A DNA stretch of 42,409 nucleotides from a virus, in IMG/VR virus record IMGVR_UViG_3300045107_000043, positions 1 through 42,409 of that record; one strand, written 5' to 3'. Positions 1 through 42,409 of the stretch are shown one piece after another. The notes beneath the pieces were generated by a model. That model worked only from the letters and a program-made list of their open reading frames with translations. It made no database searches and was not told the origin of the DNA. The first letter of the stretch is position 1, and each line of letters begins with the position of its first letter. Position numbers and translations under genes: made by a program.

Positions 1-312
1 AGCGTCTGGGCCAGCGTCAGGGCCAGCGTCGGGGACAGCGTCTGGGCCAGCGTCAGGGACAGCGTCTGGGCCAGCGTCAGGGCCAGCGTCGGGGACAGCG
101 TCGGGGCCAGCGTCAGGGCCAGCGTCGGGGACAGCGTCTGGGCCAGCGTCGGGGACAGCGTCGGGGCCAGCGTCGGGGCCAGCGTCTGGGCCAGCGTCAG
201 GGACAGCGTCTGGGCCAGCGTCAGGGCCAGCGTCGGGGACAGCGTCTGGGCCAGCGTCAGGGACAGCGTCGGGGACAGCGTCAGGGCCAGCGTCTGGGCC
301 AGCGTCGGGGAC
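1..312 (+). repeat. 12-bp tandem array, left part (26 units)
   Basis: There are 26 contiguous units of the form AGCGTC-N-GGG-N-C. Base 7 is T, A or G (Trp, Arg or Gly) and base 11 is C or A (Ala or Asp); the other ten bases are identical in every unit. Reading W/R/G plus A/D, the order is WA RA GD WA RD WA RA GD GA RA GD WA GD GA GA WA RD WA RA GD WA RD GD RA WA GD. The array ends in a degenerate unit, SVYG, at 313-324. Blocks 1-60 and 205-264 are identical over five units, which points to spread by slippage or unequal exchange. Confidence 0.97.
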
Positions 313-954
313 AGCGTCTATGGTTCTCATGACGCCGGATGGCTTTCATTTTACGATTATTTTCGAGAGGCCGGTGGACTGGTAAGTGAAACCGAGAAGT
401 TGATGGGCTTATTCATGCTGGCCCGCTCGGCCGGCTGGGCGATACCTCACCAGCGAATATGCTGGGTCTCTGAGCGCCATCATGTGCTCGAAAGGGACCA
501 GCGCGGCCGCCTGCATTGCCCCACAGGTCCGGCGGTTGTCTATCCAGATGGCTGGGCGATCTACGCGTTCAATGGAACGCGAGTTCCCGCACACTGGATC
601 GAGCAGCGCGATACGCTTGACCCGGCGGAGGTTCTGAAGGAGCGCAACGCCGAAGTGAAAGCGGCTGGCGCCGCGATCATCGGTTATGGCCGGATGTTCG
701 ACAAATGTAACGGCCGCGTCGTCGATGACAGCGGTTCGCCCGATATCGGGCAACTGGTGGAAATGACCATTCCAGGGCTGCCGCAGTCTGGTCGCTTCCT
801 CCGTGCGCTCTGCCCACGCAACGGCTGGATTTACGAAGGCGTCCCGCGCGTGTCCGACATCGACGGCCTTCCCATCGAAACGGCCATCGCCGCGCAGGCG
901 TGGCGGATCGGCGACCCGCAATCTGAATACGCGCACCCGCCGATGCGCACCTGA
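1..954 (+). CDS. DUF6745-like protein with tetrapeptide repeats, C-terminal part (gene continues from the right window end)
   Basis: The frame is open from base 1 and ends with TGA at 952-954, giving 317 codons. Codons 1-104 are 26 exact 12-bp units coding for Ser-Val-(W/R/G)-(A/D). After SVYG comes a non-repetitive domain of about 210 residues with SHDAGWLSFYDYF, LARSAGWAIP, ICWVSERHHVLERD and GPAVVYPDGWAIYAFNGTRVP. From memory these match the DUF6745 family, whose function is unknown and which often carries such SV-rich repeats. The N-terminal half of the same gene is at 41949-42409, so the full protein has at least about 460 residues. It sits in the early forward operon, followed after 22 bases by the next gene. 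An internal ATG at 400 is not the real start, because the repeat frame runs straight into the domain. Confidence 0.8.
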   Translation, partial: SVWASVRASVGDSVWASVRDSVWASVRASVGDSVGASVRASVGDSVWASVGDSVGASVGASVWASVRDSVWASVRASVGDSVWASVRDSVGDSVRASVWASVGDSVYGSHDAGWLSFYDYFREAGGLVSETEKLMGLFMLARSAGWAIPHQRICWVSERHHVLERDQRGRLHCPTGPAVVYPDGWAIYAFNGTRVPAHWIEQRDTLDPAEVLKERNAEVKAAGAAIIGYGRMFDKCNGRVVDDSGSPDIGQLVEMTIPGLPQSGRFLRALCPRNGWIYEGVPRVSDIDGLPIETAIAAQAWRIGDPQSEYAHPPMRT

Positions 955-976
955 CTTTCAAGCGAGGAGAAGTGAA

Positions 977-1348
977 GTGACGAACGTGACGAAGCGAGTG
1001 GTCGGAGCCCAGGGCGAGATCACCATTATCGAGTTGGTCGGCGCGACAGAGGCGGACCTGGCTGGTTTCAAGACGAAGCCCGCCGAACGCACCGCGAAGG
1101 GCTGGATCATCAGCCACAGCGAAAGCGGCCATCACCATGTCCTGACGGGCGGCGATGTGCTGGAGCGCGTCGATGGCGTGCCGGCCGGGATGCAGAAGCT
1201 CTACGCGCTGCTAGAAGAGCCCGCCGAGCTGATTCAGGACGCAGCGGTTCCGCACGACGGCTACAACCTCGCGCCCGGGATCTACGAATTTCGCATCGCC
1301 CGCGAGTTCGACCCGTTCGCCGAGCAGGCCCGTCGTGTCGCCGACTGA
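977..1348 (+). CDS. Conserved phage protein with HHH motif
   Basis: This is a 123-residue protein. The start is taken as GTG at 977 because GAGGAGA lies at 964-970 at normal spacing; an ATG further upstream in the same frame lies inside the previous gene. The protein begins TNVTKRVVGAQGEITIIEL and has the motif SESGHHHVL at about residues 46-54, then a conserved-looking end, GIYEFRIAREFDPFAEQARR. Three adjacent histidines in a small, probably beta-rich protein suggest metal binding, but this is inference. I recall similar proteins next to DUF6745 genes in other genomes, so the two may act together. No function is assigned. Confidence 0.7.
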   Translation: MTNVTKRVVGAQGEITIIELVGATEADLAGFKTKPAERTAKGWIISHSESGHHHVLTGGDVLERVDGVPAGMQKLYALLEEPAELIQDAAVPHDGYNLAPGIYEFRIAREFDPFAEQARRVAD

Positions 1349-1475
1349 CCGACGCGCGAGGGAGAGCTACGCGCTCTCCCTCATCACCCCGCGCCTCATC
1401 CTCACGGCCGCCGCGCTGCTGCCGCTGCTGTGGGCGCTGATCTGCGCGACGCTGGCGATCTCCGGAGAAAACTGA
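1335..1475 (+). CDS. Small single-pass membrane protein
   Basis: A 46-residue reading frame starts with GTG at 1335, overlaps the previous gene by 14 bases and ends one base before the exonuclease start at 1477. The N-terminus is charged (SPTDRRARESYA). It is followed by a hydrophobic segment at about residues 20-43 (LILTAAALLPLLWALICATL), which should span the membrane once, and a short tail SGEN. The fit between its neighbours and the clean membrane segment support a real gene, although it is short and I do not recognise a family. Confidence 0.55.
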   Translation: MSPTDRRARESYALSLITPRLILTAAALLPLLWALICATLAISGEN

Positions 1476-1476
1476 C

Positions 1477-2301
1477 ATGCTCGACACCCTGGGCCTCAGT
1501 GCCGAAGCGAAGGCCGCACGCCGTCACAGCATCGGCGGGTCGGACGCCAACATCATCATGTCCGGCGACGCCGACAAGCTGATCCGCCTCTGGCGCGAGA
1601 ATCGCGGCGAGGCGGAGCCGGAAGACCTGAGCGACAACCTCGCGGTCGTCATGGGCTCGTTCACCGAGCCGCTGAACGTCGCCTGGTTCGAGAAGCAGAC
1701 GGGCTATAATGTAACCCGGCGTGGCGAAGTCGTGAAATACGACAACGCCGGGCTGCCGATGAGCGCGACGCTGGACGGCTGGGTTGCCGATCCTGTCGGG
1801 CAGGACGTGAACGCAATCTTCGAGGCGAAGCACTGCGGCGTCCGCAACACAGACGCCGAGCTGTTCGAGCGCTACGTCCCGCAGCTCACGCACAACTGCA
1901 TCGTGGCCGGCGAGGCGCGCGCCTTCCTGTCCTGCTTCAAGGGCAACGGCGACTGGATGATGATGGAATACGCGCTGGATGACGATTACGCCGCCGCGCT
2001 GATCGAGGCGGAGCGCGCCTTCTGGGCCTGCGTCCAGTCCGGCGAGCCGCCCGCGCCGCTTCCGCCGCCGCCCGCGCCCAAGCCGGTGGGTGTCAAGGAA
2101 TACGACCTCACCGGCTCCAACGCATGGGCGTCGCTCTGCGCCGATTACCTCGAAACCATCCTTCCCGCCCAGCGGCACGAGCTGGCGAAGAAGGGCTTGA
2201 AGGAACTCGTGCCGGCGGACGCCAGCAAGTGTTTCGGGCACGGCGTCATCATCAATCGAGACAAGCGGGGCGCGCTGCGCTTCGCCACAGCAGGAGAATG
2301 A
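1477..2301 (+). CDS. YqaJ-type phage recombination exonuclease
   Basis: This 274-residue protein has the signature of the lambda-exonuclease/YqaJ family: SIGGSDANII near residues 18-26, GSFTEPLN at 60-67, an acidic residue in ATLDG (D100), EAK at 116-118 and a downstream glutamine in VPQLTHN (Q136). These form the usual D-ExK metal site of the PD-(D/E)XK fold. The enzyme would resect double-stranded ends 5' to 3', leaving a 3' strand for the RecT-type protein encoded directly downstream. A proline-rich linker follows at about residues 190-208. The gene overlaps or nearly abuts the next start, typical of a two-gene recombination module. Confidence 0.88.
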   Translation: MLDTLGLSAEAKAARRHSIGGSDANIIMSGDADKLIRLWRENRGEAEPEDLSDNLAVVMGSFTEPLNVAWFEKQTGYNVTRRGEVVKYDNAGLPMSATLDGWVADPVGQDVNAIFEAKHCGVRNTDAELFERYVPQLTHNCIVAGEARAFLSCFKGNGDWMMMEYALDDDYAAALIEAERAFWACVQSGEPPAPLPPPPAPKPVGVKEYDLTGSNAWASLCADYLETILPAQRHELAKKGLKELVPADASKCFGHGVIINRDKRGALRFATAGE

Positions 2302-2303
2302 TC

Positions 2304-3134
2304 ATGGGAGAACTGGCAGTCATTCAGCAGCGCCCGGCGCAACCCGCGCTGATCGCCTCGCTTTCGGACGTGGAGCGCGTAGCGACCAGCATGGCGCAGT
2401 CCGGCGCGTTCGGGGTCAAAGACCCGCACACCGCTCTGATCCTGTGCCTGATCGCACATGAGGAAGGCCGGAGCCCGGTTGCGGCGGCGCGGGATTACCA
2501 CGTGATCCAAGGGACGCCGGCCAAAAAGGCTGACGCCATGCTCCGCGACTTCATCGCAGGCGGAGGCCGCGTCGTCTGGAACAAGCTCGACGACGAATGC
2601 GCCGAGGCGACGTTCACGCATCCGCAGGGCGGCGAGGTGACGATCAACTGGACGATGGCCCGCGCCGCGAAGGCCGGGCTCGGCGGCAAGGACATGTGGA
2701 AGAAATTTCCGCGCCAGATGCTGCGCAGCCGCGTCGTGAGCGAAGGCATCCGCACCGTGTTCCCCGGCGCGACCTCCGGCCTCTACGTCCCCGAAGAGGT
2801 GATGGACTTCGACGACAAGCCGGCGCGCCCCACGCCGCCTGTCCCGCAGGCGAAACGCGCCCGCGACCTGTCGCCGGAACGGCGCGAGAGCGATCAGCCC
2901 GCGTTCGAAATGGCGCAGCCGGACGAGGCGCGCGCCAAGGCGGAGTTCTGGGCCAACGGCTATATCGAGAGCCTGCGCGCGGCGGAGACAATCGAAGCGG
3001 TCGAGACCATCCGCGGCCTCAAGGCCAACCGCAGCGCGCTCGCCAAGCTCCAGCGCGAGCATCCCGACCTCTACGCCCGCGTGATCGAGGCCGACCCCGC
3101 CTCCGAGCCCGCGCAGAGCGAGGCGGCGGAATAG
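2304..3134 (+). CDS. RecT-family single-strand annealing protein
   Basis: This 276-residue protein is partner to the upstream exonuclease. The start is set at ATG 2304 because AGGAG (2292-2296) is 7 bases upstream; ATG 2298 would be only one base away. The core has the RecT-type features VKDPHTALILCLIAHEEG, the DYHVIQGTPAKKADAML segment and WKKFPRQMLRSRVVSEGIR, followed by GLYVPEEV. The C-terminal third is rich in proline, glutamate and alanine and probably disordered. The protein would anneal the single strands made by the exonuclease, for phage recombination or concatemer formation. Annotation as RecT rests on motif recall and on its neighbour. Confidence 0.8.
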   Translation: MGELAVIQQRPAQPALIASLSDVERVATSMAQSGAFGVKDPHTALILCLIAHEEGRSPVAAARDYHVIQGTPAKKADAMLRDFIAGGGRVVWNKLDDECAEATFTHPQGGEVTINWTMARAAKAGLGGKDMWKKFPRQMLRSRVVSEGIRTVFPGATSGLYVPEEVMDFDDKPARPTPPVPQAKRARDLSPERRESDQPAFEMAQPDEARAKAEFWANGYIESLRAAETIEAVETIRGLKANRSALAKLQREHPDLYARVIEADPASEPAQSEAAE

Positions 3135-3151
3135 TTCACCAAGCGAGGGAG

Positions 3152-3176
3152 CCCGGCGGGCCAATAACCCGCCGGG
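3152..3176. promoter_or_regulatory. GC hairpin before the gene at 3184
   Basis: A perfect 9-bp inverted repeat, CCCGGCGGG and CCCGCCGGG, is separated by a 7-base loop (3161-3167). It lies between two forward genes. There is no T-run after it, so it is not a standard intrinsic terminator. Its 3' arm ends 7 bases before the ATG at 3184, so it could mask the ribosome site of that gene or attenuate the operon. Confidence 0.5.
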
Positions 3177-3183
3177 TGTGAAT

Positions 3184-3543
3184 ATGAGCGAAGCGCCAAG
3201 CTATTCGATCGCAACGCTGGTCGACATCAGCCGCATCCCGGAAGAGGCGATGCCCCGCTTTTTGGCGGAACTCCCCCACATTGTGTCAGCTGTTAGGGCT
3301 GCGCGCGAGGTGATCGAGGGCCTTTACGAGGCTACCGGAACGCCACCCTTGACACCCGCCGGTTGGCTGGACGTCATCGCCGATCATCGGTGGATCGACG
3401 ATGACAAGGGCGATGTTCGGTCCGGAATAACTCTTCGGCACGATGACGGATCGGAGCACCGACTTGTCTCGGTCGAGGGCAATTACAAGACGGGAAAGTT
3501 CACCGCGCACATCGACTTGCCGGACGAAGGGGCGGCCGCATGA
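3184..3543 (+). CDS. Hypothetical phage protein
   Basis: A protein of 119 residues from ATG 3184 (121 if GTG 3178 is used). The GTG lies just after the hairpin and the ATG six bases further; neither has a clear Shine-Dalgarno sequence. Recognisable segments are ISRIPEEAMPRFLAELP, LTPAGWLDVIADHRWIDDD and a beta-like C-terminus with SVEGNYKTGKFTAHIDLP. No family is recognised. It overlaps the next gene by ATGA at 3540-3543, so the two are translationally coupled. Confidence 0.65.
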   Translation: MSEAPSYSIATLVDISRIPEEAMPRFLAELPHIVSAVRAAREVIEGLYEATGTPPLTPAGWLDVIADHRWIDDDKGDVRSGITLRHDDGSEHRLVSVEGNYKTGKFTAHIDLPDEGAAA

Positions 3544-3734
3544 CCTATCCTCTCAACCCCGCCTCCGACGCCGCCGAACTCCGCCGCCTGTTCGCGCGCA
3601 GGGCTGCGATCGAAGCCGAGCTGCGCGCCGTGGACGCGAGAATCGCTGAGGCTGGCAACCGGCTGTGCGACGCGCAGCGGATGCCGCGCCTGCGCGGGTG
3701 GAGGTTGAAGCGAATGGTGGAGGTGGGGGCATGA
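3540..3734 (+). CDS. Small coiled-coil phage protein
   Basis: A 64-residue protein beginning MTYPLNPASDAAELRRLFARRA. Residues 11-45 are a run of Ala, Arg, Glu and Leu with helical heptad character (AIEAELRAVDARIAEAGNRL), followed by a basic end. It is linked by ATGA overlaps to the genes on both sides (3540-3543 and 3731-3734), which is good support for a short gene. Its role is unknown. Confidence 0.6.
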   Translation: MTYPLNPASDAAELRRLFARRAAIEAELRAVDARIAEAGNRLCDAQRMPRLRGWRLKRMVEVGA

Positions 3735-4192
3735 TCGGCTACGCAGATGCAACCGACATGGCCGCATGGGCGCGGGCGCGGATGCAGCGCCACCACGATT
3801 TCGTGATCGGCGAGCCCGCCTATCTACGTCGCTGGTGGATCATCCCGCGCAACGAACAGCAGAACGTGTATCTGCACGAAGGTCTGCGCGACGACGAAGA
3901 CCGCGCGCTGCATGATCACCCTTGGGATAACGTCTCGTATCTGCTGATCGGGCGGTATCGCGAGATCACGCCGGAGGGGGCGTTCATCCGTGAGGCGGGC
4001 TCGATCATCCGCCGAAAGGCGACTGACGCGCACCGGCTTGAACTTGTGGACGGACAGCCCTTCGTCTCGCTGTTCTTCACCGGACCGAAGGTTCGCGAGT
4101 GGGGATTCCACTGCCCACGCGGCTGGGTTCATTGGCGCGACTTCACCGCCGGCGAGAACGGCGAACTGGTTGGCAAGGGGTGCGGAGAATGA
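3731..4192 (+). CDS. Cupin-like phage protein
   Basis: A 153-residue protein starting at ATG 3731 in an ATGA overlap. It has a cupin-like pattern: HDHPWDNVSYLLIGRYRE with two closely spaced histidines, TDAHRLELVDGQPFVSLFFTGP in the middle, and a terminal WGFHCPRGWVHWRDF. The histidines of the first and last segments would form a metal site in a jelly-roll barrel. I recall close relatives in many phages annotated only as hypothetical or cupin-like. The reaction is unknown. Confidence 0.7.
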   Translation: MIGYADATDMAAWARARMQRHHDFVIGEPAYLRRWWIIPRNEQQNVYLHEGLRDDEDRALHDHPWDNVSYLLIGRYREITPEGAFIREAGSIIRRKATDAHRLELVDGQPFVSLFFTGPKVREWGFHCPRGWVHWRDFTAGENGELVGKGCGE

Positions 4193-4220
4193 CCGCCGCC
4201 GCCCGCTTCAAGGAGGGACG

Positions 4221-4475
4221 ATGAGCGACATCGCCGACCTCGCCCGCCGGTTCAGCCGCAAGCTGGAAATCGGCAAGGGGATGCAGCTCGCGCCGGCCTT
4301 CCGAGGGGAATTATATACTTGCCATATTCTGCATGATGCACGGTCTAATCGAAGCCCACCCATCCGATCCAGAAGGTTGGCGCTGGTCTCCGTTCGGCCT
4401 CGCTGTCCGCGCCGCAATCAGCAAAGCCACCCGTCAGGAAGGAGAGGCAAATGGCTGACACAGAACAACTCATAG
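4221..4475 (+). CDS. Possible frameshifted small gene, first frame
   Basis: ATG 4221 follows GGAGGGACG and opens a frame that begins MSDIADLARRFSRKLEIGKG and continues MQLAPAFR to about residue 28. After the GGGG run at 4305-4308 the product turns into a basic sequence that does not look like a natural protein (SPPIRSRRLALVSVRPRCPRR). Loss of one G would join this start to the frame of the next entry, giving FRGNYILAIFCMMHGLIEAHP. I think the two are one gene, but the sequence as given has them in different frames. A tiny frame of 11 codons (4189-4224) lies just upstream and is probably not a gene. Confidence 0.4.
   Translation: MSDIADLARRFSRKLEIGKGMQLAPAFRGELYTCHILHDARSNRSPPIRSRRLALVSVRPRCPRRNQQSHPSGRRGKWLTQNNS
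4333..4458 (+). CDS. Second half of the possible frameshifted gene
   Basis: A 41-codon frame from ATG 4333 reads MMHGLIEAHPSDPEGWRWSP, then FGLAVRAAISKATRQ, and ends in the ATGGCTGA overlap with the next gene, the same junction used elsewhere in this operon. The segment GWRWSPFGLAVRAAI looks like the conserved end of a small phage protein. It is either a short gene of its own or the C-terminus of the gene starting at 4221. The bases around 4309-4335 are unusually AT-rich and could hold an internal promoter instead of coding sequence. Confidence 0.4.
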   Translation: MMHGLIEAHPSDPEGWRWSPFGLAVRAAISKATRQEGEANG

Positions 4476-4948
4476 CGCTGGCTGAACGTGTCGAGCGGGC
4501 GGAAGGGCCGGATCGGGAGCTTGATGCGCTGATCGAGGTCGCTGTGTTCGGCTTTCCGCAGAGAGCCTACGATCAGGCTAACGGCTTGAGAAACAGGGGC
4601 GCGGACCCGCTTGATAAGATGCTATGGCTGAAGAATTGGGGAGTGCCGCGCTACAGCGCTTCACTGGACGCCGCGATGACGCTGGTTCCGGAGGGGTGGC
4701 GCGTCGGCTTCGAGCAGGGATCGCGCTTCGACCATGCTCCGGAAATGTGCATGGCGTGGGTGTGGCCGTTTGCAAGCGAATATGATCCCGATTGGCAGCT
4801 CGGTCAGGAGGGGCAGCAGAGCAATCCGGATGCCCAGAAGGGCTACGCCGCCACGCCCGCGCTCGCACTATGCGCAGCGTCCCTCCGCGCAATGGCTGAA
4901 CAGAAAGGCGAGCCCGCCCGCGCAGCCCTCAAGGAGCAACCGAAATGA
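4451..4948 (+). CDS. Phage ABA-sandwich domain protein
   Basis: A 165-residue protein. The stretch YSASLDAAMTLVPEGWRVGF and the later YAATPALALCAASLRAMAE are the pattern I associate with the phage ABA sandwich domain, a small alpha/beta domain common in phage early regions with no known activity. The N-terminal 45 residues look helical. It starts inside the ATGGCTGA overlap (4451-4458) and ends in ATGA with the next gene. Confidence 0.7.
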   Translation: MADTEQLIALAERVERAEGPDRELDALIEVAVFGFPQRAYDQANGLRNRGADPLDKMLWLKNWGVPRYSASLDAAMTLVPEGWRVGFEQGSRFDHAPEMCMAWVWPFASEYDPDWQLGQEGQQSNPDAQKGYAATPALALCAASLRAMAEQKGEPARAALKEQPK

Positions 4949-5127
4949 CCCCTCATTACTGCCCTTGCACGCCCTGCCCGATCTGCTCGCCCGGAGTTTA
5001 TCAACCTACTGTGCTTCAACGTGGCTGTATTTGCCCGCCTACGAGCGAGCAGACGTGTCAGGCGGATTATTGTCCGCGTCAGCCGTCTCTGGGGCGCAGA
5101 CTTGCGAAGGACCAACCCCATGCCTGA
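4945..5127 (+). CDS. Cysteine-rich small protein
   Basis: A 60-residue protein with eight cysteines, six in two clusters: CPCTPCPIC at residues 6-14 and GCIC near 27-30, followed by two more in TCQADYC. The pattern suggests one or two zinc sites or a redox role. It starts in an ATGA overlap and ends 8 bases inside the next gene, so gene order supports it. No family is recognised. Confidence 0.5.
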   Translation: MTPHYCPCTPCPICSPGVYQPTVLQRGCICPPTSEQTCQADYCPRQPSLGRRLAKDQPHA

Positions 5128-5611
5128 ACACCCCTCTGCGGTCAGCCCTGAACAGGTGGCGCGGCTGAGAGAGCTTCTGGCGAAGGCGACGCCGGGACCG
5201 TGGTCGATCTATGAGCATTCCGCTCGCGATCTCAATGCGGTCATGGAGGAGCTTTTCTATCAGGCAAGTCAAACCGAAGATCGCCAAGATAAGCTATGGC
5301 TGCTGAACGCGGACGGAAAATGTCCCGGTCTAACTGGCTGTGGCCCGACCTCCGCTGCTAACGCCGCCTTAATCACCGAAGCCGTCAACGCCCTCCCCGC
5401 CCTCCTCAACCAGATCGAGGCGATGCGGAGCGCGTTGGAGGCGGCGGACAGAATAATCGAGAACACCATCGTCGAAAACGATGGTCCGAACCGCGTCCAC
5501 TGGCGGGGCCATATTATAGAGGGGGTTGCTGCCGACATGGTGCATTCCACCCTCAGGACGTTCCAAAAACTTGCCCGCGCCGCCCTCCTCGGAGTATCCT
5601 CCAATGGCTGA
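5120..5611 (+). CDS. Ea22-like phage protein
   Basis: A 163-residue protein from ATG 5120. The beginning VARLRELLAKATPGPWSIYE and the later ANAALITEAVNALPALLNQIEAMRSALEAAD are the pattern of the variable Ea22-like early phage proteins, which combine a short N-terminal motif with a helical domain. No function is known. It overlaps the preceding Cys-rich gene and ends in the ATGGCTGA junction with the next. Confidence 0.65.
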   Translation: MPEHPSAVSPEQVARLRELLAKATPGPWSIYEHSARDLNAVMEELFYQASQTEDRQDKLWLLNADGKCPGLTGCGPTSAANAALITEAVNALPALLNQIEAMRSALEAADRIIENTIVENDGPNRVHWRGHIIEGVAADMVHSTLRTFQKLARAALLGVSSNG

Positions 5612-5837
5612 GGTTGAAGAACTGGCGCGGAAGCTGACGAAGGCTCAGCGGGAAGCGATTCTAGGCGCTTGCACGACGCATCCGAGTATCGGTGGACAGC
5701 CTTTTGTCACCGTCCATTTTGCAGGCGAGCCGTGGCCGGAAGGCATTGCTCAGTTTGTCAGCTTGCGGACGGATCGCCTCACCTCCCTCGGCCTCCAGGT
5801 CCGCGCCCACCTTCAGCAGGAGAGAAGTGATGGCTGA
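5604..5837 (+). CDS. Small phage protein, possibly DNA-binding
   Basis: A 77-residue protein starting MAEVEELARKLTKAQREAIL inside the ATGGCTGA junction. The first 25 residues look like a helix pair of the kind seen at the start of small phage regulators (LTKAQREAIL), and the end RTDRLTSLGLQVRAHLQQ is helical. A third ATGGCTGA junction at 5830-5837 begins a 13-codon frame (ending about 5871) that is probably too short to be a gene. Confidence 0.55.
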   Translation: MAEVEELARKLTKAQREAILGACTTHPSIGGQPFVTVHFAGEPWPEGIAQFVSLRTDRLTSLGLQVRAHLQQERSDG

Positions 5838-5868
5838 GCCCCAACCTGTCACCGAATCCCGAAAAACC

Positions 5869-5891
5869 TAACACGTCCGCGTGACGTGTTA
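5869..5891. terminator. Hairpin after the forward operon
   Basis: A 9-bp inverted repeat, TAACACGTC and GACGTGTTA, has a 5-base loop (5878-5882). It lies after the last clear gene of the forward operon. There is no T-run on either side, so termination would have to be Rho-dependent or the stem may have another role. The small membrane frame at 5903 lies beyond it. Confidence 0.4.
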
Positions 5892-5902
5892 AGGGTGCGC
5901 GC

Positions 5903-5983
5903 ATGACCTACCGCTCCGGCCTCTGGTTCGGCTTCCTGCTATTCGCGGCCGCAACGCTCGCCGGGATCGCGCTCTTCACCTAG
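5903..5983 (+). CDS. Very small membrane protein
   Basis: A 26-residue frame beginning MTYRSGLWFGFLLFAAATLA and ending with GIALFT is almost entirely one membrane segment after a short polar start. Its TAG stop (5981-5983) shares the palindrome CTAG with the stop of the convergent tail spike gene, so the two genes meet tail to tail with no gap. The clean hydrophobic segment and neat junction support it, but it is very short. Confidence 0.45.
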   Translation: MTYRSGLWFGFLLFAAATLAGIALFT

Positions 5984-8154
5984 AACACCGCTCCATAATC
6001 AGACCCGTCCGCCATCTTCAGCCGCGCATACATGTCCTGCACGAATTGCGCGGCGCTGACCGAGCCGTCGTCAGTGTAGGACATGCGCCAGTAGCCATCG
6101 GCGTTCTGCACGAAGGTTCCGGCCAGCTTGTCGCCGGGCCGCGTGCCGACCGCCGCGCCGGACAGCGCGTTGATCGTGATGTTCTCGACTGACGTCACTT
6201 CGGCTGGCGTAATCGCACTGCAAATGTTGCGGCGGGCGTAGAATGCGCCCGCTGGAAACAGGCCGTCGTGGGAGAATATCGTAGGATTGTCGGCGACGGT
6301 CATCCCGCCGGATGGCGGTATCTCGCATGTCGGGCCGAAGGTGTTATATTCCGCCCGTGCGAACTCCATGTTCGGGCCGCCTGAGTGGAAGCCATATTTG
6401 CTGCGCGTCGCCTGGATGTTGTTGACGATCACCTGGCCCGAGCGCGAGCTGTCGCTGTTGATGTGGAACTGGATAGACTGGGCGTAGCGGACGCCGGTCT
6501 GGTCCTTGTAGTCGCTTGAGGCCGCGAGAACGACATTGCTTTCGCTGATCAGGTAGCCGGCCGAGCCTGTGGCGACGCTGCCCATATACTGCCAAAGGAC
6601 AGAGCCGTCCACGATGCTTGCGCCCGTGCCGGTGGGCGGAGTGCCCCCGCCGGTCGTGCCCGCCTGAATGCACTTGTAGTAGTTGCCCGCGTTGACGCAC
6701 CATGTGTCCAGATTGACGGCCGTTGGCGTCGCAGGATCGCCAGCGCCGTTCGTAAGCGGATAGCCGGTAGTCGTTCGTTTTTGCTGGAAGTCCACATGCG
6801 GCCCGCTCGATGCAGGCGTGTACTGATAGTAATCATGCAGGTTCCGCGCGGTATTATGGTGCACCCACACATAGCTGTGATCGTCGGCAAACCGGCCCTT
6901 CTGCTCGTAGGAGCCGACGAATTGCGAATAGCCGATGCAGTCCTCGGTGAACTGCTGGAAATCGTTGCGCGCGATCTCGACCAGGCGACAGCTGAAAACG
7001 TCGATGCCGTTGTCGAAACCGTTGAACACGTTATCCAGAATCTGCACTTCCTCGACACCGAAGAAGCGCATCGTGAAAACTACGGCACTGGCTAGCGCGG
7101 CGCTATTTTCGGTATAGCCCAGCCCGGCGAAATTCAGGCCGAGCCGGTTGCCCTGGAAGATATATACGCCGGAGACAGAAGTGGCGGGCTGGTTGACCCT
7201 GATCTGGTCCTGATATCCGCCCGCAGACGCCTTGCAGAAATGAAAGCCGTGGCCGATGCGGCCAACCTGCACGCCCCTGCCGTTCGCGCCGCCGACTGCG
7301 TCGGTGATCTGCATGTTCTCGTAGCCGGAGTCCGGCTCGATCAGCAAGCCGCCGCCGTTACGCGGACGAAAGTCGGCGTCGTCGGTGTACATCGCCGTGA
7401 CGCCGGTGCGGACGCGGATGCGGAACCATGTATTGTTGGCCGCCGCCGCCTTGCAGGCCGCATACTCGGTGTCGAAGGCCGCGTTCGACGTGACGACATT
7501 ATCCCTTGCGAATGTCTGACCTTGGTAGCCCGCCCACTTCGATGCGAACGGCGCCTTGATCATATTGTAGTAGGTCTGGGTCTGGGCGCTCGTCTTGCTG
7601 ATGCTGAAGCCGCTAGGGTTTCCTCCGGTGCTTACGACCGACACTCCCCCGATGAAAATGCCGATGCCGATCAGCATCCCTCCGCGATAGACCGTCCCGC
7701 CGCCCGCAGCGGCTGGCGTGTAGGTGATGACGATGATGCCCTGCTGCCCCGCGCCGCCGTTCGCGCCGCAGGAGCCTCCGCCGCCGCCGCCATATTGGCC
7801 GCCTGGGCCGCCGTGGACGTTGGCGACGCTCCAGTTGCCGCCGCCGCCGCCGGAGCCCGCACCCGCCGTGCCGCCAGCGGTTGCGGTCCAGAGCGCGGCT
7901 GCGGTTCCCGCGCTGCCCGGTGCGCTGCTCGTCGAGCCTGCGCCGCCGGCCGGGGAGCCGCCATTGGCAGCGCCGCCGTCGCCGCCCGTGACGCCCGAGC
8001 CGGTGATCGCGCCGTTGCCGCCCGCGCCGGACGGTCCAGCCGCGCCGCCCCCGCCGCCACCGATGACTTCGATGGTGTTGGTGCTGGAGAAGTCGGACGG
8101 GACGGTCCAGTTGCCCGCGCCGGTCGTGGTCAGGAAGATGACTTTATCGGCCAT
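5980..8154 (-). CDS. Glycine-rich tail spike with beta-helix domain
   Basis: A 724-residue protein. The N-terminus, MADKVIFLTTTGAGNWTVPS, leads into a glycine-rich module (about residues 30-150, IEVIGGGGGGAAGP and many GG repeats) like the glycine-rich adhesin or tail-fibre domains that pack as polyglycine helices. Residues from about 200 on have the short repeated strands of a parallel beta-helix (NMQITDAVGG, VQILDNVFNGFDNGIDVFSC, VEIARNDFQQF), as in tail spikes that bind or cut surface polysaccharide. No catalytic residues can be named. It lies downstream of the lysis genes and is the last gene of the late region, a usual place for a variable receptor-binding protein. Confidence 0.7.
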   Translation of the reverse strand: MADKVIFLTTTGAGNWTVPSDFSSTNTIEVIGGGGGGAAGPSGAGGNGAITGSGVTGGDGGAANGGSPAGGAGSTSSAPGSAGTAAALWTATAGGTAGAGSGGGGGNWSVANVHGGPGGQYGGGGGGSCGANGGAGQQGIIVITYTPAAAGGGTVYRGGMLIGIGIFIGGVSVVSTGGNPSGFSISKTSAQTQTYYNMIKAPFASKWAGYQGQTFARDNVVTSNAAFDTEYAACKAAAANNTWFRIRVRTGVTAMYTDDADFRPRNGGGLLIEPDSGYENMQITDAVGGANGRGVQVGRIGHGFHFCKASAGGYQDQIRVNQPATSVSGVYIFQGNRLGLNFAGLGYTENSAALASAVVFTMRFFGVEEVQILDNVFNGFDNGIDVFSCRLVEIARNDFQQFTEDCIGYSQFVGSYEQKGRFADDHSYVWVHHNTARNLHDYYQYTPASSGPHVDFQQKRTTTGYPLTNGAGDPATPTAVNLDTWCVNAGNYYKCIQAGTTGGGTPPTGTGASIVDGSVLWQYMGSVATGSAGYLISESNVVLAASSDYKDQTGVRYAQSIQFHINSDSSRSGQVIVNNIQATRSKYGFHSGGPNMEFARAEYNTFGPTCEIPPSGGMTVADNPTIFSHDGLFPAGAFYARRNICSAITPAEVTSVENITINALSGAAVGTRPGDKLAGTFVQNADGYWRMSYTDDGSVSAAQFVQDMYARLKMADGSDYGAVF

Positions 8155-8671
8155 TCGCGGCCTCCAGCTTCAGCGCCCACTCATGCGCGGCCTCAAGCCT
8201 CGCCTGGTTCAGGATCAGCGTGTTGGCGTCTTCGTCTTTGAGGCAGACTCCCTGATGAAGCTGGGCTGCCTCACCGGGTCCGTCAGGGCTCGCGGGAGCG
8301 CCGGGATCGCGGGGCAGATCGGGGTTTCCGGCAGCACGCGCAGCGGCGGTGTTCTGCCCGCGCATGAAGCGAGCAAGGCGCTCGCGGTAATCGTCAGCAA
8401 GAGTGTCGTAACGCGCATCGGCGTCATCCTTCAGCTTGAGGTTTTCGGCGTCCTTGCGGCGCGCCATGTCGAGCGCGTGGCGCGCGGCTTCGGCCTGAGC
8501 GGCTTCGTAGGTCTTGCGCTCGTTCTGCGCGATTAGCTCGGCGTGGCGCTTGCCGGACCAGCCGATTGCTCCCCAGAGAGCGAGGGCGGCGAAGGCGAGC
8601 AGGACGGCGAGCGGCTTCCAATAGGCGCGGAGATTGGCGAGGAGCGGGAGAAGGAGATTGCCTACCATCAC
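8144..8671 (-). CDS. i-spanin (Rz-like)
   Basis: A 175-residue protein with one N-terminal membrane segment (about residues 19-37, PLAVLLAFAALALWGAIGW) followed by a long, charged helical region rich in Ala, Glu, Lys and Arg, the layout of an inner-membrane spanin. It contains an out-of-frame lipoprotein gene (8215-8427), which is typical of Rz/Rz1 pairs. With that partner it would fuse the inner and outer membranes in the last step of lysis. It is coupled to the holin by an ATGA overlap. Confidence 0.85.
   Translation of the reverse strand: MMVGNLLLPLLANLRAYWKPLAVLLAFAALALWGAIGWSGKRHAELIAQNERKTYEAAQAEAARHALDMARRKDAENLKLKDDADARYDTLADDYRERLARFMRGQNTAAARAAGNPDLPRDPGAPASPDGPGEAAQLHQGVCLKDEDANTLILNQARLEAAHEWALKLEAANGR
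8215..8427 (-). CDS. o-spanin lipoprotein (Rz1-like), embedded
   Basis: A 70-residue protein lying entirely inside the i-spanin gene in another frame. It has a signal peptide (MTPMRVTTLLLTITASALLA) and a lipobox, LLASC, with the cysteine at about residue 21. The mature part is proline-rich (RTPPLRVLPETPICPAIPALP), as in Rz1 proteins. It would be anchored in the outer membrane and bind the i-spanin across the periplasm. Confidence 0.85.
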   Translation of the reverse strand: MTPMRVTTLLLTITASALLASCAGRTPPLRVLPETPICPAIPALPRALTDPVRQPSFIRESASKTKTPTR

Positions 8672-8955
8672 CGCCCCTCCTTCAGCCGCGCCGCCAGCTC
8701 GGCCGCGTCCTGCGTGGGCTCAACAGGAACCGGCGCATCTGGCGGATTCACGACCGCCACCGGCTGCGGGCTGTCCGTCGTCGTGGTCCGCGGCTTGAAC
8801 GTGCCGAGCACGCCGATCAGACCCGTGACAGCGCCGCCAATGCCCAGCGCCTCCAGCGACCGCCCCTGCCCGACCGCGTAGATCGCCATCGCCACCATCG
8901 TGACGATGCTCGCCAGCGTCGCGAGGAAGGCGATCAGGACGTGGCGGTCGGTCAT
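8668..8955 (-). CDS. Holin-like protein, two membrane segments
   Basis: A 95-residue protein with two hydrophobic segments (about residues 6-29 and 34-52) and a polar, proline-rich C-terminus. Size, topology and its place between the endolysin and the spanins fit a class II holin that would open the inner membrane to the endolysin. ATGA overlaps join it to both neighbours. Confidence 0.7.
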   Translation of the reverse strand: MTDRHVLIAFLATLASIVTMVAMAIYAVGQGRSLEALGIGGAVTGLIGVLGTFKPRTTTTDSPQPVAVVNPPDAPVPVEPTQDAAELAARLKEGR

Positions 8956-9506
8956 GCCTCGTCCCTGTAGAGCGCCGCTTCCGCCGCACGCCGCCGGGTG
9001 AGCCCGTTCAAGACCTTCCCGCTCGCCTTGTTCCAGCGCGCGAATTGCTCCGCAGCCCCGGCCTTGTCGCCGTCCTGGTGCATCCGGAGCAGCGTCGAGC
9101 GGCGGAAGTTTTCGAGTCCGATGTTGAAGGCTAGCGACACCATCGCGTCGAACTCGTTCTGCGTTGTCGGCGCGCCGTTCAGGGCGGAGTTAACGCCGAC
9201 AGCGAACCGCTCAAGATCGTCGGCCAGACGCTGGTCGCACTGCGCCTGCGTCCAGGTCACGCCTTTCGCGATCCCCGGCCCAGTAGCGCCATAGCCGATG
9301 GTCCACGGATCACCGCCGCTGCCGGGATCGGGATAGGCGGACAGCTCGCACCCCTCGAATTGCTTCACAAGCGCGGCGCAGGCGGGCGAAGGGGCGAGCG
9401 GGCGCATCATGCCGAGCGCTTCGGCAATGGCTGCGGCGGTCTGCGGCCCCCACACTCCGTCCGGCGTCACTCCGACGCGGCGCTGAATGTCTTTGAGCGT
9501 CGTCAT
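8952..9506 (-). CDS. Endolysin, GH24 muramidase with peptidoglycan-binding N-terminus
   Basis: A 184-residue protein from ATG 9506, which overlaps the previous stop by ATGA; the frame is open further upstream but inside that gene. Residues 1-33 look like a short peptidoglycan-binding motif (IQRRVGVTPDGVWGPQTAAA). The catalytic domain follows with the phage lysozyme triad: E51 in KQFEG, D60 in AYPD and T69 in WTIGYG. It would cut the glycan strands of peptidoglycan. There is no signal peptide, so it depends on the holin for export. Confidence 0.88.
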   Translation of the reverse strand: MTTLKDIQRRVGVTPDGVWGPQTAAAIAEALGMMRPLAPSPACAALVKQFEGCELSAYPDPGSGGDPWTIGYGATGPGIAKGVTWTQAQCDQRLADDLERFAVGVNSALNGAPTTQNEFDAMVSLAFNIGLENFRRSTLLRMHQDGDKAGAAEQFARWNKASGKVLNGLTRRRAAEAALYRDEA

Positions 9507-9775
9507 ACATGCACCTTCCCTGTCAGAACCGCCCACGCGGTGATGATCGCGCCGACCAGCCAGCCCAGCGCCGGGCTCTTCAGGATTGTAGCGATCACGC
9601 TGGAAGCGCCCTCGCGCCGGTTGTGCTCGGCCTCCAGCTTCGACACGCGCAGGGAGAGCGCGTCGAGCTTCTGTCCCGCGTTATTCGTGGTGTGGATCAG
9701 TTCGCGCAGCTGCCCTCGGATTTCGCCCAGAAGCATCGCGGCAGACGTGTCCAGCTCGGCAGGGCGCTCGCTCAT
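9503..9775 (-). CDS. XhlA-like membrane protein, possible holin or antiholin
   Basis: A 90-residue protein with a helical, coiled-coil-like N-terminus (about residues 15-55, RELIHTTNNAGQKLDALSLR) and a single C-terminal membrane segment (ALGWLVGAIITAWAVLTG). This is the layout of the XhlA haemolysin/holin-accessory group. It lies directly upstream of the endolysin in the lysis block, which already contains a two-segment holin, so it may be a second holin, a regulator of lysis timing or an anchor. Confidence 0.55.
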   Translation of the reverse strand: MSERPAELDTSAAMLLGEIRGQLRELIHTTNNAGQKLDALSLRVSKLEAEHNRREGASSVIATILKSPALGWLVGAIITAWAVLTGKVHV

Positions 9776-9815
9776 GTCTGCCTCGCAAAAGGGCGCAAAG
9801 GCACCGCGCCGCCCA

Positions 9816-11888
9816 TCAGTTGACGCTCCGGCTCTTTTCGACCCAGCGGTTCGCCGCGGCCGCCATTTTGCGCATCACCACGACATCGCTGGCAGAGCCG
9901 ACGAAATCGGCGGCCCCGGACAGCACAAAGTTCGTATTCTTCAGCGTGGAGACGGTCGTGAACAGCAGCTCGATTTCCTGCCCGTCATAGCCGTTCGCGA
10001 AATTGGTCACGTTGGTCGGAGCGGCATAGGCCATGTTGAAGCGGTTATAGCCGGCGACCGAGGGCGTGCCGCCCGTGGTGATGTCCTGCACGAAGTTCCA
10101 ATCCGCGCGGACGTTAGAGTTGGTGCAGGCTCCAGGAGTGCCGCCGGGGCTGTAGAGGTAGAGTCGGGTCGCGCCGTCGAGCTGGTTGTCCAGCAGCTCC
10201 AGCACGCCGCCGCTCGACGCGGAAAGGCCGTCGCTTAGCTGGACCAGGTAATTCGAACCGCCGCCCGAGATCACGCCCCGCGCGCCGCGGATCAGCAGTC
10301 GCTTGCAGTAGGAGGCGAGATATTCGGAAACGCCGATAATGACATGGCTTCCGGAATAGCCGACGTCTGCCTTTACCGTCAGGCCGTCGATGGTGACGCC
10401 CTGCGGATCGGCGAGCAGGATGTCCGGGTCGGTCCAGTTCGCGGTCGTCTCAAGCGCGATGCCCGACACGCGAATGTTGCGGCACTCGCCGCTGTTGGCG
10501 GTGCGGCCGATGCCGAGGGAGCGCCCTCGGGTCTGGCGGAAGATCGGAGCGGTGACGGTGACGTTTTCGACGGTATAGGCGGCGTCCTGGTCGATGATCA
10601 GGGCGGCGTCGCGACACTGATCGAACTCAGGCCCGATCAGAACGACGTTCGTGCTGCGCGAAACGATACAGGCGGCGCGGCCATTGGACCCGGAGGTCGC
10701 CGTGAACAGCGCGGAGCGATGGTTGCGGAACTGGGCGCCCCAGATCGTCACGAAATCAGCGTGGTTGATGTAAATGCCGTGCCGCGTCGAATTGTCGATT
10801 TCAAAATCGGAGATGCGGACGTTGCGGGAGCGGGTGGCGCCGGCCAGCTCGGTGGCAAGCCCAAGCCCCTGCCCCGAGGTTTCTCCGTAGGTGTCCTTAA
10901 TCTTGAAGTGGTGCGCGCTCAGTCCCTGGACGCCGGGGAAGGTTCCAACGATCATGAATCCGGTCGCGGTGAAATGGTCGATTTCGATGTTGGTAAGCGT
11001 GGGCGGCAAGCCGTAGGTATAGCCGAACAGGCGCTGCTTGTGCGCCGTGTTGCCGTCGCCGACGAAGCTGAAGCCGGTAATCCGGACGTTCGTGCAGGCG
11101 CCGGAGAACATCCAGAGCGCGGTGCGATTGGTGTCGTCGGTCGCGCCGGACATGTCGCCGGTTGCGGTGACCGTCGCGCCGCCGCCGCGGATCGTCAGAT
11201 TGGTCGCGCCTGCGATCGTAACCGATCCGAACGACCAGGTCCCGCCGTTGAAATGCAGTTCGGCGACGCCTCGGGCAATCGCCTCGTTGACCGCTTCCTG
11301 CACCGTTGGAAAGTCGGACGCGTAAAGCACCTTTCTGCCGCGCGTGCGCAGGTCCGTGGCGCTTGCTCCTGTGCCGGACTGGAGGAAGCCGACGAGGGAG
11401 GAGCCGGTGGAGGCGGCCACATCCGTGCGGAATGCGGCGTCGTTGCCAGTTCCGGACAGCAGGACGCCGTTGCCGCTGGCGTCGAAGCCGAGGAACTTGC
11501 CGTTGCGAGCCGCCGCGTCTGGAAAGCTGAACGGAAACAGCGCCGCAACTCGCGCCTTCAGCCACAGCGCGTAAGTGGTGAGGCGGTCATGCACCTTGTC
11601 GAACGTGGCGGGATTGAAATCACCCTCGCCTGCAAACCTGCTTTCCTGCGTGAAGTCGGGGGCGGACTCGATCAGCACCGCCGCGCCGTTTGCCGGGGGC
11701 GTGTCGAATGTGACAGCCCCTCCGGTCCCCGTGGACGAAACCGAGGCTGTATAGCCGCCAAGCTGGAGCACGCCGTTGACGCTGACTTGGAGCTCGCTCG
11801 CCGAGGCCGCGGCAAAGTCGAAGGGGAACACGGTCGCGCTTCCATTCCCGACCAGCGTCTTGAAAGTGTGCGTTGCGGTGACGGTCAT
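9816..11888 (-). CDS. Tail fibre/spike with T7-type N-terminal domain
   Basis: A 690-residue protein. The N-terminal 110 residues (TVFPFDFAAASASELQVSVN, GAAVLIESAPDFTQESRF, FDKVHDRLTTYALWLKARV) match the particle-binding domain of T7-like tail fibres. From about residue 190 there is a pectate-lyase-like beginning, SDFPTVQEAVNEAIARGVAE, and many short strand repeats of a right-handed beta-helix (NLTIRGGG, NVRITGFSF, NVTVTAPIFRQ). It should attach to the tail and recognise or degrade surface sugar. A late promoter candidate lies at 11911-11942, upstream of its start. Confidence 0.78.
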   Translation of the reverse strand: MTVTATHTFKTLVGNGSATVFPFDFAAASASELQVSVNGVLQLGGYTASVSSTGTGGAVTFDTPPANGAAVLIESAPDFTQESRFAGEGDFNPATFDKVHDRLTTYALWLKARVAALFPFSFPDAAARNGKFLGFDASGNGVLLSGTGNDAAFRTDVAASTGSSLVGFLQSGTGASATDLRTRGRKVLYASDFPTVQEAVNEAIARGVAELHFNGGTWSFGSVTIAGATNLTIRGGGATVTATGDMSGATDDTNRTALWMFSGACTNVRITGFSFVGDGNTAHKQRLFGYTYGLPPTLTNIEIDHFTATGFMIVGTFPGVQGLSAHHFKIKDTYGETSGQGLGLATELAGATRSRNVRISDFEIDNSTRHGIYINHADFVTIWGAQFRNHRSALFTATSGSNGRAACIVSRSTNVVLIGPEFDQCRDAALIIDQDAAYTVENVTVTAPIFRQTRGRSLGIGRTANSGECRNIRVSGIALETTANWTDPDILLADPQGVTIDGLTVKADVGYSGSHVIIGVSEYLASYCKRLLIRGARGVISGGGSNYLVQLSDGLSASSGGVLELLDNQLDGATRLYLYSPGGTPGACTNSNVRADWNFVQDITTGGTPSVAGYNRFNMAYAAPTNVTNFANGYDGQEIELLFTTVSTLKNTNFVLSGAADFVGSASDVVVMRKMAAAANRWVEKSRSVN

Positions 11889-11910
11889 GGCAGCTCCGGC
11901 GTTTCACCCG

Positions 11911-11942
11911 GGCTACGCCAGAGCTGAGCAGGCTTGAATCAA
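11911..11942 (-). promoter_or_regulatory. Late promoter candidate A (TTGATTCAA-N14-GGCGTAGCC)
   Basis: On the reverse strand TTGATTCAA (11934-11942) is followed after exactly 14 bases by GGCGTAGCC (11911-11919). The same arrangement is found at 29842-29873 and, with weaker second halves, at 27723-27754 and 31979-32010. Read as a sigma-type promoter it is TTGATT, 17 bases, then GGCGTA. It lies 22 bases before the tail fibre ATG. The first half is nearly palindromic and might also serve the forward lipoprotein gene. Confidence 0.5.
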
Positions 11943-11961
11943 GGCGGATTTCGGCGCAGCT

Positions 11962-12285
11962 ATGCGCGCGATGAGAACGCTCCTCGCAGCGATGATAATG
12001 CTGGCCGCTTGCGACAAGCAGGCTGCGCAACCAGATCGGCCTTCCCCGTCGACGCCAGACCCGCTCGACAACTATGTTCGGGATGAGCGCGCGGCCACGA
12101 TGCGTGACCTTGAGGAAGCACAGAAACGGTCATCCCAAGCCGATCAGCGGCTTCTAAGCGGCGTGACTGCGCGAATGTCGGAGATGGAGCGCCGGATCGA
12201 CGCCATAGAGAAGGAGGCGCGCATGGCCCCTATCTATGATCGTCAGAGAGACGCCCGGTTGTCAGGCCCTCATACCAGTCGCTGA
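11962..12285 (+). CDS. Forward-strand lipoprotein, moron-type gene
   Basis: A 107-residue protein with a signal peptide and lipobox (MRTLLAAMIMLAACDKQ, cysteine at about residue 17 from ATG 11962), then a helical region (MRDLEEAQKRSSQADQRLLS) with coiled-coil character. It is the only forward gene within the 26-kb reverse late region and overlaps the end of the giant virion gene by 56 bases. Lone, opposite-strand lipoproteins in late regions are often accessory genes that change the host surface, for example to exclude other phages; that role is inference. Confidence 0.65.
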   Translation: MRAMRTLLAAMIMLAACDKQAAQPDRPSPSTPDPLDNYVRDERAATMRDLEEAQKRSSQADQRLLSGVTARMSEMERRIDAIEKEARMAPIYDRQRDARLSGPHTSR

Positions 12286-15200
12286 CCGTCTGCGGGTCGG
12301 CATCGCCGTGTCCCACGTCGACCAGGAACTGCGTTGCCGCGGCGACCTGGCCCGGCACGAGCCCGGTCCAGTAGCCCGCCGCCTCCAGAACGTCCTTCGT
12401 GGCGTGCCTCGTCTCGTCTCCGGTCGCAATGTTATGCGCGTCGCCTGCAACCTGAACGAGTGACTGTCCCGCGCGCTGGACCGGCGAGAGCTGATAATCG
12501 AATGCCTTGTTGCCAGCGAGCTCGTCCCAGATCGGCCGCGCCACGTCGCGAATGCCGGGAAACGCCCCGAGCGACTGGAACAACATCTGCTTGAAGGCCC
12601 ACCAGCCCCAATCCTCGTCATCGTCAGGCCCTCGGTTCGCGAGCATTTCCGAGAGCAGCGGCGGAACGATCACAAGCCACCACGCCCGCGCCATCAGGCC
12701 GGGCAGGTCGCGCGACGACATCGCCCGCACATCGCGGCCAAGCGTGCGCTGCCGCTGATACACAGCCGAGAGATAGCTGTAGAACATCGTCGTCAGCTTG
12801 AAGAACTCGCCATATTTGCCGGTGCCCCGCTGGACCGCCGCCAGGTCCTTTGCGGCTCCCGCGCCCTGCGACTGGCGTATTGCCTTGTCCGCCGCATAGA
12901 TCGCATCCTCTTCCGTCGCCCCTCCGGCCAGAGCCTTGTTATAGGCCCCGATCCATGTGGGAATGACGACAACGCGGTCCATGTATCCGATGCCGTGGAA
13001 GGCGAAGCGCTTCGCCGCGGACAGCCTTCCCGTCTTGCCGGCGAGCCGCTTGATGCCGGAGTTGATGTCGCGATCAAGCGTGTCCATCCTGTGTCGGACT
13101 TCGCCCGAGCGCTGCATTACAAAGTTGAACGTTTCCACGGGATGCCGCGAAGTCTGCGCAACGGCGGCGGAAACCCACGTCGCCCCGACCACTTCGAAGC
13201 TGTTCGAATAGCCCGCGATCTGCGTCAGCATCGTCGACAGGCGGAAGCCCATACCAACGACCGTCGCGTTGGTCCTGAGCTTCGAGAAGAACTTGCCGAG
13301 CCCTTCGTTCCCGGCTTTCTCGATCGCCCAGCTATTGGCGACGTGCTTGAGCCAAGGGCGGAACTGCTTGCGCATCGCCGGGCCGAGCGTTTCGTCAACC
13401 GCCTTCATCACGCGCGGATGAGACAGGAACTTGTGCGCGTTCATCACCGCTTCGCGGTGCGTGATGTCGTGGATAACCTCACCGACATGGCGCTGAATGA
13501 CGCCTAGGTCGAGCAGGATCGGGCGGGAGACTTTTTCCAGACGGTCCTTGGTCGCGCTCGCCACCGTCGTCGCGCGGGTGTATTTCGCTTCGAACAGATC
13601 GCTTTCCCGGCCAGCGTTCGCCTCCGCCCGGTAATCGCGCGTGGAATCATAGACCGCTGGGAAATATCCGCCGCGCAGCGTGCCGGCGCCGGTTTCGAGC
13701 GGACGCGCCGCGACCTTTTCAGGGGCCACGCCGTTCAGGCGCTTTTCCATCGCCTCGATCTCGGGCCAAAGTCCGTCGATGATGTCCCAGACCTTCTGGA
13801 CGTAGCCCCATTCCTCCGCGCTCAACTCGCGGTTGAGCACGTCAAGGATCGCGGCCTCGTTCCAGCCATAGCCATCAGCGAGGCGCTGGGCGTTTCCTTC
13901 GTTGCCCATGTTGAGTGCCATCGAAACGAGCTGCTGGCGAGAGAAGGTGAGCGGGTTGCCGGTTTCGCGATTGACGAGCTCGGGCACCGTCACGTGATCG
14001 GACCAGCGCCTGAGCGTCTTGGCGTCAACACTCGCCAGCGCTTCGGTCAGTCGCTTCGAATAATCCGCAAACATGTCCTGCTCGCGCGTTTGCGCCTCTG
14101 CGATCGGGCGGAACGCGATGCGGTTGAACACGCCGTCGCTGTTGCCGCCATCCAGCCAGTCGAAGATCGTTTCCAGCTTCAACAGCGCCGCATCGGCATC
14201 CGCGACGCCGGCCTTGAATCGGTCGCGCCATGACGGGTCCATGAGGTCCGAGGGCGGGCGCGGCGGCAACTGACTTGCCGACGCCACGGCTTCGTCGACG
14301 ACCGCGTTGAACTCGCGCTCTTCCTGCCCGTCGATAAGCTTCTGCTTCAGCCGCCCGAGGTGGATGATCTGCTTGACCGTTTCATCCAGCCCGAGAAGGT
14401 TTTCGACACTGAGCCGCGACCAGTGCGTCGTCCCAAGGCTTTCGGCGAAACTCTCCGGAACGACGACATCATGCCCCTCCGCCTGACGCTCGCGCGCCCA
14501 CTCGGCAAACGATTCCTGCCGGTCAAGAGACGCCTGCGAGCGGTTGCGAAACTCGACCTGCTCCAGCAGCGCGTGCGCCTGGTCGAGATAGCCCTGATCG
14601 ACCGACTTGATCGTCGCCCGCTTCGCCAGCTTGCCGAGGCGCGCGACCGCCGCGTCGACCGCCTCACCGGCTTTCCGCGCTTCGCTGACCAGCGCCGCGT
14701 TCAGCATCTGCCGCTGCTTCTGGCGATAGGTTTCGTCCACATCGCCTTTCAGTATCGCGGCTTCCGCTTCCTTCGCGGCCTTCGCGGCGGCGCGGGCGTA
14801 GCGCTGGACGGCAGCAGGGCTAGCGACATCGACAACGAGGCCTTCGCGGATCGTGCGGGCCGCCCATTCCTTGGCGAGACTGTAGGGCGTGGGCGGGGCG
14901 TCGGAACGGCGCTTGCGCTGCAATGCGCGGAGCTCGGACGCGATCACCTCGCCTTGCCGCTCGTTCAGCACAGCGGCAAGCGCTTCCTCCTCGATCGAGC
15001 CGTCATTGAGCGGGTCGCCATGACGGTCTCGCATTTCCGCCGCCGTCTCTTCGTCGATCAGCCGCTGCTTGACGCTTCTCTTGTCGCCTTCCGCGCGCAA
15101 CTCGGCCTGACGCTGCTCCAGCCCGATCAGCGTGCGGACCATCTCGTCGCCCGTCCGGAAGCCCACCATTTCCGCGATCGCGTCAACATCGGTCGAGCGT

Positions 15201-18200
15201 TCATGGCTGAAGATCGGCGGCACCGCTTTTGGCAACGCCTTCAGCACATCCTCGCCATAAGTCTGCACCAGCCATGCCGTGTCGAGCTTGGCGCGGATCG
15301 GCTCGGCGTCGGGCATGTCGAGCAGCTTGCCGGTCCTGAGCAGGTGCAGGGCGCGGAATTCCGGCCGACGGTTGATGCGCTCGGTGACATCGGCGCGAAC
15401 CCCGCGATCCTCGTCCCGCCACCATGCCGTCCGCGCCTGCCGGATCGTTTGCATTGTGCGATAAAGCAGCGCGTCGAATGCAGCATCACGCGCGCCCTGA
15501 GCCGCTTCGCGATAGGCCGCGAACTCCGCTTCCGTCATGTTGGCGTCGGCGGCCGATTTGAACAGTTCGGCCATCTGCTGCTTCTCGCGCGCCGCGGCGA
15601 TCTCCTCGTCGGTCGCGATCATCCGCTCCATCACCTCGCGAATTTCGGGCGTGATCGGCGAGCGGAGATTCTGGACGACCTTGTAGATTTGCAGCAGCCA
15701 GGACCGGAACGTGTCGAACACACGCCGGAGCGCAGTAGAGGGCGCTTTCCCTTCCATGAGGAAGCGCTCGAAACCGCGCGCCCAGAGCTCGTGGGCTTCG
15801 ACGGGGATCGCGCCGTCGTCGCTGATCGGGTGACCGTTAGCAGCGAACCACGCCTGAACCGTCGCCCAGTCCTGTCCACCGTCCTGCCTTAATTCCTCAA
15901 GCGTGATGTGTCCGAACTCGTGGGCGAAGGTCGAGAGGTTCGAGCTTTCGAACAGCTGGATGATGCTCTTGCCATCGGCGAAAGTGACGGAGCCGCGCGG
16001 CATGTCGCCGAAGGTTTGTTCGTAGGTGCGCGGAATGCTGTCCGTCAGTTCCGGGCGCTCTGTCCTCAGCCAGTCACGAACTGCTTCGAGCCCTTGCTGG
16101 AGAAGCTCGTTATACCGCTCCGCGTCTATTTCCGTTGCGACATGTTCGCCTTCGTCCTCAATGTCGTCGACGACGCTATCGAAGCGAATCGTCTTATCCG
16201 CGCCATGACGGTCGGGATGGTCGGAGAAGCGCAGCTTGAAACCGTCGCCTTCAAAAAACCCATCTTCGTCGAGAACCTCGATGTTGACGTAGCGCGAAGC
16301 AGATTGATTGCTTGCGCCAAATTGAACTTCCAGCCCATCAACACCCTTGAGGGCTGAGATCAGGTCGTCCGCAAGCGCGCTTGACAATTCCGGGTAATTG
16401 GCGAAGCGAAGCACTCGCTCTGGCGTCTGAAACAGAGCCCCGCTGCTCTGCTCCTGCTGATACTGCGCCACCGCGTCCCTGATCTGCTTCGGCGTCGCCT
16501 TGTCGCCATCCAGTCCGCGCGATTCCAGCAGCCCGCGCAAATCTTCCGCCGCGGCGCGCATATCCACGGTCGCGCTTGTGTCCGTCTCGGCGTGGCGCGC
16601 ATTGCCTCGCAATTCCTCGCCGATAGCATCGAGCAGCGTGTTCACATCAGGGCGCTCAGTCAGGCCGGGAAAATAACCGGCCTCCCATGCCGCCTGTGCG
16701 AGCGCGTCGGGCGTATTCTGGTTCGCCGTGCCGAACGCCGCCATCTGGTCGCGCGTGGACTCGCGCAGGAGCTTGCGCCTGCCGGGACGGCCGCGGTGCC
16801 ATTCATTGCCGCCCATGGCCGCGATATCGCCGCCGCGATCCTCATTGCCGCCCTTCGCTGCAATCCATTCCAGCAGCGACGGCCCGCGCTTCGCGGTCGA
16901 CGCCTTGCCGCCGCGCATCGCCGCAATCACAAGGTCGAGTTGGTCCGCCGCCACCGCAGGGGCCAGCCCTTCCGGCAGCACCCGCCTGATCTCAATCTTG
17001 TCCGCTTCCGTGCCGGTCAGTTCCTGCCCCAGCCGCGCAGCGCGCGTCGCATAGCGGGCAGCGACGAGCTCGGCATTCACCAGCGCCGCGTCGGGCGTGT
17101 AACCGGCCTGCATCAATCTATCGCGAACGGACTCGACGATCTTCTGTCGCGGCTCCATCGCAGCGCGGTCGGCTTCCATCTGGGCTGCCATTTCCGCGCC
17201 CATTTTTTCGAGTTCCGCCGCCTTGTCGCGCTCAAACGCTTCCGCTTCTGACAGCGACATACCGCCAGGCGTCACCCGAACCTCCGGCCTGATCGCCTCC
17301 CATGCCGGCGTTCCCGCGAGATGCGCAGCCGCCTGAGCCGTTGGAACGACGACATCCCCACCCGTCGCAAGCCCCTGATCGATCTCGTCGGAATAGCTGC
17401 CCCAGAACGGATCGCTCGAATAATCAATGTCGTGCGACTGGAAATATTCGACCAGCTTGTCCGCGGGAACGAACAGCTTTTCCGCCGGCGAGCCTTGGGC
17501 CAGCCGCTCGATCAGCGACGCGAACGCTTCCGGATCGCGTTGGCGGACCTTGGACTCAGCGGCGGCGTCCATCACCTGCGCGACGGTCTGCGCCGCTTCC
17601 GCCGCGCGCGTCTGCTCGGCTTCCCGCACGTTCAGGCGAGACGCCGCTGTATTCAGAGCGCCGCCAGCCCCGCCCATGACTGCAACCGAGACGGCCGTCG
17701 TGCGAAGGTCGGCAGGCAGTTCGTTCCAGAAGTCGCCCCACGTCTTGTCCGGATTGGCGATCGCCACGTCGGTCGCATTCTGGGCGATCGTCGTCGCCAG
17801 TTCGCTCGGCAATTCCCGTCCAAGAAACCCGGCAAGGAACGGCTTCAAGCCGATCTTGCCGAGCTTGTTGACCAGGAATCCCATCGGCAGGACTTCGCCA
17901 GCGGCCTCCGCCCCGCCTTCAAGGCCCGCGCCAAGCGTCGCCTGCCCTGGCGTTGCGCCACGCGAGCGATATTTCGCGTAAACGGGAAGGCCCTGCTGCA
18001 ACCCGGCCATTGCGATTGCCGGGGTGGGATTGGCGGTCGCGATGCTCGCCACAATCCCCGGCGTCATCTGTGCAAACGACGAGACTCCGCTGTAAACGTC
18101 GCGCGCCCACCACGACTTAAACGCCGGAGCGGCGGCGTCTGATCTCGCCACAGAACGCTGGTAGGCGGTTTGCGCGTTCTGCTGCCCGAAATCTCCCAAG

Positions 18201-18718
18201 CGCGGCACGCCGGGGGCCGAACGCGGAGCGGCGTCGGGGAAAAAATCAGCCGCCACCGACCGCAGCCCCTGGAGCGCCTGAACGCCGCCTTCGTAGAAAG
18301 AAGCTCCAATTCCGCGCAGATAGTTGCCGAAGGTTGGCTTCGGGGCCGGGACAGCCGTCAGACTCCCGCTGCTGGCCTGCCTCCAATAGCGCGCGTTCTT
18401 TTCGAGAGCGTCCAGATCATCTTTGGCAACCGCCGCATTGCGCGGTTCGCCCAAGAAGTCGGCAATACGCGGGTCGCGGTCCATCAGCGTCTTGAACCGC
18501 CGCAGCCGTGCTTCGCGTTCGACCGTGTCCAGATTGCGCTCGACCGTCTCCGCCGGCAGACCCATCTGACGCGACAGACGATTTGCCTTGCCCGCCTGAT
18601 CCGGGTTGCCGGGCTGATACAAGGACGCGGCCGCGCGCGCCTGCGCCTGCTGCCTGAGCCAGTCGTCGAGCGGGTCGGTGTTAGCGCCAGGAGCGAGATA
18701 CTGGTCGAGAGGGTCCAT
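12230..18718 (-). CDS. Giant internal virion protein with HEFGH motif and C-terminal polyvalent-protein domain
   Basis: A 2162-residue protein, by far the largest here. The N-terminus, MDPLDQYLAPGANTDPLDDW, is polar; residues of about 230-290 (IASIATANPTPAIAMAGLQQ) are small and hydrophobic. Near residues 925-940 STFAHEFGHITLEEL contains HExxH, the zinc-protease signature. Long charged helical regions follow. The last 400 residues (DRVVVIPTWIGAYNKAL, EDAIYAADKAIRQSQGAGAA, FFKLTTMFYSYLSAVYQRQR) resemble the C-terminal domains of large polyvalent phage proteins. Position and size suggest a protein ejected into the host with the DNA, like the large T7 internal proteins. It is coupled to the M23 protein by ATGA. 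Confidence 0.72.
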   Translation of the reverse strand: MDPLDQYLAPGANTDPLDDWLRQQAQARAAASLYQPGNPDQAGKANRLSRQMGLPAETVERNLDTVEREARLRRFKTLMDRDPRIADFLGEPRNAAVAKDDLDALEKNARYWRQASSGSLTAVPAPKPTFGNYLRGIGASFYEGGVQALQGLRSVAADFFPDAAPRSAPGVPRLGDFGQQNAQTAYQRSVARSDAAAPAFKSWWARDVYSGVSSFAQMTPGIVASIATANPTPAIAMAGLQQGLPVYAKYRSRGATPGQATLGAGLEGGAEAAGEVLPMGFLVNKLGKIGLKPFLAGFLGRELPSELATTIAQNATDVAIANPDKTWGDFWNELPADLRTTAVSVAVMGGAGGALNTAASRLNVREAEQTRAAEAAQTVAQVMDAAAESKVRQRDPEAFASLIERLAQGSPAEKLFVPADKLVEYFQSHDIDYSSDPFWGSYSDEIDQGLATGGDVVVPTAQAAAHLAGTPAWEAIRPEVRVTPGGMSLSEAEAFERDKAAELEKMGAEMAAQMEADRAAMEPRQKIVESVRDRLMQAGYTPDAALVNAELVAARYATRAARLGQELTGTEADKIEIRRVLPEGLAPAVAADQLDLVIAAMRGGKASTAKRGPSLLEWIAAKGGNEDRGGDIAAMGGNEWHRGRPGRRKLLRESTRDQMAAFGTANQNTPDALAQAAWEAGYFPGLTERPDVNTLLDAIGEELRGNARHAETDTSATVDMRAAAEDLRGLLESRGLDGDKATPKQIRDAVAQYQQEQSSGALFQTPERVLRFANYPELSSALADDLISALKGVDGLEVQFGASNQSASRYVNIEVLDEDGFFEGDGFKLRFSDHPDRHGADKTIRFDSVVDDIEDEGEHVATEIDAERYNELLQQGLEAVRDWLRTERPELTDSIPRTYEQTFGDMPRGSVTFADGKSIIQLFESSNLSTFAHEFGHITLEELRQDGGQDWATVQAWFAANGHPISDDGAIPVEAHELWARGFERFLMEGKAPSTALRRVFDTFRSWLLQIYKVVQNLRSPITPEIREVMERMIATDEEIAAAREKQQMAELFKSAADANMTEAEFAAYREAAQGARDAAFDALLYRTMQTIRQARTAWWRDEDRGVRADVTERINRRPEFRALHLLRTGKLLDMPDAEPIRAKLDTAWLVQTYGEDVLKALPKAVPPIFSHERSTDVDAIAEMVGFRTGDEMVRTLIGLEQRQAELRAEGDKRSVKQRLIDEETAAEMRDRHGDPLNDGSIEEEALAAVLNERQGEVIASELRALQRKRRSDAPPTPYSLAKEWAARTIREGLVVDVASPAAVQRYARAAAKAAKEAEAAILKGDVDETYRQKQRQMLNAALVSEARKAGEAVDAAVARLGKLAKRATIKSVDQGYLDQAHALLEQVEFRNRSQASLDRQESFAEWARERQAEGHDVVVPESFAESLGTTHWSRLSVENLLGLDETVKQIIHLGRLKQKLIDGQEEREFNAVVDEAVASASQLPPRPPSDLMDPSWRDRFKAGVADADAALLKLETIFDWLDGGNSDGVFNRIAFRPIAEAQTREQDMFADYSKRLTEALASVDAKTLRRWSDHVTVPELVNRETGNPLTFSRQQLVSMALNMGNEGNAQRLADGYGWNEAAILDVLNRELSAEEWGYVQKVWDIIDGLWPEIEAMEKRLNGVAPEKVAARPLETGAGTLRGGYFPAVYDSTRDYRAEANAGRESDLFEAKYTRATTVASATKDRLEKVSRPILLDLGVIQRHVGEVIHDITHREAVMNAHKFLSHPRVMKAVDETLGPAMRKQFRPWLKHVANSWAIEKAGNEGLGKFFSKLRTNATVVGMGFRLSTMLTQIAGYSNSFEVVGATWVSAAVAQTSRHPVETFNFVMQRSGEVRHRMDTLDRDINSGIKRLAGKTGRLSAAKRFAFHGIGYMDRVVVIPTWIGAYNKALAGGATEEDAIYAADKAIRQSQGAGAAKDLAAVQRGTGKYGEFFKLTTMFYSYLSAVYQRQRTLGRDVRAMSSRDLPGLMARAWWLVIVPPLLSEMLANRGPDDDEDWGWWAFKQMLFQSLGAFPGIRDVARPIWDELAGNKAFDYQLSPVQRAGQSLVQVAGDAHNIATGDETRHATKDVLEAAGYWTGLVPGQVAAATQFLVDVGHGDADPQTVSDWYEGLTTGRLSDDHR

Positions 18719-20844
18719 CAGTTCCAGAATCCGGGCTGACCGCGGAAGCGGAGATAAGTCTGGGCGATCGTGCTTTCGTCGGGAGCCCGGCCGGTCTGCC
18801 TGCGATAGCTGTCAATGATCCGATCGCGCGCCGTATTAGGAACAGCCACGCGATAAGCGCCGTCAGCCTTGAAGCGCGGCATCTCGACCGTCTTGTCTCC
18901 AAACCAGCCCGGCTTCGTCACCTTGACGTTGAGCACGGCGCTATCGAACGCGGCCTTGATCTCATCGTCCGTGGGCTGGCGCTTGCCGCCGGTAACAGCA
19001 TTGAGCGTGCCCCGCATCGTTTCGAAGATGCGCATGGCATCGGCTCGAGCTTCCGGATCGCGCGCCTTGCCCTTGCTTTCGCCCAGGTCCAGCCCGAGGT
19101 CAGGAGCGGCTCGGTTGATCTGCCCCCAGATGCGCGAGTGATCGGCCGCCTCCGGAACCTTCTTGCGCTCTTTCGCCTGCTGGACAGCGAGGGATTCGAA
19201 CTCCGCTGGCGTCAACTGGTCCTTGAACAGCCGCAAATCGGTCGCCGCAAACTGGTCAGGATTATAAGCGGCCATCAGATTGAGAGTGAGAGCGGCAGTG
19301 CCGTTAGCGACGGGCGCGGACGGCTTCGCATTCGCCGCGGCCTGATCGCGCAACCGCAGCCGTGTGTCGGGAGGCAGCGCTTCCCACAAGGAGCCGAGCT
19401 GCGATGGCGAGGTGAATTTGCCGCCCCTGCTTTCGATCTCGTCGATCTTGTCCAGCGCCGCTCGCTCCGCATCCCGCTCGCGCCGGGCGAGCAGCGTTTC
19501 GTCGCGCTGCACCCGGCGTTCGATTTCCCGCTTCATGCGCTCCGTCGCCTCGGGCGACAGACCCCGCTCCGCCGCAACGCGATCAGCGCGGGCGAGAAGC
19601 GTGTTCAAGTCATGCGTCTGCGGCGACTGAGCGACGCGGCCGACCAGCGCCTTGGGATCGGTCGCCTTGCCGTCCTGAAGCACTTCCCAATGAAGATGAG
19701 GGCCGGTGGAGCGGCCAGTCATCCCTACCTTGCCGATCATGGTGTCCGGCGTCACCCGATCGCCGTCCTGAACCGACGTGGAACCAAGATGCATGTAGCG
19801 GGAGACAATGCCGCTGCCGTGATCAATCGTGACCGTCAGCCCGCCCTTCTCGCTTCGGCTGACGCGCGCTGTTCCCGGCGCAGTCGAGAACACCGGGGAA
19901 CCGGCAGGCGCTGGCATGTCCACACCCTTGTGCGAACCATAGTCCCGGCCTGCCCCGAACTGCCCACCCGGAACCGGCGTCCGCCCTGCCCCCCGCAAGG
20001 GATCGGCATAGTTGATGCTGTTCCCCTCTTGCGCGGTGGCGACGCCCATCACTTCATCAGCGAGCCCCCTCGCCTCGCGTGCCTGCAACGGCTCTTTCAG
20101 CGCCGCCACGATCTTCGCTTCGTCCGCCGCACCGATCCTGTCCTTGTTCTTTTCAAGATAGGACTGAGCGCCGGAAACATCGTCGGCATCGATCATATTG
20201 AGCGCGACGGAGGCGTGGATGCTGCTTTCGTAGCGAAACTCTTCTGCGGACGTGCGCGCCGCATCCCAGCCCTGTTGCTTTGCGAGGGCGCGAATTTCGC
20301 CTTTCCCGGTTTCGATTTCGGTGCGACGCTCTTGGTCGCTTGCAGCCGCTACCGCGTTCTCCGCCGATGTGACCTGACGCGCGCGAGCTGCATCTTCGGT
20401 GGCCTTCGCCATCTGACTGGTCAGGTGGGTGTCGAAGTCGGACAGGGTGATGGTCCGGCGCTGCTCGATCGACTGCCGCAGGATTTCCTTCATGCGCGGC
20501 GTCGTCGCCTTGGCGAGCACTGTCTTGCTCAGTTCGTCCAGCGCCTTGTCGGCATTCGGGCGTTCCGTCCCGGCGTTGAGCCCTTGCGTGGCGAGGAAGT
20601 TCGTCTTGATCGTCCGCGCCGCGTTCGACCATTCGAGATCGAGATTTTTCGCTCCCGCCGTGTCGAGCTGCTGATTGATTTTGTCCTGCTCTTCGGCGAC
20701 CTGCGCCCCGATCTTCCCCAGCCGCTCGACGCTGCGGCCGACCATCTCCGCGCCCTCGCCAAAATCGGCGGGACGGAAGCGAGCGTCCGGCGAGCCCCGC
20801 TCGCGGACCTGATTTTCGTTGAGGATGGGAACGACAGGCATCAA
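18718..20844 (-). CDS. Internal virion protein with M23 peptidase domain
   Basis: A 708-residue protein with a long helical N-terminus and an M23 (LytM-type) endopeptidase domain at about residues 295-400: GSHKGVDMPAPAGSPV supplies H305 and D309, and GRSTGPHLHWEV supplies the HxH pair at 383-385, with SRYMHLGS between. These are the zinc ligands and catalytic residues of the family. It would open peptidoglycan locally during DNA entry. The rest is helical and probably structural. ATGA overlaps link it to both neighbours. Confidence 0.82.
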   Translation of the reverse strand: MMPVVPILNENQVRERGSPDARFRPADFGEGAEMVGRSVERLGKIGAQVAEEQDKINQQLDTAGAKNLDLEWSNAARTIKTNFLATQGLNAGTERPNADKALDELSKTVLAKATTPRMKEILRQSIEQRRTITLSDFDTHLTSQMAKATEDAARARQVTSAENAVAAASDQERRTEIETGKGEIRALAKQQGWDAARTSAEEFRYESSIHASVALNMIDADDVSGAQSYLEKNKDRIGAADEAKIVAALKEPLQAREARGLADEVMGVATAQEGNSINYADPLRGAGRTPVPGGQFGAGRDYGSHKGVDMPAPAGSPVFSTAPGTARVSRSEKGGLTVTIDHGSGIVSRYMHLGSTSVQDGDRVTPDTMIGKVGMTGRSTGPHLHWEVLQDGKATDPKALVGRVAQSPQTHDLNTLLARADRVAAERGLSPEATERMKREIERRVQRDETLLARRERDAERAALDKIDEIESRGGKFTSPSQLGSLWEALPPDTRLRLRDQAAANAKPSAPVANGTAALTLNLMAAYNPDQFAATDLRLFKDQLTPAEFESLAVQQAKERKKVPEAADHSRIWGQINRAAPDLGLDLGESKGKARDPEARADAMRIFETMRGTLNAVTGGKRQPTDDEIKAAFDSAVLNVKVTKPGWFGDKTVEMPRFKADGAYRVAVPNTARDRIIDSYRRQTGRAPDESTIAQTYLRFRGQPGFWN

Positions 20845-21347
20845 GGAGCCTTGCGGAACTTGCTAACCTGGCTCGCCCCGCCCAGCGCCGTACCCGCCAC
20901 GTCAAAGGCGGTCGCGACCAGCGCCTGGCTGGCCCCCGTCCGCTTCGCCGCAGCGCCGGAACGGTAGTTGGCCGCGTCGATTTCGTAGCCTTTCACCTCG
21001 TTCGCGGTGTTGTCGTAAATCGTGCGCGTATCTTCCGCGCCGATCATGGCCGTGTCCTGCTGGACCTGAAGCGCGGAGCCGAACGACGTGTCGAGCCCGT
21101 TTGCGGCCATCGCCGCTTGCTGCCGGCCTTTGATTTGCGCGAGTTGGCGCTGATAGCGCTGCGCTTCGCGAACGCCTCGGTCCTGCGCTTCGGATGCCTG
21201 TTGCGAGGCAAGCCTGGCGTTCTGGTCGGCTACCTGCGCTTCATAGCGCATCTGGTTCGCCTTCGCAGTGCCGGCGTAAATCTGGCCCGCAGCCGTAACA
21301 ACGGTTGAGGCGACGACGAGAGGCACAAGCGCCTGAGGTCCGCACAT
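20841..21347 (-). CDS. Internal virion protein, T7 gp14-like
   Basis: A 168-residue protein beginning MCGPQALVPLVVASTVVTAA, a hydrophobic start, then a long Ala/Gln-rich helical region (DQNARLASQQASEAQDRGVR, QLAQIKGRQQAAMAANGLD). The MCGP start, length and place beside the M23 internal protein resemble the small internal core proteins of T7-like phages, which form part of the channel used for DNA ejection. Confidence 0.65.
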   Translation of the reverse strand: MCGPQALVPLVVASTVVTAAGQIYAGTAKANQMRYEAQVADQNARLASQQASEAQDRGVREAQRYQRQLAQIKGRQQAAMAANGLDTSFGSALQVQQDTAMIGAEDTRTIYDNTANEVKGYEIDAANYRSGAAAKRTGASQALVATAFDVAGTALGGASQVSKFRKAP

Positions 21348-21350
21348 ATC

Positions 21351-21749
21351 CTAACGCCCCATACTGAAGGCGAAGAACTCCACGCCCCCGGCGGACATGA
21401 TCACCTCCTCTCGCACTTCGAACCCCCATCGACGCAAAAGGCGGATGGCAGGCCGGTTGAAACTCCCCACTAGGTTCGAAAGCCGGGGCGTTGAATCAAG
21501 CATGGCGCGAAGAATGCGCGGCCCCCACGCCACCATCTCGCGGCCGTGCCGATAGACCTCATCCGTGCCCAGGAACCACGGCGTGCCCTCGCCGCTGATC
21601 GCCGACTCCACGACGAGCCCCATCATCGCTTCGGGGCGCCCGTCCACCTTCGCGGTCCAGCACATCTCGGACGCGATCAGGCCGAGCCGCAGCGACTGCT
21701 TCGGGGTGCGCCCCAGCCCAATGCATTCGCGCCGGTCAGCCTCGCGCAT
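21351..21749 (-). CDS. GNAT-like phage protein (T7 gp13-like)
   Basis: A 132-residue protein from ATG 21749. It resembles the acetyltransferase-like protein encoded next to the internal virion genes of T7-like phages (MREADRRECIGLGRTPKQSL, VVESAISGEGTPWFLGTDEV, SNLVGSFNRPAIRLLRRWGF). The same frame stays open and looks natural for about 24 more residues upstream (TSRVDLVPASAAHIGTIATR) but has no ATG, GTG or TTG there; an ATT at 21819-21821 would be needed. The present start may therefore be too short. Its role in the particle is unclear. Confidence 0.6.
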   Translation of the reverse strand: MREADRRECIGLGRTPKQSLRLGLIASEMCWTAKVDGRPEAMMGLVVESAISGEGTPWFLGTDEVYRHGREMVAWGPRILRAMLDSTPRLSNLVGSFNRPAIRLLRRWGFEVREEVIMSAGGVEFFAFSMGR

Positions 21750-21795
21750 CCGGGTTGCGATCGTCCCGATATGCGCGGCGCTCGCCGGGACGAGA

Positions 21796-23583
21796 TCAAC
21801 CCTTGACGTGCGGATCGTAATACACCCCCGTCACCAGCATCGGCAGCGGATCTGACGATTTCACCACCACCTGCACGCCGCCCGTCGTGCGTGGCGGAAG
21901 CGTGACTTCGATGTTCCCCGTCTTGAGCGCGTTGGGATCACCCAAGTCCTCGTTGAAGCGCGGCTTCGGGGTTTCAAGCTGATCCTCTGACGGCCCCACC
22001 TGAATGCCGCGCGTGTTCACGACTCGCACGATAGCCTTCGCGGCTTGCTGCGGCTTGGCGATCGTCCAGCCCGTATTCGTCTGCATCGCAAGCGGCAGCG
22101 TCTCGATCAGCGCGTCATAGGGCAGTCCCACCGTCGCCTTTGAAGCTTCGAAGGGAAGCGTCACACGTCCGCCCGACACGACAAGACCTGACACAACCTT
22201 CGCATCCGCCAAGACGGCGACCGAGCGGCCTTCGAGATGCCAGAGATTGGTCAACAGCGCTTGCGGCGTATCGAAGCTGTAGGAGCGGGCGCAATCGGCG
22301 AAACAGCAATCCGCCTGGTCCTCCCACTTCGCCGAGGCCATGCGCTCGATGAACAGCCGCTCAGCGCCGCCGATCGTGCGCCACACTGTCAGGTAAAGCC
22401 GATCTTCTCCGTTCTCGGAAATGACAGCGACGCTTTCCACGAGACCATCGGTCTCGCACAGCGTCCAGCCCCAGACCTGCTGCTCTTCCTCCCAAGTGAA
22501 GCACAACAGCCTGCCGTCGCTTCGCACAGCCCAGATCAGCGAGCGCGGTTCCTGGGCATAGGCCCAGCCCTTGATGTCGAAGCCGGTGAAAAGGTGCGGC
22601 GAGAAGATCGTGACGTCGTTCGTTGGATAACCGTCCTTCTCGAAGGAATAGCCGATCGCGCGCACGGCCGAGCCGACGCTCTGCTTGTAGAACGCGACCG
22701 TATCCACGATCAGCGGCCCGAGCCGCGCGCAGCCGCGGCCGTTCTGCCGGCGCGTCGTGATGTTGGTCGGAGTGAGATAGTCCTCCTGCCCGCCCGTTAC
22801 CTTAAAGATCGCGTCGGAGGTCATCGCCAGGAGATTATCGACCGAGGCGAGCTGATTGACCGAATTGACCCTTCCCGCGACCAGGGCGAATGAGAGTGCG
22901 TCGTCGGCCTTTAGCGGGCGCGACGTGTCCATGTTCTCATAGTCGCCCGAGCGCGAGGCCCACACGCCGTTCGGCTTAGCCTTGGTCCGTCCCCACACAA
23001 GCCGCTGCTCGAAAAAGCTGACCGTCGAAGGATAGTTGCCCGCCCCTCCGAACGGATTTTCGCCGATCGGGGGCCCATCGGTATAGTCGGGGCCTATATT
23101 CACGTCCTGAAACGACGTGTTTGGGGTCGATCCGATATAGCCGAAATCGAGCGAGCCGTCATTCGCCTTGAAGACGCGATAACGATCAGCCCCGGCAACT
23201 GCCGACCAGTTGATGGTGATGTAGTTCTTCTTGAGGCTCAGGTCGGTTGTGGCGGTTACGGTCGCGCTGGCCCGGCTCTCTTGGCCCGTCGCTGCGTCAA
23301 TCGCTGTCACGCAATAGGAAGGTGTGCGCGGGAAATAGCTGTCGCCGCTGACAACGGTGTTTCCTGTCGTCGCCGTCGCCGAGACCCCGGTCGGAGCGGC
23401 ATTCGTGGGGCCGAAGGTCAGCGTGACGAACGACCAGTCCGTGTGCCCGGCACGCACCAGCTTCGTGGGCGCATAGTTCAGGTGCGCCAGATACATCACA
23501 TCGGCCGACTGCTCGAAATCGAGCTCGTCGAGATCGACGCCGTTATAAGGCGTTCCAACCTTGTAGAGCCGCGCCACGGTCAT
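21796..23583 (-). CDS. Tail nozzle protein, main part
   Basis: A 595-residue protein rich in beta strands. VGTPYNGVDLDELDFEQSAD and VMYLAHLNYAPTKLVRAGHT are the pattern of the phage tail nozzle/stabilisation family (T7 gp12 or P22 gp10 role). A fibronectin-like segment (ATGQESRASATVTATTDLSL, INWSAVAGADRYRVF) is inserted near residues 90-140. It starts inside an ATGA overlap with the upstream gene, which carries what appears to be the N-terminal domain of the same protein. The product would close the tail below the adaptor. Confidence 0.75.
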   Translation of the reverse strand: MTVARLYKVGTPYNGVDLDELDFEQSADVMYLAHLNYAPTKLVRAGHTDWSFVTLTFGPTNAAPTGVSATATTGNTVVSGDSYFPRTPSYCVTAIDAATGQESRASATVTATTDLSLKKNYITINWSAVAGADRYRVFKANDGSLDFGYIGSTPNTSFQDVNIGPDYTDGPPIGENPFGGAGNYPSTVSFFEQRLVWGRTKAKPNGVWASRSGDYENMDTSRPLKADDALSFALVAGRVNSVNQLASVDNLLAMTSDAIFKVTGGQEDYLTPTNITTRRQNGRGCARLGPLIVDTVAFYKQSVGSAVRAIGYSFEKDGYPTNDVTIFSPHLFTGFDIKGWAYAQEPRSLIWAVRSDGRLLCFTWEEEQQVWGWTLCETDGLVESVAVISENGEDRLYLTVWRTIGGAERLFIERMASAKWEDQADCCFADCARSYSFDTPQALLTNLWHLEGRSVAVLADAKVVSGLVVSGGRVTLPFEASKATVGLPYDALIETLPLAMQTNTGWTIAKPQQAAKAIVRVVNTRGIQVGPSEDQLETPKPRFNEDLGDPNALKTGNIEVTLPPRTTGGVQVVVKSSDPLPMLVTGVYYDPHVKG

Positions 23584-24236
23584 GGAATGCGCTCGTCTGG
23601 GTTCCAGTGCCCGCCGCCTCCTCCGCCACCGCCAACAGGCGGAGGTGGAGGGGGTGGAGAGACAGGCGGCACAGGAGGAGGAGCGGGCGGCGCGGGCGGA
23701 GGATCCGAGCGTGTGATGCCGCCGCTGTCGCTGGTGTAGGCAGAGAATGCCGATGCGTCGATGTCGACGCTGAAATGGCTGGCGTCCGCGACCGAGACAA
23801 CCTTGGCGATGCGCCCGCGCAGTTCGACCATGCCGTTGATGTCGTCTCCGAAAAACACCCAGTCGCCCACCGAATAGCCGTGGTAGGGAGCGGTGATTTG
23901 AAGCGGATTGGTCCGCGTAGCGGCCTGGATCGTGAGCTTGTCCTCGATGACCATGCCGCCGAGAGCCGCAGGGCGCATATAGCCCTGCCCCATTTCCAGC
24001 ACATAGGTCTGCTCGATCGAGAACTGAAAAGGCAGCAGCCGCACCGGCTTCGTCGCGTCGAACACCTCTGCGACGATGCGGGTGCCTGGCCGTTTCTCGA
24101 CCCCGCCATATTTCTTGATGATGACGTTCCTGAGCCGCGCCGCTCCCGCCTGATACATGGCGACATCAATGCGGCCCTGCAGCTCGGGCGCGAACTCGCC
24201 TTTGGAAAAATTGGCCTGGCCCGTCCGGAACGCCAT
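23580..24236 (-). CDS. Tail nozzle protein, N-terminal part with Pro/Gly linker
   Basis: A 218-residue protein from ATG 24236, which shares one base with the stop of the adaptor gene; longer starts lie inside that gene. The beginning, MAFRTGQANFSKGEFAPELQ, then VIIKKYGGVEKRPGTRIVAE and LLPFQFSIEQTYVLEMGQGY match the N-terminal domain of T7-like nozzle proteins, which I recall as one polypeptide. Here the chain ends in a proline run followed by a glycine run (about residues 180-211) and a stop that overlaps the next start. The mRNA can form a long hairpin at the Pro/Gly junction (23612-23659). Confidence 0.7.
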   Translation of the reverse strand: MAFRTGQANFSKGEFAPELQGRIDVAMYQAGAARLRNVIIKKYGGVEKRPGTRIVAEVFDATKPVRLLPFQFSIEQTYVLEMGQGYMRPAALGGMVIEDKLTIQAATRTNPLQITAPYHGYSVGDWVFFGDDINGMVELRGRIAKVVSVADASHFSVDIDASAFSAYTSDSGGITRSDPPPAPPAPPPVPPVSPPPPPPPVGGGGGGGGHWNPDERIP

Positions 24237-24868
24237 TAGAACGCCAGCCCCCAACCGCCCCGCACCGCCGCTACATCGTCCACGCTTTCGCGCGCAGGCT
24301 GGCGGTTCCTGTCGTCTGCGATCGCCCTCTGAACCGCAAGGTCCGCTTCCTGCTGAAGGCGCTCTTTCAGCTTGTCATCGTCGGTGAGCGTTTTCGCGAG
24401 ATTGGCCGCCATCGACTTGCCCAGCGCGCGGCGGAACAGCGCCGGCATTTCGTCGGGCGTCACGTCAGCCCGGCCGTATTCGATCGTCGCATCGGGAATC
24501 CACGAATAGATGACCCCGCTGTCAATAATGTAAGGATTAACCGCGCCCGCTATGCCGTTCCAGTAAGGCGGAACGGAGTAGTATCCGGCTGCGGTGAAGT
24601 TGGGCAGCAGCCGCCGCGGCGTCCCAATCCCGACCGGGAGGGCATAGGCGTAGGCCCACTCTCCGCTGCGATCGTTCGCGACGACCGCGAGAGCGGCCCT
24701 CGCCACCGCGAAGCCCCATTCGTGAGCCTCCAGCAGCTCGGCAAGGCATTGATCGTATTGGCGGCGGCACTCGCGCGCCTGGAACGAGTCCTCGTCCATG
24801 CTCTGGATGGACGGCTCGCGAACGTCGGCGAGGGCAAGGTTGGAGATCGTGACCTGCGAAGCGGCCAT
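24236..24868 (-). CDS. Tail adaptor protein (T7 gp11-like)
   Basis: A 210-residue protein. VTISNLALADVREPSIQSMD, a helix with ARECRRQYDQCLAELLEAHE, WGFAVARAALAV and ALPVGIGTPRRLLPNF is the typical pattern of the T7-like tail tubular protein A, which forms the dodecameric adaptor between portal and nozzle. Its place next to the nozzle gene agrees. Shared TAATG junction with the next gene. Confidence 0.8.
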   Translation of the reverse strand: MAASQVTISNLALADVREPSIQSMDEDSFQARECRRQYDQCLAELLEAHEWGFAVARAALAVVANDRSGEWAYAYALPVGIGTPRRLLPNFTAAGYYSVPPYWNGIAGAVNPYIIDSGVIYSWIPDATIEYGRADVTPDEMPALFRRALGKSMAANLAKTLTDDDKLKERLQQEADLAVQRAIADDRNRQPARESVDDVAAVRGGWGLAF

Positions 24869-24878
24869 GTTCCGGCCC

Positions 24879-25133
24879 TCACTCGTATGCGATGAATGTC
24901 GTCGCGCTCGTTCCTGATGCCCAGACCCGCGCTATCATGACCGGCCCGATCACGTAGCCCGATGGCACGGTCAGCGTTTCTATGACCCCGTTCAGATAGG
25001 TCAGCTTAACCGTGCCGGTGTTGCCGACGTAGAGACTGCGGATAGCAGCCGCGAGATCGCTATCCGCAGGCGTCAGCATGTAGGCGCGCTGCGATGGTCC
25101 AACAGGGCCAGAAACGTTCGCACCAAGGGGCAT
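24879..25133 (-). CDS. Small beta-rich virion protein
   Basis: An 84-residue protein. PADSDLAAAIRSLYVGNTGT followed by VKLTYLNGVIETLTVPSGYV and IARVWASGTSATTFIAYE is a pattern I know from small conserved proteins in phage structural regions that form a compact beta domain, with no proven role. It is coupled to the upstream gene by overlap at 25133. Confidence 0.6.
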   Translation of the reverse strand: MPLGANVSGPVGPSQRAYMLTPADSDLAAAIRSLYVGNTGTVKLTYLNGVIETLTVPSGYVIGPVMIARVWASGTSATTFIAYE

Positions 25134-25495
25134 CAGCTGTTCTTCGCCGGCTTATTGGAGGCAGCCGACTTCGGGGCGGCCATCTCGCGCGAAAGGTCGT
25201 CCTGGTCCTCAGATGCTGGCGACAGCAGACGCCCCGTTCCCGAAGGCTTCGTGCCGGGCGGAATCTGCTGCGGCTCGGTGGCCCCCGGCGCGAACGGAGC
25301 AACCGGCGCGACCGGAACCTGCTCAATCGCTTCCTCGCCGTCCTTGACCGACTCAAGACCCGGCGTGTCCTCGCCCAGCTCGGCAACGCCCAGCTCGTGG
25401 AGATCGACAGCCGCAATCTCACCCGGAAGATGCAGGACGTTGTTGATGAAGGTGGGCTTCGTCACCAGCGCCCGGACGGTTTTCGGCTTCGTCAT
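25133..25495 (-). CDS. Hypothetical head-region protein
   Basis: A 120-residue protein. The first 45 residues look folded (VRALVTKPTFINNVLHLPGE, VDLHELGVAELG) and resemble small phage head-region proteins; the rest is acidic then rich in Pro, Ala and Ser and is probably disordered. It lies between the decoration protein and the small beta-rich protein. Function unknown. Confidence 0.55.
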   Translation of the reverse strand: MTKPKTVRALVTKPTFINNVLHLPGEIAAVDLHELGVAELGEDTPGLESVKDGEEAIEQVPVAPVAPFAPGATEPQQIPPGTKPSGTGRLLSPASEDQDDLSREMAAPKSAASNKPAKNS

Positions 25496-25507
25496 GGTTC
25501 AAGCTCC

Positions 25508-25927
25508 TCAATAGCCGGTGTTGGCGGCAAAGAAGGTGCGGCTGTCGGTGTCGAACACCAGATGCGCGCTGACCGCGCCCGCCGTGTGCGTGCCGGTATT
25601 CACATACTGCAGGCCGACATAGCGCTTGCTGGTCTGCGGCAGCACCACGTCCAGCAGGCTCGCGCCGGCGGTCATCGAGGCCTCCACCGTCACCGGCCCC
25701 GTCAGCAGGACCGTTGGCGACGAAAGGTCGCTGTTCGGGGACTCGATGATGTTGACGCCGAGCGACGTGCCGCCGGTGAAGGTCGTGTCCACGGTCACCT
25801 TCACCCGGATTTCCTGGCCGCGGCCGATGTCGCGCGCCAGGCCGGCGTCGTAGCTGTTGGTGGAAACGACCGTGCCCGTGGTCAGCGCCTGTGCGCTGGA
25901 GAGGCGGGCCTGAGCGTCGGTAATCAT
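25508..25927 (-). CDS. Bbp16-like capsid decoration protein
   Basis: A 139-residue protein from ATG 25927, with AAGGAG upstream at good spacing; the frame is open further upstream but only inside the capsid gene. MITDAQARLSSAQALTTGTV, DIGRGQEIRVKVTVDTTFTG and the end VSAHLVFDTDSRTFFAANTG match the decoration protein family of Bordetella phage BPP-1 (Bbp16). It would bind the outside of the capsid lattice and stabilise it. Confidence 0.75.
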   Translation of the reverse strand: MITDAQARLSSAQALTTGTVVSTNSYDAGLARDIGRGQEIRVKVTVDTTFTGGTSLGVNIIESPNSDLSSPTVLLTGPVTVEASMTAGASLLDVVLPQTSKRYVGLQYVNTGTHTAGAVSAHLVFDTDSRTFFAANTGY

Positions 25928-25950
25928 GTCGGTTCTCCTTGATCCAGGCC

Positions 25951-26985
25951 TCAGACGACCCGCGCTTCCTGAATGTTGAGAGCGTCGACGCGCCGGATCG
26001 GCACGCCGTCGAAGTTCAGCACCTTGCGCCCGCCGATATCGTCGTAGGACAGGAAGGCGTTCTTCTTGTTCAGAAGCTGCCGGCGGAACATCGTGGTGAT
26101 CGCGCGCGGCGCATAGAACGCGGCGCGCGTGCCGCCCATCTCCATCGACTGGACGCGCTCGGCCATCTGGATCATCACGTCCTGAAGATCGGCGCCCGTC
26201 GAGAAGTCCTTGGACAGCGCCGCGCGCGAGATGTTGCAGGCGCGCACGACATAGCGGTAATCCTTCACCGCTAGGCCGCAGTTCCACTCGTAATGGTCGC
26301 GGTAGCCCATATAGGGGTTGCCGTTTGCATCGTAGAGCACGGTGCCGCGCGGGAAGCCGTCACTGGCCGCTGTCACGTCGGAAACATCCTCGTGGAACAG
26401 GCCTGCCTTGCTGTTCTTCGGGTAGATGCCCATCACCGTGTTGGTGCCCCAGACGACAAGCCAGATAGACATGTTGTCGGTGCCGACTCCGCCGCAGTCG
26501 ATAATCTGCTGGCCGGTCGTGGTGTTGCCGGAGATCGTGCTGAACCGGGGCGCGAGGCCGGTGAACTGCTTCGGCGAGGCGTTGGCATTGCCATAAAAGA
26601 GCGTCGTCGCCATCGTCTGGTTCATCGACTCGTAGAAGGCGCCCTGCTCGGACAGGCGGAACTCCGCCACGTTGCCGGACAGGATCGCTTCCTTGCGGTC
26701 GACCTCGCTGAAGCCTTCCAGCATCGCCGCGCCTTCGTCGAACTGGCTGACCAGCGACTTTGAGCGAGGCACGCCCTCGTTCAGGGCGCGGAAGGCGACA
26801 CCAGGCAGGCCGGCGCGAACCGTGGTGCGCTCGCCGGTCGGAAGATTGCCTTCCTTCCAGATCATGTCATCCAGAATCTGGTTGGATTGGTTCAGCAGCT
26901 CAGCGATGCGGGCGATCTTGCCGTCCGGATCGAGCCGCTTCGCAATGTCGACCAGCGTGTTAACGCCGGAGCCGATAACCGCCAT
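25951..26985 (-). CDS. Major capsid protein (BPP-1 type)
   Basis: A 344-residue protein between scaffold and decoration genes. Features include LLNQSNQILDDMIWKEGNLP, GERTTVRAGLPGVAFRALNE, a long helix region (EGAAMLEGFSEVDRKEAIL) and a C-terminus with YDDIGGRKVLNFDGVPIRR. This is the HK97-fold major capsid pattern seen in BPP-1-like podoviruses. No N-terminal cleavage region is visible, and scaffolding is supplied by the upstream gene. Confidence 0.85.
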   Translation of the reverse strand: MAVIGSGVNTLVDIAKRLDPDGKIARIAELLNQSNQILDDMIWKEGNLPTGERTTVRAGLPGVAFRALNEGVPRSKSLVSQFDEGAAMLEGFSEVDRKEAILSGNVAEFRLSEQGAFYESMNQTMATTLFYGNANASPKQFTGLAPRFSTISGNTTTGQQIIDCGGVGTDNMSIWLVVWGTNTVMGIYPKNSKAGLFHEDVSDVTAASDGFPRGTVLYDANGNPYMGYRDHYEWNCGLAVKDYRYVVRACNISRAALSKDFSTGADLQDVMIQMAERVQSMEMGGTRAAFYAPRAITTMFRRQLLNKKNAFLSYDDIGGRKVLNFDGVPIRRVDALNIQEARVV

Positions 26986-26988
26986 CTC

Positions 26989-27696
26989 TTAAACTCCCTT
27001 CCCGCTCATGTCCGGATAGAAAAGCTCCGCATCGGAGCGCTTGGTCGCGGTCGCGTCGGCCCGCGCAAAACCGTCTTCGCCGATCGCCCGCCCGATCTTG
27101 GCGAACATGCGGACGAACTCGACGTGATTGCCCCACCCGCTTTCATCGAGAGCCGTGCGGAAAGGCGAACCCTTGGGCGCACCGAACTGGTCGAGCGCCT
27201 TCGCGGAAAGCGCGATGCTCTCGTCCCACTTCGCGCCGCCCACTTCGGGATCGGACTTCGCCTCGTCCAGCCGCTCGCGCCGCCATTCGGCGACCTGCGA
27301 AAGCTGCTCGGACGCGATGCGATCGGCGATGCGCTGAGCGAACTGCGCCGCGACGGGCATCAGCTTGTTGGCCTGCTCGTTCGACAGGCCAAGTTCCTTG
27401 AAAACGGGCGTGGCGGCGTCGATGTCGTCCTTGACGAGCGTGAGTCCGTCCGGAGCCGTCAGTTCATAGGATTCCGGAACCTTGGCCTCATCGCCATCGC
27501 CGCCGTCCTTCGGATCGGAGCCGTCGCCCTCGCCTTCTACGGATGCGGCTTCGGTTTCGGGCTTCTCTTCCGCCGCGGCCTCGGGCGCGCCAGCATCTCC
27601 CAACGCCGTCGATTCGAGGACATCATTCGTCGTCGTCGCGTCCGTCTGATCGGTCGCGGAGGTCTCGGTATTGGTCGTTTCGGCTTCGTCTGCCAC
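26989..27696 (-). CDS. Scaffold protein
   Basis: A 235-residue acidic protein. The first 80 residues are rich in Thr, Glu, Ala and Asp and are probably disordered; the middle and end are helical (FKELGLSNEQANKLMPVAAQ, FARIADRIASEQLSQVAEWR-type heptads) with LDQFGAPKGSPFRTALDESG near the end. Composition and the place directly upstream of the capsid gene identify it as the scaffolding protein. A candidate promoter and an inverted repeat lie just before its start. Confidence 0.75.
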   Translation of the reverse strand: MADEAETTNTETSATDQTDATTTNDVLESTALGDAGAPEAAAEEKPETEAASVEGEGDGSDPKDGGDGDEAKVPESYELTAPDGLTLVKDDIDAATPVFKELGLSNEQANKLMPVAAQFAQRIADRIASEQLSQVAEWRRERLDEAKSDPEVGGAKWDESIALSAKALDQFGAPKGSPFRTALDESGWGNHVEFVRMFAKIGRAIGEDGFARADATATKRSDAELFYPDMSGKGV

Positions 27697-27985
27697 GCGG
27701 CTTCTCCAAGAGGTGCTGTGGCGTTTGCACCTCTTCGCGAAGCGTTTGAATCAAGGCCAGGAGAGGCAGTCCGGAGGGGTGCTGCTCCTCCTGAAAATGC
27801 TCGCACTCCGTCAGGATTTCGAGCGTGACGGAGCGCCGCCCCTCAGCGAAGTTCAGGTCGCGGTCGTCCGCCCCGGAGGTGGCGGTGACGAACAGCCCGC
27901 CTCGCTCGATCAGCCGCCACAGAAACCGGCGGAACGCCGGCTCGGCCAGCAGCTTCGCCATGTCGGCGCGAAGCAACTCGCTCAA
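27623..27985 (-). CDS. Bbp19-like phage protein
   Basis: A 120-residue protein. AKLLAEPAFRRFLWRLIERG, FAEGRRSVTLEILTE and LPLLALIQTLREEVQTPQ are the pattern of the small protein found between portal and scaffold genes in BPP-1-like phages (Bbp19 family). Its C-terminus, basic and aspartate-rich, overlaps the scaffold start by 74 bases in another frame and carries promoter candidate B. ATGA overlap with the portal stop at 27982-27985. Confidence 0.68.
   Translation of the reverse strand: MSELLRADMAKLLAEPAFRRFLWRLIERGGLFVTATSGADDRDLNFAEGRRSVTLEILTECEHFQEEQHPSGLPLLALIQTLREEVQTPQHLLEKPRGRRSRNDQYRDLRDRSDGRDDDE
27708..27735. repeat. Inverted repeat before the scaffold gene
   Basis: Perfect 9-bp arms, AAGAGGTGC (27708-27716) and GCACCTCTT (27727-27735), are separated by 10 bases. 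A second 10-bp palindrome, CTTCGCGAAG, follows at 27733-27742. Both lie between promoter motif B and the scaffold start, inside the end of the Bbp19-like gene. In the mRNA the first would form a stem about 12 bases before the scaffold ATG, so it may adjust scaffold expression. Confidence 0.5.
27723..27754 (-). promoter_or_regulatory. Late promoter candidate B
   Basis: Reverse-strand TTGATTCAA (27746-27754), 14 bases, then GGTGCAAAC (27723-27731). It has the same first half and spacing as sites A and C, with a weaker second half. It is coding for the end of the Bbp19-like gene and lies about 27 bases before the scaffold start, so it could give the scaffold and capsid genes an extra transcript. 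Confidence 0.42.
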
Positions 27986-29646
27986 GCCATCGCTCCGCCA
28001 GTCAGCGCATCGAGGGCCGTTCCGGGCTCGGTTCGCGTGCGGGACAAGAGCTCGGCCGCAGCCGCGCCATCCTTCATCGCCGGAGCCGCCATTGCCGCCT
28101 GCTCCATCTGCTTCTGCTGGATACGAGCGTCGCGGATCGACTTCACTGCGTCGTTCGAGCGGATAATCTTCGGCGGAGCGCCCGCGCGATCGGCATATTC
28201 GTCGATCATCTCGTCGATGTTGAGCTTGTCCGCGGCCTCCGGAAAGACGCCGGCCAGATTACCGATGAAGCCAGCGGTGCGCTCGATTTGCCCGATGCCC
28301 ACCATCCGCTGCATCTGCGCAAGGATGGAGACGAAATCGACCTTGATCGGCCTGCCCTGCATATGCTCGGGGGGATCGGGGAGAAGGGACGCGCGCTGCA
28401 TGATGCCGAACGTGCGGTCGATCGCCACTTCGAGCTTCTCGTTGTTGACGCGCTCGATGACCGGGCCGAGCTGCGTCAGCTTCTCCTCGTTGCGGCTGGC
28501 GATCTCTTCGATGTTGCGCGGCTGGACGCCCTGCATATTCGTGATCGCCATGAACAGGTCTGCATAGAACAGGCGGTCAACGCTGTTTGTGCAGCGCTCC
28601 ATGTCCGCCATGATGGCCTGGATGGCCTGGTATGGCATTTCGTAGGGAACCGCGACCTTGGCCGCGTCCACCGTGCTGGCCGTGACCGTGTTGCCAGCCT
28701 CTCCCGTCAGCTTGACCGTGGCCGGGACGATCTTCTCCGGCTTGACCATGAACGCCGTGGCCTGCGTCTTGCGCTTGGTCTGGAGCTGGAGCTCGCGCAG
28801 GTCAGGCAGCGCGTCCATGCCGGGCGACGAGCCATAGACATCGCCGCCGGTCGTGTCCCAGCGTGGAGCCCAGAACGGCTGCTCATTGAACCCTTCGTCG
28901 CGCAGAATCGAGTCAACGCGATCGTCGCCCGCGTCCCACCAGACCGAGCGCCACAGTTTGCCGCGGGCGTCCTTCCGGCCCGGCAGGAAATCGCGATTCG
29001 GCTCGACCGCGTGATACACATCAACAGCGCGGTCATAGTTGGACTGATCGTAAGCGAGTCGCACGTTCGGGTGCACCCGCCCCTCGAACATCGGAACGAC
29101 CTGCCCAACGGTCATCGGCACGGTGCGGTAAAGCGTGTCCGGAACCGCGGCATCGCTGAGCCCGATCCAGTATTCGCCGACGGTCAGCGCGTGGCAGACA
29201 GCGCCCTCACGCCAGTGCTCGACCATCACGCAGGCTTCGGTGCCGAACAGGCCGAGCTCGCCATAACCGGCCTTGACGGCTGCGTAGAAGTTGGTTCCGG
29301 CGAGAAAGGTGTACATGCGCCGCTCGACCTCGGCCAGGTATTCCTTGACCTCCTGATCGTCGGCTAAATCCTCGTCGAACGGAGCCAGCCTGAACCACGG
29401 ACGCGACGGGCTCGACAAGCCGCTCGTCATGCCGCCGGTCAAAGTGCGCGCCGACAGAATTCCGTGCGCGTTGTAGATCGCGCGGTTGCTGCGCCCGGTG
29501 CGTTTGTTGGTGTCCGAGGTGAGAAAACGAGCTCGGCTGGGCTGGCAATGCTGTGCAATCTCGCGCCATTCGGGCTCGAATGCCTGCCGTGCGGTCTGCA
29601 ACCCGGCGAGGCGCTTGCGCAGCCGCTCCTTGAGGGTAAGCGCCAT
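27982..29646 (-). CDS. Portal (head-to-tail connector) protein, BPP-1 type
   Basis: A 554-residue protein. It starts MALTLKERLRKRLAGLQTAR and has FEPEWREIAQHCQPSRARFL, ILSARTLTGGMTSGLSSPSR, PWFRLAPFD, FGTEACVMVEHW and ITNMQGVQPRNIEEIASRNE, the typical features of the podovirus connector family. It would form the dodecameric ring at one capsid vertex, through which the terminase packs DNA. Positioned between terminase and scaffold as expected. Confidence 0.88.
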   Translation of the reverse strand: MALTLKERLRKRLAGLQTARQAFEPEWREIAQHCQPSRARFLTSDTNKRTGRSNRAIYNAHGILSARTLTGGMTSGLSSPSRPWFRLAPFDEDLADDQEVKEYLAEVERRMYTFLAGTNFYAAVKAGYGELGLFGTEACVMVEHWREGAVCHALTVGEYWIGLSDAAVPDTLYRTVPMTVGQVVPMFEGRVHPNVRLAYDQSNYDRAVDVYHAVEPNRDFLPGRKDARGKLWRSVWWDAGDDRVDSILRDEGFNEQPFWAPRWDTTGGDVYGSSPGMDALPDLRELQLQTKRKTQATAFMVKPEKIVPATVKLTGEAGNTVTASTVDAAKVAVPYEMPYQAIQAIMADMERCTNSVDRLFYADLFMAITNMQGVQPRNIEEIASRNEEKLTQLGPVIERVNNEKLEVAIDRTFGIMQRASLLPDPPEHMQGRPIKVDFVSILAQMQRMVGIGQIERTAGFIGNLAGVFPEAADKLNIDEMIDEYADRAGAPPKIIRSNDAVKSIRDARIQQKQMEQAAMAAPAMKDGAAAAELLSRTRTEPGTALDALTGGAMA

Positions 29647-29834
29647 CAGCCGCCCAGCGTCGTAGAGGCCGTGGTCGGCGGAGCCCCAAGATTGCCCGCC
29701 ACCACCGTCGCCATCATGCCGCGGCGTCGGCGAGCCGCGTCCGACGAGCGCGCTGCGGTAGCGCCATTGTCCGGAAGCTGAACGGCTTGGCGTTCAGGAA
29801 TCTGCTGGGGCTTCGGCGGCTTCGGTGCGCACAT
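29646..29834 (-). CDS. Small basic/proline-rich virion-region protein
   Basis: A 62-residue protein, MCAPKPPKPQQIPERQAVQL, then a basic patch (SSDAARRRRG) and VVAGNLGAPPTTASTTLGG. Short proteins of this kind, with a proline-rich start and a GA/PT tail, commonly sit between terminase and portal in T7-like and BPP-1-like phages. Function unknown. It shares one base with the portal start and has promoter candidate C just upstream; no Shine-Dalgarno sequence is obvious. Confidence 0.62.
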   Translation of the reverse strand: MCAPKPPKPQQIPERQAVQLPDNGATAARSSDAARRRRGMMATVVAGNLGAPPTTASTTLGG

Positions 29835-29841
29835 GCCAGCG

Positions 29842-29873
29842 GGTTACGCCGCTGGCGTCTGGCATTGAATCAA
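29842..29873 (-). promoter_or_regulatory. Late promoter candidate C
   Basis: Reverse-strand TTGATTCAA (29865-29873), 14 bases, then GGCGTAACCCG (second half from 29850 downward). It matches site A in both halves and lies in the 42-base gap between the large terminase stop and the start at 29834, the longest gap in this part of the operon. A start so near the ATG would leave almost no leader. Confidence 0.5.
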
Positions 29874-29876
29874 GCG

Positions 29877-31481
29877 TCAGCCGAGTTCAGCGTAAAGGTC
29901 TTCAGCTCGCTCAGGGCGGCGGGCGGCAAAATGGTCGATCACGTCCTGCTTCATCGTCACGATGTTCGCCATGCAGACCGCATCGCCGTCGTCCGGAGAG
30001 CGGCCGAGCTCCTGCTTCATTTCGTCCTTCGAGCGGACCTGGATGCCGGACGCCGTGAGCTTCCATTTGTAGGCTGCGAGATCGGCTTTCAGCGCGGGAT
30101 CGGGCGGCAATGCAGCAGGCTCCGCGCTTTCGGGGTCCAGCGTCTCGCGCATTCGCCACACCATCTCCGCTCGCATGTTGGAGAACTTGAGCTTGCCGTC
30201 CCTGGTCTGCTCCAGCGAGCGAACGGCCGCGTTCACCGCCACCACCTGAACCTCGTTCTCGGTCAGGAAGTTTGCGGTCGTCAGGCCCCAGCCGATCACG
30301 TCGACATGTACCGGCGCGCGGTCCTTGCGGTAGCGGATCACGTGGCCGGCGGTTTGCGGCCCGGCCTGGCGCTGGTCGATTTCGTGGCCAGGGATGCGGA
30401 TCAGCTCGTCGAACCACAGCCCATGGCGCCGCGCGATAACGAACTTGTCCTTGCCGCCGACCGCCACGTCGACGCCCATCGAGTCCATCGCGCCTTTTGC
30501 CTCGCGAGGCTGCCAGCGAACCATTGCCTCGTCGATCCATGCGGTTGGGATCACCTGCCATTCATCGTCTTCGATGCCCGCCTTAAAGTCGCCCTCGAGC
30601 ATCTGCGATCGCAGCGGCTCGGGCAGAGACTGAAGCGTTTGGATATAGCCGGAGCGGACGTAGAAATAGTTATCCGTCACACGGCTCGGGATGAACGTGC
30701 GGCTGAGCGGCGTAACGATCTTCTCCGGCCCGAAATCTGCGGGATCGAAGTCGTAGAGCGGTTCGCCGCGGAAGATCACGAACGGTCGCCCGTCCTCTAC
30801 CTCGACATCTTCGCCCTTGATCGTCGTGAACCAGCGCACCTCTCCGGCCTTCGCTGGGCGTGGATGCCTGTCGTCAAGCCAAGGCGCGAAGAACTTGATG
30901 ACCCACCGCCCCTCCTGCGTGGTTGGCGGGTTGAACGTCAGCAGTCGAAGGACGCGCTGCCCAGGTTTCGACGTGCGCGCCCAGCCCATCGTGAATCGGA
31001 CCTGGAATTCGCGCATCTCGGTCGCTTCGTCATAGGCCTTCAGGGCGTGAGGGCGCCCCTGCCAACGCTGATGATCGTCGAGATTGTCTAGGCCGCCGAA
31101 CTCGATCAGCCGATCCTCGCCGCCGGTGCGAACCCTCCAGATGGCCTTCTGTGAGTTGAACCCGTCTGTCGAGCCGAGTATTTCGCCGAGCCGCTGAATG
31201 ATGCCTTCCGTCTGCGCCTTCTCGCGCCGGAAGATCACGCTCCGGTCGAACTCGGTGAGCGCAAGCCCTGCGATCAGGTCCGTCTTGCCGCCGCCCGCAG
31301 AGCCGCCATAGCCTAGGATGTCAACACGCGCATCCGCCGCTTCCGACTGCCGCCCGACCTGCGCGCGCCATACATGCTGCGCCAGGTCGCTGTCGAGCAG
31401 GCGCCGGAGCTCGTCGCGCTGCTCGGGAGTGGCGGCCTCCCACACGGCATCCCAATAGGCTGGATCAGTCGGGCTCAGCAT
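29877..31481 (-). CDS. Terminase large subunit
   Basis: A 534-residue DNA-packaging motor. The ATPase part has a Walker A motif, GGSAGGGKT, at residues 59-67, and Walker B with the catalytic pair in LKAYDEATE (D151, E152), then the coupling segment LRLLTFNPPTTQ. The nuclease part has an RNase-H-like acidic start, SMGVDVAVGGKDKFVIARR, a second strand HVDVIGWGL and a late acidic motif SPDDGDAV. It would cut concatemers and pump DNA into the head through the portal. Confidence 0.9.
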   Translation of the reverse strand: MLSPTDPAYWDAVWEAATPEQRDELRRLLDSDLAQHVWRAQVGRQSEAADARVDILGYGGSAGGGKTDLIAGLALTEFDRSVIFRREKAQTEGIIQRLGEILGSTDGFNSQKAIWRVRTGGEDRLIEFGGLDNLDDHQRWQGRPHALKAYDEATEMREFQVRFTMGWARTSKPGQRVLRLLTFNPPTTQEGRWVIKFFAPWLDDRHPRPAKAGEVRWFTTIKGEDVEVEDGRPFVIFRGEPLYDFDPADFGPEKIVTPLSRTFIPSRVTDNYFYVRSGYIQTLQSLPEPLRSQMLEGDFKAGIEDDEWQVIPTAWIDEAMVRWQPREAKGAMDSMGVDVAVGGKDKFVIARRHGLWFDELIRIPGHEIDQRQAGPQTAGHVIRYRKDRAPVHVDVIGWGLTTANFLTENEVQVVAVNAAVRSLEQTRDGKLKFSNMRAEMVWRMRETLDPESAEPAALPPDPALKADLAAYKWKLTASGIQVRSKDEMKQELGRSPDDGDAVCMANIVTMKQDVIDHFAARRPERAEDLYAELG

Positions 31482-31971
31482 CGCCCTGCTTCAATGCGGC
31501 GGCTGCGATCGCCGCCAGCCGGGTGGCGCGGGCGACGGGATCAAGCGTCAGCTTCTCGCCGTCGGCGTCGGCGTGCTTGAGTTGTACCGCATCGCCGTAC
31601 TTCTTCGGGGCCAGCTTCGAAGCGAGCCATTTGCGGCTGTCTACGCGCAGCTTCGAGCGTTGGATGTGCTCGTGATCAGGCACGTCGATCTCGATCTCGC
31701 CGATCGTGCGCTTCATCCAGTCATTGCGGCCGTCGTCGCTGATTTCGAGGATTTCGTCGGCGAGGATTGTGGCCTGCACCTCGCGCGCAACGGCGTAAAG
31801 CTGGCGGAACTCCTCGTCTTCAGCCAACCAGCGGAACACGGTCGACATCGATGGCATGCCGTCGGCCGCGAGGATTTCGCGCAGGCCCTTGCCGGCCATA
31901 AGGCCTTCGCAGATTGCGATGCAATCACCCTCGCGATCTGCGCGCGCGCGTATTGCTCCCGTGTCGGACAT
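31465..31971 (-). CDS. Terminase small subunit
   Basis: A 168-residue protein that overlaps the large subunit start by 17 bases. The N-terminal half is a DNA-binding helix-turn-helix (ICEGLMAGKGLREILAADGM, PSMSTVFRWLAEDEEFRQLY) and the middle has the conserved SRKWLASKLAPKKYGDAVQL, as in small terminases of BPP-1-like phages. It would recognise the packaging site and recruit the large subunit. AGGGA lies before its ATG. Confidence 0.85.
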   Translation of the reverse strand: MSDTGAIRARADREGDCIAICEGLMAGKGLREILAADGMPSMSTVFRWLAEDEEFRQLYAVAREVQATILADEILEISDDGRNDWMKRTIGEIEIDVPDHEHIQRSKLRVDSRKWLASKLAPKKYGDAVQLKHADADGEKLTLDPVARATRLAAIAAAALKQGDAEPD

Positions 31972-31978
31972 AAGATTT

Positions 31979-32010
31979 CCCTAACCCACAACCTGCCCGG
32001 ACTGAATCAA
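31979..32010 (-). promoter_or_regulatory. Late promoter candidate E
   Basis: Reverse-strand TTGATTCAG (32002-32010), 14 bases, then GGGTTAGGG (31979-31987), 7 bases before the small terminase ATG. Eight of nine bases of the first half and the spacing agree with sites A-C; the second half is different and also serves as ribosome site. It is partly inside the end of the wHTH gene. This is where a late transcript would be expected to begin. Confidence 0.42.
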
Positions 32011-32415
32011 CCTCGCCTGCATCGCTTCTGCGACCAGCCTGGCGAGCATCTGAGTTGGGCTTTTGCGCTCACGCCTCGCCTCCAGAAGCACAGCCTGAAA
32101 CAGCTTCTGATCGCGCCTTCGGATCAGGTGAAGCGGTTCCGGCAAATGCTCAACGCGCTCGCGCCAGTGCTTGGCACGTGTTTTTGGTTCTGCCGTTCGC
32201 TTCCCTGTCGCCACGATCGTCCCCACCCGCTCCCGCTGAAACCGTTCGACTGTAATCAGGCCCCGCAGTTCAAGGCGGGCCACAACGTTCACCGTGCTGG
32301 CGTGGCTTTCGCAGCCGATCGCCTCCATCAGGTCGTCCGCGGTCGGAAAGCGCCGCCCTTCGTTTGCCGCAGCCTCTATCGCGGCGAAGGCGCGCTGCTC
32401 CCACGGCGTCAACAT
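31981..32415 (-). CDS. LexA-type winged-helix regulator
   Basis: A 144-residue protein from ATG 32415, behind GGAGAGGG. LTPWEQRAFAAIEAAANEGR, FPTADDLMEAIGCESHASTV and VVARLELRGLITVERFQRER form a winged helix like the DNA-binding domain of LexA. The rest is basic and helical (LLEARRERKSPTQMLARLVA) and has no peptidase motif. It lies directly upstream of the terminase genes, so it could be the switch to late transcription; this is inference from position. Confidence 0.65.
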   Translation of the reverse strand: MLTPWEQRAFAAIEAAANEGRRFPTADDLMEAIGCESHASTVNVVARLELRGLITVERFQRERVGTIVATGKRTAEPKTRAKHWRERVEHLPEPLHLIRRRDQKLFQAVLLEARRERKSPTQMLARLVAEAMQARLIQSGQVVG

Positions 32416-32449
32416 CACCCTCTCCGCGCCGCGCTGATCGGGGGAGGGG

Positions 32450-32635
32450 TCATGCTACGCGCTCGCATACGTGGCTGTCTCCGTCGCGGCGCACGTGGAA
32501 GCGCCGCCCCTGCTTCAACTGCCTTCCGAGACTGCATCTGACCACAGTCGCGTAGATCGACGGAAGGCGGAAGAAGTCGCCCACCGCCATCTCGTCGAAG
32601 GGATATTTTTTCGCCGCGCCACGCGAGCGGTCCAT
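32450..32635 (-). CDS. Small phage protein
   Basis: A 61-residue protein from ATG 32635: MDRSRGAAKKYPFDEMAVGD, FFRLPSIYATVVRCSLGRQL and a beta-like end with RRFHVRRDGDSHVCERVA. YPFDEMAVGDFF is a pattern I know from small conserved phage proteins of unknown role. The same frame is open back to 32773, but those codons fall on GTAACGCAT repeats that code for THVTHVT, so the shorter start is preferred. Confidence 0.6.
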   Translation of the reverse strand: MDRSRGAAKKYPFDEMAVGDFFRLPSIYATVVRCSLGRQLKQGRRFHVRRDGDSHVCERVA

Positions 32636-32653
32636 GAAGAATTCGACGGGGGT

Positions 32654-32752
32654 GTAACGCGTAACGCATTGTAACGCATTTCCACCATCGTTCTCACGTG
32701 CGCGCGCATGAGGGGTTAAAGAATTTGGCGTTACATGCGTTACATGCGTTAC
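32654..32752. repeat. Facing clusters of GTAACGCAT repeats
   Basis: Three copies of GTAACGC(AT) at 32654, 32661 and 32671 on the forward strand face three copies of (AT)GCGTTAC at 32728, 32735 and 32744. Each cluster has 7-10 base spacing. The same 9-mer occurs in the control region at 39611-39843. They lie in the gap between the SF3 helicase stop and the small gene at 32635. The layout fits an operator for a phage regulator or iterons of a replication origin; I cannot decide between them. Confidence 0.75.
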
Positions 32753-32760
32753 GCTTTTGG

Positions 32761-34158
32761 TCAGTCGATCCATCCCGTCTGCTCCTGCGTCCTAGGCTTA
32801 ACTCCTTGATAAACACGGGAAGGTGTGCCGTAAGCGCGCATCAGTTTTGACGTAACGCCTAACCGAACCATTGCCGCGTTGAATGTCTTTGCGGTTCCCG
32901 GCTGCTCGCCATTGCGGCGGGCGAACGCAGACCATTTTTCAAACAGGATTGCGCGAGTCTCCCACGCGCCAGCCTCAAAGATCAGTTCCTCATCGACCCA
33001 GCGTCCGAACGTGTCCTGGTCCTCGAAATACTCATCCGTCGCGGCGACAACCGATTCCGGCCGCCCAAGGCCGTCGCGCTGCCAGTCGAGGCAGCCTTGG
33101 AGCGCCCAGGCGAGGATGCGCGGCGCTTCTTCCTTCAGCTTCTCCTCAAGCATGTGGTCCGGCTCGGGCGGGCGGTGCACGAAGGGCAGCATGTTGAAGC
33201 GGCGGCGCATTGCCGGATCGACGGCGTTAAGCGTCGGCTGGTGGTTGCCAGCGAAGAGCAACTTGAAGTGCGGCTGGTAGGTGAAGAAGTCCTGCCGCAT
33301 GAAGCGCGCGGTGATCGGATCGCCGCCAGTCAGCGCCTTAATCCGCGCCTCCGCCCAGGATCGACCTTCCTCGGTCTCCGAGGCCGTGACCAGCCGCGCG
33401 CCTTTCAGCATCGCCAGCTCGGTCGGGTGCGAATTGAACTTGGACGACGTGAACGTGTCCATCGGCGCGGAGACCGCGTAGTCGCCCAATATGTGGACGA
33501 GGATGTTCAGGAACACCGACTTGCCGTTGCCGCCGGGGCCGTAGATGAAGAACAGTGCGTGCTCGGTGGTGAGACCGGTGAGGCAATAGCCCGCCACACG
33601 CTGCAGATAGGTCATCATCTGCGGATCGCCGCGCGTGGCGTCGTTCAGGAACTTCAGCCACAGCGCCGGGTCTTTCTTCTCCGGGTAGCAGCCGGTCAGT
33701 TTGGTGATGCCATCGGACGGCCGCGGCGAGTGCATCCGGCCGTTCTTGAGGTTCAGCGTGCCCTTTGGCGTGCCAAGCAGCCACGGATCGCTGTCCCAGA
33801 TTTCAGACGTGACGGCGTGCGTTGGATCGGCGCGGGCGAAGCGCTCGGCTCCGCCCGCCACCGACGCCTTGCACATCTGCTTGGACCCGGCGGTGAGGCG
33901 GCGGCCTATCTCCCGCGAGTAATGAAACGCGGCCGGGACGTTCAGCGGCCGCCAGTGCGTGGTCGACCACTGATACCATTTGCCGGCGTCATGATCGAAC
34001 CGCATCGTCGAGCCGTGCTCGCGGGTAAAGGCGAGCGCGATCGCGTCTTCCGAAATGTCGGTCGGCTTCGCGCCAGGCATGACAACCACGTTGTCCGCCG
34101 CGAAGTCCCGCTCATACGCCTCGATCGGCGGATCGTCGAAATCGAACTCGTCAGCCAC
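32761..34158 (-). CDS. SF3 helicase with D5-type primase C-terminal domain
   Basis: A 465-residue protein. GTG 34158 is preferred because it makes the GTGGCTGA overlap with the previous stop; the frame is open to 34167. The first half contains the D5_N-like segment (SEIWDSDPWLLGTPKGTLNL, PALWLKFLNDATRGD). The ATPase part has Walker A in YGPGGNGKS (about residues 206-214), Walker B-like LVTASETEEG and a sensor region FKLLFAGNHQP, the pattern of the P4/D5 group. It would unwind DNA at the phage origin; no primase active site is visible in this chain. Confidence 0.85.
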   Translation of the reverse strand: MADEFDFDDPPIEAYERDFAADNVVVMPGAKPTDISEDAIALAFTREHGSTMRFDHDAGKWYQWSTTHWRPLNVPAAFHYSREIGRRLTAGSKQMCKASVAGGAERFARADPTHAVTSEIWDSDPWLLGTPKGTLNLKNGRMHSPRPSDGITKLTGCYPEKKDPALWLKFLNDATRGDPQMMTYLQRVAGYCLTGLTTEHALFFIYGPGGNGKSVFLNILVHILGDYAVSAPMDTFTSSKFNSHPTELAMLKGARLVTASETEEGRSWAEARIKALTGGDPITARFMRQDFFTYQPHFKLLFAGNHQPTLNAVDPAMRRRFNMLPFVHRPPEPDHMLEEKLKEEAPRILAWALQGCLDWQRDGLGRPESVVAATDEYFEDQDTFGRWVDEELIFEAGAWETRAILFEKWSAFARRNGEQPGTAKTFNAAMVRLGVTSKLMRAYGTPSRVYQGVKPRTQEQTGWID

Positions 34159-34480
34159 GCCCACCAACAGCCTCCGCCAATCTGTCGAGCCTCATCGCGG
34201 CCCGCAGCAGCAGGCGCAGCGCGTCGAGCAGCAGCGCCAGTTCGTCCTCCGAAACCGGCGCATAGGTGTAGTCGAGCGCCAGCCGCTGAATCTCAGCTCG
34301 CGCGCCGAGGGCTTCCGGTGAGCACTTGCCCTTGCCGATAAGCGCCGTGGCGTTTTCGCGCGCGCTCATGATGCGGCAGCGAAGCTCTAGCTCGCGTCCG
34401 TGGCAGGCGGGCAGGAAGGTCCGGATCGTGTCGGCGTAGCGCGCCATTTCCGGGGGGATGATGGTGGCTGGCGCGTTCAC
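34151..34480 (-). CDS. Hypothetical helical protein
   Basis: A 109-residue protein starting with GTG at 34480, in GTGA overlap with the HNH gene. It is mostly helical with a Leu/Ala/Arg-rich end ([20 protein letters not shown]). The start codon overlaps what appears to be the original end of the VRR-NUC gene, so it was probably coupled to that gene before the HNH gene arrived. No family recognised. Confidence 0.6.
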
Positions 34481-34518
34481 CGCAGCCCCTCCAGCACCTT
34501 CAGGTCAACCGGCGCGCC
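34477..34518 (-). repeat. Copy 1 of the duplicated VRR-NUC tail (on the HNH gene)
   Basis: Fourteen codons including the stop, coding [13 protein letters not shown]. Compared with copy 2 (34899-34940), 11 of 13 residues agree but only about 30 of 42 bases: almost every codon differs at its third base. Both copies end in GTGA and so give the same coupling to the next gene. Confidence 0.85.
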
Positions 34519-34902
34519 CCATTGATGTGGCGGCTTTATCCTGCCCTTCCGAATACCATCCGCAGTGTTTTCGGCCGGCGTTCCCCAGAAAAGGTGACGC
34601 GGATTGGTGCAGATCGGATTGTCGCAATGGTGACAGGCGAAGTGCTGAGCCGTCGGTCTGGGGCGGCCATCCAACTCTAACGCGACATGCGTCCCGAGCC
34701 GAATTTTCTTATCGACGCGAAGAACGGGATAGCCGACCCCGTTGTGGGCACCCGACCAATTCCAGCATTCATCGTCGCCGCCGCGCACCTGAAACTTGGC
34801 CAAGCGGGACGAAAGCGGCCGCTTCCGAGCCTCCATCATGCGAGCGCGAGTTTCGGGGTCTGCCCACCGAGCCTTAGAAGCAGCCCCGCGCCAACAAGTC
34901 AC
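34477..34902 (-). CDS. HNH endonuclease inserted at the 3' end of the VRR-NUC gene
   Basis: A 141-residue protein starting with GTG 34902 in GTGA overlap with the VRR-NUC stop. Residues 8-28 ([18 protein letters not shown]) look like a short NUMOD-type DNA-binding element. The HNH core is [15 protein letters not shown], then [20 protein letters not shown] (H91-H92, C93, C98, H103) and the final N111. The last 13 residues, [13 protein letters not shown], are not part of the HNH fold and repeat the end of the upstream protein ([13 protein letters not shown]). I read this as the original VRR-NUC tail, now fused in frame to the invader. See findings. Confidence 0.82.
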
Positions 34903-34940
34903 AGTAGCCCCTCCAAGATTTTGAGATCGACAGGGGCACC
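34899..34940 (-). repeat. Copy 2 of the duplicated VRR-NUC tail (recoded, on VRR-NUC)
   Basis: Fourteen codons coding [13 protein letters not shown] and stop. It differs from copy 1 mainly at wobble bases (for example GGT for GGC, CCT for CCG, GAT for GAC, AAA for AAG), with only two residue changes. This copy would have come in with the HNH cassette and keeps the nuclease protein complete. Confidence 0.8.
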
Positions 34941-35336
34941 TATTGAATGAAGCCAGCGAAAGGCGCCTTCCGCAGTCCTGACAACCGCTACCCGCTGCCC
35001 CATTCTTGACATTCTATCGAGCCAGTCGCGCTGACTCTGCTCGACCGACCCAGTCCCCGATTTAAACTCCAGCCACCCCGAGCCGTGGTTCCAGCAGACG
35101 TGAAGGTCCGCGACCCCGGCGCGCATCCCCTCGCGCTTGGCTTTGGCGACCTCCCAGCGCGTGCGGCGCGCGGCGTTGGGGATCGCGAACGCCAGCAGCC
35201 CCGGCGCGACGAACGGGATCAACTGCAGGAACTGCAGCTGACGCTGTTCCTCGCTCAACGGGAGCTTGTCGCGCGGGCAGATGTGCCAAGTCGCGGGCGG
35301 CACAGCATCGTCCAGAAGGCGGGCGAGAGCGCTCAT
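34899..35336 (-). CDS. VRR-NUC domain nuclease
   Basis: A 145-residue protein from ATG 35336, in ATGA overlap with the preceding stop. It has the VRR-NUC pattern: [40 protein letters not shown] (D77, then E90 and K92 of ExK) and [20 protein letters not shown]. The fold is PD-(D/E)XK-type, often acting on junctions or branched phage DNA together with helicases. Its last 13 codons are a near-synonymous copy of the end of the downstream HNH gene. Confidence 0.82.
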
Positions 35337-35518
35337 CCCAGCCTCTGCCGGACGAGCGCAACCTGCCACTCCGCCCATTTCTCGCCGACGCCGTGCAGGC
35401 GGACGAGCTGGTCGACCGTGATCCGCTCAGGCGACGGATGCTGATGGATGAACAGCATCGCCGCAGTCTCGCGGTCCTTCGCGGTGCGCGGCTTGGGGGC
35501 GTGGGCGTTACCGCGCAC
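35333..35518 (-). CDS. Small phage protein, possible DNA-binding
   Basis: A 61-residue protein, basic at the start (MRGNAHAPKPRTAKDRETAA) and with ITVDQLVRLHGVGEKWAEWQ in the second half, which resembles a helix-hairpin-helix-like LHGVG turn. Overlaps both neighbours (ATGA at 35333-35336). Function unknown. Confidence 0.55.
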   Translation of the reverse strand: MRGNAHAPKPRTAKDRETAAMLFIHQHPSPERITVDQLVRLHGVGEKWAEWQVALVRQRLG

Positions 35519-35951
35519 CGGTCAACTCCCGTTCCAGCGCGGCGATCTCCGCGTCGAGCGCTGCATCGGTGGCGCGGCGCGCTTCGGTTGCGCGAACCGC
35601 ATGGACGACAGTGCTGTGATCCCGCCCGCCGAACCAGCGCCCGATCATCGGCAGCGAGCGGCCGGTGAGGTGGCGGGTCAGATACATCGCGACCTGGCGG
35701 GGCCGCGCCACCGGCCTGCGCCGCGACGGCCCGCGCAGTTGGGCCGCCGGCACGTCGAAGCGCTCGCTCACCGCCGCGACGATGCGGGCCGTCGGGATAA
35801 ACGGCCGCGGCGGAGTCAGCGCATAGTAGACCCGATGCTCGCACGCCTTTTGAGTGCGGCCGAGGACGATGGCGATGACTGAGAATGGAACACCGGCGCT
35901 GCGCATATCCTTCAGCGCGCGGGTTTCGTCGTCGGTCCAGAGGCGGCTCAT
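35508..35951 (-). CDS. DnaA domain IV-like protein with N-terminal helix-turn-helix
   Basis: A 147-residue protein from ATG 35951. Residues 1-45 form a SANT/HTH-like segment (LWTDDETRALKDMRSAGVPF, IAIVLGRTQKACEHR). Residues 80-122 match the DNA-binding domain IV of DnaA: RPRQVAMYLTRHLTGRSLPM, IGRWFGGRDHSTVVHAVRA, with the DHSTV signature at 111-115. There is no AAA+ ATPase domain. It may bind DnaA-box-like sites at a phage origin, recruit the SF3 helicase, or compete with host DnaA. Confidence 0.78.
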   Translation of the reverse strand: MSRLWTDDETRALKDMRSAGVPFSVIAIVLGRTQKACEHRVYYALTPPRPFIPTARIVAAVSERFDVPAAQLRGPSRRRPVARPRQVAMYLTRHLTGRSLPMIGRWFGGRDHSTVVHAVRATEARRATDAALDAEIAALERELTGAR

Positions 35952-36121
35952 TCGCCCCTCCCCGACCAGTCCGGTGCAGCCGGCTCCATTCCGAGTTCGG
36001 CCCGCAGCTCCCGCATCCGCTCGATGATCGGAGCGCGCGCGCGGCGATGCTGTTGCTGGGCGCGGTAGCTGCGGAGGTCGCGCGTCATTTCGCGCGCGAG
36101 TTGGGCGTGCACGGGGCTCAT
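35948..36121 (-). CDS. Small helical protein
   Basis: A 57-residue frame from ATG 36121, in ATGA overlap with the methyltransferase stop (36118-36121) and with the next start (35948-35951). It begins MSPVHAQLAREMTRDLRSYR and is helical, with IIERMRELRAELGMEP in the second half. Overlaps on both sides make it a credible small gene. Function unknown. Confidence 0.55.
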   Translation of the reverse strand: MSPVHAQLAREMTRDLRSYRAQQQHRRARAPIIERMRELRAELGMEPAAPDWSGRGE

Positions 36122-37008
36122 GAGGCCTCGGCACCAGCGAACAGGTCAGCCCTCTCAGTTTCCAGCGCGCGCAGGTTCCTGACCGCCTGCTTGAAATATG
36201 ATGGCTTCAGCTCCGCGCCGAGCCCCTTACGGCCAAGCTCAGCGGCGCAATAAAGCTCGCTGCCGATGCCAGCGAATGGCGAAAAAACAACGTCACCTGG
36301 ATTGCTCCACAAGTTGATGCAGCGGCGGATGACCCCGAGCTGCAGAGGCGCGATGTGCCGCTCATCCTCGCTCTCGCGTGCTGCTCTATATTGCAGGGTG
36401 TCGGACGGATCGATGTCCATCCAGACCGGCGAGGCGTATTCCTGCCAAAGACGAACCGGAAAGCCGCTCTCGTCCTTGGTGACCGGCTCCAGATTATCGC
36501 CTGGCTTGCGGAGTGTGACAACGTAATCGGCGAACCCCTGCCGAGAAAGACAGCTATCCTTCTTGAGCTGCTTGTAGAGCAGCCCGATCGCCTTCGTTCG
36601 CTGCATCGCGGTCACTGGATCTTTCCAGATGCAGACTCGGCTGTGAAAGATGAAGCCGGCCCGCTCCGCTGCGGCGATGAGATGGCCGGGGAAATCCTTC
36701 GCCCCAATCACGCCGTCTCGAGTCTTGCTCGTCGGCATGTCCATGCAGTGCACGGAGACCAGCCGGCCAGGTTTAAGCACGCGCATCAGCCCATCGAGGA
36801 CGAAGCGATAATGCTCGAAAAAGTCGTCGTCGTTTCGGCAGTTGCCGAGGTCGCGATCGCTGTTCGAATAGGTGTATAAGCTGGCGAACGGGGGCGAGAA
36901 AACCGAATAGCCGACGCTATGCGCCGGAAGCTGGTTCATGACCTCAATGCAGTCGCCGTTGTAGAGTGCCCAGTTCGGCCCCTCGGCATAGTCCAGCGCT
37001 TCTATCAT
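36118..37008 (-). CDS. N6/N4 DNA methyltransferase
   Basis: A 296-residue protein. Motif IV, SPPF, lies at residues 38-41 in VGYSVFSPPFASLY, and the AdoMet motif I is near the C-terminus in DVVFSPFAGIGSEL (about 239-252), the beta-type order. LMRVLKPGRLVSVHCMDMP and NPGDVV are also typical. It would methylate adenine or cytosine amino groups in phage DNA, likely for protection from host restriction; no cognate endonuclease is seen. Its start overlaps the helicase stop (ATGA at 37005-37008). Confidence 0.85.
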   Translation of the reverse strand: MIEALDYAEGPNWALYNGDCIEVMNQLPAHSVGYSVFSPPFASLYTYSNSDRDLGNCRNDDDFFEHYRFVLDGLMRVLKPGRLVSVHCMDMPTSKTRDGVIGAKDFPGHLIAAAERAGFIFHSRVCIWKDPVTAMQRTKAIGLLYKQLKKDSCLSRQGFADYVVTLRKPGDNLEPVTKDESGFPVRLWQEYASPVWMDIDPSDTLQYRAARESEDERHIAPLQLGVIRRCINLWSNPGDVVFSPFAGIGSELYCAAELGRKGLGAELKPSYFKQAVRNLRALETERADLFAGAEAS

Positions 37009-38501
37009 GCGACCTCCAGAAATGACGGGAGCGGGGTCTGGCGAGGCCGGTAATCAGCCTTTTGCCGCTCGGCGGATTTGAGATTGGCGGCAGACAGGTC
37101 CGCCATGTGCGCGACCATCGCCGCGATCATGCGCGCCGCATCAGCCTCCTTGCGGCGAAGGTTCGCGACAACGGCGCCTTCGATTTCGGAAGCGATGAAG
37201 TGAACGTTGACCGGGCGCAGTTGGCCGAAGCGCCAGAATTGGCGGATGGCCTGAAAAACCTGCTCGAAGCTGTCGTTCAAACCGACGAATGCCGTATGAG
37301 CGCAGTGCTGCCAGTTCATCCCGAAGCCGCAAATGGACGGTTTGGTAATCAGCACCCGCGTCTCGCGGCGCGCGAAAGCGGCCAGCTTGGCCTCCTTCAC
37401 ATCGTCCGGCTCCGAGCCGGCCACTTCGACACTATATGGGATCGCCTTGCGGAGCGCTTCGCCTTCCGCGTTGAGATTGCACCAGACAACCCAAGGGTCG
37501 TCATTGCCGTTCACGATCTCGGCACATGCGGCAACGCGCCCCTCGATCGTCGATCTGCGCGCGGACAGCCGCTCACTCATCGTCCGCGCCTCGACCGGGA
37601 ACAGCAGCCCGGTTTCGAGGTCAGGCGCATATTCGACCGGCACGCTATGCTGATGCGTCAGGAGCGGCGGGAGGTTGTGTTGGTCGTCACAATAGCCGAG
37701 GTCGGACGGCTTCGTCAGCATGACGGCCCACGAACACATCCAGCGCCAAAATTCGATTTCGCCGTGCCCCTTCAAGCGCCATTTCTGCGTGTCGCCGCCG
37801 TCGTGGACGAAGAACATCGCCAGCATTTCGACGTAGGACATGACGCCGAGAAACTCGGCGTGATTGCCAAGCTCCATGAAGTCATTGGGGGCCGGAGTGG
37901 CAGTTGCGGCCAGCCTAAACGGGATGGACTGGCAACGTTCGATCAGGGCTGTCCTGGTCTTGCCGTCATAGGCCTTGAGGATCGAGCTTTCGTCGAGAAC
38001 GATGCCGCCAAACGCGGACAAGTCGAACCTGTCGAGCTTGGCGTAGTTGGTGACATAGACCCCGCTCGATACGTCTGCCTGCCCACTGGCGCGCGCACAG
38101 TTCAGACCAAACTTTTCAGCCTCGGCAACAAACTGAGGCGCGACGGCAAGCGGCGTCAAGATTAGCACCGGATTGCCAGTGTGCGCGGCCACATCGCTGG
38201 CCCAACAAAGCTCCATCAGCGTCTTGCCGAGACCAGTACCGGCGAAGATCGCGGCGCGACCGCGACGAAGCGCCCAACGCACGATGTCCGCTTGGTAGGC
38301 GAACAGGGCCGGGTTCATTGCGCCCGGCTCCGCAATCCCAGTCGTGGGATCAACGATGGCCTTGCGACGCAAATAGTCGAAATAAATCACCCCGCCTCCG
38401 CCATGCTGGAAAGCTGCAGCGCCGCCGCAATAATCCTGTCCGCCGCCGCCCTGACCTTCGGCTTTTCGAGGTGAATCGTCCGCTGACTCGTCGTTACGCA
38501 T
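37005..38501 (-). CDS. SNF2/DEAD-type helicase
   Basis: A 498-residue protein from ATG 38501, with GGCGGAG six to ten bases upstream. GTG 38390 is another possible start (VIYFDYLRRKAIVD), since the first 37 residues are low-complexity. Walker A is GTGLGKT (88-94), motif II is IVLDESS, motif III FRLAATATPAP, and the C-terminal RecA-like domain has GMNWQHCAHTAFVGLNDSFE with QAIRQFWRFGQ. This is the superfamily 2 helicase type often paired with VRR-NUC in phage replication regions, as here. Confidence 0.85.
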   Translation of the reverse strand: MRNDESADDSPRKAEGQGGGGQDYCGGAAAFQHGGGGVIYFDYLRRKAIVDPTTGIAEPGAMNPALFAYQADIVRWALRRGRAAIFAGTGLGKTLMELCWASDVAAHTGNPVLILTPLAVAPQFVAEAEKFGLNCARASGQADVSSGVYVTNYAKLDRFDLSAFGGIVLDESSILKAYDGKTRTALIERCQSIPFRLAATATPAPNDFMELGNHAEFLGVMSYVEMLAMFFVHDGGDTQKWRLKGHGEIEFWRWMCSWAVMLTKPSDLGYCDDQHNLPPLLTHQHSVPVEYAPDLETGLLFPVEARTMSERLSARRSTIEGRVAACAEIVNGNDDPWVVWCNLNAEGEALRKAIPYSVEVAGSEPDDVKEAKLAAFARRETRVLITKPSICGFGMNWQHCAHTAFVGLNDSFEQVFQAIRQFWRFGQLRPVNVHFIASEIEGAVVANLRRKEADAARMIAAMVAHMADLSAANLKSAERQKADYRPRQTPLPSFLEVA

Positions 38502-38694
38502 GGGATACTCCGCCACGGTGAACAGGGGTGAAGACAGGCTCTTCCGCGCGAGAAGAGGCGGCGGGAGCGGAAGGGGGTGCGTGCCCGCTCCCGCCGCAGT
38601 TGCGCGCGGGACGCTCAGGGTTGTCCCGCGTGCGGACCTGTCCGCGCCGCTCAAGCCGCGCGAGAATGGTGTGGATCGAGCCCCCGCCGAGCAT
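38494..38694 (-). CDS. Small wHTH-like protein
   Basis: A 66-residue protein that starts right after the TAG of the previous gene (38695). The beginning, MLGGGSIHTILARLERRGQV, looks like the second half of a winged helix; the rest is a polar, proline-rich tail (SGHAPPSAPAASSRAEEPVF). It overlaps the helicase start by 8 bases. It may be a truncated regulator. Confidence 0.45.
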   Translation of the reverse strand: MLGGGSIHTILARLERRGQVRTRDNPERPARNCGGSGHAPPSAPAASSRAEEPVFTPVHRGGVSHA

Positions 38695-38847
38695 CTAGAA
38701 ATCCTCGTCGCTGTAGCCGCTGCGCCACGTGATCCACGGCGCGGCGTCGTCGAACCCGGTGTCGGGGTCCGGCTCGCGCGTCAGGCGCAGCGCGAGCAGG
38801 AGAGTGAGCGCGGCGAACAGGGCGGTGAGGGTGAGGGTGTCGGTCAT
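38695..38847 (-). CDS. Small membrane protein with acidic tail
   Basis: A 50-residue frame from ATG 38847: MTDTLTLTALFAALTLLLAL is one membrane segment, followed by a polar tail with FDDAAPWITWRSGYSDEDF. The start is in ATGA overlap with the stop of an upstream frame and the stop abuts the next start, so gene order supports it. Function unknown. Confidence 0.58.
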   Translation of the reverse strand: MTDTLTLTALFAALTLLLALRLTREPDPDTGFDDAAPWITWRSGYSDEDF

Positions 38848-38998
38848 GCAGCGGCCTTTGCGTCGTGCCAGACGACGCCGCGCCGGAGGTCATAGTGACA
38901 GTCCCGCTTCACCGGCACGAACCGCAGCGGCTCGCTGACCACCACCTCCGGCGCGTCGGGGCTGCGGTGATGCAGATACGGGCGAGGTCGCTCAGCAT
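38844..38998 (-). pseudogene. Small frame without a start, possibly frameshifted
   Basis: A reverse frame ending at TGA 38844-38846 reads RPYLHHRSPDAPEVVVSEPL, then RFVPVKRDCHYDLRRGVVWH and DAKAAA, which looks natural, but it has no ATG, GTG or TTG before an upstream stop except internal GTG codons. The ATG at 38998 starts MLSDLAR in another frame; one extra base after that point would join the two. The interval is 155 bases, one short of a whole number of codons. Either a base is missing or the gene is damaged. Confidence 0.4.
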
Positions 38999-39378
38999 GG
39001 GCGAAACGGGGAGAGCGTTGCGCCCTCCCCGCCCCTCGCTATCGTGCGGGGGTCAGGGACCGCACGGGAGGAACCGGATGACTGCCGAAGAAGCCGCCGG
39101 AATATTCGCGGCAGCCATCGAGAGAGTGCTGGACGATGCGCTCGCTGACGGCGTTCCGCCGAACCTTGTCCTGCGGCTGGCGCTGGCCATGCAGCAGGAG
39201 CTTGGGCCAGAACTCGAATCGCCTGAGCTTCAACTTCCAGCCGCTCGGCTTCTGGCAGCGCTTGGAGGCATTGGCGCACGAGCGCATTCCAGCTTTCACG
39301 CGGAGTTGCGCAGCTGCCTCGATCGAGCAGGCACGTCAGAACCAGGCGCGCCTGGGGGCTGAGGGCGCGCGCGCTCAT
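38992..39378 (-). CDS. Hypothetical protein coupled to the Cro-like gene
   Basis: A 128-residue frame whose ATG lies in ATGA overlap with the stop of the Cro-like gene. The first 60 residues (SPQARLVLTCLLDRGSCATP, ESWNALVRQCLQALPEAERL) look natural; the C-terminal half is basic and low-complexity. A forward frame at 39078-39362 with a good ribosome site occupies the same DNA, so the coding strand here is not certain. Confidence 0.45.
   Translation of the reverse strand: MSARALSPQARLVLTCLLDRGSCATPRESWNALVRQCLQALPEAERLEVEAQAIRVLAQAPAAWPAPAAGQGSAERRQRAHRPALSRWLPRIFRRLLRQSSGSSRAVPDPRTIARGGEGATLSPFRPC
39078..39362 (+). CDS. Alternative forward frame
   Basis: A 94-residue frame with GGGAGG six bases before ATG 39078. 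MTAEEAAGIFAAAIERVLDD, ALADGVPPNLVLRLALAMQQ looks like a small helical phage protein, but the last third does not. It would be a lone forward gene inside a reverse operon and conflicts with the frame at 38992-39378. Kept as an alternative. Confidence 0.35.
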   Translation: MTAEEAAGIFAAAIERVLDDALADGVPPNLVLRLALAMQQELGPELESPELQLPAARLLAALGGIGARAHSSFHAELRSCLDRAGTSEPGAPGG

Positions 39379-39608
39379 GCCGCCGCGCTTTCTGGGGCGG
39401 GGGTGGGGCGCTTGGATGCGGCCAACGCGAGTTCTTGCAGGCTGGTCAATCCGGCATCGACCAGCGTGACCCAGTTTTCCGCCGGTATAGAATCACGCTG
39501 TATCCAAGAGCGCGCAGTGTGAATGCTCACCCCACACAACGCGGATACCCTGTCCGGGCCGGCGGAGCGAACAATGTCGGAATGGCTTCGCATCCCGCCA
39601 TAATCCAC
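39375..39608 (-). CDS. Cro/YdaS-like repressor
   Basis: A 77-residue protein with a helix-turn-helix (SDIVRSAGPDRVSALCGVSI, HTARSWIQRDSIPAENWVTL). The pattern, with W..R..IP..W, is that of small Cro-like phage repressors. Its start at 39608 faces the control region at 39609-39900, divergent from the CI-like fragment and the early promoter. It probably binds the repeats there and controls early transcription in both directions. Confidence 0.72.
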   Translation of the reverse strand: MDYGGMRSHSDIVRSAGPDRVSALCGVSIHTARSWIQRDSIPAENWVTLVDAGLTSLQELALAASKRPTPAPESAAA

Positions 39609-39665
39609 TTTGCGTTACGTGATCGCAAGCGCCTTTTGCATTACGAGGCGCGATATGCGTTACGC

Positions 39666-39794
39666 ATGTCCACGCCAAATGACAGATTACGCGCCGCGCG
39701 CGAGAAAGCTGGATTCAGGACAGCCAAAGAGGCCGCACGCGTCTGGCTTTGTCAGGTCTCTTTGGGCCGCAGACATCTGGGACCGAGCCCTTGA
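39666..39794 (+). pseudogene. Remnant of a CI-like repressor
   Basis: ATG 39666 opens a frame, MSTPNDRLRAAREKAGFRTA KEAAR in two parts, which is how many phage CI-type repressors begin (first helix of the HTH). After about residue 25 the sequence no longer looks like the rest of the domain and stops at residue 42. The next frame reads SLWAADIWDRALDEVKRRPG to a stop at 39822 and might be a displaced C-terminal piece. The DNA-binding domain is incomplete in any single frame, so it is probably a relic of a lysogeny switch. Confidence 0.5.
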
Positions 39795-39849
39795 TGAGGT
39801 GAAGCGCAGGCCGGGCGCGTAAAATATTTTCCGCGTAACGCATTTTGCA

Positions 39850-39880
39850 TTGACAAGGGTGACGCGTTTTGCATTATAGG
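39850..39880 (+). promoter_or_regulatory. Early forward promoter
   Basis: TTGACA at 39850-39855 is a perfect -35 box. The -10 is CATTAT (39872-39877, 16-base spacer) or TTATAG (39874-39879, 18-base spacer). A 14-base element, ACGCATTTTGCATT (39838-39851) and ACGCGTTTTGCATT (39862-39875), occurs twice with one change; the copies touch the -35 and the -10, so a bound protein would block both. Next comes GGAG and the HNH start at 39901. Confidence 0.68.
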
Positions 39881-39890
39881 GCTCACACAA

Positions 39891-39927
39891 GGAGCCCGAC
39901 ATGCAATCAATTCCATGGCCCGCCCCC
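39891..39927 (+). repeat. Copy 1 of the duplicated gene head (on the HNH gene)
   Basis: GGAG, six bases, ATGCAA and seven further codons (MQSIPWPAP). It matches 40376-40412: the coding part agrees in 22 of 27 bases, with most changes at third bases and two conservative residue changes (Ser/Thr, Ala/Thr). The ribosome site and its spacing are also repeated. Confidence 0.8.
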
Positions 39928-40368
39928 GTCACTGAGCGCTTTTGGTCGAGAGTAGATAAGCGAGGCCCGGAAGAGTGCTGGCCATGGAAAGGCGGGCGCA
40001 ACCATAAAGGCTACGGCCACCTTCAAATATGCGGTCGCATGAGAAAAGCGACGCAAGTGAGCTGGGAGTTGGCGAACGGCCAACCCTTCCCGGCTGGCAA
40101 GATGGCCTGTCACTCTTGTGACAATCCCCCATGCGTCAACCCACGCCACATTTGGCCCGGAACGAACGCCGACAATCTACGCGACATGATTGCCAAGGGC
40201 CGCGGTCTAAACCGGGGCGGCAACAGGCACGCAGCGCGCGACACCTGCCGAGCAGGTCATCCGCTAAGGATGAGCCCGTATCCGTCAGAAATCGGACTTC
40301 GCCGATGCGTCATTTGCGCAAACGCCAAGCGGCGCGCCCGTCAGGCTGCGCGCCGCGCGTCCCTCTAA
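39901..40368 (+). CDS. HNH endonuclease inserted at the 5' end of the next gene
   Basis: A 155-residue protein, with GGAG (39891-39894) six bases before ATG. The first 9 residues, MQSIPWPAP, repeat the start of the downstream protein (MQTIPWPTP). The HNH core is ECWPWKGGRNHKGYGH, then ACHSCDNPPCVNPRHIWPGT (H71, C73, C78, H83) and N92, the same subfamily as the HNH gene at 34477. A C-terminal zinc site is likely from C116, H120, C136 and C139. It is the first gene after the early promoter, so it would be expressed at once on infection. Confidence 0.82.
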   Translation: MQSIPWPAPVTERFWSRVDKRGPEECWPWKGGRNHKGYGHLQICGRMRKATQVSWELANGQPFPAGKMACHSCDNPPCVNPRHIWPGTNADNLRDMIAKGRGLNRGGNRHAARDTCRAGHPLRMSPYPSEIGLRRCVICANAKRRARQAARRASL

Positions 40369-40375
40369 TCACAAC

Positions 40376-40412
40376 GGAGCTGGACATGCAAACCATCCCC
40401 TGGCCCACCCCC
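40376..40412 (+). repeat. Copy 2 of the duplicated gene head (on the displaced gene)
   Basis: GGAG, six bases, ATGCAA and seven more codons (MQTIPWPTP). It gives the displaced gene its own start and ribosome site after the HNH stop at 40368. Confidence 0.8.
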
Positions 40413-40778
40413 GCCGCGCGCCGCTGCCTCGCAGCGATCGCGTCGGCCCCGATCGTCACCCGCGAGCGCCGCCGCAAGGCGTTCGTCACCAGCGCGGACG
40501 AATGGATCGTCCACACTGGCCCGCACGCGGACCTGCTGCGGCGGATGCACAACGAGGCTCTTGAAGCTTCGTGGGGCGGCCCGCGCGAAGTGTCGGCCGC
40601 GATCCTCGACGCCGATCCCGAGACGCTGATCACGCAGGCGCTGGCCGCGCGGACGGACGGCTACATCGTCCGCCAGACGCTGGTCGGTGATTGGGGCCGT
40701 AACACCGGCGCGGTGGACCAGTGGGAAGTCGCGCCGGCGCTGGCGACCGGCTCGGTTGAGCATCGGAGGGCGGCGTGA
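40386..40778 (+). CDS. Hypothetical early protein displaced by the HNH gene
   Basis: A 130-residue protein from ATG 40386. It begins MQTIPWPTPAARRCLAAIAS, followed by IVTRERRRKAFVTSADEWIV, HTGPHADLLRRMHNEALEAS and WEVAPALATGSVEHRRAA. I do not recognise a family. Before the HNH gene arrived it was probably the first gene after the early promoter. Confidence 0.65.
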   Translation: MQTIPWPTPAARRCLAAIASAPIVTRERRRKAFVTSADEWIVHTGPHADLLRRMHNEALEASWGGPREVSAAILDADPETLITQALAARTDGYIVRQTLVGDWGRNTGAVDQWEVAPALATGSVEHRRAA

Positions 40779-41236
40779 TGGGCGCTATTCTCAACCAGGC
40801 GTGGGAAGATGTCGCCGACGATGTGACCGGCGCAATTGAGAAGGCGGTTCAGCCGCTGCTCAAAAAGGCGGTTGATAGCATCTACTGCGGCCTGCTGGAA
40901 ACGACGCAGGATTACCTCAGCAATAACTTGGCGTTTAATATCGCCAGCCGCATTAGCGTGGCGGAGCGTGAGGCAGCTGAAGCCCGCCGTGCGCTTAGCG
41001 AGGCGGTGAATGCGCTGAAAGAGCTCCGCAATCACGGCTGCCCTCTTTGCTCTGGAGATTGCGGTGGCGCCCTTACCAAGGCCGAGGTGGCTCTATTGAA
41101 CGTCGTGAACGCGGTTCGCGACTATCTGCCACCCGATGGCATCAGCGATGTCGAGTTCATCCACCGTGTGGTCGCATCGACCGACAATCCAACCATCAAC
41201 CCTGTAATCCGGAAGCTTGAAAATGGCCGTCCGTGA
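40778..41236 (+). CDS. Hypothetical early protein
   Basis: A 152-residue protein. ATG 40778 is chosen because GGAGG (40765-40769) is 8 bases upstream; GTG 40775 is possible. The first 80 residues are helical (GAIEKAVQPLLKKAVDSIYC, REAAEARRALSEAVNALKEL). Then comes GCPLCSGDC, a possible zinc site, and a helical end. It overlaps the next gene by 14 bases. Function unknown. Confidence 0.6.
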   Translation: MGAILNQAWEDVADDVTGAIEKAVQPLLKKAVDSIYCGLLETTQDYLSNNLAFNIASRISVAEREAAEARRALSEAVNALKELRNHGCPLCSGDCGGALTKAEVALLNVVNAVRDYLPPDGISDVEFIHRVVASTDNPTINPVIRKLENGRP

Positions 41237-41480
41237 GATCGCCGCCAGCTACCGCTATGCCTGCGACGGCTGCGGCAAGACAGAAGATCGGCCCGTCCTT
41301 TCGCGCCCGCCGCATTGGAGCGACTTCCACATTCTGCGGGATGCATACGACTTCCAGGGCTGCGCGGTCGCGGACGGTTCAGTCAAGCTGACGTTGTGCC
41401 TCGAATGCGGTGAGGCAGCTGCCCGCGCTGTCAATGAGGCGATCGATGCACGCCGCGCCAAGCCGGGAGCCGCAGCATGA
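41223..41480 (+). CDS. Zinc-ribbon-like protein
   Basis: An 85-residue protein from ATG 41223. Two cysteine pairs, CDGCG near residue 14 and CLECG near residue 60, would form a zinc ribbon, with HWSDFHILRDAYDFQGCAVA between. It ends in an ATGA overlap with a small membrane protein. Small zinc ribbons of this type occur in many phage early regions; no defined role. Confidence 0.65.
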   Translation: MAVREIAASYRYACDGCGKTEDRPVLSRPPHWSDFHILRDAYDFQGCAVADGSVKLTLCLECGEAAARAVNEAIDARRAKPGAAA

Positions 41481-41614
41481 CCGCCCTCGCCTTCGCCCTT
41501 GGCGTTGTGGTCGGCGCTTTGTCCACCGTGACGTTCGGAGCCTTCGCCTTCCTGCGCGGCTGGTTCGACGAGCCTTTCGTCAACCGCCGCGACGACGAGG
41601 ATGACGGGCTGTGA
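41477..41614 (+). CDS. Small membrane protein with acidic tail
   Basis: A 45-residue frame from ATG 41477: MTALAFALGVVVGALSTVTF and GAFAFLR form a hydrophobic stretch that should span the membrane once; the tail is charged (NRRDDEDDGL). ATGA at the start and GTGA at the end couple it to both neighbours. Confidence 0.58.
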   Translation: MTALAFALGVVVGALSTVTFGAFAFLRGWFDEPFVNRRDDEDDGL

Positions 41615-41952
41615 GCGGGGCTGCGCAGGGCGCGGAGCTCGTCCGCTCGATGCGGCCGCAGAGGCTGGCGAGGGAGACGTTCGAGGCTTTTCGCCTGAAC
41701 GATGACGGACGGCCCAGCCCGCTTCCGACCTGCAGCGGCGCATCGCTTGGCGACTGCGCCACCGACGCGGCCCAGCTCTGCCTCCACAAGGAGCGGTTTA
41801 TGGTCAGGCGCACTGATGCGCTGACCGGCGAAGTGACGCTGCACTTCTATGCCGTGAAGCAGAAGTCCGCGCCGGTCTGGATCGGCGGCAAGTCGCTGCG
41901 CCCGCTCTACGCGGAGCACCTGTTCGACCTGAAGGCGGGCGGTGTCCTGTGA
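41611..41952 (+). CDS. Hypothetical early protein
   Basis: A 113-residue protein starting with GTG 41611 in GTGA overlap. SMRPQRLARETFEAFRLNDD, DCATDAAQLCLHKERFMVRR and EVTLHFYAVKQKSAPVWIGG are seen; the end is beta-like. No family recognised. Its stop overlaps GTG 41949, the possible start of the repeat protein. Confidence 0.58.
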   Translation: MSGAAQGAELVRSMRPQRLARETFEAFRLNDDGRPSPLPTCSGASLGDCATDAAQLCLHKERFMVRRTDALTGEVTLHFYAVKQKSAPVWIGGKSLRPLYAEHLFDLKAGGVL

Positions 41953-42409
41953 CCCCTCAAACGAAAGCCAAAACGATGAAGAAGATCGAGAAACTCACGC
42001 CGGAGCAGGTGACGCGTTTTCCAGAATTTGTGGAGCGGTGGACGGAAATCGGCCTTTCAACAGAGCCAGCCGACCGCCCCACCGCAGAGCGCGCCATCGC
42101 TGAGATGTATCGCGCCGCAAATTTACCTCCGCCTGAAAGGATCGTTTGGTGCGGTTCTCCGCTTTCGCAGGGCCTGACCCGCGCGGTTGTCCTTGATAAA
42201 GGATTCAGGGACAGCGTCGGGGACAGCGTCTGGGACAGCGTCAGGGCCAGCGTCTGGGCCAGCGTCGGGGACAGCGTCGGGGCCAGCGTCAGGGCCAGCG
42301 TCAGGGACAGCGTCAGGGACAGCGTCAGGGCCAGCGTCAGGGCCAGCGTCTGGGCCAGCGTCGGGGACAGCGTCTGGGCCAGCGTCAGGGACAGCGTCAG
42401 GGCCAGCGT
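41949..42409 (+). CDS. DUF6745-like protein with tetrapeptide repeats, N-terminal part (continues at base 1)
   Basis: The frame starts with GTG 41949 (GTGA overlap with the previous stop) or ATG 41976, which begins MKKIEKLTPEQVTRFPEFVE and fits my memory of family starts better; neither has a strong ribosome site. The first 80 residues (RWTEIGLSTEPADRPTAERA, IVWCGSPLSQGLTRAVVLDK) match the N-terminal part of DUF6745 proteins. At 42213 the chain enters the 12-bp repeats and runs off the window. A five-base overlap AGCGT at the two window ends keeps the frame into base 1. Confidence 0.78.
   Translation, partial: MTPQTKAKTMKKIEKLTPEQVTRFPEFVERWTEIGLSTEPADRPTAERAIAEMYRAANLPPPERIVWCGSPLSQGLTRAVVLDKGFRDSVGDSVWDSVRASVWASVGDSVGASVRASVRDSVRDSVRASVRASVWASVGDSVWASVRDSVRAS
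42213..42409 (+). repeat. 12-bp tandem array, right part (16 units plus five bases)
   Basis: Units in order, by W/R/G and A/D: GD WD RA WA GD GA RA RD RD RA RA WA GD WA RD RA, then AGCGT. This part contains the only WD unit. With the left part, 42 full units are visible: 11 WA, 10 RA, 10 GD, 6 RD, 4 GA, 1 WD. A half-unit (Arg-Asp, 42207-42212) leads into the array. Confidence 0.97.

Follow-up and report, generated by a model that had tools for sequence, protein, structure and literature searches.

Endonuclease genes that probably bring a new end to their target gene

Mobile open reading frames (mORFs) of fungal mitochondria are known from atp6 of Allomyces macrogynus and from atp6, atp9, cox2 and nad3 of Glomus sp. 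(PMC3630166). They are the closest described counterparts of the phage locus presented here. In both, an endonuclease gene lies within a target gene, the target gene has a divergent replacement of its C-terminal part, and its original C-terminal part is found further downstream, in some instances in frame with the endonuclease (PMC3630166). The mORF enzymes are of the LAGLIDADG or GIY-YIG type and are found in organelles, whereas the enzymes considered here are of the HNH type and are found in dsDNA phages. The phage cases also differ from mORFs by their stop/start overlaps, by one antisense case, and by the identity of the targets, namely VRR-NUC, a YbcO-like nuclease and a hydrolase-like gene. 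The phage arrangement works like an mORF but falls outside the mORF class, as it is carried by a virus record and its enzyme is of the HNH type.

Two other systems share part of this organization. Free-standing HNH homing endonucleases of phages, such as T4 Mob and the Skunavirus HNHEs, have in common with it, according to the available text of the reports, the HNH core, the phage host, insertion beside genes, and a spread by break repair with co-conversion of the kind proposed below (PMC2988022, PMC12724721). They differ in that the same portions of text describe neither a substitute target end nor a displaced remnant (PMC2988022, PMC12724721). Engineered home-and-rescue gene drives, as the accessible part of the report presents them, likewise pair a nuclease with a copy through which the target gene stays functional (PMC7968924). 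Those drives are engineered and Cas9-based (PMC7968924, available text), whereas the cut resistance of the phage replacement end is presumptive. No phage report of such a layout was found in the literature searched, which covered few subscription journals. Within that literature the phage HNH version is apparently new, while its logic is already known from the fungal mitochondrial mORFs.

Gene organization of the VRR-NUC/HNH locus

The window analysed is the whole virus record IMGVR_UViG_3300045107_000043, with a length of 42,409 bases. Genes coding for a VRR-NUC protein, an HNH protein and a 109-residue protein follow each other in this order on its minus strand. A GTGA overlap is present at both junctions, in agreement with the initial annotation, according to which both copies of the tail finish in GTGA and the coupling to the following gene is preserved. 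The VRR-NUC gene (34899-35333, minus strand, start codon tentative) is identified by its Pfam VRR_NUC domain (5.5e-7, 30.1 bits versus a cut-off of 23.8) and by its fold, which has a Foldseek match to the VRR_NUC structure 4qbl (3.8e-4). The HNH gene (34477-34902, minus strand) is assigned to the PHROG HNH families (PHROG 1872, 1.4e-20) and has conserved core columns, its Pfam HNH_3 score of 17.7 bits being under the curated cut-off of 24.8. The GTG start of the HNH body (codons 1-128, 34519-34902, minus strand, PHROG 1872/826) overlaps the VRR-NUC stop codon. The GTG start of the following gene (34151-34480, minus strand), whose 109 aa product has no family and whose composition is native, overlaps the HNH stop codon in turn. 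A homologue of the latter gene also follows in L001, one of the other viral contigs described below.

One small gene separates VRR-NUC from a gene (35508-36134) whose phage protein contains the C-terminal, DNA-binding domain of DnaA (Bac_DnaA_C, 2.7e-26). A 12-base tandem repeat, readable as (D/A)SV(R/W/G) units, is shared by both ends of the record (1-319 and 42205-42409), so the genome may close at the record ends.

The duplicated gene end

The carboxyl termini of the VRR-NUC protein (34902-34940, minus strand; copy 2) and of the HNH protein (34480-34518, minus strand; copy 1, GC3 0.93) are equal in 11 of their 13 residues, a count in which the ORF translations and the initial annotation agree. 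The further statement that nearly every third codon base differs is somewhat overstated, since this holds for 9 of the 13 codons. The bias it described is real: the 42-base ends, stop included, share 30 bases, and the 12 differences comprise nine at third, two at first and one at second codon positions. An 11/13 match between unrelated ORF ends has an extrapolated probability of about 1e-8 and is far beyond chance. This estimate derives from 2 million random ORF-end pairs, homologous pairs included, in which counts drop about sevenfold per added match. The 3' end of the target is present twice, once before and once after the HNH body, as it is in mORFs.

The two copies differ in their context. 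Ahead of the HNH tail stands QW, in line with the (E/Q)WGAP form common among VRR tails, versus SIGAP in the adjacent VRR-NUC protein. In the structure model of VRR-NUC the tail is predicted to form an ordered helix (pLDDT 92-96); in the HNH model it is a low-confidence appendage (pLDDT 57-71). These models fit, but do not prove, a tail that is part of VRR-NUC and would be ballast on the HNH protein.

Codon composition of the two copies

Third-position GC content (GC3) is 0.89 in VRR-NUC codons 1-89 (35067-35333, minus strand, start codon tentative), 0.61 in VRR-NUC codons 90-144 (34899-35066 with the stop, minus strand) together with HNH codons 1-127, and 0.82 in the HNH tail together with the next gene. 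A two-breakpoint fit with free edges selects VRR-NUC codon 90, which falls inside the GWLEFK motif of the conserved catalytic region, and HNH codon 127, two codons ahead of the tail; none of 100 permutations gave as good a fit. The contrast is supported by a Fisher test both with the fitted edge (2e-7) and with the edge set instead at the tail copy of 13 codons (3e-4). A per-base GC scan over 3.2 kb picked another, larger block, so the signal is one of codon usage rather than of bulk GC. Because the GC3 blocks differ, the VRR-NUC end and the HNH body look incoming, while the VRR-NUC body and the HNH tail look resident. The direction of transfer suggested for this phage is based on codon composition within short stretches, as the searches yielded no near relative of the phage in which VRR-NUC is uninterrupted. 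As judged from composition alone, a foreign origin shared by replacement end and endonuclease, another trait of mORFs, is found in the GC3 block of this phage and in a GC block of contig L184 (see below).

VRR-NUC loci of other viral contigs

Relatives of VRR-NUC were obtained by profile scans; single-protein scans of viral and genome collections returned none. Among about 50 viral VRR-NUC loci read, an HNH gene of this type is found directly downstream of VRR-NUC in two contigs, L001 and L099, and not in the rest; it is likewise not found after VRR-NUC among relatives in the bacterial family searched. Both HNH proteins end in VRR-like tails that belong to other VRR lineages. The L001 protein ends in ATVSRDADHALAFLREAGAPFIDRPGL, a VRR tail of the L132/L137 kind (E 3e-14 with a VRR-tail profile), and its own VRR-NUC ends in GFPFFGRLT, of the L134/L020 kind. 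In L099 the HNH protein ends in GAPVRARVSA, identical to the VRR-NUC tail of the uninterrupted contig L022, and the adjacent VRR-NUC ends in GAPVRRIK. This displaced tail agrees with L022 in 10/10 residues but in only 23/33 bases, and L108, to which the left flank is closest, has a tail more like the other copy. The VRR-tail profile, built without this phage, L001 and L099, scores their HNH tails at 8.3, 44.3 and 10.4 bits, respectively, versus 1.5 bits for the best of 57 other HNH carboxyl termini. The initial annotation had pointed to HNH genes with this tail away from VRR-NUC as evidence that would speak against its reading; they were looked for and none is present among the HNH sequences gathered.

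Compared with the uninterrupted gene of L108, the VRR-NUC gene of L099 is 93% identical as far as codon 76 and 75% identical beyond it, with a GC3 edge at codon 77. Control pairs fall less (0.82 to 0.71 for L108/L022, 0.80 to 0.71, and 0.77 to 0.77). Because some drop is also seen in the controls, a mosaic VRR-NUC gene in L099 is probable rather than certain, and the GC3 breakpoints of L099 and L001 are each not significant alone. In L001 the whole VRR-NUC gene, and not its end alone, belongs to a single lineage. Given this and the resemblance of the L108 tail to copy 2 of L099, the left edge of the incoming segment may have been shifted by ordinary recombination between phages. Note that in L134 (2786-3364) a different, NUMOD4-like HNH gene lies directly after VRR-NUC with a stop/start overlap and without a VRR tail; a second HNH type may thus also target the end of VRR-NUC.

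Recurrence of the layout at other genes

The screens took in about 120 distinct HNH loci and compared HNH ends with neighbouring genes and translated upstream with translated downstream DNA. Such screens detect only remnants that are still recognizable, in loci collected for their resemblance to this HNH protein or to genes nearby, and the counts are not meant as a frequency of the layout. L184 (2652-3581) has a YbcO-like gene, next an HNH gene that ends in a stop codon of its own, and then a displaced 3' end of 50 codons that forms a separate frame. Free GC breakpoints at 2780 and 3430 coincide there with the junctions defined by homology, 2787 and 3432 (0 of 300 permutations). In L224 (2692-4061) the HNH gene is antisense inside a hydrolase-like gene whose displaced 3' end lies beyond it, with a GC3 contrast of P 0.0013. 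In L134 (1068-2023) a gene for a 104-residue protein precedes an HNH gene, the product of which carries a 44-46% copy of that protein as its last 94 residues. The adjacent copy is closer to the uninterrupted L020 (62%) than the displaced copy is (47%), for which reason L134 gives no direction of transfer. When the screen was extended by twelve annotated phage HNH regions, no further case appeared. Other matches were rejected as repeats or composition artefacts, namely L171 with its tandem HNH copies, L208, L240, L289 and similar ones. A separate observation concerns L014 (3380-3430), where an HNH ORF ends in MTQDAVIFD just ahead of an HAD-like gene starting MDGTLAD, as if the start of the HAD gene had been split by a small frame change.

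The window has a second HNH gene (39901-40368, plus strand), whose head MQSIPWPAP (39901-39930) is a variant copy of the head MQTIPWPTP (40386-40415) of the next gene (40386-40778, plus strand). The bases before the two starts are also alike, ribosome-binding bases included (33/43 identical). This HNH gene is the top match of an N-terminal screen, with a score of 60 versus a background maximum of 46. From its sequence, the region 39901-40415 is a possible 5' mirror of the VRR-NUC/HNH arrangement. The head of the gene at 40386 is native-like in composition and the HNH head is not, so the mirror case gives no clear direction; relatives of the gene at 40386 are absent from the viral contigs and phages searched.

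Probable homing and alternative explanations

The explanation that we favour, and regard as likely, is that the HNH gene, by homing, supplied the target with a substitute 3' end and displaced the resident one, generating a hybrid VRR-NUC gene. It is supported directly by the duplication, by the composition blocks, and by the recurrence of the layout at VRR-NUC and at other genes.

The most serious competitor is ordinary mosaic recombination between two phages with different VRR-NUC genes, in which an HNH gene present downstream of one was by chance joined in frame to the VRR-NUC end of the other, its enzyme being uninvolved. The left edges of L001 and L099, which lie far from the tail, speak for it, as does the downstream region of L099, whose lineage is another than that of the upstream region. 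It is nevertheless unlikely, for the layout recurs at four different genes with the HNH gene between the copies each time, and native composition returns at the displaced end both in this phage and in L184. Ordinary recombination could explain single contigs, but it explains less well this recurrence with the endonuclease gene in between. Much less probable is a functional tag, that is, a carboxyl-terminal peptide through which both proteins would bind a partner or each other. The good conservation of both copies as protein would suit such a role, against which stand tails that vary between contigs while each follows VRR tails, a displaced end that is a separate frame in L184 and on the opposite strand to HNH in L224, and the low predicted order of the tail in the HNH model. 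Tandem duplication of the VRR-NUC end once HNH was in place, with later drift in which selection maintained the peptide, accounts for the nearly equal peptides at both ends but is the least credible of all, because the copies differ in composition as incoming and resident DNA would and the HNH tails of L001 and L099 match other VRR lineages instead of the adjacent VRR-NUC.

Proposed mechanism

Under the homing explanation, the putative homing HNH gene would have entered the 3' part of VRR-NUC by break repair from a donor phage, its enzyme presumably cutting the uninterrupted gene near the junction. The donor DNA would have consisted of the 3' part of the donor's own VRR-NUC homologue, about 55 codons, followed by the HNH gene overlapping its stop codon. 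The left join would lie in the conserved catalytic region, at codon 90, and the right join just ahead of the resident's last 13 codons. The latter would have become the HNH carboxyl terminus, supplying its stop codon and the overlap to the next gene. VRR-NUC would remain complete as a hybrid because the donor brought a replacement 3' part. The divergence of the replacement end may allow it to escape cutting and may make it harder for recombination between the copies to remove the cassette. The available text on the T4 endonucleases describes homing through break repair with co-conversion, and the arrangement is consistent with such a process (PMC2988022).

The initial annotation had proposed that an HNH cassette was inserted just before the last VRR-NUC codons and carried a recoded tail. 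Insertion at the VRR-NUC 3' end, a substitute end and an old end in frame on HNH are all supported by codon composition, by the layout of L001 and L099, by the ranking with the VRR-tail profile and by the other genes. The extent is revised, as the incoming stretch appears to cover about 55 VRR-NUC codons and not the last ones alone, which fits co-conversion. The idea of a purpose-made recoded tail is not supported, since the substitute end resembles a natural homologue that belongs to a different lineage.

Biological significance

A broader proposal would make phage HNH genes a general class of natural home-and-rescue elements that enter coding sequence near either end, bring an uncuttable substitute end and absorb the resident end, needing no introns or inteins. 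We put this generalization forward tentatively, with more doubt than confidence. The arrangement suggests a way for phage homing endonucleases to reside in coding sequence with no need of splicing and with the target gene still functional. It may explain hybrid gene ends and odd carboxyl-terminal extensions found in phage annotation, and it would give home-and-rescue gene drives a counterpart in nature, testable in phage crosses.
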